A stretch of DNA of 64,000 bases from Rhodocollybia butyracea (Eukaryota > Basidiomycota > Agaricomycetes > Agaricales > Omphalotaceae). This document shows, one piece after another, positions 1 through 64,000 of the stretch (positions are counted from its first letter, which is position 1; each line of letters starts with the position of its first letter). The notes beneath the pieces were generated by a model that saw only the letters and a program-made list of their open reading frames with translations, was not told where the DNA came from and made no database searches. The stretch lies in NCBI GenBank assembly GCA_015501585.1, contig JADNRY010000055.1, positions 124,001-188,000 of the forward strand, written 5' to 3'. Position numbers and translations under genes: made by a program.

Positions 1-760
1 GGATCTGTTCTCACGGTCCCGATGTATCTGGATCATTACTGCAGTTAGATCTGATCAGGAACTTCAATGTGTGCGGCAAAAAAAAACCCGAATAAACGGT
101 CCAGTACACTCGCTTGAACACAAGTAAAAAAAGTCAGTATAATAGACACGTACAAGAGAAACAACCGTTTTCGGATCCGACAATTGGACGTTCAGAATTC
201 GTATGTTCAAGTTGTTTTGATGTAGTATACGTGAGACAATCGATCTCATCGTATGGATCCCCGATTCTTGCCGATTGCGCAATTAGATTTGTTCGGTATC
301 AGTTACAACACAACAAAACTTGTTCCATTTGGAACTTTTTCTTGTATATCGTATACTTGAGGTACTCAGGTAACTGCTTCAAAGATACTTACACAGAAAA
401 CCAGCAAACAACAATCTGGGTTCAAACTCCGAATCGACCAATGAGATCTGGTTAACGTAAGTGCGCGGCTAGCCGGCGTTGTTTTTTTTCGTAGCTCTTC
501 TTCCTACCATCATCTGCTTGTACCAAACTTTCTCCACAAACTCTGCGAACGGCTCACAAAAATACTTCAGGTTTCCAGAAAGTTCCTCTTGCCTTTTTTT
601 CCAAATCTTGTCAGACTTTTTCGGTCTACCTCATGCCCATATATCTGAGATCCGCTAACATCGGCTTCCTAGATTCAATCACAAACCTGAATTAAGTACA
701 ACCTGCTTTTCAAGTTCCAACATATATCTTGCCCACCGAGCATCATCGACGTTTTTGCCG
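1..760. other. Upstream region of the GATA factor gene
   Basis: No protein-like reading frame is supported here; the short open frames have no recognisable motifs. The stretch is directly upstream of the GATA factor start at 761 and most likely holds its promoter and 5' leader. A C/T-rich stretch lies at about 480-740. Confidence 0.5.
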
Positions 761-3387
761 ATGGCTGCTCACCATGCAGCTCAGCGCCAGCATCTATACT
801 CTATCCCACCTCCGCCGCCACCGCCAAGTGTCTTTAACGACGAGCTACGTCTTCCGTCGATAAAAGATCTCGCTTTCAAGTACGAGAGACCGCGACAAGA
901 AGGTCCACAAAGCGTTAGCAACGCTGGACAAACAGCCACAGAATATTCAGTATCTGCTAGCCAAGAACGTTCTCGAGCTCATTCTCAACCATGGCCACGA
1001 CAAACACAACCAGTATCGATATCCACACATCACCCACAGCAACAGCATACTCCTCCGTTGTCTGCAGGCCACGAGTTATCCTCCGCCAAATCGCAGTCTG
1101 CCGAATATTCTCCCAGACACGATAGTGGCGGTTACCTCACGCCTGGTATGCCTCTCTCGGCCCAGACAGCGCCGCTGCCCGGTTCCGTCAACACTGGTCC
1201 GGCAATTCGGGGTGATGAACACTCTCAGATGCAGAACAAAAGACCTCGTACCTCTAGCGTGACGTCCGCGCCTCCATCTCGTGATTCTCGTCCCAATCAT
1301 GTACAGTGCCTTATTTTTTTAATTGTCATCCATTCTAACGCGCAGCGTAGGTTGTTTATCAGCCTCAGTATCAATATCAAACCACTATGCCTCCTCCTCC
1401 GAGTCCATATCATCAAATGAGCCCAGTTGTGACTGCACCTCCGCAATCCTCTCTTCCTCCATCGCACATGCAGCATCATCAACCCAGTACAATTGCGGCC
1501 CACCCAGGGTACCAATACCAGCAACCTCAGCAGCCATATATCCGATCCAGTCCACAGAATACAACTCCTCATCCTCCATCATCTCATCCTCCTCATGCCT
1601 ATCATCCTGCACCTCCTCAGCACTCACACGCTCCACAGCAGTTACAGGCTCCTCCTCCTCCTCCCTCTCATTCGATCTCATCTCAGCCCCAAAATCAGCA
1701 TCATAGTGTACCATATCCTTCGCATTCGCCTCCTGTCTCTCAAGAGCACTGGGAACACCCTCATCAACCTCAGCATTCTCAGCCAGTACATCCAGTTCAT
1801 CATCATCCCGTTCAGCATGTTCAGCATCCCCCGCCGCCGCCGCCCGTAGCGGTAGCTCCTGCTCCTACACCTATGCATCATACCCAGTACTCGCATCCCC
1901 CTCCGGCAGCAAATTATCATCAACAGCAACAGCAACCACAGCATGTGCCCCCGCCTCATTCGCACACAAATTATGCTCAGCCGGCCAATTCTCATCCCCC
2001 TTCTCAGCATCATTCACTCTCTCGTGCTGTACCACCGGTTGTCACTACACCGGTTTTAGCTACTCCCGAGGTTGATGCACGAACGCCTTACCCAACTTCC
2101 TCGGCCCGCGAGAGTACAATGGCTGAGGTACTTGTCATGCTATTTTATGTGTTCCCGCCTTTTCTGACGCGTTTCATAGATAGTCAAGTTGTGCTCCATT
2201 CTATACGATTTTGCTAACCGTTATGGTAAGTCTGGACTCCAAGCCCGCTGGGTTTTATTAATAGTTTCTACCTCAATTCAGCATCTCTCAAGAGTGCTCT
2301 ACCCCATGTGCAACCGTCGCAAGCTGAAGTCGCTGATATGGCGCGTCGTGCAAACGAGGTAGTGCGGCTTTTGGAAGTTCTTCGACGCATGGAGCCTGAA
2401 GGTGATCGGCACAAAATTGAAAGCACAACATCGAGTGCTTTGACAAGTACTCCTGATGATCATCGGCCTCCGAAAAGACCTTGGGAGGACATGGCCCAAG
2501 ATGGCCAAGCTTCAGGGGACGATACCGGCGGCATGTTCCCAGAGGTATGACATCTCTATTAGAACATTGTGGCTCACGCTAAAATCTAATTGCTATTTAG
2601 CCGTCTTCGGCATCCGCGCCTGGACAAACCACCGCCGAACAAGATATGGAGCTGATTCGTTCAAAGAGAGCAACAACAACGGCAGCAGCAGCTACATCTA
2701 CTGGTCAGCCCAAGAGCAAGTACCGGAAAAGAAGTGTGAGTTTTAGTTCTGATTGACTTTCATGCAAGATTTCATCCTGATCCTGTCTCTCCGACATTTG
2801 GTTTGGACAGCGGGCGACCCCACCTGGAAAATGTCATTCGTGCAATATTAGGGAGACACCTGAATGGAGACGAGGCCCCGATGGGGCAAGAACGTTATGC
2901 AATGCATGTGGTCTCCGTAGGTTTTTTCTATCGACAGCCCTCTGTCTTTGTTATCTAACGTCACTCTATAGATTACGCAAAACTAATGCGGAAGCAATCG
3001 AAGGCGAACACGCAGGCTGGTGCACCCCCTCCAAAAATTGACTTGGACACCCTGAAAGCTTCCACCAAAGCAGCGGAAGCAGAGAAGGCCAAGACGGACG
3101 AGAACACCGCACCGGGCGGCGCGACCCCCCACCATCATCAAAGCTCGTTCCAGGTTATGACAGTGATGTCACCTGTGGAATCTCAGAGTTCTACTACGCC
3201 GTCTGACCCAGGGCGGCTGCCAGCCCATCACCAGACGATACTTCCACCCCCAACAAATGGAACGACAGGTTCCATGCATCCTCCCCCTCCGCCCTGGGCA
3301 GTTAACGTTCAACGAACTTGGACGTCTTCGGAGCAGCTGCAAAGCCAATCTTTCATGCGGACTGTCAATCATACTTCGCCACGGTAA
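761..3387 (+). CDS. GATA zinc-finger transcription factor, NsdD/SUB-1 type
   Basis: Seven exons (761-1300, 1351-2127, 2180-2225, 2282-2544, 2601-2735, 2811-2916, 2972-3387) give 760 residues and a length divisible by three. A single GATA finger is read across the last intron: [18 protein letters not shown], then [16 protein letters not shown], i.e. C-x2-C, 18 residues, C-x2-C. The HYAKLMRK tail and the preceding SKYRKRS basic stretch match the NsdD/SUB-1 branch rather than nitrogen-regulatory GATA factors. The first half is Pro/Gln/His-rich and disordered. A conserved-looking helical segment ([15 protein letters not shown] and following) is joined from exons 3 and 4. In other fungi such factors act in the nucleus and control sexual development; a fruiting-body role here is inference. 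The start is the first ATG after a stretch without AUG in frame. Introns are 50-75 bases. Confidence 0.9.
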
Positions 3388-4519
3388 CTGAGCTTCCAGC
3401 ATCGCAGTTTCATTTTCCCTGTTGACATCTTTACATCTGCATACCTACCCTTATCCTACTTACATCGAATTCTTTACCATGTTTGTCAGTTAACTTTATG
3501 ATCGTTCGTTCGTTCTTTTTTTTGCCAAGTACTTAGCTAGCTTTAGGTATTCCTCATGCGTCGTGTTTCGCTATATACTCCTGGTCCCTGGCCATTAACT
3601 TACCAGATCGTACTACGCATACTTATAATTTCTAGTAGGGTAGTGCGCCATAAATAACTTTTTACAACACAATTTCGCTACATTCATTAGTCATTAGTGC
3701 TTTACTAGCTCAACCAGACATTAACCAATGATAATTCCCAGTGACCTCTCCCTCCGCTCGGCGATTTCCTTCGTGGCCCTTACACTACAGTTGAGTTAGT
3801 TCCTTGGTTGAGAATTTTCGAAGACTTTTTGACTGTTGACGGCAATATAATCAAGTTGACCCTGCGCATACATCAAGTCTTGGTTCTAACATTACACCGA
3901 TCTAACCCATCTGATTAAGGCCACGTTCGCTCTGGATGGGGTAAAGATCAAGAGGGTAAAGATCAAGAGGTTCTCGGTTCGCGGGAAGGTTTGGACAGTG
4001 CTAGCTGGACAACAGGCGAAAGTTTACACCGGAGTTCACATTGGTCAAAACAAGGAAAAAATAGGATGAATGGAATGGATCGGGGCGCATCGATGGATTA
4101 AACCGTGCAGTATGCCTTTCATTTCTGCCTCCATCTGGCCTTCTGGCCTCAGGCTTGACCTGGCTTGACGGGGAGATTCTTGATTGAATTGTTATTCCTA
4201 GTGTGCGCATTCAACAGAGTGGTCGACTCTTGATGAAATACGTTGTTGTCTCGACTCTCATCGATCTCATCCTTCCCTCGAGGGAAGCGCCCTCTCCACC
4301 ACGTTGTCTAATTTCTCCACCGCAGCATCATGCATCAGACCTCATCAAGCTCACCTCGAGAGAGCAATGCTTATTGAATTCAGATGTGGCGTCTCGCTGA
4401 TCTTAAGATGGAATCTGTTTGGCTACAAGATTTAATGACACGATATATAGCACCGAAACAGCAGGTTGAGAGTTAACCTAGCTTACAAAACATTTCATAC
4501 ACAACAAATACATTTATAA
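3388..4519. other. Intergenic region between convergent genes
   Basis: This lies between the 3' ends of the GATA factor gene and the dioxygenase gene. Only short open frames without motifs are seen. A direct repeat of 'taaagatcaagagg' occurs at about 3942-3970. It probably holds both 3' untranslated regions. Confidence 0.5.
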
Positions 4520-6200
4520 TTAGTCGTTATATCCTCTAGCTTTCGAACTGTACGTCTTTCCATTAGTTGGTATCTCGAGACCTTGCTGCTTCCAAATTTC
4601 CAACTGCCTGTCTTTCGCCACCCTTGCCTGTCTGGCGTTCGTAGTCCTCAACAGAAGTGGGTTTCTCTCCGTGTGGTGTAGCACGCAATGCGTGTCGAGT
4701 GGCAGGCCAGAAGTCAAAAGTAGCCGTGTGTGTGACCACCTGAGATGAAATTGAGATTACACGCCTCAAGCCTTGCAAATTTTTAATCTACTCACTCGGT
4801 TGTCCCAGAACGCAATTGAATTTGGTTCCCACTGGAAACGAGCGTGGTTGTCTACGTTTTCAGCAATCTGGTGGAACAAGAAATTCAAAATAGTGTCCGA
4901 TTCGGCTTTAGGGACTCCAAGAATACGTCGTGTAAACCCTGTTCATTGGGAGGAAAACTTAGTAAAGAATAAAAGCATAAAAACGTTGCAAAGGCATGCC
5001 TGGGTTGACGAACACACTCTTCCATCCGGTGACGGGATGGACTCGAACCACAGGATGAATAGATTCGATCTCTTTTCTCCGGACAGGAATACCGGCAGCT
5101 CGAGAGCCCTCTGCCTGGGCGACGCCACTGTGGACTGCTTTCAAGCCCTCAAGATAAGTTTGAAAACCAGGGCTCAAGCCGGAGTAGAGCGCATATCTGA
5201 GCGAAGATAAGGTTATACCTGGAGGGACAGTAGTACGTACCCTGAAGCCCAGATTGTATCCCCTCCTGTTTGTTGAAATTAGGGTGAGATGTATGTGATA
5301 CCATGAAATTTTCACGAACCGTATTCGGGGCCAGTGATCACTTTTAGTGAAGTTGTGCTTGGCGGCTGTATCTCATAGGTCACCTTCGAAAATAGAAATG
5401 TCAGCTGAAAGTCCTATGAATATAACAGAATTACAAACGTCAGAGTGCCACAATTCTAGCTTGGAAAATGTAGAGGAGTCCGGTCGGCGTGAGGAGTCGT
5501 TATAAACAACTACAGTACTTTGAGAGGTCTTCGTCATTAGAAACAGGATGGTGAACTCACCATGAACCTCTTCGAGCCCGACTTTTGGGATAGGCGTTGT
5601 GGCATGTTTGTGAAGTGGACCAAAGTGGCGAGCAAGTGCTAGTTGCTCCTGAATGTTTATTTCTTGGTCTCGGAAGACTATAATCCTGATCAGATCAGCC
5701 GCTGAGTAAGTTTACTAGAAAACGTACACACAACTCCTCGCTCCGCGACAAGCAGGGCTCTGTGTACGAATCAGAGAAGGTTAACAGTCAGGACCCGAAA
5801 CTTACAGTTCATCCTTCTGAGCGTCGGACAGTTGGCGAAGATCGATCCCAGAGAGTTCAGTTCCAATCGCCGGCGTATAGTGCTTGATCTTCGTGGCGGC
5901 ACTTAAGAGGCTCTTTTTCTCTGGATCGGCAGATAGGCCTCGGTCAGTCACTTTCACTTCTTCTAGAGGAGGCCATGACAAATCAGGGAAGACTGGCTGT
6001 ATCGTCGCAAGTTAATCTATAGATCCACTGTAATCATACAGCGACAGCTAACCTTGAATTGGTCATGGACGTAGGTATCGTCCCCATTATCTCCAACTGA
6101 AGGAGAGTAGAAAGCATTGATCACTTGAGTGTTCACGCCTTTCAGCGATTGTACACTGGTAAGAGTGGTAGGTTTCTCGTTAGTTGCAACAGGAGCCATG
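4520..6200 (-). CDS. TauD/TfdA-type Fe(II)/2-oxoglutarate dioxygenase (sulfonate dioxygenase-like)
   Basis: Spliced reading gives MAPVATNEKPTTL at the start, then a typical TauD/JLP1-like core: HYTPAIGTELSGIDLRQL, ERGVVVFRDQ, LARHFGPLHKHATTP, the HxD iron-binding motif in LWHSDVTYE, the distal His in THTATFDFWPATRHALR with the 2-oxoglutarate-binding Arg, and a C-terminal tail. Family members oxidise taurine or other sulfonates to release sulfite, or related small acids; the substrate cannot be told from sequence. The start is the ATG at 6198-6200, 286 bases from the divergent NmrA-like gene. The frame after GERQTGK-like sequence shifts by one base at the CCC run 4621-4623 (GGG on the coding strand). 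This leaves the conserved-looking tail VAKDRQLEIWKQQG in another frame, and no intron can explain one base. Several introns of about 50-80 bases interrupt the gene; inner exon limits were not all fixed. Confidence 0.85.
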
Positions 6201-6486
6201 TTTCGTATGTCAAACAAGCCAGCAAGATGATTTTATAGTTGCGAGCTTGACATTATTCGTGCTTCTTACGCGGGTCATCTCACCAATGGCATTCTAGACA
6301 TATGTTGCAATGCCAATAAAGCCGAAAACGCAACAGAGCGCAACCTATATCCGGGATTGCGAACATCAACGGTTTAATTTAAGGCTGAAGACGAATCATC
6401 AGGTGATCGCTGAGTACCCCGTGTTAGACGGAGAGGAGACTCAGTCTGGGAAATAGGAGGTTAGGCCGAAAGCACCCGAAAGCATT
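6201..6486. promoter_or_regulatory. Divergent promoter of the dioxygenase and NmrA-like genes
   Basis: 286 bases separate the two start codons of head-to-head genes, so both promoters must lie here or overlap. No clear TATA box or named operator is visible. Shared control of the two genes is possible but is inference from spacing alone. Confidence 0.5.
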
Positions 6487-7522
6487 ATGTCCAGACTTAC
6501 ATCCTTTGCGCTTATCGGCTCCTCCGGATACTTTGGTTCGTTCGTCGTATCAGCCTTTGCCCAGGCGGTTTCGCGCCAACCGACAATCATCGTCCTCTCG
6601 CGTAATCCCGAGTCCAAGAAATATCCCTCTGGAGTGAAGGTCGTGAGAGTGGACGATTACGAAGATGTCGATGCCATTGCGAAGATATTTGTCGAGCATC
6701 AAATCGATGCAGTAGTTTCAACCGTAGGATATGCTGGGATAACAGTGCAAAAGCGGATGGCAGATGCAGCGAAAAAGGCGGGAGTGAAACTGTTTGCTCC
6801 CTCGGAGTTTGGGTCCCCTACCGATGACGCACCGGACGAATATCCAGACTTCCAGGAAAAGGATGAAGTAGCAAGTGAGCCCATGAGCCCTTGCATGTTG
6901 TCCTGTTGGGTACTGAATCTGGGTACGATGCCCCATAGAGTATATCGAAGCAATTGGACTCCCTTGTGCTAGATTTTACGTGAATACTTTTCTCGAGACA
7001 GGGGAATGACTTACTCAGCTTCATTCCAGAACGGGGCGTTCATTAATTCTGGTCTCTTCTCAGTCACGGGTGTTCGTGTAAATGGAAAGGTAAATGTCAT
7101 CGGGAGAGGTCAAAGTCCTGTCTCTTTCACTTTGGAAGAAGATGTGGCAGGTACGCCTCTGATTTGGGTTTCTGTTATTGATTTAACTTGGACTAGGTTT
7201 CGTTGCATATGTTCTCACCTCCTTAACGCTAAACTCTCTGTCTAACAAGATATTCCGACTGGAGGGTGATCGGGCTTCGCTTGTCGAACTGGCAAATTGG
7301 TACGGCAAAGAAGTTTCACACGTTGAAGAAATTCCAGGCCGCCGAGGCCCTTCAGAGATTTTAAGCATGCTTGCTAAGGTGTTCGAAGCTGGGGCTTGCA
7401 GTACGGGATGGAATTTCAAGCTTGGACGCGATGGAGAAGGAGAAGACGCTGCTGGAAGCGCGAATAAAATCTGGCAAGGTCATCAGTGGAAGGCGATCAG
7501 AGATGTGATCATGAAATTATAA
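6487..7522 (+). CDS. NmrA-like / isoflavone reductase-like NAD(P)-binding protein
   Basis: Four exons (6487-6874, 6939-6979, 7030-7150, 7197-7522) give 291 residues, divisible by three. The N-terminus FALIGSSGYFGSFVVSAF carries a Rossmann-type G-x2-G-x2-G pattern. It is followed by VVSTVGYAG, VKLFAPSEFGSPTDD and, across an intron, CARFYNGAFINSG, all typical of the NmrA/isoflavone reductase family (extended short-chain dehydrogenase fold). Family members are NAD(P)H-dependent reductases or redox-sensing regulators; which one applies is unknown. The second exon is only 41 bases and is supported by phase on both sides. The gene is head-to-head with the dioxygenase. It is only distantly similar to the two NmrA-like genes at 23.5 and 28.0 kb. 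Confidence 0.85.
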
Positions 7523-7606
7523 GCGCGTTAGATTTCTTTTCGCGGTACAAAGTATACAAGATTCTGTTTACTGGTACACTTGAATTATGGGAATGCGCCA
7601 TCAAAT

Positions 7607-8262
7607 TCAAGCGTTCATAACTCGGTAACGTCTGGGGTTTCGTTGTCGGGTAGCGTCCACATTTTCCGCGTGGGCAAGGTGGACCGGGCCAGCTCGATAT
7701 CCATTGCTCGCCGAATGAGTGTGGTCAGAGGAGTTAGAGTAGACCTGTGGCTTCATCTGGGAACGTTGTCCATGAGGATACCCAGAGCGAGGAATTCGAA
7801 TTGAAGGCTCAGCGACATTCGCCCGAGGACGGCCAGCATAAACGTCTGGGGCTCTAACGACCTTTGCAGCCATACCCTGCACTTGTGCCTCGCGCATCCT
7901 CTGCGTACGAGAGACCTGAGTCCACTTGGGAACATCAGCTCGGACGAAAGGGGGAAACTCCTGGTTAAGGTCCCACTTTTGAGGTTGTGACGGCGAACTA
8001 CCGGGAACGTAGAAAACATTTGGGTTTCGCGCATCAAAAGCTTCGGCTTCCAAAGTGGACACTGAATAAGTGCCTTTATCGCAGCCATGACAAGGGTATT
8101 TTCCGGGAGCGGGTATCGGCGGGTTGGGGAAGCCGCATTTGCGTCGGTTACACTTATGGTGATTAGGAGGCCAGTTGGCTGGGAGTTTGGGCTGGCCAAC
8201 TAGAGGAGAAGATTCAGTATGATGATGGAAGAGGGAGCTGATACAATCTTACAACTGAACAT
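7607..8262 (-). CDS. Unrecognised protein with C-x4-C-x14-C-x2-C motif (paralogue 1)
   Basis: Not a family I can name. The main exon (8199-7607) encodes GQPKLPANWPPNHHKCNRRK, then C, GFPNPPIPAPGKYP and CHGCDKGTYSV, so four cysteines are spaced x4, x14, x2, suggesting a small zinc-binding fold. The rest is Arg/Pro/Ser-rich and looks disordered. A 10-base first exon (8253-8262, ATG TTC AGT T) joined by a 53-base intron (donor GTAAGA, branch-like ACTGA, acceptor CTAG) gives MFSFGQPKLP and 200 residues, divisible by three. A second protein at 50.7-51.8 kb shares the motif, the KLPxxWP lead-in and the same intron place and phase, which is the main evidence that both are real genes. The minus-strand frame at 7753-8199 that begins MASPNSQPTG is a shadow. 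Confidence 0.7.
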
Positions 8263-8765
8263 AGTGACAGATAATGAGGGTTTGAGTGTGGTTGGCGCTA
8301 GCGCTCACAAATTTGTTAAAGACAGTGAAAGATAGAGAAAGTGAAAGATAGAGGTGGTGCTGTGAACTAACCTTCGAAATCTCGCGCGCCCTTTATACCT
8401 AGAGCGACGCGACAATTGGACTCATCATTTTCCATTCTCACAAGACATAAGACAATGGGCCACCGATATCCACGTCCAAAAATCCTAAACAGGCGAACAA
8501 GACCGTGAGGACATTTCAGCTTTGATGGTTTCATTGTATAGTTATTGTCTATGGGGCCCACACATCACTTAAATGGAAGGTCAAAGCTTCTGGCATGGCT
8601 TGGGCGGAACTCGAACACTCACTTATGTTCATGCTGGGAACGACATTCGAGTTGTGGCAGTCTAAGTGGAAAGGTTGACACATACGCAGCGAGAAAAGAG
8701 GTTATTGTCAATTTCAAAGGGATGGCCATATACACGGTTCATTATGTTACAGATACCACCACAGA
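8263..8765. other. Intergenic region, paralogue 1 upstream / crotonase 3' side
   Basis: No convincing coding frame. It contains short imperfect copies of 'gtgaaagatagag' at about 8326-8353. It should hold the promoter of the Cys-motif gene and the 3' untranslated region of the crotonase gene. Confidence 0.45.
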
Positions 8766-9949
8766 TCAAAGCTTTGCCCTTCGATGCCTGATATCAAGAG
8801 CCTTCCACTGAACAATCGAAAACGTAAGGTTTGGCTTATCAACAGTGGCGAAAAATGAGACTTACCCAAGGATACCAAGGAGAGGAACTTTTCGAGAGCG
8901 TGGCAGAGAATTTAGGGTTCCTTCGTTCCTTAAAGGCAAGAGCGCCGTCAGCAGCGTCTTCACCCGAGCCAAGAAGCTTGATGGCCCTCGAATCTAGGAG
9001 ATGGTTTTCCTCGATCGCGTCACCTGGGTGTTGCAAGAGTCCTTTAGAATAAGCGACAGAAAGTTGGGATGTATTGGCCGCTAATTCCTTAGCAAAGGCC
9101 AGCGCTACTGGTAGTACATCTTCTCGTTTCGGGATAATTTCATGGTAGAGATTTGATATGAGACGCGATGTTGCCGGAACGGTAGCGCCGGACAATATGA
9201 GGGAATTTGCGCGAGAATGACCTAGCAAGCGAGGGAGAAGATAACTGGAAGTCGCTGTAATTAAACTCGCGCATTAGAGACTGTAACTTCGTTGTCACAC
9301 GGCTACATACCTTCGGGAACGATGCCCCGTCGTACGAAAGGAAAGGCAAGTTTGGCGCCTTCCCAGACGAATCTAAAGTCAAATGGAAGTTGGAAGCCTG
9401 TAGCACCGACACCAACCTGCCCGCGCGGATGAGAAGTGATCAAACTTATGATAGACTTTCGACAAACCGCATGGCCATTGACCGCAGCAATAGTGATTTT
9501 CCTGCAGCGGTATATCGCTATTGCCACTTGTCCGCCTGTATCCCGGTGAGCTACGCCACGGTGAGATTCTAATCCATTGGAAATGGGATGACGGCAAACC
9601 TGATTCTCCTTCAGCATCATCTTCTGGTCTAAAAAGAACATTCCATCCATTCGATATGTCTGCTCCTGAGCAATATGCAGGAGCAGTATGTTCAGCTGTC
9701 AGAATTACCACTCGGACACGATCGTCACGGTCTGCCGCTTCAAAAACCTGGATTATTTCGTCTGCTAAAGCGTTAACAAAGGTGTTTCTCCTACATGATG
9801 GGATAGGTTGGAATAGGTTAGTTCTGTACGTCGTGACAAATAACGTTCACTGACTGCTTGGCTCGATTGATTGTAACGATAAGAACAGCGCTGTCCAAGG
9901 AAACCAGGATTTCTTTGAACTCAAATGTTCCATAGTCCAAGGCAGCCAT
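8766..9949 (-). CDS. Enoyl-CoA hydratase/isomerase (crotonase family), probably peroxisomal
   Basis: Starts [19 protein letters not shown] at the ATG 9947-9949. The crotonase core follows: [20 protein letters not shown] (CoA-binding oxyanion region), then after an intron [43 protein letters not shown] and [14 protein letters not shown]. The C-terminal half contains [13 protein letters not shown] last exon of 14 codons (8807-8766), joined by a 58-base intron with donor GTAAGT and acceptor TTCAG, ends in HRRAKL. The tripeptide AKL fits the peroxisomal PTS1 consensus ([SAC][KRH][LM]). Such enzymes hydrate or isomerise enoyl-CoA in fatty-acid beta-oxidation; the exact substrate is not fixed by sequence. 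Without the last exon the frame would run to a stop at 8839 (ending IFRHC) and lack the signal. Confidence 0.85.
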
Positions 9950-10282
9950 GATAGTTGCAAAGTTGCAAATCGGGTCAGTTCATTCCCGGTTCATTTCCCA
10001 TGTCGTTGTGAGACAGTCAGGTGTTGATATGCTCAACCTATATAGCCGAAGAAATTACTGAGCCGAAGCATGAGCTTGGAAAAGAACGACGACTGAAGAG
10101 GAAAAAAACGGATGAGGGTAGTGGTTGAACGTTGAAACGTTGAACGCCGTGGGCGATCTTATCTATTCTGGGCCATTTTGTGGGCAACAAATCTTCCTCT
10201 ATTCATCACCAAAGCTGCAATTTCGTCTTTTATTCTGTGCTTTGATGCCCTCAGTTTTCTTGCGCTATTAGCGGCCGTAGAA
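9950..10282. promoter_or_regulatory. Divergent upstream region of crotonase and 10.3-kb gene
   Basis: 333 bases between two divergent starts. It must contain both promoters. No gene and no strong TATA box is seen. The in-frame sequence upstream of the ATG at 10283 has no ATG and is taken as leader. Confidence 0.4.
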
Positions 10283-12427
10283 ATGTCTCAAGCGTCTACG
10301 CTCAAATCTTGGAATGGCGCTCATTTTTCATCTGTGTCTTCGGAATCGCCGCCGAATGTAGGAAAAGAACATGACGGGATCATTGAGGCATTGGTAAGTG
10401 CTGGTCAACTTCGGCAATTGTTCTCCGTTAATAACATCACTAGACCTCTTCGTGGCACAATGATTCTCTGATACCCGTTACTCCTGCAGAAAAACTTGAC
10501 GGTCTGGCTCAATTTGAGCGGAATCTCACCTCTGCAACCGACATATCTCTTTCTACGTCTGAAAATCAGACAGAAATCACTACCGAGACCCACTCTGCCC
10601 AGCTCGAGAACCTTGATGCTCGAATGCCAGCTGCGTCCAAATCCACCGAACACGTTCGATCCTCGCGACACAGTGTGGATCGTGTGTTACCAGAATCATC
10701 TCAGACGAGACCGAACCGGCAAGAGCCGTTGTTGTCGCCGGATACAGTTCGAGATTTAGTTCTTCCTCTGTTGTTGAAAAATGTCACTCTTCGAGGTGGC
10801 AAAGATCATTCTTCGGAGAGCATTCTTCAGGCAACGAACAAGGTTCTTTCAGAAAATGCCTGTCAGAACATTGCGTTGCAGATGGCCGAAGCTCAGAGGC
10901 AACTTTCTCAAGCTCGTGTTCTTGATACTCGCTCTATGGCTGGGGATGGGATTACCAATGGGGATGTAGTCGTAGCTCGAAGTGGCTCACCGCAATCCAT
11001 CCGAGTGTCTAATTCTCCGACAGTAGTTAATGATGTTACGCCACAAGCAAGTGAGAGAGAGAGGTCAAACAGCTTAGGAGTTGGACATGTAGATGGTGAA
11101 GATGTACAGAGTTCAGACTGGATTCCATTGAAGCGTAGGCGACTGGATCTCGACTCCAGGTACTCTTCCGAATCTTTATCTCATCAGCGCTTGGTATCTC
11201 CAATGGCACTCCAGCAAAATTCAGTCAGGAATGGTATACTATCACGATCTGAAGCTATCAACGGAGTTACACCATACCCCAATCACGGTCTACAGCTTAA
11301 TGGGAACGGTCTTCATTCTGAATCATTTGATGATTCCCCTGTTGCATCATATTCGCCCACTCAAACGCCTCAAATTAATGGAAGTTCTTCCATCCATCAC
11401 TCATTGCCCAATTATCTTGTTCACCTCATGATAAAACACCTCCAGTATCTCATCCATCTCTTTCTCCTGCAACAGAACCAACAGCCCTGTCACAGTTTTC
11501 AACCTCACATACATCCCCAAATGGCATAGAGAATCAGAGAATTCAGCCCATTCATCTCAGTGCCTCTCATTCTTCATCTCAAGGAGAACAAGATATGGAC
11601 TGTTCTCCTGGACCACCTGATTCTTGCCAGCCACCACAAGAACAATCTCATTCTACTGAGGGCTTAAATGAACCTGAAGCACCAGCAGTACCCAATCCTT
11701 CCACAGCCATTCCAGTTACTCAAGTGCCGCTATGTCATCATGTGCCAGGTTTATGGGGCATTGGACTGAGCTTGACAAAACCAGGAATTCTAGAATTCAC
11801 GGTTGATATAGATCTTGAGACAGCTCAAAGATGGAATATAAGGTTTGTTCATTTCCAAGCCCCATTTTACCCCTGATCTCATGATGTATAGGTCTGACTC
11901 TGGCATGGGAGACTCAGTGGAGTCCGCTGCTTCAGCAGATGACCAGCAACTGGCAGTTCATCTGTTATGTCTCCCACTTGAACTCGTTGCCTCTGCATTC
12001 CAGAACATAGAGTGGATGTCCTGTCATTCTTGGCCTACACAAGGCTCTCTTCTTGTTGATGTAAATCGCACCAAATCGCACGGTAAAAGTTGGCTGCCTC
12101 ACTTTTTTGTTAGTCTATTTACAGTATGATATATTAGAGCTCACTCACTTGTTTTTGTTCTAGGGAATGGACAATGTTCCTCTGAACATCACAGATGCAA
12201 TCCAGCTTGGCAAAAACACGATTCGGTGCATTCAGTTATCTTCGTTACAGCATCTTTTTGCCATTCATGCCAGTGTTGCACGTCCCACTGCTGCAGAAGT
12301 GGAAGAGGAACCTTCAGTTATTAAAGAGGCCCCTTTTGATCATCGTGCCTCAGAGCAGCCAGACAACACTCCTATCCACACTCAGCCAGAAGAGTTCATG
12401 CTCGATATCAAAATAGACTATGGATAA
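10283..12427 (+). CDS. Conserved-looking hypothetical protein with C-terminal PINIT-like segment
   Basis: Not recognised with confidence. Exons 10283-10393, 10444-11842, 11892-12108 and 12164-12427 total 1991 bases, one short of a multiple of three. The frame changes by minus one near 11417-11422, between IHHSLPNY and SPHDKTPPVSHPSLSP, as if one base were missing. The N-terminal two thirds is Ser/Pro/Gln-rich; a helical part near residues 160-230 contains LVLPLLLKNVTLRGG and NIALQMAEAQRQLSQ. A nuclear-type basic patch PLKRRRLD follows. The C-terminal third reads LWGIGLSLTKPGILEFTVDI, then SLLVDVNRTKSHGKSWLPH and VPLNITDAIQLGKNTIRCI. That pattern (a Trp-Pro strand, VDVN, then P-L-x-I-T, then N-x-I) resembles the PINIT domain of PIAS/Siz SUMO ligases, but no SP-RING zinc motif follows. 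The SUMO link is a weak inference. Confidence 0.7.
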
Positions 12428-12554
12428 GCGGTCTTTCTATCTGTTAGATTTCATTTATCACTTTTGAGGTTATGACTTGCAACAACGACTTACCATTAGT
12501 ATGTCTATGTATCATGCATGATTAATTGGAACATCTGTATACGTTGCATTAGTT

Positions 12555-13349
12555 TTACAAAGATGAAGAGGGCTCTGGCACCAAAAAGCCAACGAGACAT
12601 GAATCCAGCATAAACTCGACATTGACCCATGCATGGGTTAAAGCTTGGAACCATGAGTATACACTGACTATTTCACTCATTAAAAACCTACCAAATAGCT
12701 TTGTCCCGTCCCTGCCTGCCACACGCATAAGTTCCTTCTCGCCGCCTGGATGAAACGGTAGATACGGTGTTATGTTGTACACTTTGCCATTGAAAACCGC
12801 CCAGGCGTCAGTCCGAGTGTTGTGCTGCTTGAGTACAGAGGGGGGTATACGCATCAAAGAATCTGTGCCCTATGAGATAATGAAATGTGAGTGGGTCGTT
12901 CTGGAGCAAGTGTGGCGTACCCGAAGATCCTGGCCCGATGATTTCAGCGCCGCCCAATCAAGAGGACTATGTCCAGGCGCCAAAGCAACCTTCTCTCGTT
13001 TCTTACTAGCCTTTAACGGAGGTTTTACTGTCGTTAAAACAGCGAGGCCTCCCTGACGTGAAGGCGGAACACCTAGAGTGCGACTAGCTAATTGCGGTGC
13101 GGGAGGTGGAGGCATTAGCTGGCTATCTGTAAGAATCTTGGGTATCGAGGAGTCTCCCGTCGTCATTCGTTGAGCGCTGTTCAAGCTGGGGAAAGCAGGC
13201 GGTTCATCGTTGTCTTCCTTCTCCGTGTTCGACCCGTCATCGTCGTCGTCGGCAGAAGGCGGAGAGGTTTGTATGTCTGGTGGATTGGGCAACGAGTTTA
13301 AAGAGACATAAGGCAGAGTAGGAAGCCAGCTGCGGAGGAAGGACGCCAT
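12555..13349 (-). CDS. Cytochrome b5-like heme-binding domain protein (IRC21/Ncb5or N-domain type)
   Basis: Three exons (13349-12921, 12869-12692, 12643-12555) give 231 residues, divisible by three. Residues 1-120 are Pro/Ser/Asp-rich and probably disordered. The b5 domain begins at GHSPLDWAALKSSGQDLR and continues with IPPSVLKQHNTRTDAWAVF, KVYNITPYLPFHPGGEKEL (first heme-ligand His in HPGG), RVAGRDGTKLF and, after the last intron, ALTHAWVNVEFMLDSCLVG (second ligand His). The DW leader and VNxExML ending match the soluble b5 domain of Ncb5or and yeast Irc21 rather than microsomal b5. There is no membrane anchor. It should bind heme and carry single electrons; the partner is unknown. Confidence 0.85.
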
Positions 13350-13492
13350 GGAATATCGAGTCAAAGAGGAACCGGCGGCATCGGCACTAGAGTCGAGCTT
13401 CTCACAGCCACATCATTGACTCACGATCATTCACAATCTTATCTTGGATGTGATACATTCATACATTGATAGTAGATACTTGGTATAGGTCA

Positions 13493-15735
13493 TCAAATCG
13501 GAGCAACTCCATCAGCCATAATCGGCACACCACCATCCTTCGAATCGTCCTCCTTAACGCTCTTTCGGTCAACATCCATATCCCGCTTCCGAAGCTCTTC
13601 CACACTGAGAACATGTCTTTTTCCAACAAATATTCGTCCCAGAGGTGCATCCTTCAACGCTCGCACAATAACATCATTCTCAAACAGATAATGTATATCC
13701 TCCAAAGCGTATCCCGAAGTCTCTGGATAGGCAACATACGCCCAAACCGCCATGATCATACACATGAGACCGAATATGAGGAAAGTGCCGTACGTGATGT
13801 TGGCGAGCATTATGGGGGTGATCTTCGATATCGTGAATGAGAACAACCAGTTGATTCCAACCGCCAGTGAGAGGGAAAACGTGCGGAGATGGTTTGGCGC
13901 GACTTCGCCGGCGCAGACCCACGGTACCGGTCCCCATCCTACAAGACAAGGTATGAGCATCGTTTCAAGACCCAGCAAAAGAGCAGACGCACCAACGCAA
14001 TAAAAGACAGCGTAGAGATACACTGCAACGAGAGAAACATAACTCGCAGGAACAATGGGACTGCCCGACGGCCTTATAGCGCTGTAGCCGCCAATCCAAA
14101 GCATCGTCAACCCTTGACCAATACCACCGACAATCAAACAGTTCTTTCGTCCGAACTTCTCAACAGCAAACATTAGAATGAGTCCAACGGAGACGACCTT
14201 TACTACACCTGAAAGGGAAATGGAATACCGCAGTGTCAGTTCGATTGATCAAGTACAGATGTAAGTACTCACCGTACACGCCGGTCGCAAGGAGCGAACT
14301 AGACTGGCCAGTAATTCCCAACCCAGTAAATATCTGCGGGCTGAAATAATTGATCGCGTTGGTTCCGGTCCATTGTTGGAAGAACATGACGAGGGAAGGG
14401 ATGAGGCATCGATAAGCCATAGCACGCGACTCTCCCATGCCTTTGAACTGCTCCCACAACGACAACGAATCTTTACCTTCAAATTCTTCCTTGATCTCTT
14501 CGAGCGTAACGAGAACAGCTGGATTGTCGGGCGTGGTACGGGCGACATACGCGAGATTAAGGGCGGCTTGGTTGTACTTGCCTTTCTCGACGAGCCACCG
14601 CGGTGATTCGGGCTGGAATAACATTGCGATGAGGAAGATAAAGCCAGGAACGATTCTGTGAAAAGCGTCAGTTGAAACGCGTTTAAGAATAAAGATAAGG
14701 CTTACTGCACGATGAACGGAATACGCCATTGCATATCAGTGGGTGCAATGTTCAGCGATGCACTGTAGTTCACCCAGACTATGAAAGCAACCAAAATCGT
14801 CAGACGACTTTCGTTCATAACAAAGCATAAACGATAAATAATAAAATACTCACAGCTGAGCATGATCCCGATGTTATTGGCGAACTGGATCATACCCGTA
14901 CATCTAAAGAGTCCTCGTATAAGTTTATAGTCGAAACACCTTTCACTGCACGCCTAGAAAAGATTATTTTCTCACCTTCCTCTGATCTTCCTATGAAAGA
15001 ACAACATATTGCATCAGCCAATTGTCTTCGAAATGACAAACGGACAGGACATACCTTGGCACACTTTCCGACACATACGAAGGGACAAGCGCAGAAACCA
15101 TACCGACACCTATCCCTCCCACAAACCGACTAAAATACAACACACTAAGACCCGTAGCAACGCTGGACCCAAGCCCAGCGATAGACTGGATGACACTCCC
15201 AATGATATATATCACAGCAGACGCAATTAAGCATGGTTTTCGACCGAATTTTCCAGAGAAATATCCCATTGATAGTGCTCCAAAGCTGCGACACTTGAAT
15301 TAGATTTGAGGGAGGCAAGAAGAGGAATTACACACAATGATCCTCCTTGCAAAATCGAGACGATATTGCCGTTGAAATTGTTATGAGCGGGTGCACTCAA
15401 TTTGTCGACACCGAAAGATTTTTCAAAGGATGTGAGAGTGATGACTCCGCCGATGAGACCACTATCCATATGGACGATATGATATGCGTATGAACCAGGA
15501 GGGGGATAGCGGGACAACGCGATAGCAAGCGCAAAAACGCAGTAACGAAGCAAAAGGAAAGGAGAAAAAGGAAACAAATGCAAAGTAACAGTAAGCATGG
15601 TTAACTCTGGAGAAAAAACCCAACGCAAACGCACATATCCCATCCATAGAATATGCTTCCCATCGCCGCTGAAAGAGCAAGGATGTAGGCATTTCGGTAA
15701 CGAGAGATTTCTTGTAGCTCGGCTTTGAACGTCAT
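13493..15735 (-). CDS. MFS sugar/quinate-type transporter
   Basis: A 12-helix major facilitator of the sugar porter family, spread over several exons. It begins MTFKAELQEISRYRNAYIL. The conserved signatures are YGWDMG with the DSGLIGGVITLTSFEKSFG segment (helix 1), GKFGRKPCLI in the loop after helix 2, FVGGIGVGMVSALVPSYVSE (helices 3-4), PESPRWLVEKGKYNQA before the central loop, MFFQQWTGTNAINYFSPQIF (helix 7), VEKFGRKNCLIVGG, and YPETSGYALEDIHYLFEND at the end (PETSG in place of the usual PETKG). The cytosolic tail is Lys/Asp-rich. The segment DSGLIGG with a Trp in helix 1 is closer to quinate/sugar permeases than to hexose carriers, but the substrate cannot be assigned. It acts at the plasma membrane by family knowledge. 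Confidence 0.9.
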
Positions 15736-16843
15736 GGTTATGGCTGTTGTGGATATGGCTGTTGCACTACTAAAGATATTCTGTATCTTGTATCGTAGTA
15801 AAACGATATCTTGAATGTTGAATCCAAATTGTCCTCGTAGTATTTATCGTCTCCTTGTTTCGTGCTTTGGCTTAGTGCAGCTTCTCAAGTGTATGGTGTA
15901 GTGCGGAGTAGCTCCTAAGGACCGGAACTGAAAAGTGGACTGAAGAGAAAAGAAGGGGAAGTGGGGAAGTGGAAGTTACCCCACATATTTATTGCATGCG
16001 TCCCTCGCTTGAACCTTTTGACGTCGGCCCGGAGTTATCGGTCCGACCGAAAATCCTGTACCTTAGAGGTGATTGGATATTGGATAAATATTGACGTCCG
16101 GATGGGAGAAGAAAGAGCCTGGGGAGGATTTTAGCCATAGAGTTCGAAAGCGTGTTCGAAGCTGAGACAACCATTAGAAACCGAAAAGCTGTGACCAAAT
16201 TGAAGCACAATAGATAGGAGATGGAACGATGAGATAGGCGCATGAATGTTAGTCGGTGTTTAACGTTTAAGAGAGAGGTTTTTATGCTTACAGCGGCTGG
16301 AACCAGCGCTCCGAAGATTACTCCTATCGCATAACAGTGAACACCATGCATTATGGAGCTAGCGGATGCGTTCCGACCCAGATAAGGACAGGAGGTACAC
16401 GATTCGGTTATACTATCGAGGAGTCGGTGAGATTGGAGAGGACTATAATATCGATGAGGCGTGGCTGCGGAGAAGATCGAGAAGGGCTGCACTGTACTGT
16501 ACTAATCCGACTCGGAGTCTTACACATATACATGGAGGCTTTCCTTTGCATCCTTGTTTGCACCTCCGCATTTTCAAAAGGTAGGTAGGTAGTTTCAACG
16601 TTCCCAGAAATCGGCTGTAATTCGAGGATCTACGAGGATATCTGTGAAGGCCCTGGAAAATGAAGACCACTCTCATAACTTGAATCCTCTTTTGAATCTC
16701 GGGTAAGTACTACTTGAAATAAGAAAGATTTCAGGATTGACTAGCTAGTATACCCATCGATATTACCAGAACTAACATATCACCTAGGATATCCGGCGGA
16801 TCGAGGTTAGTAGTCTTTGCATTGGTACTGATCGAGATCCCTC
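15736..16843. other. Upstream region of the transporter and F-box genes
   Basis: 1.1 kb between divergent starts. Open frames inside (for example minus 15989-16492) show no motif and overlap each other, so I do not call a gene. A 'gtaggtaggtag' run lies at about 16580-16592; a second one lies right after the F-box gene. Confidence 0.45.
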
Positions 16844-18652
16844 ATGCGCCAGTGTTCATTACATAAACATTTGCGAACAAGCTTTAAAGCCGAAAAATTT
16901 TCACGTGATCGTGAGGCTCGAGAGTTACCAAGGTTGCGGCGCGTATCTTCGAAGTGCGCACCAATGACAGAGGTTTTTCAAGGTACTTATACAGTCGGTG
17001 ACCATCCCCAAACTAAAACATCCCTAGGATCTATTCTCAAAGTGTTGGACTTTCCCAAACTTGAACTTCCTGCCAAATGTCGTGGCTGGACCCATGCATT
17101 GGAGTTTGATGTAGAGCGAATGCGCTGTGCCGAAATAATCGATGAAATACGCTCAGGAGCTCCCTCTTCGCTTGGGGACCTGGATAACCTTGTCCTTGAA
17201 ACTCAGAGCACTTTGGATCATTATGAGGTGGAGTTGGAGTGCCTAAAAAGTCTTATTGATTCGATCGAAGGACGCGCGAGCCGAATCCGCCTATACAAAG
17301 AAGGGATTCTTTCTATGAAAGCGCCAGTCCGAACGCTCCCCGACGACGTCTTGGGTAGCATCTTCAAGCTTATTTGTTGCACTCATGCACAGTTCAACTA
17401 TATAGGATTCCGACGTATGCAGACCTTGATGATCAGTCAGGTCTGCAGCAGATGGTATAATCTGGTCACCTCTATGCCTGCGTTATGGTCTTGCTTCGCT
17501 CTTGACTATTCAAAGCTTAAGCATCCGATGCTTTCCATCTTCCTTAAACGCTCCTGTTTACACACGCTCGACGTCAAACTAGACCAGGCTAGTTATGTGG
17601 ATAAGGCTTCTGCTCCTGTCGATATATCGGGTTTTCTCACTTCTGCATCTACCGATCGATGGCGTTCAGCGGTATTGGGTGGAAAAGGTGAACTGTTGCA
17701 GTCATTGTTTACAGGTGACAGGGTATTCCCAGAGTTGCACCATCTCAAAATAAACAACCTCGCCACGTCCCAGACATGTGTAATTACTTGTCCTCAATTG
17801 CGCTCACTTTCACTCAATCAGTTTAATGGTTCCGCTACATTCAGATTCACTCATCCCTGTGCTGCTGGTAAATATCTAACTCTGGGAGCACTAAGCTCCG
17901 ATGCAGTCTTCCACATCCTGGAGAATTTCCCAAATGTCTGGGACCTCTGCCTCGGAATGAAGCAAGGTCCTAGCCCTATGGTGCCAGTAGATCTTACTTT
18001 TCTTTACGTGCGAACTTTGGAATTCTATGTATGGGGTAGATATTATGAATCTCTGGGGATCCTAAACAGTTTCACCACGCCTGGCCTGACTCATTTCTCC
18101 TTCAAGTCGAGATCACCGGAGTGTATAGCCTCCCATTCCCTGCTTTTTTTGTCCTCGTGGATTGAGCAAAAGAGACCCCCTTTAACCCATCTTTCCATCC
18201 AAGGTGTCTCCTTTACCTCTAAGGAAATACTGGACTTGTTCTACCTTTTACCATCCTTGCAGAGCTTCGATTGCCGGGAGAATAAGCAGGTCCCTGGTGG
18301 AGGCGCAGTTGACCAGTTGCTACTAGCGTTGACCCCTCCTCAATTTCGTGCTTCGGAAGATGATAAAGAGTTCATTCAACCTTGGAAAAACAACCAGAAT
18401 CATATACCCGTTATCATCCTTCCGATTCTTCGAGCGCTGCTTCTGGCGATGGAACTGGGGGAGCGCAAGCTAGATTTACTTGCGAATCTCCTCCGTGCGA
18501 GAAAAGAGAATCTAAAAACTGTTATTTTACCCCAGTTACAGAAGGTGGAGTTGGGCGCTTATCCGAGGGAAAAGTTAGAGAGAGAGATTTTGGCACTTCA
18601 GAAACAGAACCCGGGCCTCGATATCCAGATCAGCGACTCGGATGTTAAGTAG
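16844..18652 (+). CDS. F-box protein of the agaricomycete type
   Basis: A single uninterrupted frame of 602 residues. A coiled-coil-like stretch (about residues 110-155, LGDLDNLVLETQSTLDHYEV and following) leads into an F-box at about 161-215: PVRTLPDDVLGSIFKLIC, then LMISQVCSRWYNLVTSMPAL with WSCF. The remainder is a run of irregular Leu-rich segments with strands such as LRSLSLNQF, FPNVWDLCLG and LTHLSIQGVSFTS, like LRR-type substrate receptors. Family members bind SKP1 and bring targets to a cullin-1 ubiquitin ligase. These genes form large, fast-changing families in mushrooms, and the target is unknown. A Met at about residue 41 is an alternative start. The lack of introns is common in this family. 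Confidence 0.85.
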   Translation: MRQCSLHKHLRTSFKAEKFSRDREARELPRLRRVSSKCAPMTEVFQGTYTVGDHPQTKTSLGSILKVLDFPKLELPAKCRGWTHALEFDVERMRCAEIIDEIRSGAPSSLGDLDNLVLETQSTLDHYEVELECLKSLIDSIEGRASRIRLYKEGILSMKAPVRTLPDDVLGSIFKLICCTHAQFNYIGFRRMQTLMISQVCSRWYNLVTSMPALWSCFALDYSKLKHPMLSIFLKRSCLHTLDVKLDQASYVDKASAPVDISGFLTSASTDRWRSAVLGGKGELLQSLFTGDRVFPELHHLKINNLATSQTCVITCPQLRSLSLNQFNGSATFRFTHPCAAGKYLTLGALSSDAVFHILENFPNVWDLCLGMKQGPSPMVPVDLTFLYVRTLEFYVWGRYYESLGILNSFTTPGLTHFSFKSRSPECIASHSLLFLSSWIEQKRPPLTHLSIQGVSFTSKEILDLFYLLPSLQSFDCRENKQVPGGGAVDQLLLALTPPQFRASEDDKEFIQPWKNNQNHIPVIILPILRALLLAMELGERKLDLLANLLRARKENLKTVILPQLQKVELGAYPREKLEREILALQKQNPGLDIQISDSDVK

Positions 18653-20431
18653 GTAGGTAGGTAGAACCGGCGCAAGCAGATGAAAGCATACCAGACATAT
18701 ACAAAACAAACTCTAGTTTATCTACTGTACAGTAGTCTGCAACACCATATTGGTTTCTCTAACCTAGTGTTTTCTGGCTGGAGGATAGTCTTGACGTGAC
18801 GCAGCGCGTTGGAAATTTCTAGAACTTGAGGCAAGAGATATTATTCCGATATTCGATTGATAGACTGACTGGTTAGACAAGACGAAGCAAATTAGACATA
18901 GAAACAGGAAGAAAAAAAGAGATAAAACTACGAAACCACTTATAGTATACGGGCACGAAGAAATTGAACGTTTGATACTCGGTGGAAAGAAATGAAAAAA
19001 CTTGGATGAATATAAACAACGTAGATACTTATGTATTGTATGTATGTATGTATTGGACAGAACGAAACGAAACGACAAAACCGACGGAAACCAGGAAAGG
19101 AATGTAAGGTCCCATTTAAACCATAATACAACCGTACACAGTAGCAGTACACCGGTAGCTCTAGCCACAGGCTGAGGATGACTTGATAAATGAATAAGAG
19201 GAGATTGAGTATAAGTAGGACAGCACGAGGATTTGTTTCGACAACAACAGAGACAGGAGCAGACAGGCAGAAGGAGGTCGAGAAAAGGAAAGAAGGAAAA
19301 GAAGAGAAGGAGGATAAAGATAAGATGAGAAGCGACAAAAGTAGATGTGGCTGTAGATGTAAAAGTAGATGTGGAAGTGGACATAGGCATAGAAGTAGAA
19401 GTAAGGACAGGAAGGAACGATAAAAAAGAAGAGTGAGAAATAGGGAGAGCGAAAAGATATAAATTCTAGTCTGATCACTGATAATTGGATAAGAACGACA
19501 GGGAGGAGGAGGATGAAAGTCATGTCGTAAATGGCGGGACACAAAACAAGATGGGACACAAAACAAGATGAGAAACTGATATTACAATAGATAACGAGTG
19601 GATGAGAGATCGACCAAGCGTAGAAAGATTGCAGAGATCAAGGAGGAACATAATGCAGAGTGAGAGAGGGAGAACAGGAGAAAGAGAGAAGCAAGAAAGA
19701 GGTAGTAGTACAGTGATACAACACGGTCGATCTTTGAGTCAAAGGTTCGTCCGTCCGTGGGTTCTAAGGGAAATCGAATGAAAAGGGAAGGTAAGTCCTC
19801 AAAACTTGTAAACCTACTCGTAAGCGACGCGTAAATTCCACTCTATCGCTCTTCGACACAGCCCACTAACCCATCATGAACTGCGAAGGCGAAGAGGTAT
19901 CATAGGACCACAGGATGAACCATGAGACAGGTATAGAGGGAGTTGAAGCCAGAACCAGGTCATACATCGGTGCGGTACGATTAATGTTTGGTATACCTTC
20001 TCCTCTTCGTTGAACGCAAACAAACATAGATAGATAGTAAGAAGTGGAGTGGGAACGAGTGACATCTTCACTTATCGGATTCAGAGTCGCAGAACCAGCT
20101 AGAACCGGACCCAAAAATGTGGCTGAAACTGCGGCCAAGTGAAGCCGAGTAGAGTGAAACTCGAGCCGTTTTTCGCGTCGTCAGAAAGATAGAGTGAAAT
20201 TCGTGAAAAATAACCAGAAAACCGAAAAACCAAGATTGTGCCTTCCACCTCCTTCTTGTGCGTTCCCGCTAGCTACGCGTAGGCAACTTTCCGTCCTACG
20301 TAGTGCTTTGTGTATCGTACTCTCCTTGGACGCATTACCGTCTGATTCCAACCCCAGCTCCGGTCCTGCTATCCCGATCCTTATCCTTACCCAGCCCAAC
20401 CTCAGTCGCCGCCATCCCATCCCTCCCCCAA
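18653..20431. other. Purine-biased non-coding stretch
   Basis: 1.8 kb, strongly A/G-rich on the plus strand (about 18,840-19,790). The long minus-strand frames here (for example 18764-19390 and 18940-19566) consist of Phe/Leu/Ser/Cys/Tyr runs produced by the composition, and the plus frame at 19190-19423 is Lys/Arg/Glu low complexity. I see no gene. It includes a GTAT-type microsatellite at about 19030-19053. It may hold a long 3' untranslated region of the Gln-rich gene. A possible last exon of that gene ('acggtaatgcg...' read on the minus strand, around 20270-20330) is too weak to call. Confidence 0.5.
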
Positions 20432-22105
20432 TCACGTCCTTACCAAATCAATCCCAGCCTCCAAACTCCTATCACTTGCATCTGATCTCATCCTCTGCGC
20501 TTGCTGCTGCTGCATCTGCATCTGATTCTGCATCTGCGCCTGTTGCTGCTCGTACTTTTGCTGCTGCACCTGCGCCTGCATCTGCTGTTGCATCTGCATA
20601 TTCTGAGCTTGCTGCTGCTGCGCTTGCATCTGCATATTCTGAGCCTGCTGCTGCTGTGCTTGAATCTGCATATTCTGATGCACCTGCTGCTGCTGCATCC
20701 TCACCTGCTCCTCCTCAAACAGCTTTCGGCCAACGTCTGCTCGTAGACCGATATTTGCTTTTTGCGAGTTGGCAGGGTGGAGTTGTTGTGGGGAGCCAGA
20801 GTGTTGGTTAGATTGGTTAGTGACGAGAGGAGCAGCACCGCTAGCCCCGGCTCCGACGCCAGACCGGATAGACGCGTGTATGTATTCCGGATCCTGTATC
20901 CCAAGATGATTACTCGACGCTTCCTGCCGAAGAGTCGAGGGACTAGAAGGATACGACGCTGGAACCTGCGCAGGTAACGCGGGAGGTGGGAGTAGATGGG
21001 CTGGAGGTGGCACATTCGTTTGTGGCGGTGACAGCGACTGCGGCGAATGCTGTTGCGCGTGTTGCGCCATTTCATCACTTCTCGCAATCATACGCGACGA
21101 CTGTGGATCATGCGTGGGGAACAGAACCCGTGGCTTCGCACGCATGGTATTAGAATTGACAGATGTTCCCAGCGCACGAAAGGCGGCTGCATCTCGGGCG
21201 TTTTTGCTCGTGTTTTGACGAGCGGGAGATGGAGATGTCGCGAGGAATAACATGAGGTCAGCTGCTTCATTATCTGTAGCTGGAGGGGCTAGATCGTTTC
21301 TGGAGTAGTCGGAGTGTTTGTACTTGGAGTTGTAGCACTAGTTGCTGTTGTTGTTGTATCTGCAATCGATGGCCGATTATGCAACAAAAGCGAAGTGAGA
21401 GTAGCTGCAGCTTCCATGTCGACATCGCCGACACTCTTCCTGCCTTTACCCCTCTCTTTTCGTTTCTCCTTGTCCTTGTCCGGCAGTTTCCGACTCTTAG
21501 CATGCGCACGTGTTGATTCAGCGATGCTTCTGACTACTTTTGCATTTCTAATTTTTGGAGACATGGAAGGTCGGACGGGGGCTGGGACAGGGGGATCGTT
21601 TGCGTTGAAAATTGTTCGGGCCTGGTTGGATGGTGGCGGTGCTAAAATGGAGGTGAAAAGAGTTGTGTGGTTATGCGAGTAGGGTTCGGCGCGTGGACTT
21701 GGACCTCGACTAGCGGGAGCTTTGCGCTTCGCGGTGTAGGAGCGTGGAGCGGAACTTGATGAAGCTTCGACATCGCCAAAAGAACTAGGGTTACTGTTCG
21801 TGGCGTGTGATAGACGAGTACGCAGTGTTCGAGTTACCTGTATACAGTAAACAACTGTGTGATTGAAGAGAAAAACCACCTACATTCGACAATTCTGCTC
21901 TCGCGAGAAACTTTTGAACAGCTTTTTTCCTCCTTTCTCGTTCAGCTGGCTCGCTCGACGTCGAAGAAGACGACGAGGTCATACTCATACCCATCATAGG
22001 TCCTTGTCCATGTCCATGTCCATGACCAGCAAGTGAGACCGGGATAGGCTGCAGATACGATATCGGAGGCGAAGGAGACGTGGCTGACGACGAAGGTGTA
22101 GCCAT
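20432..22105 (-). CDS. Gln-rich protein, possibly a Whi5/Nrm1-like regulator
   Basis: The first exon starts MATPSSSATSPSPP (ATG 22103-22105) and contains a His/Gly run and the basic segment RRKKAVQKFLARAEL. An intron of about 50 bases joins it to SNVTRTLRTRLSHATNSN. Ser/Pro/Lys-rich sequence follows with a Thr run, then NEAADLMLFLATSPSPARQ, then a polyglutamine C-terminus (MQQQQ, QAQQQQAQNMQMQ repeats). The frame shifts by minus one at about 21296-21300, just before DLAPPATDNEAADL. An 86-base intron with a weak GTTGCA donor could also join the parts. A short basic helix followed by a hydrophobic motif before SPSP recalls the fungal G1/S repressors Whi5/Nrm1, but this is a weak inference. The end is uncertain: a GTAAGG donor lies just before the stop, so another exon may follow. 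Confidence 0.55.
20500..20712 (-). repeat. CAG/CTG repeat coding for a Gln-rich tract
   Basis: The plus strand shows many 'ctgctgctg' runs. A unit of about 36 bases containing 'ttgctgctgctgcgcttgcatctgcatattctga'-like sequence is repeated, which reads QAQQQQAQNMQM on the minus strand. It lies inside the Gln-rich gene and is likely to vary in length between strains. Confidence 0.8.
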
Positions 22106-23536
22106 CTTACTCCTGATCAACAGAACCAATAAATTCTGTTTTATCTAACGATGATGATGGACCGAGTGCGCTGCTGCTCGAGTTTGGTGGAAGAAAACGA
22201 GTAAAAAGGGTCAGATGCTCTGCCAACGCGCGACGCGACGCCGTGTGAGACTTTTTCATCTTTCCCACACTGCCTCGTGCGGACCGAATTTGGGTTTAAT
22301 TTCCGAAATTAAATGGCGAAGCGGCCGACGCGACACAAGCGTACAGCTCGCGTACAGTACTACATACATAATCTAGTACACTTCATTGTGCTATGTATTC
22401 ACCATATTTTTTGACTCGTTTTCTTTCGCTCACAACTCACCGCCGATCCATCCACATCGGGTTGTACCTTGAAGCTTACTTTGACTAAGCAACACTTTTT
22501 TGCTGTTCTGATTCCCGCCACTAGTGTCAGTGTTAGTGTTTTGCATGGGCGGTTTGCTTCATAGCAATGTGTCAAAGGTACACCGGTCAGAAGGTTGCAA
22601 CAGGAATGGATTCCATGCGTTTTCAGCCTTCCCTTCCACCTTTCGCATTGTTACATGGATCTGATTCGCGGTACACACAGTACCCCTTCATCGAACTCCA
22701 TTCCATGCATCTTATTCACGTAACCTTCGCATTAATTCCCCTCGCCTCATCTTCTACCTCCACCAAGGCCCGGATCCGGGCCCTCTATACTTGACTCCAC
22801 TGGCAGGTTCGGCTCCGACTTTAACTCTGGCCAACTCCCAAATTCAACCCAAGTGGCCCAGCTGCCAGACCAAAAATCCAACGGACTTGGCCTTTCGGAT
22901 CTCTCCGAGTCCCTCATCAACTTCGGAATAACTTATAACTTTAAGGAATAAGAAATAATATAGGAATGCAGCTAAATACAGTATAAAGATTAACAAGGAA
23001 CAGTACTAAGTAGTAGAAACTATGCCTGATGTGAAGTCTGATATGCTTTCAAGTTGACAGAAATATAGTCAATATAAATGTCTATGGTGAGCATGAACTT
23101 TGGGCCCTGGGGCCTGGGAAGCGTTGGCGTGGAAGTAGAGTGATCCGTACAGGCTAGTACTACTTACTACTACTTATTCGAAAGTGAACCGCGACTTAAG
23201 TTGTCTGAAAGATGCATAGGGACCCAGGACACGATGGGGCCAACTGCGACGGCAGAGTCCGGGCTGTGAGATAAAGCTTGGATAAAGCTAGATAAACTTT
23301 ACAATAAGTATTTCAGCGCAATGATCTAAGTTCTAATTAGGATTCGGCAGGCAAGGAGCAGACTCGTATGCTCCTAGAGTCGTTCCCCAAATTCAAATCG
23401 CTGATATCGAATAGACCGAAACATAGTTACTGTTTGAATATTACTTTTGAGGGCGCTCGAGTTAGTGAGTACTTGAGTTTTAACTGAAGCATTTTATGAT
23501 CAACGATACATACAATTAAATATACACAAAATCCCC
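22106..23536. other. Upstream region of the Gln-rich gene and 3' flank of NmrA-like copy A
   Basis: No supported gene in 1.4 kb. The part next to the Gln-rich gene carries three ACGCG sites (22226-22230, 22233-22237, 22328-22332), similar to the core of MCB elements bound by MBF in fungi, and a 19-base palindrome at 22295-22313. The part from about 23330 is the 3' flank of NmrA-like copy A and is repeated at about 27540-27650. Confidence 0.45.
22295..22313. repeat. Perfect 9+1+9 palindrome
   Basis: The sequence tttaatttc-c-gaaattaaa is a perfect inverted repeat with a one-base centre, 182-200 bases upstream of the start at 22105. A symmetric protein-binding site is possible; there is no direct evidence of function. 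Confidence 0.6.
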
Positions 23537-24765
23537 TCACTCGTACACAAAAGTAGGGGGGTTTTGATAAAACTCCTTTGCCAACTCTTCCAACGACGGA
23601 GGTTTGTAGTCAGGATACAGCTTCTTCGCATCTAACGCCCCCTCCTTGACAGCATTCTCTACGGTGTTATAACCACGAACGAACAATGATTTCAAATAAC
23701 CATTGATGATTGCCTGCATACCCTCTAGACCAGTTGCGTTCTCAATATCTTGAGCAGAAACCTGTACGTAATTCACATTAGCTAGAGAGCCGATGACCAC
23801 ACAAAGCTCATCAACACATACCCTCGCATAATCATCAAAATTCTCTCCAGAAACCCTTGTACCCAATTCCCACCCCTCCTCAAGAGTCAACTCCCCATCA
23901 TACGTTTGTACTGTCTTATTCAGGGTTCTTGGATCGATAATAATACGCTTAACAAATTCACTTATACTCTGGAGCGCAATATGTGCAACCTTGACTTTCC
24001 CTGTGCCCAGGAACTCTTTACCGGTTGTCTTGGTTGGAGAAGCTTTGACAGCGTGGGGATAGGGAAACATGTAGTGTGTCCACCCGCCAACTTGGATAAA
24101 CGTGTATGGGACATTGTTCTCGATTATAAAGTCTCGGATGGCGAGTTTCTGTAGGTAAATGGGTATAATTTAGAAAGTGAATGCACAGGAAAGCACTTAC
24201 ACGGTCTTGCATGAAGAATACTCCACGAGGTATCTGAGGACCAAAGTCACTTGGCACAAAGCGTTTGACACCAGCCCTTTTTGCGGCGAGTATAAGGGGC
24301 TTCTGGTCAACCAAAGGGGGCACGGTGGAGATTACGGTATCAATATCCCGGAGTGCCTTATCTAAATCTTCTGGCATACTGGTGACAATGTCACCAGGGA
24401 TGATCTCGACTCCTAAGGCTTCAAGTTCTTTGGTTTCGGGTTTAGATAGAGACGAAGGACGGATAAGAGCCTTCACTGTCTGTGTATCGGTGGTTAGCGA
24501 ACTCTGGCGGTAAAGCGAGAGGTAAACTCACAAATTGCTCAGAGCGAACTAAGGCTTTTGCGATCATCCTACCGGTGTATCCGGTCACTCCAACTTGCAG
24601 GACAGTTTTTTTCGAAGGCATTGTGATAGTCTGAGGTAGGCAGTTGAATAGGGTTGAAATAACAAATATTTTGGTGATATACGTCTTATATAGTCATCGA
24701 ACTCCGTGAACTCGGAAGTCGGAAATCATCATTGAAGTACTTACATAGCGGAGTGGACTGTACTT
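23330..24765. repeat. Duplicated segment, copy A (NmrA-like gene with flanks)
   Basis: Near-identical to 27540-29262 on the same strand. Shared landmarks are 'cggcaggcaaggagc' and 'cctagagtcgttcccca' (3' flank), the entire gene, and 'gtcatcgaactccgtgaactcgga' to 'catagcggagtggactgtac' (5' flank). The match stops sharply at about 24765/29262. Copy B has roughly 270 extra bases in its 3' flank (about 27655-27930). Confidence 0.85.
23537..24621 (-). CDS. NmrA-like NAD(P)-binding protein, copy A
   Basis: Four exons (24621-24532, 24479-24201, 24148-23822, 23761-23537) total 921 bases, 306 residues. It starts MPSKKTVLQVGVTGYTGRMI with the G-x2-G-x2-G dinucleotide-binding loop, then VISTVPPLVDQKPLILAA, AGVKRFVPSDFGPQIPRG, YTFIQVGGWTHYMFPYP and the C-terminal SLEELAKEFYQNPPTFVYE. 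This is the isoflavone-reductase-like branch of the NmrA family: NAD(P)H-dependent reductases of small aromatic or secondary-metabolite substrates, or redox sensors. The substrate is unknown. Intron positions are identical to those in copy B. Confidence 0.9.
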
Positions 24766-25065
24766 GCGAGTGTGGGCCACCATGCCAAGCATGTGGCAGG
24801 TACGAGTCCTGCAAGACGCTAGTTTGAGATTTCATAAGTATGGAAAAGGTAACAATAATCCCAGCGCATCCAGTAAAAGGTCCATGCTGCGGAATCAGCC
24901 TGAGATTCTGAAAAGTCAATAACAAACACTGACAGTGCAAGGATTGTCAGAAAATCAGGACTTTAAGCGGAAATTGCTTGTTTAACCTCTGGCAGGCACT
25001 GATAACTGCAGTCGACCCTGCATGGCAAGAGGTTTGCGCTTGGCAATTAAGTATCAAAAAGCTTA

Positions 25066-25976
25066 CACTGCTGCACACAAGGTTTATAATTTTCGACAAA
25101 TACTCGGATCAGAAAAGTTTGAAACTTGGCTTTCGAGAAACTATCAATAATGTTTCCATAAATCCCGATATTTTTGTAATTTTGGCAAGTTCTAAGCACA
25201 AAAACTGACTAAGCTTCATCTTTTCAAGATTTATCAAAATATTTTTGAGAAATCATTGAGGCTGCAGTTTCAGCGCTCACGAGACCTTCTCTCAACGCGT
25301 GCAGTGTACGGCCGCCGTGAGCCTTTTAAATAAGAGTGCGTGTTTTTTTTTGTTGATGACTCCCCCCTTCAACTTCAACCATCACTGCCGAACTTGTCGC
25401 AAAATTTTTCCCCTCAAGTCTTGTTCTTGCAACAGCTCAAGCACTCAAGCACTCGTCTCAAGTCTCAAGTATCAAGGTTGATTCTATTCAGTTCAAGGCT
25501 GACCGTATGCAAGCTCAAGCACTCAAGCTCAATGTCTCTGCCTTTCAAGTCAAGGCTGCCACGTCAACGTTCACCAAGTCACTCTTCAACGTTCTTCAAC
25601 GTTCTTCAACGTAATCAAGCTCAAACTCAGGCTTCAAGTTGTCCAACTGAGGAGTCCAGGTTGCCAAGCTGTAGGCTACATACTTAGATTTTTTGGCATA
25701 ATACATCTTTATATCTTTATTTGTGTGCAATTCTGAGAATATACAAGGAGCCGGGAGCCCCGCTCTTCCATCACATGAGGAAGGAATGAGGCCATCAACT
25801 TTTACTTCATTCTCAAAACGTTTTCAAATCTTTCTCAAAACATGCGCATAATTTTTTGAAAACAAAAGATTTCAAGAATAATCGCCCGGCTCACTTGGCA
25901 AATATTTCTAAAAACATATCAGAACATTTTCAATGCTGTGAGTTTCAATAATTTTCTATGATCCCGTGCAGCAGTG
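25066..25976. mobile_element. Candidate non-autonomous TIR element flanked by TA
   Basis: CACTGCTGCAC at 25066-25076 is matched by its reverse complement GTGCAGCAGTG at 25966-25976, and both ends are flanked by TA (25064-25065, 25977-25978). That gives an 11-base terminal inverted repeat (13 with TA) and a TA target site, as in Tc1/mariner-like elements. The interior is AT-rich with no transposase frame, so it would be a non-autonomous (MITE-like) element. The inverted repeat is short and weakens quickly inward, so chance is not excluded. Confidence 0.4.
25420..25650 (+). repeat. TCAAG/TCAACG-rich low-complexity tract
   Basis: Degenerate tandem 5-7 base words: 'ctcaagcactcaagcactcg', 'tctcaagtctcaagtatcaag', 'gttcttcaacgttcttcaacg'. 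It lies inside the candidate TIR element. It shows no sign of coding; the open frame across it is a by-product of the repeat. Confidence 0.6.
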
Positions 25977-26222
25977 TAGGGTAGGGTTCAAGTGTACTTT
26001 TGAAATTTGCAGCAGCACACAAAGGAAGCAGTGTGACGGTAAGCGGCGTAAGCGAAAATGGGAACGCCGATAAATCCACGGAGTCACATGACGGGCGCTT
26101 TGACATTTCTAAATATGGTGAAACGATTCTCCCAAATTTGGGCAAGATCAGCCCCAATTGGGACAAAATTCCCACGCGAAACCGGCCATAAGGACGAGCC
26201 TTCATTACATTCAGGACTCGTA

Positions 26223-26671
26223 ACATGCATAGTGGTACAGTGGTAATGCCCGTGAATTCGGAAATCATTACGAGGAGCACGCGCCGAGGACATGCGTGTC
26301 TTAAGGCAGCCAGAAGGTTGCGGGACCGGCACAGGAAGCTTGATGCGGGCCTTAGCGCATATATGCGGCTTCATGTAGCCATAAGGGGAGTGTTAGGGCT
26401 AAAACAAGCCCCATACTTACAGGCGTCCTGTAAGGCTCTTGCGACTCTTGAAGTGGACCAACTTTGCGTTAAGTAAATTTGCCACCCTCCCACTGTGCGA
26501 GATTGCTCTGGTACTACATTACCACTATCATGTCCAACAGTACTATCACTAACCATAATACCACTCATACCTTGTCCCAATACCATCTAGGCAAAAGGCT
26601 CACACTATCCTCTCCACTCGTAGCTACAATCCATGAGAGCCCAGCTCACGATGATTTTGGCTCCATGATAG
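26223..26671. pseudogene. RAI1 3'-end fragment 1 (first part)
   Basis: This segment matches 29262-29700 and, over its second half, 31500-31840 at the 3' end of RAI1. Shared landmarks are 'atagtggtacagtggtaatgc' (fragments 1 and 2), 'gaagtggaccaacttt', 'ctggtactaca' and 'cccaataccatctaggcaaaa'. Read on the minus strand it carries scattered stops and cannot make a RAI1 product. It breaks off at 'gatgattttggctcc' and resumes at about 27366. Confidence 0.7.
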
Positions 26672-27365
26672 ATAGATAGGTTACACAGCCCAAACGATAA
26701 TATAATCGCCTGCGGTCCCATAAAGGAAATGGCCGGTCTCGGGCAGGCAGCGAGCTTGACTCCCGAAGAGAAGGTAGATTGCGAGGCAGGGACAGGGATG
26801 GTAGCAGGCTAAAATAAAGTAAAGGCTAACTTAGTACCTGATTACATAGTGAAATAAGTCGTGCATTAGATCTCAATAGAGAAGAGGAAGGGTGATAGGG
26901 AAAAACCATGTCCCCGTGCAGGCGTAACCGCACTGTGGCCTTTTTGGCTCTTGCCGGATCATGGACAGCTTCTTGCGTAGTCCTCACCTACAGGAGTTGC
27001 GCAACTGGCGACGAAACCAGCGCACCCCACCCCGGGGTGTTATGCATATTAAAAGGAAGTACCATGCAATCAATAGAAAACATCGTCCGAGTCACTATCC
27101 TCTCCCTCAGATCCATAAGAAACTCGGTTGTGCAGACCAAATTTGAACTGCCTTGTGAATAAACTTTGCTGTGGCGGGAACCGCCGTCCACGAGAAAATG
27201 GCTTGCTTGAGCAGAGGAATTGCGTCGTTGTCACTGAGTGGAAAACGTGGATGAAGATTTGGAATGGAAAATGCAGAAAGTTGTTGCGAATCAAAGTGAG
27301 TTCCGGAACGCTTCTGCCCAGTAGAAGAACATGTTCCAGTGTTTCGAACGGAGCATGACAAAGAA
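26672..27365. other. About 690 bases inserted into RAI1 fragment 1
   Basis: Compared with fragments 2 and 3, fragment 1 is interrupted here. The junctions read ctcCATGAtag on the left and gagCATGAcaa on the right, so CATGA could be a 5-base target duplication. The insert begins with a GATA microsatellite and has no credible gene. No terminal repeats were found. Confidence 0.45.
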
Positions 27366-27457
27366 TAAACGTCACTCGCCATACCACAGCTCCTTCGCTT
27401 TCTGTATTCCCTAGCCTCCACTAGCAAAACCTCCGCTGCCAGACACAGGAAATACAC
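27366..27457. pseudogene. RAI1 3'-end fragment 1 (second part)
   Basis: On the minus strand this reads GAVVWRVTFIL, matching GAAIWRVTFIP in RAI1. The DNA 'cactcgccataccacagctcctt...ttctgtattccc' matches fragment 2 at 29727-29765, including the shared 'cctccactag.aaaac' flank. It is too short to be functional. Confidence 0.65.
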
Positions 27458-27539
27458 CCTGAGAATAAGTATAGTATTGAACTGGTATAACATGATTTTT
27501 TGCAAAAATTACGGACACATTTGGTCACACCAAGTACAA

Positions 27540-29262
27540 CGATGATCCAAGTTCTGATTAGGTGTCGGCAGGCAAGGAGCGGACTCATATCATTCATATC
27601 ACTCCTAGAGTCGTTCCCCAATCTCAAATCGCTGATATAGTACCAGAACAGAACAGTTTTCCAGTTTAGGTCTCAAACACTGAGATTCAGAGCTTTAATG
27701 ACTTAATTTAGTTGATTTTGTTTTCAATTGGGCACTGTCAAGACGAGAATACCTGTGCGAACAAATAGTACTACTTGCACGAGATAAGATGAAAGAGGAC
27801 TTGGTAGGAGCCTCCTGCGCCATACTAATAGCTTTTCCTCTATATGCACATGTCCGTATGGATCATCAGTGTATAACGAGTCTGCCTAGGGGAGACTAAG
27901 CTTTTCCACCACAAATGTATAGACCAGAATATCACCTTTGAGGGTGCTCAAGTTAGTGAGTACTTAAGTGAGTTTCAACTGGAGTATTTTTATGATCAAC
28001 CATACATATAATTAAATATACACAAAATCCCCTCACTCGTACACAAAAGTAGGGGGATTTTTATAAAACTCCTTTGCCAACTCTTCCAACGACGGAGGTT
28101 TGTAGTCAGGATACAGCTTCTTCGCATCTAACGCCCCCTCCTTGACAGAATTCTCCACGGTGTTATAACCACGAATGAACAATGATTTCGTATAACCATT
28201 GATGATTGCCTGCGTACCCTCTAGACCAATTGCGTTCTCAATATCTTGAGCAGAAACCTATACGTAATTCACATTAGCCAGATAGCCGACGGCACCCGCA
28301 CAAAAGCTCATTAGGCAAACACATACCCTCGCATAATCCTCAAAATTCTCTCCAGAAACCCTTGTACCTAATTCCCACCCTTCCTCAAGAGTCAACTCCC
28401 CATCATACGTTTGTACTGTCTTATTCAGGGTCCTTGGATCGATAATAATACGCTTAACGAATTCACTTATACTCTGGAGCGCAATATGTGCAACCTTGAC
28501 TTTCCCTGTGCCCAGGAACTCTTTACCGGTTGTCTCGGTCGGGGAAGCTTTGACAGCGTGGGGATAGGGGAACATGTAGTTTGTCCACCAGCCGACTTGA
28601 ATAAACGTGTATGGGACGTTGTTCTCGATTATAAAGTCTCGGATGGCGAGTTTCTGTAGGTAAATGAATACAATTCAAAGAGTGAATGCGCGGGAAAGCA
28701 CTTACACGGTCTTGCATGGCGAATACCCCACGAGGGATCTGTGGCCCAAAGTCACTTGGCACGAAGCGTTTGACACCAGCCCTTTTTGCAGCGAGTATAA
28801 GGGGCTTCTGGTCGACAAAAGGGAGCACGGTGGAGATTACGGTATCAATATCCCGGAGTGCCTTATCTAAATCTTCTGGCGTACTGGTGACAATGTCACC
28901 AGGGATGATCTCGACTCCTAAGGCTTCAAGTTCTTTGGTTTCGGGTTTAGATAGAGATGAAGGACGGATAAGAGCCTTCACTGTCTGTGTATCGGTGGTC
29001 AGCGTACTCTGGCAGCAAAGGTGAGAGGTAAACTCACGAATTGCTCGGAGTTAACTAAGGCTTTTGCGATCATCCTACCGGTGTATCCGGTCGCTCCAAC
29101 TTGCAGGACAGTTTGTTTCGAAGGCATTATGAGAGTCTTCGGAGGTAGGCAGTAGAGTAGCAAAGATTTTGGTGATATAGGTCTTAAATAGTCATCGAAC
29201 TCCGTGAACTCGGAAATCGGAAATCATTATTGAAGTACTTACATAGCGGAGTGGACTGTACA
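27540..29262. repeat. Duplicated segment, copy B (NmrA-like gene with flanks)
   Basis: The second copy of the segment at 23330-24765, same orientation. It begins 'ttctgattaggtgtcggcaggcaaggagc' and ends 'catagcggagtggactgtac'. Directly after it RAI1 fragment 2 starts, without the 1.46-kb interval seen in unit A. Confidence 0.85.
28033..29127 (-). CDS. NmrA-like NAD(P)-binding protein, copy B
   Basis: Four exons (29127-29038, 28984-28706, 28653-28327, 28257-28033) total 921 bases, 306 residues, the same as copy A exon by exon. It starts MPSKQTVLQVGATGYTGRMI. The last intron is longer than in copy A, with an acceptor GTATAG in place of GTACAG; both are valid. Differences from copy A include IGLEGTQAIINGYTKSLF and FYKNPPTFVYE at the C-terminus. 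No frame break was found, so both copies look functional. Same family role as copy A. Confidence 0.9.
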
Positions 29263-29820
29263 TGTATAGTGGTACAGTGGTAATGCCCGTGAATTCGGAA
29301 ATCATTACGAGGATCACGGAAAATAGACGCCGAGGACATTACGAGGCCCGGGGGGCCATAGCCTTGTCAAGGCAGTTGGAAGGTTGCGAGGCCGGCACAA
29401 GATGGTAGGAAAGCTTTGCTTTGAGGAAAGATAGGACCCTTAGCGCATATATACAGCTTCATGCAGCCATAGGAGTGTTAGGGGAAAACCAAGCCCCATA
29501 CTTACAGGCATCCTGTATATAAAGTTCTTGTGACTCAGCTCGAAGTGGACCAACTTTGTCGACCCTCCATCCGAAGTTACTCTGGTACTACACTACCAGC
29601 CTCGTCCCAATACCATCTAGGCAAAAACCCCACCCTATCTTCTCCATTCTTCTTTCAGCGCCGATCCATCAGAGCCCACTGGTTCATCCAGGATGATTTT
29701 GGATGACGAGGGATAAAAGCTACTCGCCATACCACAGCTCCTTTGCTTTCTGTATTCCCACCACGGCCTCCACTAGTAAAACCCCCGCTGTCAAACACAG
29801 GAAATAGTAATATACCTTAC
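29263..29820. pseudogene. RAI1 3'-end fragment 2
   Basis: A fuller copy of fragment 1. On the minus strand near 29727 it reads GAVVWRVAFIPRH, matching GAAIWRVTFIPRQ of RAI1, with stops in the surrounding frame. It contains 'cctcgtcccaataccatctaggcaaaa', shared with the 3' end of RAI1 at 31728-31754. It lies directly upstream of NmrA-like copy B, as fragment 1 does for copy A. Confidence 0.7.
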
Positions 29821-30073
29821 TTAGATCCTGTTTCATCCACACCAGCATCTGAGTCCCTGCTGCAGGTCTTTTAGTCTCTTCTTCTTGTTCTCCTTTTGTT
29901 GCGCTGTAGCTTGTCCGCTTGCCTACTATAATCGATGTAAGCCTCCTATCCAACCTACGCTCAGCTTAGATTATTTATCCAATCACCGTTACCCTTGCCG
30001 TTGCCCGTTACCTTGTTTCGTTTCGAAATTCGAAGTTTGAAACGCGATAGCCACGTGACGGCTTCTTTGTTCG
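29821..30073. promoter_or_regulatory. Upstream region of the BTB gene
   Basis: About 250 bases before the BTB start, holding no gene. It carries short repeats of the form 'accgttacccttgccgttgcccgttacc' at about 29986-30012. Confidence 0.35.
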
Positions 30074-30988
30074 ATGCCGCCCTGTAGCCTTTGTAAAACT
30101 ACACCTTTAACTCTCTCTGATATATATGGGCAGTATGGCAACAAATTGCGGAGGTACTTGCAGTCCAACTACATACAACAATATTTTTACTTATCTCCTT
30201 CATCAGTTTCTGAATCCTGCTTGCTCCCTGTTGATGTTATCCTACAATCATCTGATGGAAAACAATTCGGTGCCCATAGCAAGAACCTCGAACTGTACAG
30301 TGATGCTTTTCCTGTCGCAGGATCCACGATTCCACCCGATGGAGATATCGTTAAGCTCACTGAGAGTGCTCAGATCATTCAACTCATGCTCTGTTTTACC
30401 CATAATATGCCGCCACCCGACCTCAGCTCACTGGATATTCAAACGCTTTTTGTGTTTGGAGAAACGGTCAACTTGAAGTATAGTATGCACTATGCAAGTG
30501 AGTGCGTCAGTAAAGAGGTAAAGTATGTTTCCGTTTACTGTTTATGCAAACTTGAACACTCACTGATATGTTCGATACAAAGTAAAAGAGCCATCACTCA
30601 TCCGAGCCCGTTGGAAATTTTGGCGTACAAAACTAAGGTGTCCGACCTTTTCATGATTGACGATCTTGCTCGAAGGACGATGGATATCCCTATCGAAAAT
30701 GTTGTGGCCGTCTTGGTGAATGCAGAGACTTTTCGCACTTGGGTATGATTCACTGAGTGTTATGAATTCTTGCCCTGATATATACTTGATCAGGTTCGAT
30801 ATCGAGAAAAATGGCAGTCACTGATGCTTGCAGAGTCCACGGCATTAAACCAACGGAGAGGCTTTCGAGGAGCAGGCTCCAGCTCAAACAGACCTTGGAC
30901 TTCTTCCGTTGCTTTATACTCTCAGCTTTTGGCGTCAAAACAGAGTGAAGAAGGTGACCAACTTCCGCTCTGGAAAGACTTCCTTTGA
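30074..30988 (+). CDS. BTB/POZ domain protein
   Basis: Three exons (30074-30522, 30583-30742, 30794-30988) give 267 residues, divisible by three. A short Cys-containing start (MPPCSLCKTTPL) leads into a BTB fold: DVILQSSDGKQFGAHSKNLE, then YSDAFPVAG, VKLTESAQIIQLMLCF and LFVFGETVNLKYSMHYAS. After the fold it has an alpha-helical tail (EILAYKTKVSDLFMIDDLAR, FRTWVRYREKWQSLM) and a Ser-rich end. This one-domain form is a large, variable family in mushrooms. BTB proteins dimerise and some bridge to cullin-3; the function here is unknown. The gene sits between RAI1 fragment 2 and RAI1 itself. Confidence 0.85.
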
Positions 30989-31499
30989 ACAGTATCATGA
31001 TGATCTGAGTCAGAAAGAAAATCAACTTCCCGCCCGTCTTTTTCCCTTCTTCCATGAAACCTAGATGTAATTTTGTCAAGTTGCGCGACTTTTATTTGGG
31101 CATTGTTTTTCTTGCACATTCAAATACGACAAATGTCAAAGCTGGTCACGTACTAGAGAGTCCTGGTTGCACTTGTATCATGTATCTAGATCCTCGCACG
31201 TACAGTTTATCCGGTTTTTACGGGTTTTTACGGGTACATACAGTGTATTGGCATGGATATCAACTAAAAGGTTGTCGCATATATCTTCGATCTTCAGCCT
31301 CAGGTGGTGCAATAAGCAGCTAAAGCCTCCAGAGGAAGATTTCTACAGGATTCAAAAGTCAACCAGGCCTGTCATAAGATCGCATTGCTGTCGTGCGTTC
31401 CTCCTTTCTGTTTCCCGTTCCGTATGTCGAGCCTGGCTGATGGCCTGGCACGACAAACTGTTCATGGCCATGGATTGACAATCTGTCGAGAACGGAGGC
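30989..31499. other. Interval between BTB gene and RAI1 3' end
   Basis: No convincing gene. A tandem 'ggtttttacg' duplication lies at about 31211-31232. It holds the 3' untranslated region of the BTB gene. Confidence 0.4.
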
Positions 31500-31890
31500 G
31501 GTGACTCGAGCCAGCACATATATGTAGCCACAGGAGTGTTAGGCAAAACCAAACCCCATACCGGCGTATCCGACTATGTCCTCTAAGGCTCCTGTGACTC
31601 TCGAAGTGGACCAACTTTGTGTTAGATTTGCCACCTCCCACCGTGCGAGGTTGGTCTGGTACTACACTACCGCTACCATGTCCAACAGTACTATCACGTA
31701 CCGTAATACCACTATCATCGTTACATACCTCGTCCCAATACCATCTAGGCAAAAAGCCACCCTATCTTCTCCATTTACAACCTCTTTAACCGCAGATCCA
31801 TCGGAGTCCAGCTCATCCAGTTTGATGATTTTGGCTCCCTGACGAGGGATAAAAGTCACTCGCCATATCGCAGCTCCTTCCCTTTCTGTC
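31500..31890. repeat. Parent segment of the RAI1 fragments
   Basis: The 3' part of the intact RAI1 locus shares its sequence with fragments 1 and 2 ('aggagtgttagg', 'ctctcgaagtggaccaactttg', 'cgtcccaataccatctaggcaaaa', 'gacgagggataaaag'). Because only this copy continues into a full gene, it is probably the source. Confidence 0.7.
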
Positions 31891-33878
31891 GCCTTGTTTG
31901 CACCAGCACTCGGATCACTTCCTGATTTCGATTTCGACTCCTCCTTGTCCACTGATGCGGATTTGAGCTCTCGACCATTAGTGCTAGAGATGGTTTGCTT
32001 CAAGGACGTCAAGAAGTTGTGGCACCAGTCCAAGCAAAGGGAGGGATTCCATGCGTTTTGCAGCGTTTCGCATTCGGCCCATTTAGATTCGTATTTCGCC
32101 TTCTCCCTCAACAGCCTCGGAATATACATTGTTTGGAATGTCTGCGTGGTCGTGAGGTGACCGTTTGGGGAACGAAATCCTACGATTATTTTCTGCGATA
32201 ATATGAGAAACATTCAGTAAAATATGCGATTAATCGGAGTTCCAATCAAGAGCAATGGGCATGACTATGCAAAACATGTTCCAATTCCATTTCTTCCGTG
32301 GAGGAAGATGAATCGTCTATCGAAAGCTAACCCATCCATTCGGCTTTCGACACCCAAAGGTAACACCAGCAGCACGATCAGCGCAGAAGAATAAAACTAC
32401 ACAAAGATCGAATCAGAAATCGAGTGAATTGACTTACCGGTACACCAAGTAAGAACGACTGGAAGTAAAATTTAAGGAGTTTCCTGCAAAGACGCATTAA
32501 ATTAAAAGTTGGACGGAGATGTTTATCATTTATCATGCCTAAAACGAGCATAGCACAATGGGGTGAGAGCCGCATCACCGAACAAAGACTCGCAAGAGAA
32601 AGAGCGCCAAAGGGCGATGCAACGCACAAGGCAGATCCGCAAGAAATATAAGAGTCACAAGGATACGAAAAGACTCACTTTTCGGAATTTGGCTTCGTCA
32701 ACGGCCCCACGGATAGCCATAGATGTCTTTAGTTCAACGAAATTATCGGTGGACATGCCGTTGTATTCTCCTGTAGGACAAATTTTAATCAGTAACGGCG
32801 TCAAGGAAGTAAAGGATATGTACGCACCTTCAACACAGTCAACCTCTCCACCGATAATAAATTTTGTATCGCCAAGTTTCGTTCGGACGATACTGCACCA
32901 CTGGACATTGGTGTCAACGTCGCCGCCCCAGCCGGACGGATGGGAGTGTCCCGAATTCAAACCAGCACCACACGTCGAGGATGAGCTTGTACGTTGCGAT
33001 TCTGAATGCAGACTAGATTGCTCTGGCGGAGGAGCGTCAGTCGTGCAATAGCTCTCAAACGCATATCCATAATACATCATTTTGCGATGATGAGGTTTGA
33101 TGTTATTCCTATCGTCGCGAGCATAACATATCAGTCTAAATTTGAGGTAGACTCAGCAGAGATTTCACTTTTCAATAATCATCTCTTCGCTCCTGTGTTC
33201 CTCCAAATACAATGTCCCATTAACCAACATAACATTCATATCCCAAGTTTCCTCGGGTTGTCCTCGTACGGTGCGGTCAAAATTCTAGAATCCTCAAACA
33301 AAAACTATATTAACGTTGCGCTCTTAGTAATGACAACCCAAGTACACACCTGGTAATGACTCCTCTCCAAGCTACCACACCGACGTCACTCAACTTCATC
33401 TTCTTCTCCATTTTCCCTGTACCTCAGATGAGCCATTGCCCAACCCTGTCACTCTTTCAACGGCCCTCAGCAACGAATCAATTCTCGATCTTTCTTCTGG
33501 TCTCCGAATCCATCTTTCATACCCATACCCTAGATCCACCCCCAGATCCGCACTATAATGGCTGCTGTTATTACCTGGGCGAGATTGAGGCGTTGGCAGA
33601 GGCGGAGGAATGTAATATCTCAGCGCAGAATCATCAAAATGTAATTGATGTGAAGCGTCATAAGAAAAAGTAGTTAGAGGAGCTGGTTTTTGGAATGGGG
33701 TCGGTTTCGGTGGTTGGGGAGCTTTTAAGGAAGGGTATGGTAGGATGGTGTGTTTTTGTGAGCGTATAGCCGAATTCGACCCTTCGGAATCCAAGCGACC
33801 GCGTTTAAAATCGGAGGAACCTCTACCTTTAGATAGTTCTGCCTCACTAAGGACCTGAGATATGTTTCTTTTGGACAT
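31662..33878 (-). CDS. RAI1: Decapping nuclease RAI1/DXO family
   Basis: Begins MSKRNISQVLSEAELSKGRG. Typical Rai1 blocks follow: LHFDDSALRYYIPPPLP, LGYGYERWIRRPEERSRID, GVVAWRGVITRILTAPYED, ETWDMNVMLVNGTLYLEEH, MMYYGYAFESYC, FIIGGEVDCVE, NFVELKTSMAIRG (the acidic E-x-D and E-x-K active-site residues), KLLKFYFQSFLLGVPKIIVG, YIPRLLREK and WRVTFIPRQ. Rai1/DXO enzymes remove unfinished or NAD-type 5' caps and partner the exonuclease Rat1 in the nucleus. After TAPYEDN the frame shifts by minus one at a run of three C (33255-33257 on the plus strand), although splice phase on the 5' side is certain. The 3' end is uncertain: a GTATGT donor lies before the stop at 31662. Part of the 3' region is repeated in the fragments at 26.2-29.8 kb. 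Confidence 0.85.
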
Positions 33879-34599
33879 TCGGATACTATATTTGAACCGT
33901 GATATGGTTTGGAGCGTTTACTAGCCAAGCACCAGGTTGAGCTTGATGATATGAGAAACAGAAATGCGTCAGTTCAGCCTAACTAGACCAGGTTTCAGTT
34001 GATCTGGGAGCGTCAATTTCGGTTGCGTAGAAGTTGAGTTCGTAAATAAGCGCTCATAAAATTCGAGCGCTTAATGCCATTCCTTCCATGCATAATTACA
34101 TACTCTCAGAGTCTAGCAGACACCGACGACTCGATTGTTCCAGGTTGAAAACTTTCTACAGATTTTTTTAGCCCAGTCCTTGTAGTTAGCGAGAAAAGTC
34201 TGTTCGCTAAAGCCTGGTGGCAAGGGTTCGCCTGATGCCGCTGGTCTCCCATACTCGAAGATTACTCTCAGTGTGCAAGATGTTGGTTCAACAAGTACTA
34301 ACTAGTAGCCTACGATACTAGTGGACTTTTTGGAGTTTTTTTGCGGTTTTAAGTAAGTCTTTAAAAAACAGACTCTAACGATATATGCAAGTGGCTTAAG
34401 ATTGGGTTACTAAAAGAGTTCTGCATCGGCCAGCCCACTAAAATTTATACATGTGAGTAATTCATACTTCTTGAATTTCGCCGCCGCTGTTAGCATAAAA
34501 AAACAGGGTACTAAGATCTCGGGTTTGGTCATCCGGTGGATTTGCGATTTCCCGAACATGGACGATTAGCTTGCAGCACAATATTGAATGGATAACACG
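33879..34599. other. Intergenic region upstream of RAI1
   Basis: No supported gene. It should hold the RAI1 promoter and the 3' side of the DUF6533 gene. Confidence 0.4.
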
Positions 34600-36235
34600 C
34601 AAAGGTCTACAAGTCTACATGAGGATCGGGGGAAACGGTTCCCAATGAAAAGCACCACATACGTTTCCAGTATTTGAAGTGGGCCTTTCAAGAATAGTTA
34701 TTTATGGTCAAAGAAAGAGTGTACTGTACACGTACTGGCGCATATACGGTGACCAGGGCATTACCAAGTGTAATTGCTAAGTTCATGTTCAAATATTATT
34801 GGAATGACTCGGAAACGAAACTCACGCAATATGCACATGTAAAACATCAAACCTACAATGTTCGGAGGATGACACCCAACTGTGAACAGGTTCAAACTTA
34901 CCGTCACGATAGAAGGTTATAAGAACGCTCTGGGTTGCTCCAAAGAATCCATGTCGGGGATCTATCGATTACATTAGCTGTTGGTAGTAAAGTTAAGAAA
35001 GAGTGCGTACAACTAGTATGAGATTCTCGGAAGCCTCGCCACAAAGTTAACGCCACTACCACTAGAGAGTTGATTATGAGCCGGCCGGTTTTTTCCTCGG
35101 AAAAAGAGTTTAACCCACCTGTTTCACCCAGCAAAAGTGATATGTAGTTAACAAGTTCCGTCTTATCTTCTCCAATGAGAAAGCAAGATGAACCTCCTAA
35201 TAGTGTTATTGACTCTGTGGCTCACTTAATTTCTTTTCATACGTTGGCTCGGATTATGGCGACACTATACCTGAAAAAGCCAAAATGTCTGAAGTATCCC
35301 ATTTGCTTGCGGTCAGCACATTCACAACGAAGACACCCTACACAGAAGCTTTCAGACCAGCCTGAGTTAGTACCCGCTTCATCCACTTACAGCCCATGTG
35401 ATGACGAGGATTACGAGTAATTTGCGGGATCTTTGGTACAAGGCATATGTGCGAATGACCAGGATTACTGGGAGAAAAAACGGGTCAAATATCGATTGCC
35501 TTGGTTGAAATAATCATCGCACGCACAGTCAGAAATGCCTATTCCAAGGTTAGCAAAGACTTTGCGAAGGAAACTTAGTCTATTGAATCATATGGGAGGA
35601 TAATATAAGACTTACTGGCGTTGAAAGTCATTGTACGATGACAAGACTACCAGGACCATAAATCAAGGGAAGCTGAACGTTGGTTCGTGGTACAGGTAAC
35701 ACGTACCGCACTGCTAATGTGAGGGTTCAATTTTTCTGTGACATCAGCGTTAGCATGTTGTGAACACTCATCTTAGGTCACTCACCTTCAACAGCCAATA
35801 TTGTGTCGATAAAAGGAGAATAACGCGAAAAAAGTACAGGGCTTTGACTGATCCCCAATTTGAAGCCCATATATAGGCAACCTGGCAAGATTGGTCATTA
35901 GTAAATATTCAGGGAAGTCGTCGTTCTTCACCACACTTACCTCCTGACTCAACGACAGAATATAGTCATACGTCTATGGTAGCATCCTGTTAGCATTCAT
36001 TCATGATTGTGGAATACTGTTTGAGATTGCACCAAAAGCATGAGCATTGCGACTGGATTCCCTCAGTGAGTATATTTGGCTGTCTGAATTTGCTCTATCA
36101 AATCACCTTGAATGTACTAGGCCCGAGGAAGACAATGGAGACTTAAGTAATTTCATAATATGTAGTAAGAAGCAACATAACTTACTACCACAATTTGGGA
36201 ATCAATCAAAGAAATGACTAGAGTTACCACAGCCA
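34600..36235 (-). pseudogene. DUF6533-type multi-pass membrane protein, frame broken
   Basis: Small exons on the minus strand give a recognisable agaricomycete DUF6533 protein: MAVVTLVISLIDSQIVV, then TYDYILSLSQE, VAYIWASNWGSVKALYFF and RYSPFIDTILAVE; much later SLVVVALTLWRGFRES, GFFGATQSVLITFYRDG, LMFYMCIL and ITLGNALVTVYAP. The order and spacing (YDY-LSL-E, YIW-W, RY-PF-D, LTLWRGF, FYRDG) are typical. The run of six A at 35828-35833 (T on the coding strand) breaks the frame between YFF and RYSPF; a seventh base would restore it. Function of the family is unknown. Exon limits, the start at 36235 and the 3' end near 34600 are approximate. It may be a real gene with a sequence error. Confidence 0.6.
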
Positions 36236-39200
36236 TCGCTTTGTCCTACTAAAATAAGAAAAGACTCGAGAGGAAGGACTCGAATTGAAGGACAAAGATA
36301 AACAGTCCGGGAAGCGGGACAATCGTTCAAGAACATCTTATACTAATAGCTCATTCAACTCCATCTTTCGGTGACACGGTTGCAAAATAGCCAAACTGAG
36401 GCAGGGAAACCTTGTACGATAGTTACCAAGAATAGCATAGATTTCAGTGAACCTCGTATTGTTAATTGGGGGTTGCGAGACGGCATCGCCTGTTCGGAAC
36501 GGCTCTTGGTTGACAGTATCCACGGCGCACAGAAAAGACGCCTTGTGCGTAGCGTGGGCCTCGGCTGTTCCTTAAATAGGGACCACCTGGCCGGTTTTTC
36601 TTTCCTTTCCTTTCCTTTCCTTTCCAACGTAGACGCCATCATCACAAAATTTGAGAGAGATGATTCCGATTTCGAATCGCATACATATTAGATATCGCGT
36701 GTTAGATTGCTAGATATCGCATGTTAGATTACAAGATACCTCACACTTTGGCCATCCTGCTTCACACTCCGTTTGATTGCTTACTCTGGTTTGACTTCTC
36801 TCTTGCTTCTCCCCCTTTCTGCGCACCTCTGGGTTCCAAAGTTTCTGCCGGTCAGGTCACCACAGCACACAACGCCAAAGAAGGGCTGTGTATGAGCGAT
36901 GCAGAGGAGGCTGGGTGTTGGTGTGTTGATCTTTTTCTTTAACAACTATGTATTCAGATGCCATTTTTTAATCCATATCGTCGAGTAACAATCATGTTTT
37001 GCCGAAGAAATGAAAAGTGACCGAGGATCTTGAAAGGAGAGGACAATGCGCGCTCCACAGACGAATCCGAATCATTGGCTCGGGGACTCGAGAGTCGAGG
37101 CCGTTTCTCTTTCTCCTATGTCGCTGCTGATGTGGATGTATATCTTTAGTTTATCTCTGATTGCTACGTTTCACACGTCACGTATGTAGCTGATTCGAAG
37201 GTGGATTGGCTAAGATACCAACGTGGAAACATGCTGGGCAATAAAAAACGAAAAAAATGTTGGCGTGAAGAGTGTAGACATGAGATGCATATTGTTATGT
37301 AAGCGACGAGGACTTCAAACAGCAAGCACACGACTCAAAAGAAAATTCTCAATCTTTCTTTGCGATAGCGGATTCTCAGCTCAATCCATTCCCATTCCAG
37401 AACAGCCCATGAATATTGTTTGATTTCTTCGGATTCGATAGGTATAAAACAACATTCTAGCCAAAAATACACCTCAACATCTTGGCTCACAGCACTTGTG
37501 TACATCGATCGTCATACACGCCAAATCTTGCCTGTTGGTAAAGCTCAGCGCGTACAAATGCTGAGTATCCGACTGTAAACCCCGCGACTCTCCTCAACTT
37601 TAAAACGCCCGGTTTCACTAGGCCGTCTGCAAGGAGTAGAGTAGTCGATCCTTGAGTTACAGAGAATTGCATATTGTATCTGGCACATCCAAGTACGTCT
37701 ACTGCGCTTAACTTATGAATTGTTTGTTCAATCTTGAATAGCGCTTTCGCGTATCACTCGTGTTTATTGCACATGCGTACCGTTATCAACTTTTTCTGAA
37801 GGAACAAAAAACTCTGCAGCATTCGGTGTTCCTCTCACCGCACACATACTACTACAGCTCGCAGACCTATATGTTATTGGCTCAGGCATCTGCAGTTGGA
37901 TTCGGCTGGACCTTTCTTGCTCATCGTATCATCCAGTATGTCATGTTATATTGTGCACATACTCTTCCGCAATCGACGCTGTTATGTCCCCTTGAACTAC
38001 CTGTGAAATTTGAGCCCATCCCGAGTCGTCGCCTTTCCTGCTATCTGGCATCCACGGGGTTTTCATTCATCGAATGATGAAACTTGCCGTCCCGTAAGTC
38101 GACTGGGACCCGGAGCTGAAAGTCGAGGAACCTCTCTAAGATCCGGCAGGTTTGAGGATGAGGTTGACGGAACTTTGTGTAAATATGGATTCCGAATCGG
38201 TAAGTGACTCCCACTGCTGCTAAAAGGAACCAGTTAGGATAGTCCTTCCGTCGAAAGACGTATTACACAACTCGATCTATAGGTAGACTTCGGCCTGAAA
38301 ATTCAATCCCAATCTGCAACAATTCGCGATATTTGCTCGTATTGGTCATCGCGGTACGAGTGGCTGTATGACTTGCTACCCCATTCAACAAATTGCAGAA
38401 AGCAACATCCGGGCTGGTGCAATGTCTGAGCGACAGGGCAGAGTCTACTGTGTACGTGTGTACCTCCTGGATATCATCTACTAAGAAAGAATCAAGTGTT
38501 CTTATATACTCGAAGAATACCATTGAACCAGTTGCGTATCTGAACTCTTACATCCAAAATACCTTTGTTTTGCTGAGCCCAATCGACTGAAGGGCCCGAA
38601 CTACACGTATGGTAGAAGGCAAAGATTTTGAGTTGGTTTGTTCCCATGTCGAAGGAAAGGAAGTGTACGGAGCTTTCGGCAATGATATTCGCCCAGGAGG
38701 CATGTAGAAGTGTAGCTTCCCGTGAACCCCTCCGGACTTTGGGCACAAATATCGCGGCCACCTCGATATCTACCATATATGGTGTATGTGGGAGACGCGA
38801 GTGGACACAGGTCCGTCTCTCACCTTGAAATTATGCTGAAAGTTCTTGGGGGAGGGACTCGACTCGCGTGTAGAGATCGAGCCACTGTCTCTAGCTTATG
38901 AACGGTTTACCTCAATATTACTGCCGATCCAGATCTTACTTATCTCTAGTCGCTGCTGTTCCCTCGAGCAGGACCTTCAAGTTTACCCATGGGCGCAACT
39001 CTTAGCTAGTATCTCTAGTTGTTCGTATAGCTGGTTCCTGACCCGTTATATTTGGGATTCATTAAATGTAACCAACATGTACAAATTTAAAGGATACGCG
39101 TATCTAAATGCTCTTTTCTTTCTCGCTACTGAAAAGTAGCTGATAGTATACTTGATTACTTAATTAGGCATGAGATTGTACGCTTTGACCTTGCTGTATG

Positions 39201-39629
39201 TATAGGAAACTAGTGCTCTGGAGTCTATCCGTGGCCCTGAGATCGGGGAAAATTCTGATAGCTTTCTTAGTACTGGAAAAATGAATACATATGTCGGGCG
39301 AGCCAAGAAGAGATTACGGTCAATGGGATTATTTTTAATATTTTATATTGCTATTGTTTATACCTAAGACAGGGAAGGCGATTTATGTTACTATTTTTTT
39401 TTCAAAAGGTGCTGATGAGTGAAAAATCCTCACTGGAACAGCTGCATGTTCAGTCCGATGGTGAACAATGGAGAATCAGAAAAAGCCTCGTCGCGGGGAC
39501 GCGCCGGATATCGGGCCGATTTCACGGACCGGGAATCCATGTGAAAACGGATATAAAATGACGCTCTTGCTAACCTTATGGTAGAGACCTCGGGAAAACC
39601 CTTCTTACGAACGTTCTTCCTGTACTCTC
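36236..39629. other. Gene-poor region
   Basis: 3.4 kb without a gene I can support. The scattered frames of 60-105 codons on both strands share no motif and do not join by plausible splicing. There is a (TTTCC)5-type run at about 36600-36625. Decayed genes or transposon remains are possible. The last part is the promoter of the glycerol-3-phosphate dehydrogenase gene. Confidence 0.5.
39552..39557 (+). promoter_or_regulatory. Putative TATA box of GUT2
   Basis: TATAAA 73-78 bases before the start codon, in 'cggatataaaatgacg'. The spacing is suitable for a fungal TATA promoter. Inference from sequence only. Confidence 0.45.
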
Positions 39630-42629
39630 ATGCCAGCAATCTTTTCGGCCCTCCGTAACCGCCTGTTCACCCGTCGAGCTCTTATCTACGCTTCTTCCTC
39701 AGTTCTGCTAGGAACTGGAGCCACAGCATACTACTTGACTTCGGGACCTTCCTTTCCCCCAAGCACGAAAGAGTCTCGCAGGCCTCCACCACCATGGACA
39801 CCCCCATCGCGTTCTGTTAACCTGCAAAATCTCAAGGCTTCATCTCAGGAGGAGCCGTTTGATCTATTGATCGTCGGAGGAGGCGCCACGGGAGCAGGAG
39901 CGGCGCTTGATGCTGCTTCTCGTGGTCTCAAAGTTGCTCTCGTTGAACGTGATGATTTTTCTGCCGGAACATCGAGTAAATCGACGAAACTCGTTCACGG
40001 TGGTGTCCGGTACCTTCAAAAGGCTATCATGGAGCTCGATAGAGAGCAGTGGGCGCTGGTTAAGGAAGCGTTGAAGGAAAGAAAGGTTTTCTTGCATACT
40101 GCCCCTTATTTGAGTCATATGCTGCCCATCATGCTGCCTGTGTACAAGTAAGTTGTTCCGTTTTTCCTTTACCCGTATATAACGTGTTCTAGTGCGATCC
40201 AGTTGCCTTATTATTTCGCAGGATGCAAAATGTACGATATCCTTGCTGGTTCGGAGAACATGTCTAGCTCTTATATCATGTCGAAGAGTAAAGCACTGGA
40301 AACATTCCCTATGCTGAAACAAGAAGGGTAAGCCTATCTTTCACCTTTGGCTTGAGCAAAGACGTTAATGACCGTCTAGTCTTGTTGGCGCTGTAGTCTA
40401 CTATGATGGACAGCACAATGATTCACGTATGAACACGGCTTTGATCATGTCTGCTGTAAAACACGGTGCTGTTGTAACCAACTACACTGAGGTCAAATCG
40501 TTTTACAAGTCGGGTGAAAAGCTCGGTGGTGCGCGCGTACGGGATGAGTTTACTGGTGAAGAGTTCGTTGTACATGCCAGAGTGAGTACTTTTACACGCT
40601 CAACCATACTTTTGATATTCATAGTAGACTCCAGGGCATCATCAATGCCACCGGTCCCTTCTCTGATGCTCTCTTACACCTTTCCTCGCAAGCGTCTTCG
40701 GATCCCTCTTGTCCCAAACCTTCCAGATCCGCCTCCACGCCTGCCTCTACACACAAGAACATTGTCGCGCCATCTTCCGGGATACACATCACGCTGCCTA
40801 ACTACTATGCCCCCAAGACAATGGGCTTGTTAGATCCTGCCACCTCAGATGGTCGAGTTATCTTTTTTTTGCCGTGGCAGGGGGGTGTGATCGCAGGTAC
40901 GACCGATTCTCCGGCGCCTGTGGAGAAGGACCCTGTAGCTCCAGAAGAAGAGATTCGGTGGGTGTTGGAAGAGGTTAGGCATTATCTGAGCCCGGACATC
41001 AAGGTGGGTCATACTTTTTTACATTTTCGGACTCCTTGTTCAGATAATGTAGGTCCGTCGAGGAGACGTTCTCTCCGCTTGGTCTGGACTTCGTCCACTA
41101 GTTCGAGATCCTAAAAGTGCCGAAGATAGCGGTACGCGGATGGCTTCCTCGTTTGGGTCTTGAAAACTCACTCGCTGTCATAGGAACTGCTGGATTAGTT
41201 CGGAGCCATATGCTCTACGTTGATACCCAAGGCATGCTCACGATTGCTGGTGGCAAATGGACAACATACCGTGCAATGGCAGAAGAAGGTATTAATCGCG
41301 CTGTCAAAGAATTTAACCTTCGGTATGTGTTGCGAATGGCGTGTTGCCATTGACATTGACTGACTTACATCGGGTTTAGATATGATCTTTCAGGCAAGGA
41401 TCGTGGCCCCCAGATTGAAAAATGTGTAACTGAGAAAGTAAGGCTGATCGGTAGCGAACAGTGGGGAAGAAATATGTTTATTGGGCTGATTCAACGAGTA
41501 GGTGCCTATGCTTTCCAATACGATCAAATCTCACATCTAGTGTAGTATGGGCTTGATGCTGAAGTAGCCAAACATCTCGCCGCGTCGTACGGTGACCGTG
41601 CTTGGACTGTTTGTGATCTTGCAGAACAGTATGACGAGACGAATGACCGAGGTTGGCCATTACACGGGAAAAGGCTGAATGATTTGTATCCTTGTGAGTT
41701 TCCTTGGTCAAACCTATAATTTGCTTGGTAGTTAATGGTGATGTAGACATCGAAGCAGAGGTTCGTTATGCGGTAGAGCACGAATACGCTATGAAGGCGT
41801 CAGATGTTTTAGCGAGACGAATGCGTTTGACTTTCTTGAATGCTCAGGTGAGGTTCAACCAATTTGTCCGCATCTTCCAGTTTAATTTAGGTATAGGCTG
41901 CTCTTGATGTCCTTCCTCGTGTCGTCGATATCATGGCTTCTCACCTTGGCTGGAGTCTCTCGCGCAAAAAACAAGAAATCCGTGGCACAGTCAAGTTTTT
42001 AGAAAGCATGGGTCTTAGACGCGAGGTCGTCGAGGCACAGTACCAGAACGTCGGTGGTCTCCCTGAGCCTATACCTCGAGGGTGGTACGAAACCTTGGTA
42101 GTGGAGACCGAACGTAACATCCACAGTGCCATTTCCTCTATCTTTACTGGGTTTGGTTTCTTCAACCGCAGTTCTAAACACGACGTTTCGCTTCACAATC
42201 CGATGTACTCTCCAGCTAAATTCGAGAAAGGGGAACTGGCAGCACTCAGAAATGCATTTGAATCATTCGCTACGGAAGTCTCTCCAAATTTGAATGCCGA
42301 TTCCACAGCCTCGCCGAACAAACTATTACCACTTTCGCTGGTGCCGCAGGTATTGAAACAGGTTCCTGCATATCAAGGTGATCTGGAGAAGGATTTGGCA
42401 TATGTTCTTGTCGAAGCAGGATTCAAGGGCCGTCAGGAAGTTGGGTTCGATGAATTTATAGAAGTGAGAGTTTTAGATCTTCTGCTTTCCAACGCAAACT
42501 GATAAACTTTTTTCACAGATCTGCGGAGATCTCAAGGAAGTTACTTTCGCACCTATCTTTGCCACGCATGATCCAGGAAAAAGACAACGCAAGGCTATTC
42601 CTGTTGAGAAGAGCGGTGGTGGTGTTTGA
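39630..42629 (+). CDS. GUT2: FAD-dependent glycerol-3-phosphate dehydrogenase, mitochondrial
   Basis: Begins MPAIFSALRNRLFTRRALIY, an Arg-rich presequence with a hydrophobic stretch, suited to the inner mitochondrial membrane. Then comes the FAD-binding LLIVGGGATGAGAALDAASR, GTSSKSTKLVHGGVRYLQ, AIQLPYYFAGCKMYDILAG, VYYDGQHNDSRMN, IINATGPFSD, FLPWQGGVIAGTTD, SGLRPLVRDP, LTIAGGKWTTYRAMAEEG and a long C-terminal region with EF-hand-like helices (AFESFATEVSPN; VGFDEFIEICGDL) in which most calcium ligands are missing. It oxidises glycerol-3-phosphate to dihydroxyacetone phosphate and passes electrons to ubiquinone. First exons are 39630-40147, 40193-40327, 40380-40581, 40635-41003, 41053-41131 and 41184-41322; more follow. 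The AEDSG-to-TAGLVRSH join uses a 52-base intron and removes an in-frame stop. Confidence 0.95.
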
Positions 42630-42886
42630 TTATGTTTTTTGATGGGATTCCACCTATTTCTATTACTATTACTCGCAAATTTACTGTACAGTGTAAATGC
42701 CTAGTATGTACCAATAGCTCCAAAACAACTCTAGAAACCAGTTAAGATCTGTAGACTGAGTGGTAATTTTGTATTTTTCCTTTCTTTTGGAGAGAGCACA
42801 AGTTCTGAGGCGCGAGATTTTTTCAATGATCATCGGCGAAGTTTTGTATCACGTGCAATCCAACACCCGTTTCCCAAACCACCACC

Positions 42887-44210
42887 ATGCCTCTGTTCAG
42901 GAAAGACAAACACCTCATTCCTCCAGTAGAACCTGCGGCTCCTTCATCTAGATCTCCTTCTACGCTCTCCAAATCTTCTTTGCCTTCTTACCGTTCCAAC
43001 GCCTCGACCTACGTGCCCAGTCGAGATGGCGATCCGTATAGCACCAGTAAATACAATCCTGGCTCAAGCAACAATGTCCCCGACCAGTCATCGTATCCGA
43101 ACGATGGAGCAGACTATACGGATAGGTACAGAAGGAACAATGGCGTCGGAGACGTCTACTCTCGTGGAACTGCCCAACCAGACCAGGATCGAAACGAACT
43201 TTTTTCAGGATATAATCCTCAGAAAGGTGGCTCTGGCAGGTTCTTTGATGGACCTGGTATTGGTCGCGACCCGGCTGCTGGTGAAGAAAACGACGAAGAT
43301 GTAGAAGGGATCAAACAACAGACTAGATTCGTCAAGCAGGAGAGCGTCAACTCTACTCGGAATGCGTTGATGTTGGCTAGGCAGGCAGAAGAAACTGCCC
43401 GAGGAACTCTAAGCAAATTGGGCGACCAGTCTGGCACGTATTCTTTCGAGATCTCTACAAGTAGATTCTGATCCGTTCTCCTTCATGTAGAAAGCCTCGC
43501 TAATACTGAAAGACATCTCGACATGGCAAAGTCGCATGGACAACGTGCTGAAGACAAGACTGATGAACTTAAGCAGCTTAACCGGTCTATCTTTCGGTAC
43601 ATCTTTTTTTTATTCTTTCCTGTTATTATGCTCACAGTGAAGGGCTAACTAGTCCAGTCATCACGTTCAACAAAGATGCTAAGCGCCGTGCTCAGGAGGC
43701 CAAAATTCAGGATCGATATGAGGAGGAACGGACCGAGAGGGAAAGGGCTATGATGGATGTACGGGAGACTCAGAATCGTCTTGGTCGTGCAGCCACGTAC
43801 GGCCGTGGAAACGACGATGATACCCTAACTAGCCCTCCCGGAGGATTGGACGGCGAAGGTATCGGGGGTGCGGGTAGCGGAAGGTTCCGCAAATCTGAGC
43901 AACAGAGAGTTGGTAACCGCGAGGCAAATAGCCGATACCGATTCGAGGCCACTGCATCTGATGATGAGCTCGAGGACGAACTGGATGAAAATCTCGATGA
44001 GATTTCGGATGTGACAAAGAAGTTGAAAGCTTTAGGTTCAGCGATGAGTGAAGAATTGGATTCGCAAAATCGTAGGATTGATAACATTACGAGCAAGACT
44101 GACGGTGTGGACATGAAATTGGCCAACCTTACGAGAAGGGTGAGTATCAAGTTTGATCACTGTTTCCTCTAGCTGACATTTCCTTTCCCTTTCAGCAAAA
44201 GAAAATTTAG
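42887..44210 (+). CDS. SEC9: SEC9/SNAP-25-type t-SNARE
   Basis: Starts MPLFRKDKHLIPPVEPAAPS. A Ser/Pro/Tyr-rich N-terminal region is followed by two SNARE helices. The first runs from GIKQQTRFVKQESVNSTRN through ESLANTERHLDMAKSH; the second is DELDENLDEISDVTKKLKAL, AMSEELDSQNRRIDNITSK and MKLANLTRR, with the Q of the zero layer in each. The protein ends QKKI on a 15-base last exon (44196-44210). It is a Qbc SNARE with no transmembrane segment or Cys cluster, as in fungal Sec9, and works with Sso and Snc at the plasma membrane in exocytosis. Four exons. Its 3' end is copied again at about 47340-47600. Confidence 0.92.
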
Positions 44211-44443
44211 TGTGCCGTGCCTTTGTGGATATACTTACTAACTCGCTGGATTAATGGACAATGTACAGACTTTTGGATTCTAATTTAATCATGCCTTATC
44301 GTCTCACGTTCAAGAATACCTGCACTTTCATTAGAGCTCACTTTCTCTTGACGTCAGTATTTTGAGAGAGACTCCAACGCTGTGTTCTCACATAGTTCGT
44401 ATAAGATTAGTACGTCGCGCATTCTTTCTCTTTAATGTTAACC
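44211..44443. promoter_or_regulatory. SEC9 3' flank and promoter of esterase 1
   Basis: 233 bases. A TATAAG-type element (44398-44403, 'cgtataagatt') sits about 40 bases before the esterase start and is kept in the second copy (48065-48070, 'catataagaga'). Confidence 0.4.
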
Positions 44444-46801
44444 ATGGTTCAGTTACGCCTCATTCTTTTCGGAATACTCTGCAGACTCGTTGAATCTCAA
44501 TCTTCTGCATCGCTTGATGTCTCTTTAACCTCTGGCCGTTACTCTGGTGTCACAGTACCTGCGAATGGAACAGACAAATGGTTGGGCATACGATATGCGA
44601 CTCCACCCGTCGGTAATCTTCGGTTCAAAGCCCCTTCACCTATCACCAAGCCAAGTAGCACTCTTCAAGATGCCTCAAATTTCGGAAACGCTTGTCCTCA
44701 ACGACCATCGACAACCTTAGGAGCACCGATGAGTGAAGACTGTCTTTTTCTTAACGTGCAATTTTCTGTTTGTTCGAGGTACTATATCGGTTTATGGATG
44801 TTTTTCTCAGGTCTGGAGACCTCAAAACACTAGCTCGAATGCAGGACTTCCCGTCTTGGTCTGGATACATGTGAGTAACACGCAATTCTATTTTACGTCT
44901 ACTTAATATTCGACATAGGGAGGAGCTTATACTGACGGGTGTGCCCCATAATCCATAGAAACCTATCCGTGTACTGATAGGCTCGTTTATGTGCAGTGCC
45001 GCTTCCGACCCTCAATATGATCCTACTCGTGCGTATATATTTCGTGCAACACATTTGATTTCAAGCTAATAGACTGACAGGAATAATCAACCGGAGTGTT
45101 GAAGTCGGCCAACCTATCGTTTTCGTTTCGATGTAACAATATGTGCTGAGTTCTGAGTACTTCTCTGACTTGACCTTGTTAGAAACTACCGGATCAACAC
45201 CTTCGGATTCGTAAGTATTTCCTAAACAGGTTTACTCTGAGTGTAAGTAATTTCCTTTGTAGCTTTCCAGTTCGCTGGTCGCACCTGAGGATCTCAACGC
45301 TGGTCTGCTCGACCAACGCACGGCCTTTGAGTTCGTTCAAGACAATATTGCTGCATTTGGAGGAGATCCAAACAAAGTAAGCTTCTCACATGTTACTGGT
45401 TCCATTCGTTACTTATTCAAATGAAGGTTACGATTTGGGGCCAGGTAGGGGCTTGTTCATTTTGTTTATTTCACGACTTACGAGCTCGGTTCTATTATTA
45501 GTCCGCTGGAGCAGGAAGTGTTGAAGCACACATTTTGTATCCGGCAAATCGAACGCTCTTTAGAGCTGGTATGGCTGACTCTTCAGTTGGACCATTGTAT
45601 GTCTCGCTCCATTAGTTATCGCTATGTCTCACCGTCAGTGCAGCAAAAGCTCCCCTCCTGCAGCTACTTATGATAAACCTGGTCTACCCTTCAGCCGTCT
45701 TCTTGAAGCCACCGGATGCACTTTTGGTCCTGAAGCAATCACATGCTTGCAAAGTGTACCGTTCGAGGTAAGCAATAAGATCGATTGGAAGGGCGTGTCT
45801 TGAGCAATGATTTATAGACTTTTCTAAATATCAGTAACACATTGATTAGCGAGGCGCTGAATGGTCAACTATGGCAGCCTTCCATTGGGCCACCGGGAAG
45901 TTTTGCTGATGCTCAAGGATCGACCAAGATTCAGAACAAAGACTTCCTTCATGTGCCCTACCTCGCTGGAACTAATGTAAGATTATCTAAGAACTACTTA
46001 GTGCACGATGGGCCACTATTTTTTACATAGGTCAACGAAGGGACCATATTTAGCAACTCTATTTTGGGTCTGAATCTCACAGGCATTGCGCAAGACGACG
46101 CCTTCGTGAACTTTATAGGCCACCTCGTTATTGACAACAGCACCTTGACCGACGACGTCTACGATGATATCCTCAACATATGGCCAGCAAACGATCCACT
46201 TTTGGGAGCGCCTTTTAATACGGGAGACTCATTGTTTGACCGTGGGGAGGCTTGGTATACCGACGAGATGTTTTTGGCACCCAGACGACTATTCTTCGAA
46301 AATGCTGCTCCCTTGCAACCAATGTTTGCGTACTATTTCCGAGAATTCTACCCGGGAGATAACTTTACTTTTGGAGGTAAGTATCTTTAACTCGAAAAAT
46401 CTTCCCAAACTAATCCGTCCGTAAAGTGGCGCACGCATCGGAACTACTTGTACTCTTTGGGCAAGTACCAGATCCCGCCATCGAAACTGATTTTGCCAAT
46501 GAAATGCTCGGTTTCTACCTGAACTTTATCTACAATATGGATCCTGGACGTCAGCTCCTTCATCCAATACGCTCTGATTATGCCAGTGACTGATATTGAC
46601 ATAGAACCATGGCCAAGGTATACAGCAGAATCGAAAAGTGTAATGCAATTGATGCGAGACAACATCACCGTGATTCCGGACAGTGTGTATCGCAACTCTT
46701 TTCAGACTAGCTTACACTGATGAATCCTCTCCTTAGACTGGGACATTGACAAAACCGATTTTTTGCTCAGACAGAAAGTTCTCAATGAATTCCAGAAGTA
46801 A
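44444..46801 (+). CDS. Secreted type B carboxylesterase/lipase, copy 1
   Basis: Starts [19 protein letters not shown], a signal peptide; an ATG three codons earlier is not kept in copy 2, so 44444 is preferred. Esterase landmarks follow: [42 protein letters not shown] (oxyanion hole), [43 protein letters not shown] with the catalytic Ser at the start of the exon after the intron, NVNEGTIF (likely catalytic Glu), [16 protein letters not shown] and [12 protein letters not shown] (catalytic His). Many short introns. It hydrolyses esters outside the cell; the substrate is unknown. One donor near the C-terminus is GTCAGC, weaker than the GTAAGT in copy 2, but the frame is kept and the end LNEFQK matches. 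Confidence 0.9.
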
Positions 46802-48135
46802 ATTGTTGGTTCTTACTGGCATTAGTTGATTCGTGAATATGATCTTTGTTGTCGTCTTCTTTTCAGTGTGAAATAAAGGTCGGATAAGCCACATACAGCT
46901 GAATCAGCGAAAAGTGTGCAACTCCAAAAGCCGACCAAGAATAGCCCAGAATATGCACCGTTTGGGAAGAGCCAGGACCTGCGAGGACTTTGAGCTTGTC
47001 TTTCTAGATCTGATTTAGCAGCATAATCCGGCCCATCACTGTCCGGATTGTAACCTCGGTTTGAAGCTGGAGAACGGATTTGAGTGGGGCAGGGTGGTAC
47101 GATGCCAACGACAGTAAGCATCGGCCTGTGCATGGTTATGATCTCCACTAACTTTGTTCAGCGGTGCGAACTTATGGTAGACGACACTTATCACAACCGA
47201 CACAGATAAAAGTCTCTTCACAGGTTGGGGCCGCTGTTGGATAGGTGCAGTTACCCTTAGTCTACCTGAAGGATTTGACGGAGAAGCAGCGAAGAGTTGG
47301 ATGATGGGCTATGGAAACCTGCCGCTGGATGACTAATAAGTTTAAAGCTTTAGGTCATGAGTGAGGAATTGAATTCGCAAAATCGTAGGATTGATAACAC
47401 TGCAAGCAAGACCGACGTGTCGACGTGTGGTTAGTGCGGAGCGAGTACAAGAAATCCCCAGAAGTATCCAAATCTTATCCGCATTAGTCCCCTGCTTCGT
47501 TCTAGCCGACATTCATTTTCTCCCTTTATAAAAAAAGAACATATGAATAGTGTGCTTTTATCGATATAATAGCTACTCACAGCTACTCACCCGCTGAATT
47601 AATGCATCATGGGATTGGCTACTGGGCTCCTGATTTCAGAACGCACGGCAATGAAGCCATTGGGAGCATCTTGCTCAGGCTTTTGTTCCAAGAAAATGCA
47701 GTGTCTATGGTACTGACATCGAGAGATACTTGGAACATGACTTGGAGGTATTAATAAATGTATACAAAGAGTCCCAGCTCACTGGCATGAGGGGAGGGTC
47801 AGGGAGGGCCTCCGTCGGGATGAAACGGCGGTATGTAACGCGGATCGCCTTTCTCGTACCATGGAGAATAAATTGCTCATGTTCACGGAATTAGGCAAAC
47901 GGCAGTAATTACTATATCCCTTTTCCTCTCACGTTTGGCCATACTTACAAGTATCTGCACTCTCATTCAAAGATCTCGCTTTCTTTTGATGTCCCTAGTA
48001 CTTCGAGAGGACGGTCAGCTGCTTCCGGGGTAAAGACTTCGTCCCTGTCTTCTCACATGGTTCATATAAGAGAATGAGCGCGTCGTGCATTCTCTTCGAA
48101 TTCTCTCCGGATCCCTAGAACCACTGACGTTAATC
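46802..48135. other. Interval between esterase copies, with a SEC9 remnant
   Basis: No gene. Minus-strand frames at 46822-47221 have no motif. The piece at 47340-47600 is a decayed copy of the SEC9 3' end, and the last 200 bases are a copy of the esterase 1 promoter. Confidence 0.5.
47340..47600 (+). pseudogene. SEC9 3'-end remnant
   Basis: 'aaagctttaggtcatgagtg' and 'gaattcgcaaaatcgtagga' match SEC9 44031-44084. The Sec9 frame is lost within about 100 bases, at 'accgacgtgtcgacgtgtgg'. The following 150 bases match the SEC9 3' flank weakly ('aatagtgtgc', 'cgctgaattaatg'). Confidence 0.8.
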
Positions 48136-50526
48136 ATGGTTCAGTTACGCCTCATTCTATTCGGTTTCTTCTTTAGACTCGTTCAATCTCAATCTTCTGC
48201 ATCCCTGGATGTCTCTTTAACGTCCGGCCGTTACTCTGGCGTCGCAACTGCGAATGGAACAGACAAATGGTTAGGTATACGATACGCGACTCCACCTATC
48301 GGTAACCTTCGGTTCAAAGCCCCTTCACCTATCGCCAAGCCAAGTAGCACTCTCCAAGATGCCACGACTTTTGGAAATGCTTGCCCTCAGCCACCATCGA
48401 CTGGCTTAGGAGCGCCGTTGAGTGAAGATTGTCTTTTCCTGAATGTACAGCCATTTGCGTTTGCCAGCTGTTAGATTCGCTCACTGGTGACATTCTCAGG
48501 TCTGGAGACCCACAAACACTAGCGTGAACGCGAAACTTCCTGTTTTAGTCTGGATACATGTGAGTAACCGTCCGTTATTCCCCTGAAATACACCTACCTG
48601 ATATCCTTCGCAGGGAGGAGCTTATACTAACGGGTAGATTTACCACCATTTAGAGATTTTATCTGATGTACACTGATGGATTCGATAGCGCTGCTTCTGA
48701 TCCTCAATATGATCCCACTCGTATGCTTATATTTCATATATTTCGTGACGTTTGATCCAATCTAACTGGCTAACAGGGATTGTCACTCGAAGCGCCGACG
48801 TTGGCCAACCAATCGTTTTCGTTTCAATGTATAAATCTCTACTCCATTCGAAGTACTTCTCTTTAACTTGACCTCGCTAGAAACTACCGTGTCAACACCT
48901 TCGGATTCGTAAGTATTGTTCAGAAACAGATTTACGAGTCTGTATGCAATTCACTTGCTCTGTAGCTTTCGAGTTCGCTAGTCGCACCTGCAGATCTCAA
49001 TGCTGGATTGCTCGACCAACGCATGGCCTTTGAGTTCGTCCAAGACAATATTGCCGCATTTGGTGGAGATCCAAGCAAAGTAAACTTCCCACTTGCCATT
49101 ACTAGTTTCACTCGTTACTCACCGCAACGACGTAGGTCACAATTTGGGGCCAGGTATGAGCTTGTTTATTTTGTTGATCTCCCGGCTTACAGTAACCTTC
49201 ATTCTGATATCAGTCTGCTGGAGCAGGAAGCGTTGAATCACATCTTTTGTATCCGGCAAACCGATCTCTGTTTAGAGCTGCCATAGCTGACTCTTCAACT
49301 GGACCATTGTAAGGCTTGCCTCGTAAATTTAGCGCTATGTCTCACTGTCGATAATTACAGTAAAAGCTCCCCTCCTGCAGCTACTTATGATAAACCTGGT
49401 AAACCCTTCAGCCGTCTTCTTGAAGCCACTGGATGCACTTTCGGTCGTAAAGCAATCGCATGCTTGCAAAGTGTACCATTCGAGGTGAGTTAATACCGAT
49501 TGGGATGGTATGTGTCTCCAATAAAAATTTGTAGACTTTACTAAATATTAGTAACGCGATGATTGGGGCGACATTGAACTCACAACTATGGCAGCCTTCT
49601 ATTGGACCGCCGGGGAGTTTCGCTGATGCTCGAGCATCGACCAAGATTCAGAACAGGAACTTCCTTCATGTACCCTACCTCGGAGGAACTAATGTAGGTT
49701 TATTGAAAAAGGCATTCATAGTGCGCTGACGGGTCACTACTTTTGACAAAGGTTAATGAAGGAGCAACATTCAGCGAGTCTGTGTTGGGTCTGAATCTCG
49801 AAGGTATCACACAAGACGAGGCCTTCGTGAACTTCATAGGCCACCTTGTTATCGACAACAGCACCTTGACCAACGACGTCTATGATAAAACCCTCGAATT
49901 GTGGCCAGCAAATGATCCGCTTCTAGGCGCACCTTTCAATACAGGGGACTCATTGTTTGACCGTGCGGAAGCGTGGTATACTGACGCAATGTTCTTGTCC
50001 TCCCGACGACTATTTTTCGAAAACGCTGCTGCTTTGCAGCCAATGTTTGCGTACTATTTCCGTGAATTCTACCCTGGAGACAACGTCACCCTTGGAGGTA
50101 CACGAATATCTTAAACTTGAAATCCCGCACTAATCTCCCGTTCATGAAGTGTATCACGCGTCAGAACTACTTGTGCTCTTTGGTCCAGTACCAGATCCCA
50201 CCATCGAAACTGATTTCGCCAACCAAATGCTTGGTTTCTACCTGAACTTCATCTACAATTTGGATCCTGGACGTAAGTTCGCACTATTAATTACACTTTA
50301 ATCGTCCCAAATGATTAATCATTGATATAGGACAATGGCCAAGGTATACAACAGAATCGAAGAGTGTCATGCAATTGATGCGTGACAATATCACTGCGAT
50401 TCCGGATAGTATGTATTGCACCCATTTCCAATCAGTTGATGATGATGAATCTGCTCCTTAGATTGGGACACTGACAAGACTAATTTTTTGCTCACACAAC
50501 AAGTTCTCAACGAATTCCAGAAATGA
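48136..50526 (+). CDS. Secreted type B carboxylesterase/lipase, copy 2
   Basis: Starts [19 protein letters not shown] (signal peptide). It matches copy 1 along its whole length, with the same introns: [67 protein letters not shown] (catalytic Ser), [16 protein letters not shown] (Glu), [11 protein letters not shown] (His), ending LNEFQK. It lacks two residues (VP) near position 37 compared with copy 1. No frame break was found when the introns are removed. Protein differences are spread along the gene, so the two may differ in specificity. Confidence 0.9.
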
Positions 50527-50726
50527 GGTCTTTTGCAGGACCAAGCGATGGCAGGCGATTATGTAGTCTGACACGATAGAAAAAATAAATTGATATATTT
50601 CTGATCGTTTTCTACATAATAAGATTTATGAAATCGAGGAACATTACACATACAACTGAAGCCAGTTTAGCCTAAGCAATGATACAGAACCCCAGATCCC
50701 AAGACCAAACACACGACTCTAATAGT

Positions 50727-51779
50727 CTAAACAGGGCCATTTGCATCCACTCGACGCGGCATATAGCTCCTCAGTTCCAATTGTGCCTTCGAGGCGTAAT
50801 ACTCGGCGTCGTCGACGACGGCTACTGGAACCTCCGACTCCCATGAAGCCTGGGAATAGATCGAAAGCGAAGCAGTAGTAGGCGGGCGAAGGGGTCTTAC
50901 TGGTTTCTGAGAGCGATCTGTGGGGACAGGGGCAACGGAACTAGTACTTCCTTCTTCCTTCTTGGGTTTGGGCTTGGAGTGTATAGGACAGTTCCGAGAG
51001 CACAAGAAAGGATCGTGGCGACGAGGAGGACGGACGGGAGGGGTTTCGAAAAAAGGTCGAGGTTTGCGTAAGAGAGGATCTCCAGCGTCTTCAGCCCAAT
51101 TCGGATTATACGTGTTGGGATTGTAAACTCGTTCCGGAGTCCTCCCCGTCCATTTTTGCAACACGCCCTGAAGAGAGGATTTGCCTGGGTTAGGGGTAGA
51201 GTACGATTCCACATATGGATGCAAGTACGTGGATTTGGGCGGTTTCGGTTTACTCCTAGACAACGTACGCGTGCGGGGCTGAGGGCTGACCACTTCCGGA
51301 GCATGTCTAATCGCAAGAGTATTCTTCTTGGGAGGTTGAGCAGCTGGAGGTAGAGGTCCTTTGGTCCCCAATCGACGTTCCAAAGAGGAACTGGGGCGAT
51401 CGGGCCATTTCTCCCTTCGCTCATCCGGCTTCGTTTCGTTCTCATAACGAGCGAAATCGCGCTCTGCCCTTCGACGCTCATTTGTTGTTTGGATAGTGTG
51501 GAATTTCCGACGATTTCGGTCGTGGAATTCGATAGCACGACGACAGTGCTCGTCGGCTTCTGCCGCCATTTTCTTGGTCACAACGTAGTTACCCTGACCA
51601 CACCCCACGCAGATAAAAGTGCCCTGCACTGGCTGAGGTAGGTTGGGATAGATACAGTCGCCGTTGCTGCATTTGTTGTGAAGGGGTGATGGCCAGTCTA
51701 TGGGAAGCTTGGATTTACCAACTAGGGGATACAGAATCAGGGCGTTATGCAGCAAAGACCAACAAAGTTGAACATACAT
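50727..51779 (-). CDS. Unrecognised protein with C-x4-C-x14-C-x2-C motif (paralogue 2)
   Basis: The main exon (51721-50727) starts GKSKLPIDWPSPLHNKCSNG, then DC, IYPNLPQPVQGTFI and CVGCGQGNYVV: four cysteines spaced x4, x14, x2, as in paralogue 1 at 7.6-8.3 kb. A charged helical stretch follows (AIEFHDRNRRKFHTIQTTNE, RRRAERDFARYENETKPDER), then Pro/Arg-rich disordered sequence and a second Cys/His group, DPFLCSRNCPIHSK. A 16-base first exon (51779-51764) and a 42-base intron (donor GTTGGT, acceptor CCTAG) give MYVQLFGKSKLP and 336 residues, divisible by three. The intron is shorter than usual. Alternatively the frame is read straight through from an upstream ATG at about 51893-51895. Function unknown. 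Confidence 0.7.
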   Translation of the reverse strand: MYVQLCWSLLHNALILYPLVGKSKLPIDWPSPLHNKCSNGDCIYPNLPQPVQGTFICVGCGQGNYVVTKKMAAEADEHCRRAIEFHDRNRRKFHTIQTTNERRRAERDFARYENETKPDERREKWPDRPSSSLERRLGTKGPLPPAAQPPKKNTLAIRHAPEVVSPQPRTRTLSRSKPKPPKSTYLHPYVESYSTPNPGKSSLQGVLQKWTGRTPERVYNPNTYNPNWAEDAGDPLLRKPRPFFETPPVRPPRRHDPFLCSRNCPIHSKPKPKKEEGSTSSVAPVPTDRSQKPVRPLRPPTTASLSIYSQASWESEVPVAVVDDAEYYASKAQLELRSYMPRRVDANGPV

Positions 51780-52769
51780 TTCATACTTGGAATACAGGTC
51801 TAGAGAAGAAGGAGTGTTAAGGTGGCAGCACCAGGACGCCCGCCTATGAGGGCTTAAAGAAGGTGGAAATAGAAAGTTATGGGCTATCAATGACTCCATT
51901 GAATTTATAGGTAGGACAAAGGCGGCCAAGGGTCTTTTGCTTATAGCTTTGATTGTTTTTTTTTCCCTTTTTGGAAGTGGACAATGGCCGGTTTTGGTCT
52001 TTTGTTTTCCTTATTTGGGTTTGCCGATAGATAGACAATTCATTTGGATCAATTATTTCTCAGATTTTACCTGCAGCTATGGGGGAAAGCACGCAAGTGC
52101 ACTCGAGAGCTCAAGATGTCGGATAGTGCCGAAATTGAATATCATTGTGCTGAGCGCGGAAGGATAAGCGCTCATCTCCGGCACCGGTCATTTCCTGTTT
52201 ACTGCTTCAAGTCATATGAAAGAATGCTATAAAATTACATCTATAATTGTAGTATTGTGTTGAACGAAGTAAAAAGGGAAAACGACTTGAGCATTCCGCG
52301 AGCTTCGATCACAATGCAGTGCGCAAATTGAAGGAAGCTTGACAATGAAGTAATGAATGTTCGGGAATGGTGAGACTGTAAAAGTAAACATGACTTGGTA
52401 AATGTACACAGACAGCAGTTGGGGTGATGCGAACGGAGAGGACGATTAATAGTGACAGAGGTACGTGGCGTGGTGGTGAGTGGACGTGGAAGGCGAAGGT
52501 GGAATAAGGGGGGTTAGTTAATCAGGTGCGTATGGTGTAAGGGTATTGTTAATGGGACGTAGAGTAACGATAATGGAAGAACGAGCATAAGACGGCATCG
52601 GACGAAGGAGGATCTGTAAAAATCTATGTGACATGTAGAACACGACAATCAGAAGGGAACTATCCCAACTTTAAAATTTTGAAGAGCTTTGTCGTTGGCC
52701 GGCTGATGGCTCAGTCTATTGGCTAGGCCTAGCAGGAGCGGCTGTGAGGCAGAGCGTGTAATGTGGCGG
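51780..52769. other. Intergenic region between paralogue 2 and the Nudix gene
   Basis: About 1 kb with no supported gene. The plus-strand frames at 51937-52232 are short and lack motifs. It should contain the promoter of paralogue 2 and the 3' flank of the Nudix gene. Confidence 0.45.
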
Positions 52770-53365
52770 TCATCTGGAAGGTGCCAAAGAACAAAGACGC
52801 AAGCCTTGCGAAAGCTCCTGTTTCCATTCCAGTCTTCGTATGGCTTCTCCGTAGTCAACCCATTCTCTTCTCCGTTCATTCCTCTCCAGCCAATCTTGTT
52901 CGAGTGACACGACATCAAGCTCATAGAAGTGGTAAACCACCGCCGCTGTCGGTATGGTCACCACAAAACGAGTTATTCTTCCCCGGACGCCAGCTGTTGT
53001 AGCGAATAAATTGCATAGTTGAGATGCAAAAAGCAGAAAGGAACAGCGCGAAAAGGTGAAAATCAGGATGTGAGAGGACGGAGAGAAGGACAAAGGGTAA
53101 GACCTTCTTCCAAGGCTTCCCGCAACGCTGCGTTCTCCAATACAACATCTGAGGATTCCCAACCGCCTTTGGGCACTGTAAGCCAAGACGGAACATAACC
53201 AAAAACAGTCAATGTTTCAAATACAAACAGCGGGAAGCAAGCCAACTCACAAACCCAGTTGTTAGGTCGCTTCCGGGACGTAACAACTAGAACTTTTCCC
53301 GCAGCTCGCGCTATTGGGATGGCGCAACAAACGATACGTGGCGACAAACGTCCTTTGTTGCCCAT
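52770..53365 (-). CDS. Nudix hydrolase, diphosphoinositol-polyphosphate phosphohydrolase type
   Basis: Three exons (53365-53251, 53175-53104, 52993-52770) give 136 residues, divisible by three. It starts MGNKGRLSPRIVCCAIPIAR. The Nudix box is read across an intron: LPKGGWESSDVVLENAALRE, then ALEEAGVRG, with the catalytic REALEEAG. The first Glu of the box is Asp, and there are eight residues before RE, as in yeast Aps1. The WVLPKGGWE lead-in and small size fit the Aps1/DIPP group, which cleaves diphosphoinositol polyphosphates and dinucleoside polyphosphates. The C-terminal part (FYELDVVSLEQDWLERNERR, then WVDYGEAIRRL) matches the fold's last helix. Confidence 0.88.
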
Positions 53366-54166
53366 GATTTTGTTTTCGCTATGAGATACCGGTTTTGTTT
53401 AACTTCTCTTCATCTACTGAAAGAAAGACCGCGCTGGAGCACAATTCAGTGTCCAGAAAAGTGTCGTGCGACAAACGACGGGTGAGTTAGACGTCGCTTT
53501 TGGCGGAAGGAAGAGGGATGTATAGGTCTTGTCGGATGAGGTAGGAGAGCTTGACAGGGAAGGGGCCACGAAAAGTTAGCTGTTTAAAAGAAAAAAAAGA
53601 AGCGCGGCAAGTAAGTTGAGCACTCGGGAAGATTGGAGGGGGAACCAACCGTATTTTCCTCACTTTCGTGCAAAAGTTCTCTCCCAAAAGGTAGACTAGG
53701 TCGAAAGGAGTTTGAAAAAGGGGAAGCCGTGTCGAATAAATAAATTATCGGTGCAAACTTCACAAACGTGCGTCAATAGCATCGCGTAAGCGCTCAATTA
53801 CTCAGGTGAGCGCTGGCGTTTCTGATCTCAAAGTAAGGGCTGCTGCTGGTCTAGCAAAGTGATATCAGAATCGGTTAGCCGCAAGAAAGCTTGCTTCCTA
53901 GAAGTTGGCCTCAAAAGAAGTATAGTATGTCATGGGGTTCATCGTGTCAACTTAAGTGAATGCCGCGTATGATATTTTCAAAATGTTTGTTCTGCAATCA
54001 GGAATCTGTGTATTTGGGGTACCGGAAATCTATGATCCGAAAGCAAGGCCGAGTCTCTCGAGTCGGTATAAATAAGTCAGTAGGTCTTTGCTCGCCTGAT
54101 ACATTACTCGTTCCAGCTGGTGTCCGCAATGAGCATGATTCACCGGTCCCAGAGCAAAAGATGAAC
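53366..54166. other. Intergenic region
   Basis: 800 bases without a supported gene, between the Nudix start and the 3' end of the ZIP transporter. The minus frame at 53487-53687 has no motif. Confidence 0.45.
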
Positions 54167-56087
54167 TCACGCAACGAAGAACATGCAGGCTACACCAAAG
54201 AACATCGCCGCAAACTGTGCATGACTGAAATAAGTATTTGAAAATCCATAACTGGCTAGGACATGCCTCTCGCAAGGCTTGCTTCCCGGATTTGCTTTCG
54301 GCGAGGAGGGTTGGAAGGACCGCAACGGCACCAATGTAAAGAAAGCCACCTGCAACGAATGGTATGACCTAGAAGTCTTGTAAGCTTTCAATTCAAGATG
54401 CGGCGATATTTCCGAGTGGGAAGGGGACCAGAAGATAAGCACTTACCAGGTCCGCAATCTGCAAAGTGGTTCCCAGAAGACCGCTAGCATCTTGTCGTAT
54501 GCCCCCAGCAAAATCCAAAACGTGGACGGTTTCCGCTAAAGACGATGTGGCGTTGCGGACCGCGATACCAATGAAAGTGCTGTTTGAGTGGTGGGAGAGT
54601 CAACATACGGCGGTTAACGGAGGATAGCATGAACAGGTAAAAAATGGATATCGGTAGAAGATGCAGGGTCAAAAGGAAGAGGACATACCCAACCTGCTCC
54701 GATTGGGAGGAGTAAAAACAAACGTGCAGTAAAGTGTCAATTAAACCTAAGAAGCAATAGCCGGTACGAAGAAAACTCACGAATGCACCAATGGCGGTTA
54801 TAAACTGAGACTGCATTGCCTGCTGTTTGGTAAACCCGCTTCGGATTAAGATGGAGTAGTCCGCGATTTCATGCGGAATCTCATGAGCGAAGCAAGCGAG
54901 TGTAGTGGTAGCCCCGATGAGAGGAGACGCATAGAATGAGGCGGCCATTCTTATATCGCGTAAATAAAATGGTTTTTATGACGATTAATTTCAGAGTAAC
55001 AATAAAGTAAATCCCACATACGCCAATCCGTCGGTCACCTGCGATATGCATTTCATCAGATCTGGAGAAGCATAGAGTGCGATTGAGATTACTGACGTTG
55101 TGCGTAAAATCTGCAAAGAGATTGAGATAAGCTGACAGTTTGGAGGGTCCGCTAGGGGAAGTATGCAAAGGCTCTGAGCCGGCATTTGCACCGTTAGTAG
55201 TAGACGATCCGGTTTTGGTTCTAGATTTGAGTGTCTCTTGTGAAGATCGGGCAGTAGTCTTGGCTTCTACGGCTGGGCTGTGGGAATGAGAATGACCTGC
55301 CGAGCCTTCTCCAGATTCCGCGCCGAGGACGCGCAAGGTCTTTTCCATAAAAAAGAATGCCGCAAATCCTACAAATATCCCTAGCCTGAAAATACTCTTT
55401 AGTTGATACCGCTGAATAAAGAAACATTAAGGAACGAACCCTGTCAGTATGTTCCTCTTTTCTTCAACCATGATGAAATTTACTCCGGAGTCTTGGTGCT
55501 CTCCCATGAACGAATGAGGCACAAGATGTAAAAACACATCAGACAATAGACCACCTGTCTATAGAGAAATTCAGATATCAGTTCCATCAAAGAAGTCGAA
55601 GAGAGCTCACCGCAAATGCTGTCATGGTGTTGAGAGTATCACCATTTATTTTGGCAGGGATAAACGCGAGAATAAAGTTGGGGACTCTTCATTGTGCGGA
55701 GTTAGTTGAGATTAAAGATACCGTGATTAATGAGAATTATGAGGTTCAAGCAGCTCGAAACAGAGATAACGACGTACGAACTGATGTAGAAGGTACCCAG
55801 GATGGAATTCCAGGCTGGGCCAAAGGGAAAGAGCCAGGCGAAGACTGTTCTCATGATAGGAGACTCTGCGGCTTCCAATTCTAACTTGAGAGCGTCCAGC
55901 TGTTGTACGGGTAGGCATTGTTTGATATCGTCATTCTGCACATGCCAAAAAAAACTGGCTTAGAAACGAAAAGATGTATACATTTCGCAAGCCTTACAGT
56001 GATATTCAAGGAAGGCTTGGATGCGGTTGTCCATAGTAAAGCCAAAAGACAGACGAGGAGCAAAGATCGACGCTGGGTAGCCGGCAT
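54167..56087 (-). CDS. YKE4: ZIP-family zinc transporter, YKE4/ZIP7 type
   Basis: Starts MPATQRRSLLLVCLLALLWT, a signal sequence. After an intron come NDDIKQCLPVQQLDALKLE and SPIMRTVFAWLFPFGPAWNS, then LNTMTAF, VFLHLVPHSFMGEHQDS, NILTGLGIFVGFAAFFFMEK, a His-rich loop (AGHSHSHSPAVEAK) and the core ACFAHEIPHEIADYSILIRS, with metal-binding HEIPHE in a membrane helix, then GFTKQQAMQSQFITAIGAF. The last exon ends FAAMFFGVACMFFVA. This pattern fits the LIV-1/KE4 branch, which moves zinc from the ER/Golgi to the cytosol. About eight exons; not all limits were fixed. An upstream Met at 56177 in frame would place the signal sequence inside the protein, so it is not used. Confidence 0.88.
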
Positions 56088-56304
56088 GAGAGAAGCTGAA
56101 AAAAGACAGGACACGGCGAAAGAAAGACTCAAAGAGATTACTGGCTGTACAATACACGTCGGAGATTCGATGAGCAATGTATACTCGTCCCCTGTTCGGT
56201 CCGACGTGCCGATGACTCATCTCCGTACGTCCTGGACTTCCTCTGAGTCTTCGTAAACCGCAAGCATCTCACAAAAGTTCAGAAAACTAATCACAGGAAG
56301 CAAA
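56088..56304. promoter_or_regulatory. Divergent promoter of ZIP transporter and HD-domain gene
   Basis: 217 bases between divergent start codons. No named motif is visible. Confidence 0.45.
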
Positions 56305-57332
56305 ATGTATCCTTCTGTTGGCGAAAGAGTCTACCTCGATCTCGCCGAACAACTTATGATCAAGACAATGGCACGTTATGACTGTTCTCATGATGAATAT
56401 CATGGTGAGCACCGAGTTGAAGCACCAAGCCATATCTTCTCTCTGACCACGACTATCAGTAAGACGCGTCAGAAAGACTGCCTTGAACATTGCCAAAGCG
56501 CTTCCTTCACAAGTAGATCTTCTAACGGTTGAGTTAGGTATGTAGAATGTTCTGCCTTCAATTCACAGACAGAGATCGAAACCCCTGCACAGCTGCCTTT
56601 CTTCATGATATACTGGACAAGAAATATGTTACACCTGAGGAAGCAGCTGATCCTTACTCGTTCTTTCTTCCGCTATTCCAAGATGCAGCGACAAAGTCCG
56701 ACGTGGATATCGTCAAGGACGGCAGAGCGCGTCAAATTGCTCTGATTGTCGACAACGTATCTTGGTCAACCGAAAAGAAATTAAGAGCTTCGGGAGAGTG
56801 GGGCAAATGGCATAATGAATCTCTGGAGTTGCACTGTGTTCAGGTATCAGTTGCGACAGGTTTCTTCACTTTCGTGGGGCTTAGAGTTTACAGGATGCTG
56901 ATAGATTGGATGCCATCGGCGCTTTCGGTACACCGATATCGTGATTCCACTAATCGTTGAACTGTCTGATTTTTCAATAGGTATTCTCCGTTGTGCTGCT
57001 TACAGTGCTTCCCAGAATCAGTATGCCACTCCCTCCTCTCCATCTAGGCTCATCTCATAATGCCAAAATTGTAGACCTTTGCATACTCCGCATGACGATG
57101 TGGCAGCATCCTCATCCGCTGTTCAACACTTTAGTGATAAATTAATTCACATCCGAGGCCGACTCAAGACTGAACCAGGCAAGCAGCTTGCAGCTAAACG
57201 ACACCAGCTTGTAAGTAACAGTTGTGCATTGAATTGGCTCAAGGGCTCATCGTGCTTCTACAGTTATTGGATTTCATGCAGTCTCTGGAAGAGGAATACC
57301 ACTCCGCAACTCCTGAGTATTCTCCAAATTAG
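56305..57332 (+). CDS. HD-domain metal-dependent phosphohydrolase
   Basis: Seven exons (56305-56404, 56460-56537, 56593-56843, 56894-56927, 56981-57020, 57075-57210, 57264-57332) total 708 bases, 235 residues. It starts MYPSVGERVYLDLAEQLMIK. The HD motif is complete: ARYDCSHDEYHV gives the first His, AAFLHDILDKKY the HD pair, and DADRLDAIGAFG the last Asp. The first and middle motifs are completed only after splicing. The tail has a helix LDFMQSLEEEYHSATPE. It resembles small bacterial-like HD hydrolases (YpgQ type) that act on nucleotides; the substrate is unknown. It is divergent from the ZIP transporter. Confidence 0.88.
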
Positions 57333-57564
57333 ACAGTTCATTTAGACTCGCCTCATTTCACGGATAACACGTTGTGCACACATGTAGACAACAAGCAACA
57401 GAACGTTGATCCATCTATCGATGAAACCGAAGTCGCTGGACACAATAGATGGCTGATAGATGGTACAGATGTACAAATACAGTAGATTAAAAGGAAGAGA
57501 AGAGTCAAACGTTGAAGGTAGAGACCAATGGACACCAGTTGGCAAGTACATACATGACAATCCA

Positions 57565-59168
57565 TCAATCAAAATCCATACCGTAGAAGAAGTGCTAAAA
57601 TTTCGACATCCTCAGTAACCAGTAACTATGGCCACAAACAGCACATCTTTACTCACCTTATACAAGCTCATCACTTTGACCACCCAAGCTTCTAAGTGGT
57701 AGATTTTTTTGGAACCCGTACGCATCCGTACCTCCTTCATTTGACAAGAAATTGAGAAAAAGATAAGCCACTCGGGTGAAAACTCACGTATACAGCCGCC
57801 CAGTGCATAACATCCGCTTTAATGGCTTCATCAACCCTTTCCACAACTCGATCCGCAACCGTCTGTGTCAATGCCAATTAGAGAACCTATTGCGAAGGGA
57901 AAAAAAGCTTTACCTTAAGAATGACAGTCGGTGGTATACAGTGACTCAAAAGTTCGTAGAACTTTTGCCTGACTTCCATGACGCGAGCGGGGGTCTGTTC
58001 GCTGATGATAAGATCTGCTACTTTTTGACAGTAAGTCTCCCAATCGGGTTTAGCAATCGTTAACGAGCCAGAGAGGTCAGGACTAGCGCAATGATCAATG
58101 ATAAATTATCTCTTTGCAGAACGCAGCTCACGATTGCATCTTGAGGGCTTCAAGACATAATATGGCCTTTCGTAGATTTCCGCCGGAGTCGTCGATGATT
58201 TTACTAGCTACGTCGGGAGGTAGGTCAAACCCAACACGTCTCGATACATGTTGCATAACCGTTTGCATCTGTCGCGCCAAAATATGGTTAGAACGCCTCC
58301 CACTGAAGATTAAAACAACCCTACATCTTCTGCACTCGGAGCCGCGACTCGCATTAAAAGACATCGACTCTTGATTGGAGCAATAAGGCGGCTGGTACTG
58401 TTTGCGCAGAGGATGATACGCATATTCGACATGTATTTTTCCATTGTTCGACGAAGAGCTGCTTGGGCATCTCTTGATAAAGAATCCGCTTCATTAATAA
58501 TCACCACTAGATTTTTCGCAAGTCGGCCTTGGTTCAACATAGAGACAGAGGAACTGACCTTTGAATCTTTGCTTCGCGCTCAAATCAACTTGTTGGGTCT
58601 GCGCGATCTCCTTTAAAAGCTCTTGTATAACCACTCGGTCGTAGTTCCCGGCTTCGCTGAAAGAAATTCAGAATCAAGAGATAGTTTTCACAACCAAGTG
58701 AGCTGAACCTTGGCGTAATTTCAATGTGAAAATTGCTCTGCACAACGTTGATTTCGAGCTTTCTTTTTGAAGGAGAGAGGAACACTCTTTGATCGATTTT
58801 GAGCTGCAAGATGGTATATACGCATTCAGAACGATCTCAAAGAAAAGAAAATATGACAATGCACCTTTTCCACTCCAGGACCAAACAATTGTCTCAAAGT
58901 ACAAGTGATACGTGTCTTTTTTCCTGCTCCTGACGGACCGTAGAACAACATATGTGGGAAGTCACCAGATGAGGCCTGAAATAGAGGATAGCGAGTTTGA
59001 TACCGTGCTATAAGCTGTCGAACGGACTTACAAGTGACTTTAGGCGTGTAGAAAGTTCTTGATGATAATGAAGATCCTCCAGTGAGCGAGGTCGATACTG
59101 CAAAGGTATGGCAGGGACAGGTAGCTGTATATTTAAAAAAATCTTGCCTGGTCCACCCAGAGAGACAT
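57565..59168 (-). CDS. RFC5: Replication factor C subunit (yeast RFC5, human RFC3)
   Basis: Starts MSLWVDQ on a 21-base exon (59168-59148), then YRPRSLEDLHYHQELSTRLK, SSGDFPHMLFYGPSGAGKKT (Walker A, with GKKT typical of this subunit), FHIEITP, RLAKNLVVIINEADSLSRDA (Walker B variant NEAD), ALRRTMEKYMSNMRIILC, IKSRCLLMRVAAPSAED, DVASKIIDDSGGNLRKAIL, and a C-terminal collar ending TGSKKIYHLEAWVVKV and HFFYGMDFD. It is the clamp-loader small subunit that helps load PCNA in DNA replication and in the checkpoint clamp loaders. The first intron (59147-59098, 50 bases) has a GC donor (GCAAGA) and an AG acceptor. Stop at 57565-57567. Confidence 0.92.
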
Positions 59169-60261
59169 TTCAGCGTAGAAATCGGTTGAGAGAGTTACAA
59201 GCTGAAGCCTCGGAAGCCTGAGGCGCTTCACGTGAGGTTACATCACGCGTCTGGGTGTGACTCGTCACTAGTTCAGTGCACTTAAAGTTACAGTAAATCC
59301 AAGTTTGACCGACGATTTGTCCACCTGCAGACTCTCTCATGCTTGCTGTACATCCCTCTCCAACTTGAAACACTTTGAACACAGGATCCTCTCTTAGGCC
59401 CAAGCCTTCCTTGCTTCATCCAATTGACACCGGTTTTGGGGTGGTGTGGACCCAATGACCCATTTAGCCAGAACTAAAACTGTCACCTTAAGAAGCAACC
59501 TCCTGGACCGAAATCGTAGATGTTTTCTTGACCGGCGAACAAACAAAACCCCGAATCTTATGAGCCAAAGCTTATTCCTCAAGGTTTCAGTTTTTATTCT
59601 CGTCTACCAGTGCCACTGTTTTGAAACAAAGCGAAGGTTAAGCTAAGTTAAGAAAACGATCGTTAGCGAAACGACGCTCTCAGTGGCGCTAAACTAAGAA
59701 GTTCTAGTTAATAAATCAATTTGCGGCTATTCGAGGGTAAGTTATCATGTTGGGACTGCCATTTCGACAGTTTTTCGAACCGCACCATCGTGTTCCGACG
59801 ATCTGTTTGAGAATATCAACAAACGACCAGTGCATGGTACACATCTGGTTCTCTTTTTCTATTAGATTCTTCACATTCAATGTCAAAGCTCTCTTCCATG
59901 GCATGCATTGTTTTTCACCTTCGAATAGAATGTCGGTTATGAGTTACTCCATCTTCCGTCTGGGGCCATCTGTTCTATTTTGAGGGACAGACTATTAATG
60001 ATATAGTGACCTTCTTTGTCGCCTACGTCACGTACGTGCCAAAGCGATGGAAACTTTGGACACTTCCGCTAGGCACATCGAACCATTTCCTTAATTTCCT
60101 ATCGTGAATCTCTTGACTTATTCAAGGGCTCACAATATGGCACTTTCACCGCGGTTCGGGCGATGTAGTTGATAGAAGTTTCATGTGTTTATTCGATTAT
60201 TCGACTCGATTTGGACGTGCTTGACTAGAGTCTTTCTCTGTGTCTATTTCAAACTCTTCGT
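59169..60261. other. Intergenic region
   Basis: 1.1 kb with no supported gene. Several small frames overlap on both strands without motifs. It holds the RFC5 upstream region and the J-protein 3' flank. Confidence 0.45.
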
Positions 60262-61137
60262 CTAGTTTCGGCCGAGAAGACAAATAAGTGGGTCTACCAG
60301 ATCGGTCAGATATCTGCATTGCCTCTCAGGAAGAAACACAGACCTGTTAACGACGATACTAGAGCTCATGGTTGGCGCGGCCAGACCTGCGATTACAATC
60401 AGCACCAGGAATACCTGCAGCGCCCGTATGGACCCCGAGATTTTTTCCACCTTCTCTCGCTCTCTGTGCAGTGCTTCCGTTCGTCTCCGGAACATGCTCT
60501 TGTCTCCGTCCGTTGCTGCATTGGCATGAGTATAAGACGTGTTTGTTCTGGAGTTTTGAGAATCCTGCTTCGACTGATATGTAGTGCGGGATGATGGATC
60601 CGCCGTGCTTTGACTAGACCTTGGTGGTGGTGGGGGACGCGACTTGCGCCAAGCATGGAAAGCACGTCGCCGAAACCGTGATTCGTATGGATAAGGGGGA
60701 TTTGCAGAAGTTGGAAGATCCTCGTATTGCATTTTCCTGTCATACGCACGACTAATGGGAAAGAAATGGCAATTTCAGACACTGCTGCAAGTAGCATTTT
60801 TGAATATTTACCGTTCACGGTCATCAACCAATATGGAATATGCTGCGCTCACCGCAGTGTATATTTCCTTCGACTTGGGGTCATTGGAAACGTCCGGGTG
60901 ATGTTTTTTGCTTAGCTGAACAACATTAGAGGTGCGAGAGGTGACTGGCCCAACACTAGTACCTGGTAAAAGTGAGTCTAAAGCAATGTAAGCAGCTGTT
61001 AGATCTATCACGAGCTGAATTTATCTCGCCTTGATTTGGGCTTTGCTTGCATGGGGACTAACACCTAAGGTCTTATAGTGATCTAGACATCGAGTTGAAG
61101 TAGAGAACGCTCTACACTTTCGAAATAAGACGAACAT
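60262..61137 (-). CDS. Mitochondrial J-domain protein with an in-frame stop
   Basis: Starts [19 protein letters not shown], a mitochondrial presequence, then the J-domain: [38 protein letters not shown] with the HPD motif, [16 protein letters not shown] and [10 protein letters not shown]. After that it is Ser/Arg/Pro-rich ([20 protein letters not shown]), with one membrane segment near the C-terminus ([20 protein letters not shown]). Between KAQIKAR and QLSKKHHPD there is an intron, but directly after the AGA codon the frame reads TAA (61019-61021), where an aromatic residue is expected. No GT donor removes it. The rest of the gene is open. It is either a nonsense change, a sequence error or an unusual splice. 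J-proteins stimulate Hsp70 ATPase. Confidence 0.75.
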
Positions 61138-61995
61138 GCACACGGACGAATAGAAATAAGCGCCATGTAAACATTCAGTGCGTCACGCGTCACGGTTTTC
61201 ATTCACAGTTTTCATTCACAGTTCATTTCGGCTACAATTGGCGGCAATCTGCAGTTCCTGTCGAAACTTTCATACTTTTGTTAAACACCAATCGTTCTAA
61301 TGGTACTTAGGCTCTCTAGAATCGTTGTGGCAAACCAGAAAAGATCGTGCGTCTTTGCGTTCTCAAAAAACTGGTCAGCTCCAGCAGATCTACAACGGCC
61401 AGCGTTCAACTGCGACTTCAAATTATAGCCCCCGAGGTCGCTGTATGAGAGATGGGAAAAAAACGCCTTAAAGTTGTCGGGTATGCAGCCAATCTCCAAG
61501 AAATCGATCAGAACTATAGATAATTCAAGTGGTATATGAATCGTCTGGTAAGCGCACTTAACTTCTTTAGTATCCCTGCAGACTTTTCTGTCCATTGCAG
61601 GTTGTCTGAAACTGATTCGTTGTAACAAAATTTGAGGCTCAGAAGCGCCACACACTTAGTAGGCGCTGATGTAGAGCATAATCTTCTATACATGGTGAAA
61701 AAGCTTTATCCAACAACAAAGGTGACGGAATACCAACTTCTTTTCGGGCTCCTAAGTCTGTTTTGAGTAGGTGAACGTTATGTTGCCTTTTTTCGAGTTT
61801 GACAGAACTTTGCGGATCTGTCTGTTGGTTCCTTGCCGACATAGGAAACGAGCCTGTTAGATTTAGCGAAGAACTTCGACCATCTAGATTTGGTTTGGCC
61901 GAAATCGATTGAATCTTTTCGACGGTTATAAAACAAAGAATACTCGTCTTCCCTCCACTCACTCTCCCCAGTTTCCTTCTAACGACACAGTGAAC
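61138..61995. promoter_or_regulatory. Divergent upstream region of J-protein and TEA factor genes
   Basis: 858 bases without a credible gene, between divergent starts. The minus frame at 61281-61655 has no motif. A short tandem 'ttttcattcacag' occurs at about 61196-61221. Confidence 0.4.
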
Positions 61996-63366
61996 ATGTC
62001 TCCCCATTCCGACGCTGGTACTAGCAGCACACCTAAGCCGCATGTTGGTTTTATAGCCATGTCCACTGTGGAAGATCTATCCTACACACCTTCGGCAGAA
62101 GAAAAGACTCGAGATGCCGCTCAAATTGTAGCCACTGGACGTCGAAGCTGGAAGACCCTAAAGGGTAGAGGCGAAGCGGTTTGGCCTCCTCATTTGTACG
62201 TGCTTTTCTTGGTTTAGGTGTTATAGATCTCATTTTTCTTCTCGATTACCACAGAGAAGCCGCTTTGATAGAAGGTGCGCTCTTGTTCAACTTTCACATG
62301 GTTGCTGCTAACCACAAAGAATAGCACTAGAGAAGTACAAACCTGACGATTTACGATCCAACAAAACTTTGGGGCGTTTCAGCATGAGGAACCGGTTCAT
62401 TTCGGACTTTATTTACGAAACTACCGGGAAGCGGAGGACTCCAAAGCAAGTCGGCAGTCGTCTTCAGCAATTAAGGGATACTTGTAAAAGCGATAGAAGT
62501 TTGTGTTCTGTTCACTCTTCCTTTCGCTATCTGAAACGTGCATGCAGTTATGCATCTGATTTCTCGTCGGAATACCGAGAACGAACAGGAGTCGAGTGGA
62601 TCTTCTTCCAGCAAAAGCCCATCCGTGTCTCCTGCTCCAGAAATTCACACCGCTTCTCATGATCTCAAAAAGGTCGTCTGGGTCAATATCGTCCTGGAAC
62701 AGTTATCGTGGCCTTCGCCTCCGCCGGTCATCAACATTGTGGATACCGAAGAACTTATGCCTCTATCAGTCCATCTTGCTCCAAATTCTCGAATGGATGC
62801 TATTTCCTCGGCTTATGGTTCAGTATTATCGAAATTAGAGCCGGTAGTCACCCTCGCTTCGCCCTATACCATGGATCTTTATTGCTCGTTCTCCGTGTTT
62901 GCGGACGGGACTGGGCTTCCCATCCACAACGAGTCTTCAATGTTGACTTTGCACTCCACAACACATGGCTCTGGTAACATATATAGCGCGTCTCTCGTTC
63001 CCGGGCTCTGGAAATCGCTCTGCGACAGTACCAGTAAGTGATGTCGCTATTGCGAACGTACCTCGCGCGTCTCAACATATTCTAGCGCCTACGCGATTTA
63101 CGATTATGCAGACCTTGTATCTGGCCCTAGAATCTTCTGGGAATACCCAGGACAACATGCATATATCTGTTGCCTACAACTTTATATGCCCAGAATCAAA
63201 CAATGAATTCTTAGATGCTGAATACAAACCCAACAATTTTTCTCCGGTAAATCGAATGTATTTTGCTCTCGGAATCTCGTCTAATTCCTTGTCACTATAT
63301 GAATGGACAGCCAAGGGACCCCATGCCTGCGCGCCCCTGGAATACAGATGTTATGCGCACCAGTGA
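61996..63366 (+). CDS. TEA/ATTS-domain transcription factor
   Basis: Five exons (61996-62195, 62255-62274, 62325-62483, 62548-63033, 63086-63366) total 1146 bases, 381 residues. The second exon is only 20 bases and is supported by phase. The TEA/ATTS domain spans about residues 58-130: GEAVWPPHLEAALIEALEKY, KTLGRFSMRNRFISDFIYET and TGKRRTPKQVGSRLQQLRDT, with the GKRRTxKQV recognition helix. A Ser-rich linker follows. The C-terminal half is a beta-rich region (VWVNIVLEQLSWPSPPPVIN, CSFSVFADGTGLPIHNES, MYFALGISSNSLSLYEW) like a transactivation or partner-binding domain. Fungal family members (AbaA, Tec1) control development. The target and the role here are unknown. Confidence 0.88.
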
Positions 63367-64000
63367 CGTTGGATGGAACTCGCAAGCTAGCGCCACCATC
63401 CTATACCACTCTGGTTTTACCACCAGATCCGATGTACCTTCAATTTCTCAAGATGATAGAGGGCTGATGTGTTCAGGAGATTCTTGGCCCATAGATGGGC
63501 AGAGGTATACACCGCAGACCTTAGGTAGCTTACCATATTGCTAATACTACTATTCACGATACCTCTTTTACACTTTACACTAGTATATAGTATTCATTTA
63601 ACTTCGTATGTATACATTTTGTTAAAGTAATCCTAGCGCAAATAAAGTAGTAAACTATATCTCACCACGGATGTGGACCATACGTTAAGTTTGCGAAACT
63701 CGACTATCCTCCTGAGTTACTTTGGCATTGTCGTTGGCAAGCTCCATGACGTTGTATTTATGTAAAGTGTAATAGTCCTTGGTAATAGACATGCCACAAA
63801 CACTCTGAAAGGGCATGAGACTGCGTTCATCGACACCATTGCAGTACTCACTTTGAACATTTCGACCAAAATGAACAGTTCTGGTTTCATTAAATCAACT
63901 TTAAAAATTTTGGAACACTTTCAGCTATGGCCTGTATGACCGCGGATCGCTCCAGAGTGGTGTGATTTCGCATTCTCAATTCAATTTTGTACTGCGAAAA
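63367..64000. other. 3' flank of the TEA gene
   Basis: No supported gene. A frame at 63263-63544 overlaps the last exon in another frame and is probably a shadow. The window ends in non-coding sequence. Confidence 0.4.

Follow-up and report, generated by a model that had tools for sequence, protein, structure and literature searches.

The question raised by this locus is what kind of proteins are encoded by two genes of Rhodocollybia butyracea, g1 and g2, which lie in one 64,000-nucleotide stretch of its genome (the window) and which the first-pass annotation had described as a paralogous pair with shared cysteine motifs, fully diverged tails and a tiny first exon. The features to which the text refers are as follows.

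g1, whole gene: 7607-8262, minus strand
g1 exon 1, coding part: 8253..8262, minus strand, 10 bases, ATGTTCAGTT, as in the deposited model P0008
g1 intron: 8200..8252, minus strand, 53 bases, GTAAGA...CTGAA...CTAG, unchanged in the second haplotype copy (L002)
g1 exon 2, including the stop codon: 7607..8199, minus strand
g1 four-Cys domain: 8060..8188, minus strand, KLPANWP to YSV, residues 8-50, delimited by alignment, Cys pattern and pLDDT
g2, whole gene, preferred model: 50727-51784, minus strand
g2 exon 1, coding part: 51778..51784, minus strand, 7 bases, ATGAAAT, preferred model, fitting the deposited MKFGK and MLFGK
g2 intron, preferred model: 51722..51777, minus strand, 56 bases, GTATGT...CTGAT...CTAG, with a 1-base difference in the haplotype copy (L005)
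g2 exon 2, including the stop codon: 50727..51721, minus strand
g2 four-Cys domain: 51579..51710, minus strand, KLPIDWP to YVV, delimited by alignment, Cys pattern and structure model
g2 second Cys/His motif: 50976..51002, minus strand, CSRNCPIHS; C-x3-C-P-I-H-S is present in 6/6 g2-type proteins

When spliced with the 10-base exon, g1 gives 603 bases encoding 200 amino acids, beginning MFSFGQPKLPANWPPNHHKC, and this product is the R. butyracea protein BDP27DRAFT_757033 (P0008), i.e. g1 itself, deposited as a 'hypothetical protein' (100% identity over 100% of the length); the product of the preferred g2 model has 333 amino acids and starts with MKFGKSKLP. The relationship of the two genes holds up, as the shared motifs are present and the second exons align with a local score of 130, the best of 2000 shuffles reaching 79. 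This signal is confined to about 50 N-terminal residues. The tails alone score 37, a value equalled by 537 of 1000 shuffles and hence no better than chance, and they are thus unrelated between the two genes, in agreement with the divergence described earlier. In a six-frame search of the species' own genome (95.6 Mb) with g1 residues 1-70, g2 was recovered with an E value of 2.9e-9, and the sequence searches of the R. butyracea genome revealed no further clear paralogue. A candidate third copy on contig C1050 (E 0.109) is a 70-amino-acid frame lacking the Cys pattern and was judged to be a chance match; contig C207 gave a weak match only (E 2.23). Each gene is present twice in this genome, viz. 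on contig C883 and on one short contig (C139 or C1159), with protein identity of 97-98%, and the two copies are read, from their sequences, as two haplotypes. The allelic differences comprise four substitutions in g1 (two silent, two changing) and four in g2 (2 + 2 under the 16-base exon model discussed below, with one becoming intronic under the 7-base model), which are too few substitutions to test for selection.

The homologues on whose existence outside this genome the first-pass annotation had made the family depend were found in several genera of the Agaricales and Polyporales. The searches yielded 7, 4 and 22 proteins (overlapping sets, the window's own proteins included), together P0001-P0024, and those from outside R. 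butyracea include members from Lentinula, Gymnopus, Collybiopsis, Cyathus, Pluteus and Infundibulicybe as well as from two polypore genera, Panus and Antrodiella. Taxonomy look-ups place R. butyracea, C. confluens and L. raphanica in Omphalotaceae, Cyathus in Nidulariaceae, and Panus and Antrodiella in Polyporales, so that the six species checked cover Agaricales and Polyporales. The pattern C-x4-C-x14-C-x(2 or 7-9)-C-x(1-2)-G-x-[YF] is present in 22 of the 24 proteins, and the two that it misses (P0006 and P0024) both lack the N-terminal part. It forms the core of a longer domain consensus, [KR]xP-x2-WP-x-LHxKC-x4-C-x2-PNxP-x4-G-x-Y-x-C-x(2 or 7-9)-C-x(1-2)-G-x-Y-x-[VI], and in 9 of the 22 proteins there is no Cys beyond these four. 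The loop between the third and fourth Cys is 2 residues long in 16 of the 22 proteins, viz. 15 from Rhodocollybia, Lentinula, Gymnopus and Collybiopsis plus P0009, and 7-9 residues long in the other six, which include those of Cyathus, Panus, Antrodiella, Infundibulicybe and Pluteus. The conserved small four-Cys fold that had been proposed is thus matched by a Cys order fixed in 22 of 24 proteins. Scans of 2, 10 and 9 proteins (overlapping sets) found no Pfam or NCBIfam entry for the family; a viral collection gave 10 pattern matches and the prokaryote genomes searched with P0003 gave 29, with no relatives in either. The orthologues of g1 or g2 in Gymnopus androsaceus (BT96DRAFT_361679), Collybiopsis confluens (D9757_002514 and D9757_002520) and Lentinula lateritia (NXY57DRAFT_448650) are all deposited as 'hypothetical protein'. 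Literature searches with the motif WPSPLHNKC, with six locus names of the family and with DUF4246 plus basidiomycete returned nothing, and the titles and opening lines of abstracts in broader listings mention no such four-Cys family. The family is genuine, unnamed and of an ordinary kind, and new to the libraries scanned. One member, P0019 of Panus rudis, begins with MGCTSSK (residues 1-7), which is absent from the other members and which we take to resemble an N-myristoylation/palmitoylation signal.

In a tree computed from the domain region of 21 proteins (all but P0006, P0009 and P0024), the g1-type proteins, the g2-type proteins and the rest are each separated by one branch, with supports of 89/91, 91/92 and 95/86, where the tool's star falls on 1 of 18 inner branches and the branches of g1 and g2 are drawn open. 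The tree rests on the alignment as MAFFT produced it, the script-set Cys register being used for printing alone; in alignment A3, MAFFT had placed the fourth Cys of the long-loop and short-loop proteins in different columns. Since the short loop is common to the g1 and g2 types, the loss of the loop would precede the duplication, and the simplest order of events would be loop loss, then duplication, then the split of the Omphalotaceae genera. With regard to linkage, g1 and g2 are both on contig C883; the C. confluens pair has neighbouring locus tags (D9757_002514 and D9757_002520), and the two proteins of L. raphanica, and likewise the two of L. aciculospora, come from contigs of equal size. 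The two L. lateritia proteins come from differing contigs and tag series and are thus uninformative on linkage either way. Judged from these sequences and records, g1 and g2 are old duplicates that have stayed linked. Within the g1-type and within the g2-type alignments, however, the tails are conserved from one orthologue to the next; among the g1-type tails, [WC]DL[NS]xEFP is found in 6/9 and a C-terminal [RK]x[YF]RV[VM]N in 8/9. The window also holds other local repeats, viz. NmrA-like frames at 6457-7522, 24021-24527 and 28526-29050 and carboxylesterase starts at two places (44411-44830 and 48070-48471), due to which this region seems to be rich in nearby duplicates.

Of the tiny first exon, the g1 part stands, whereas the length proposed for g2 does not. 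In both genes the acceptor CTAG precedes TTGG and the junction is in phase 1 (T|TTGG), and this is true of either g2 model. For g1, two of four ATG/GT pairs keep the Cys frame, one with a 7-base exon (MFIGQ) and one with a 10-base exon (MFSFGQ); the latter, with donor GTAAGA, is the deposited model, and MFxFG is found in all nine g1-type proteins reaching that point, a count that omits the incomplete P0009 and P0024. For g2, every ATG/GT pair that would leave an intron of 40-100 bases ahead of the unchanged acceptor was considered; of the eight such pairs, two are open across the initial 150 bases of exon 2. The 16-base exon put forward earlier has the donor GTTGGT, with its junction at 51763/51764, and gives MYVQLFGKSKLP; the 7-base exon, ATGAAAT joined to TTGGTAAATCC, has the donor GTATGT and gives MKFGKSKLP. 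Three of the six g2-type database proteins begin with M-x-F-G-K, viz. MKFGK in L. raphanica and MLFGK in L. lateritia and C. confluens, and the ATG of the 7-base exon has A at position -3, where that of the 16-base exon has T. The donor GTATGT agrees with the usual fungal donor, and by eye it is also seen in the gene for ribosomal protein eL43 of this genome. Because of these orthologues, the donor and the A at -3, the 7-base exon is preferred; the 16-base exon, which is probably wrong, was dropped. In the other three g2-type models (P0001, P0002 and P0005), LVGK corresponds to translated CTAGTTGG, which indicates that they read through the end of the intron, and the L. aciculospora gene would, from its sequence, have a 54-base intron following a 7-base coding exon. 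We infer that splicing at these sites also takes place in vivo. The first exon of an mRNA also contains the 5' UTR, and thus the splicing machinery need not cope with a micro-exon: exon 1 of both genes is tiny in its coding part alone, and it is no true micro-exon. With intron read-through in 3/6 g2-type models, these genes show how annotation is misled when the 5' coding exon is very short. Micro-exons with a function have been published for fungi (PMC11121469, PMC12940212).

The fold prediction that had been called for as a check gives a beta hairpin plus a helix over the four-Cys domain, predicted with confidence by AlphaFold. For g1, the mean pLDDT values of successive blocks are 91, 93 and 94 over residues 21-50 and 89 in the next, so that residues 21-60 are covered, with strands at 36-39 and 47-50, a helix at 52-61 and the remainder mostly disordered (overall mean pLDDT 62.1, pTM 0.35). 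The g2 model, made with the 350-amino-acid read-through form, has strands at 53-56 and 64-67 and then a 56-residue helix (69-124; overall mean 61.3, pTM 0.35). The structure prediction that was given alignment A3 used it as it stood. Searches of solved folds with the g1 and g2 models gave no PDB match with a meaningful score, and the term zinc-ribbon-like is used here as a description, based on the Cys pattern and the predicted secondary structure. As the four Cys form two pairs, the proteins look intracellular and the hairpin is compact and confidently predicted, the domain probably holds one structural zinc ion.

Other interpretations of the four cysteines need to be considered. If they form two disulfides, then the products could be small secreted proteins similar to fungal Cys-rich effectors, and the family is indeed small, four-Cys and limited in lineage, while the read-through models P0001 and P0005 open with a hydrophobic stretch. 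However, this stretch in P0001 is translated intron, and the spliced N-termini of g1 (MFSFGQPKLP) and g2 (MKFGKSKLP) show by eye neither a hydrophobic nor a signal-like stretch; we consider secretion unlikely. It has likewise to be asked whether the zinc domain serves catalysis or DNA binding within a larger enzyme, as P0020 of Antrodiella citrinella carries DUF4246 (PF14033, 207.1 bits, E 6.3e-61) at residues 1-145 and the four-Cys domain at about 215-290. This arrangement is seen in only 1/24 proteins, from a homologue search whose length filter would exclude longer fusions, and the P0020 model begins inside DUF4246 and may represent two merged genes; we consider such a role quite improbable. 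A real fusion in P0020 would hint at a partner of the family, whereas a merged gene model would not. That g1 and g2 are non-functional, viz. decaying duplicates which are open by chance, could be argued from the second g2 copy (L005, on contig C1159), which has three one-base deletions relative to the window copy and an open frame of 264 vs 427. However, by eye its flank also contains more one-base differences, and the deletions may thus be assembly errors, C1159 being probably an unpolished haplotype contig; with the domain and tail motifs kept by orthologues across genera, decay is hardly credible.

A likeness, although not a significant one, exists to ribosomal protein eL43 (L37ae, PF01780), from which a derived relative acting on ribosomes or RNA could be envisaged. 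Both have their four Cys arranged as two pairs, with an inner spacing of 14 residues and with GxYxVS following the second pair; with the whole-family profile, 7 of 8 PDB matches are eL43-type chains (E 0.028 to 1.5), and hhalign of A3 against the eL43 of this genome, which is encoded on contigs C123 and C794, gives an E value of 0.008 at a probability of just 4.9%. However, the first Cys pair is spaced x4 in the family vs x2 in eL43, and eL43 is without WPxxLHxKC and PNxPQ. Further, with the short-loop domain profile eL43 appears at E 0.16 among 36 matches mixed with killer-cell receptors; it is absent from the three matches of the long-loop domain profile (six proteins), and PF01780 was not matched in any of the scans of 2, 10 and 9 proteins. 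As the likeness sits in the derived short loop, it points to chance or convergence, and it was not accepted as evidence of homology, since the matches weaken once the domain is profiled by itself and separately for the two loop types; the derivation from eL43 is accordingly very improbable. The zf-Mss51 domain (PF13824) matched the Cys domain of P0015 weakly (E 0.14), its 12.8 bits falling short of the cut-off of 27, and did so in one of nine proteins scanned.

The reading that we prefer is that g1 and g2 are linked old duplicates within one gene family of mushroom-forming fungi, with each product predicted to be soluble and intracellular. In the N-terminal domain of about 45 residues, the four cysteines would coordinate a single structural zinc ion within a zinc-ribbon-like hairpin, and this family-wide zinc site is rather likely to be real. 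After the domain, g2 would form a long charged helix, and both proteins would continue into a disordered tail, whose short motifs, shared by the respective orthologues, suggest partner binding. The zinc module would bind a protein or nucleic-acid partner and the tail would recruit others, an adaptor role that we regard as possible but doubtful. A pair of ZIP zinc transporter-like frames, with E values of 1.7e-8 and 2.9e-7 (each just below the Pfam cut-off), lies at window positions 54487-55426, about 3 kb upstream of g2, and its proximity is probably a coincidence. The fuller account, viz. a new zinc-binding family in which the loop was shortened from 7-9 to 2 residues in Omphalotaceae, followed by a nearby duplication whose copies retained both zinc module and 5' intron and acquired unrelated motif tails, one of them with a second possible metal site (C-x3-C-x2-H), is offered tentatively, at a little under an even chance. 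On this basis, two hypothetical proteins become members of a family that spans two orders of Agaricomycetes, lacks a Pfam or NCBIfam entry and has a testable metal site. In addition, the lineage-specific change in the C3-C4 loop, together with the retained linked duplication, would provide a compact case of a metal site tolerating the loss of a loop.
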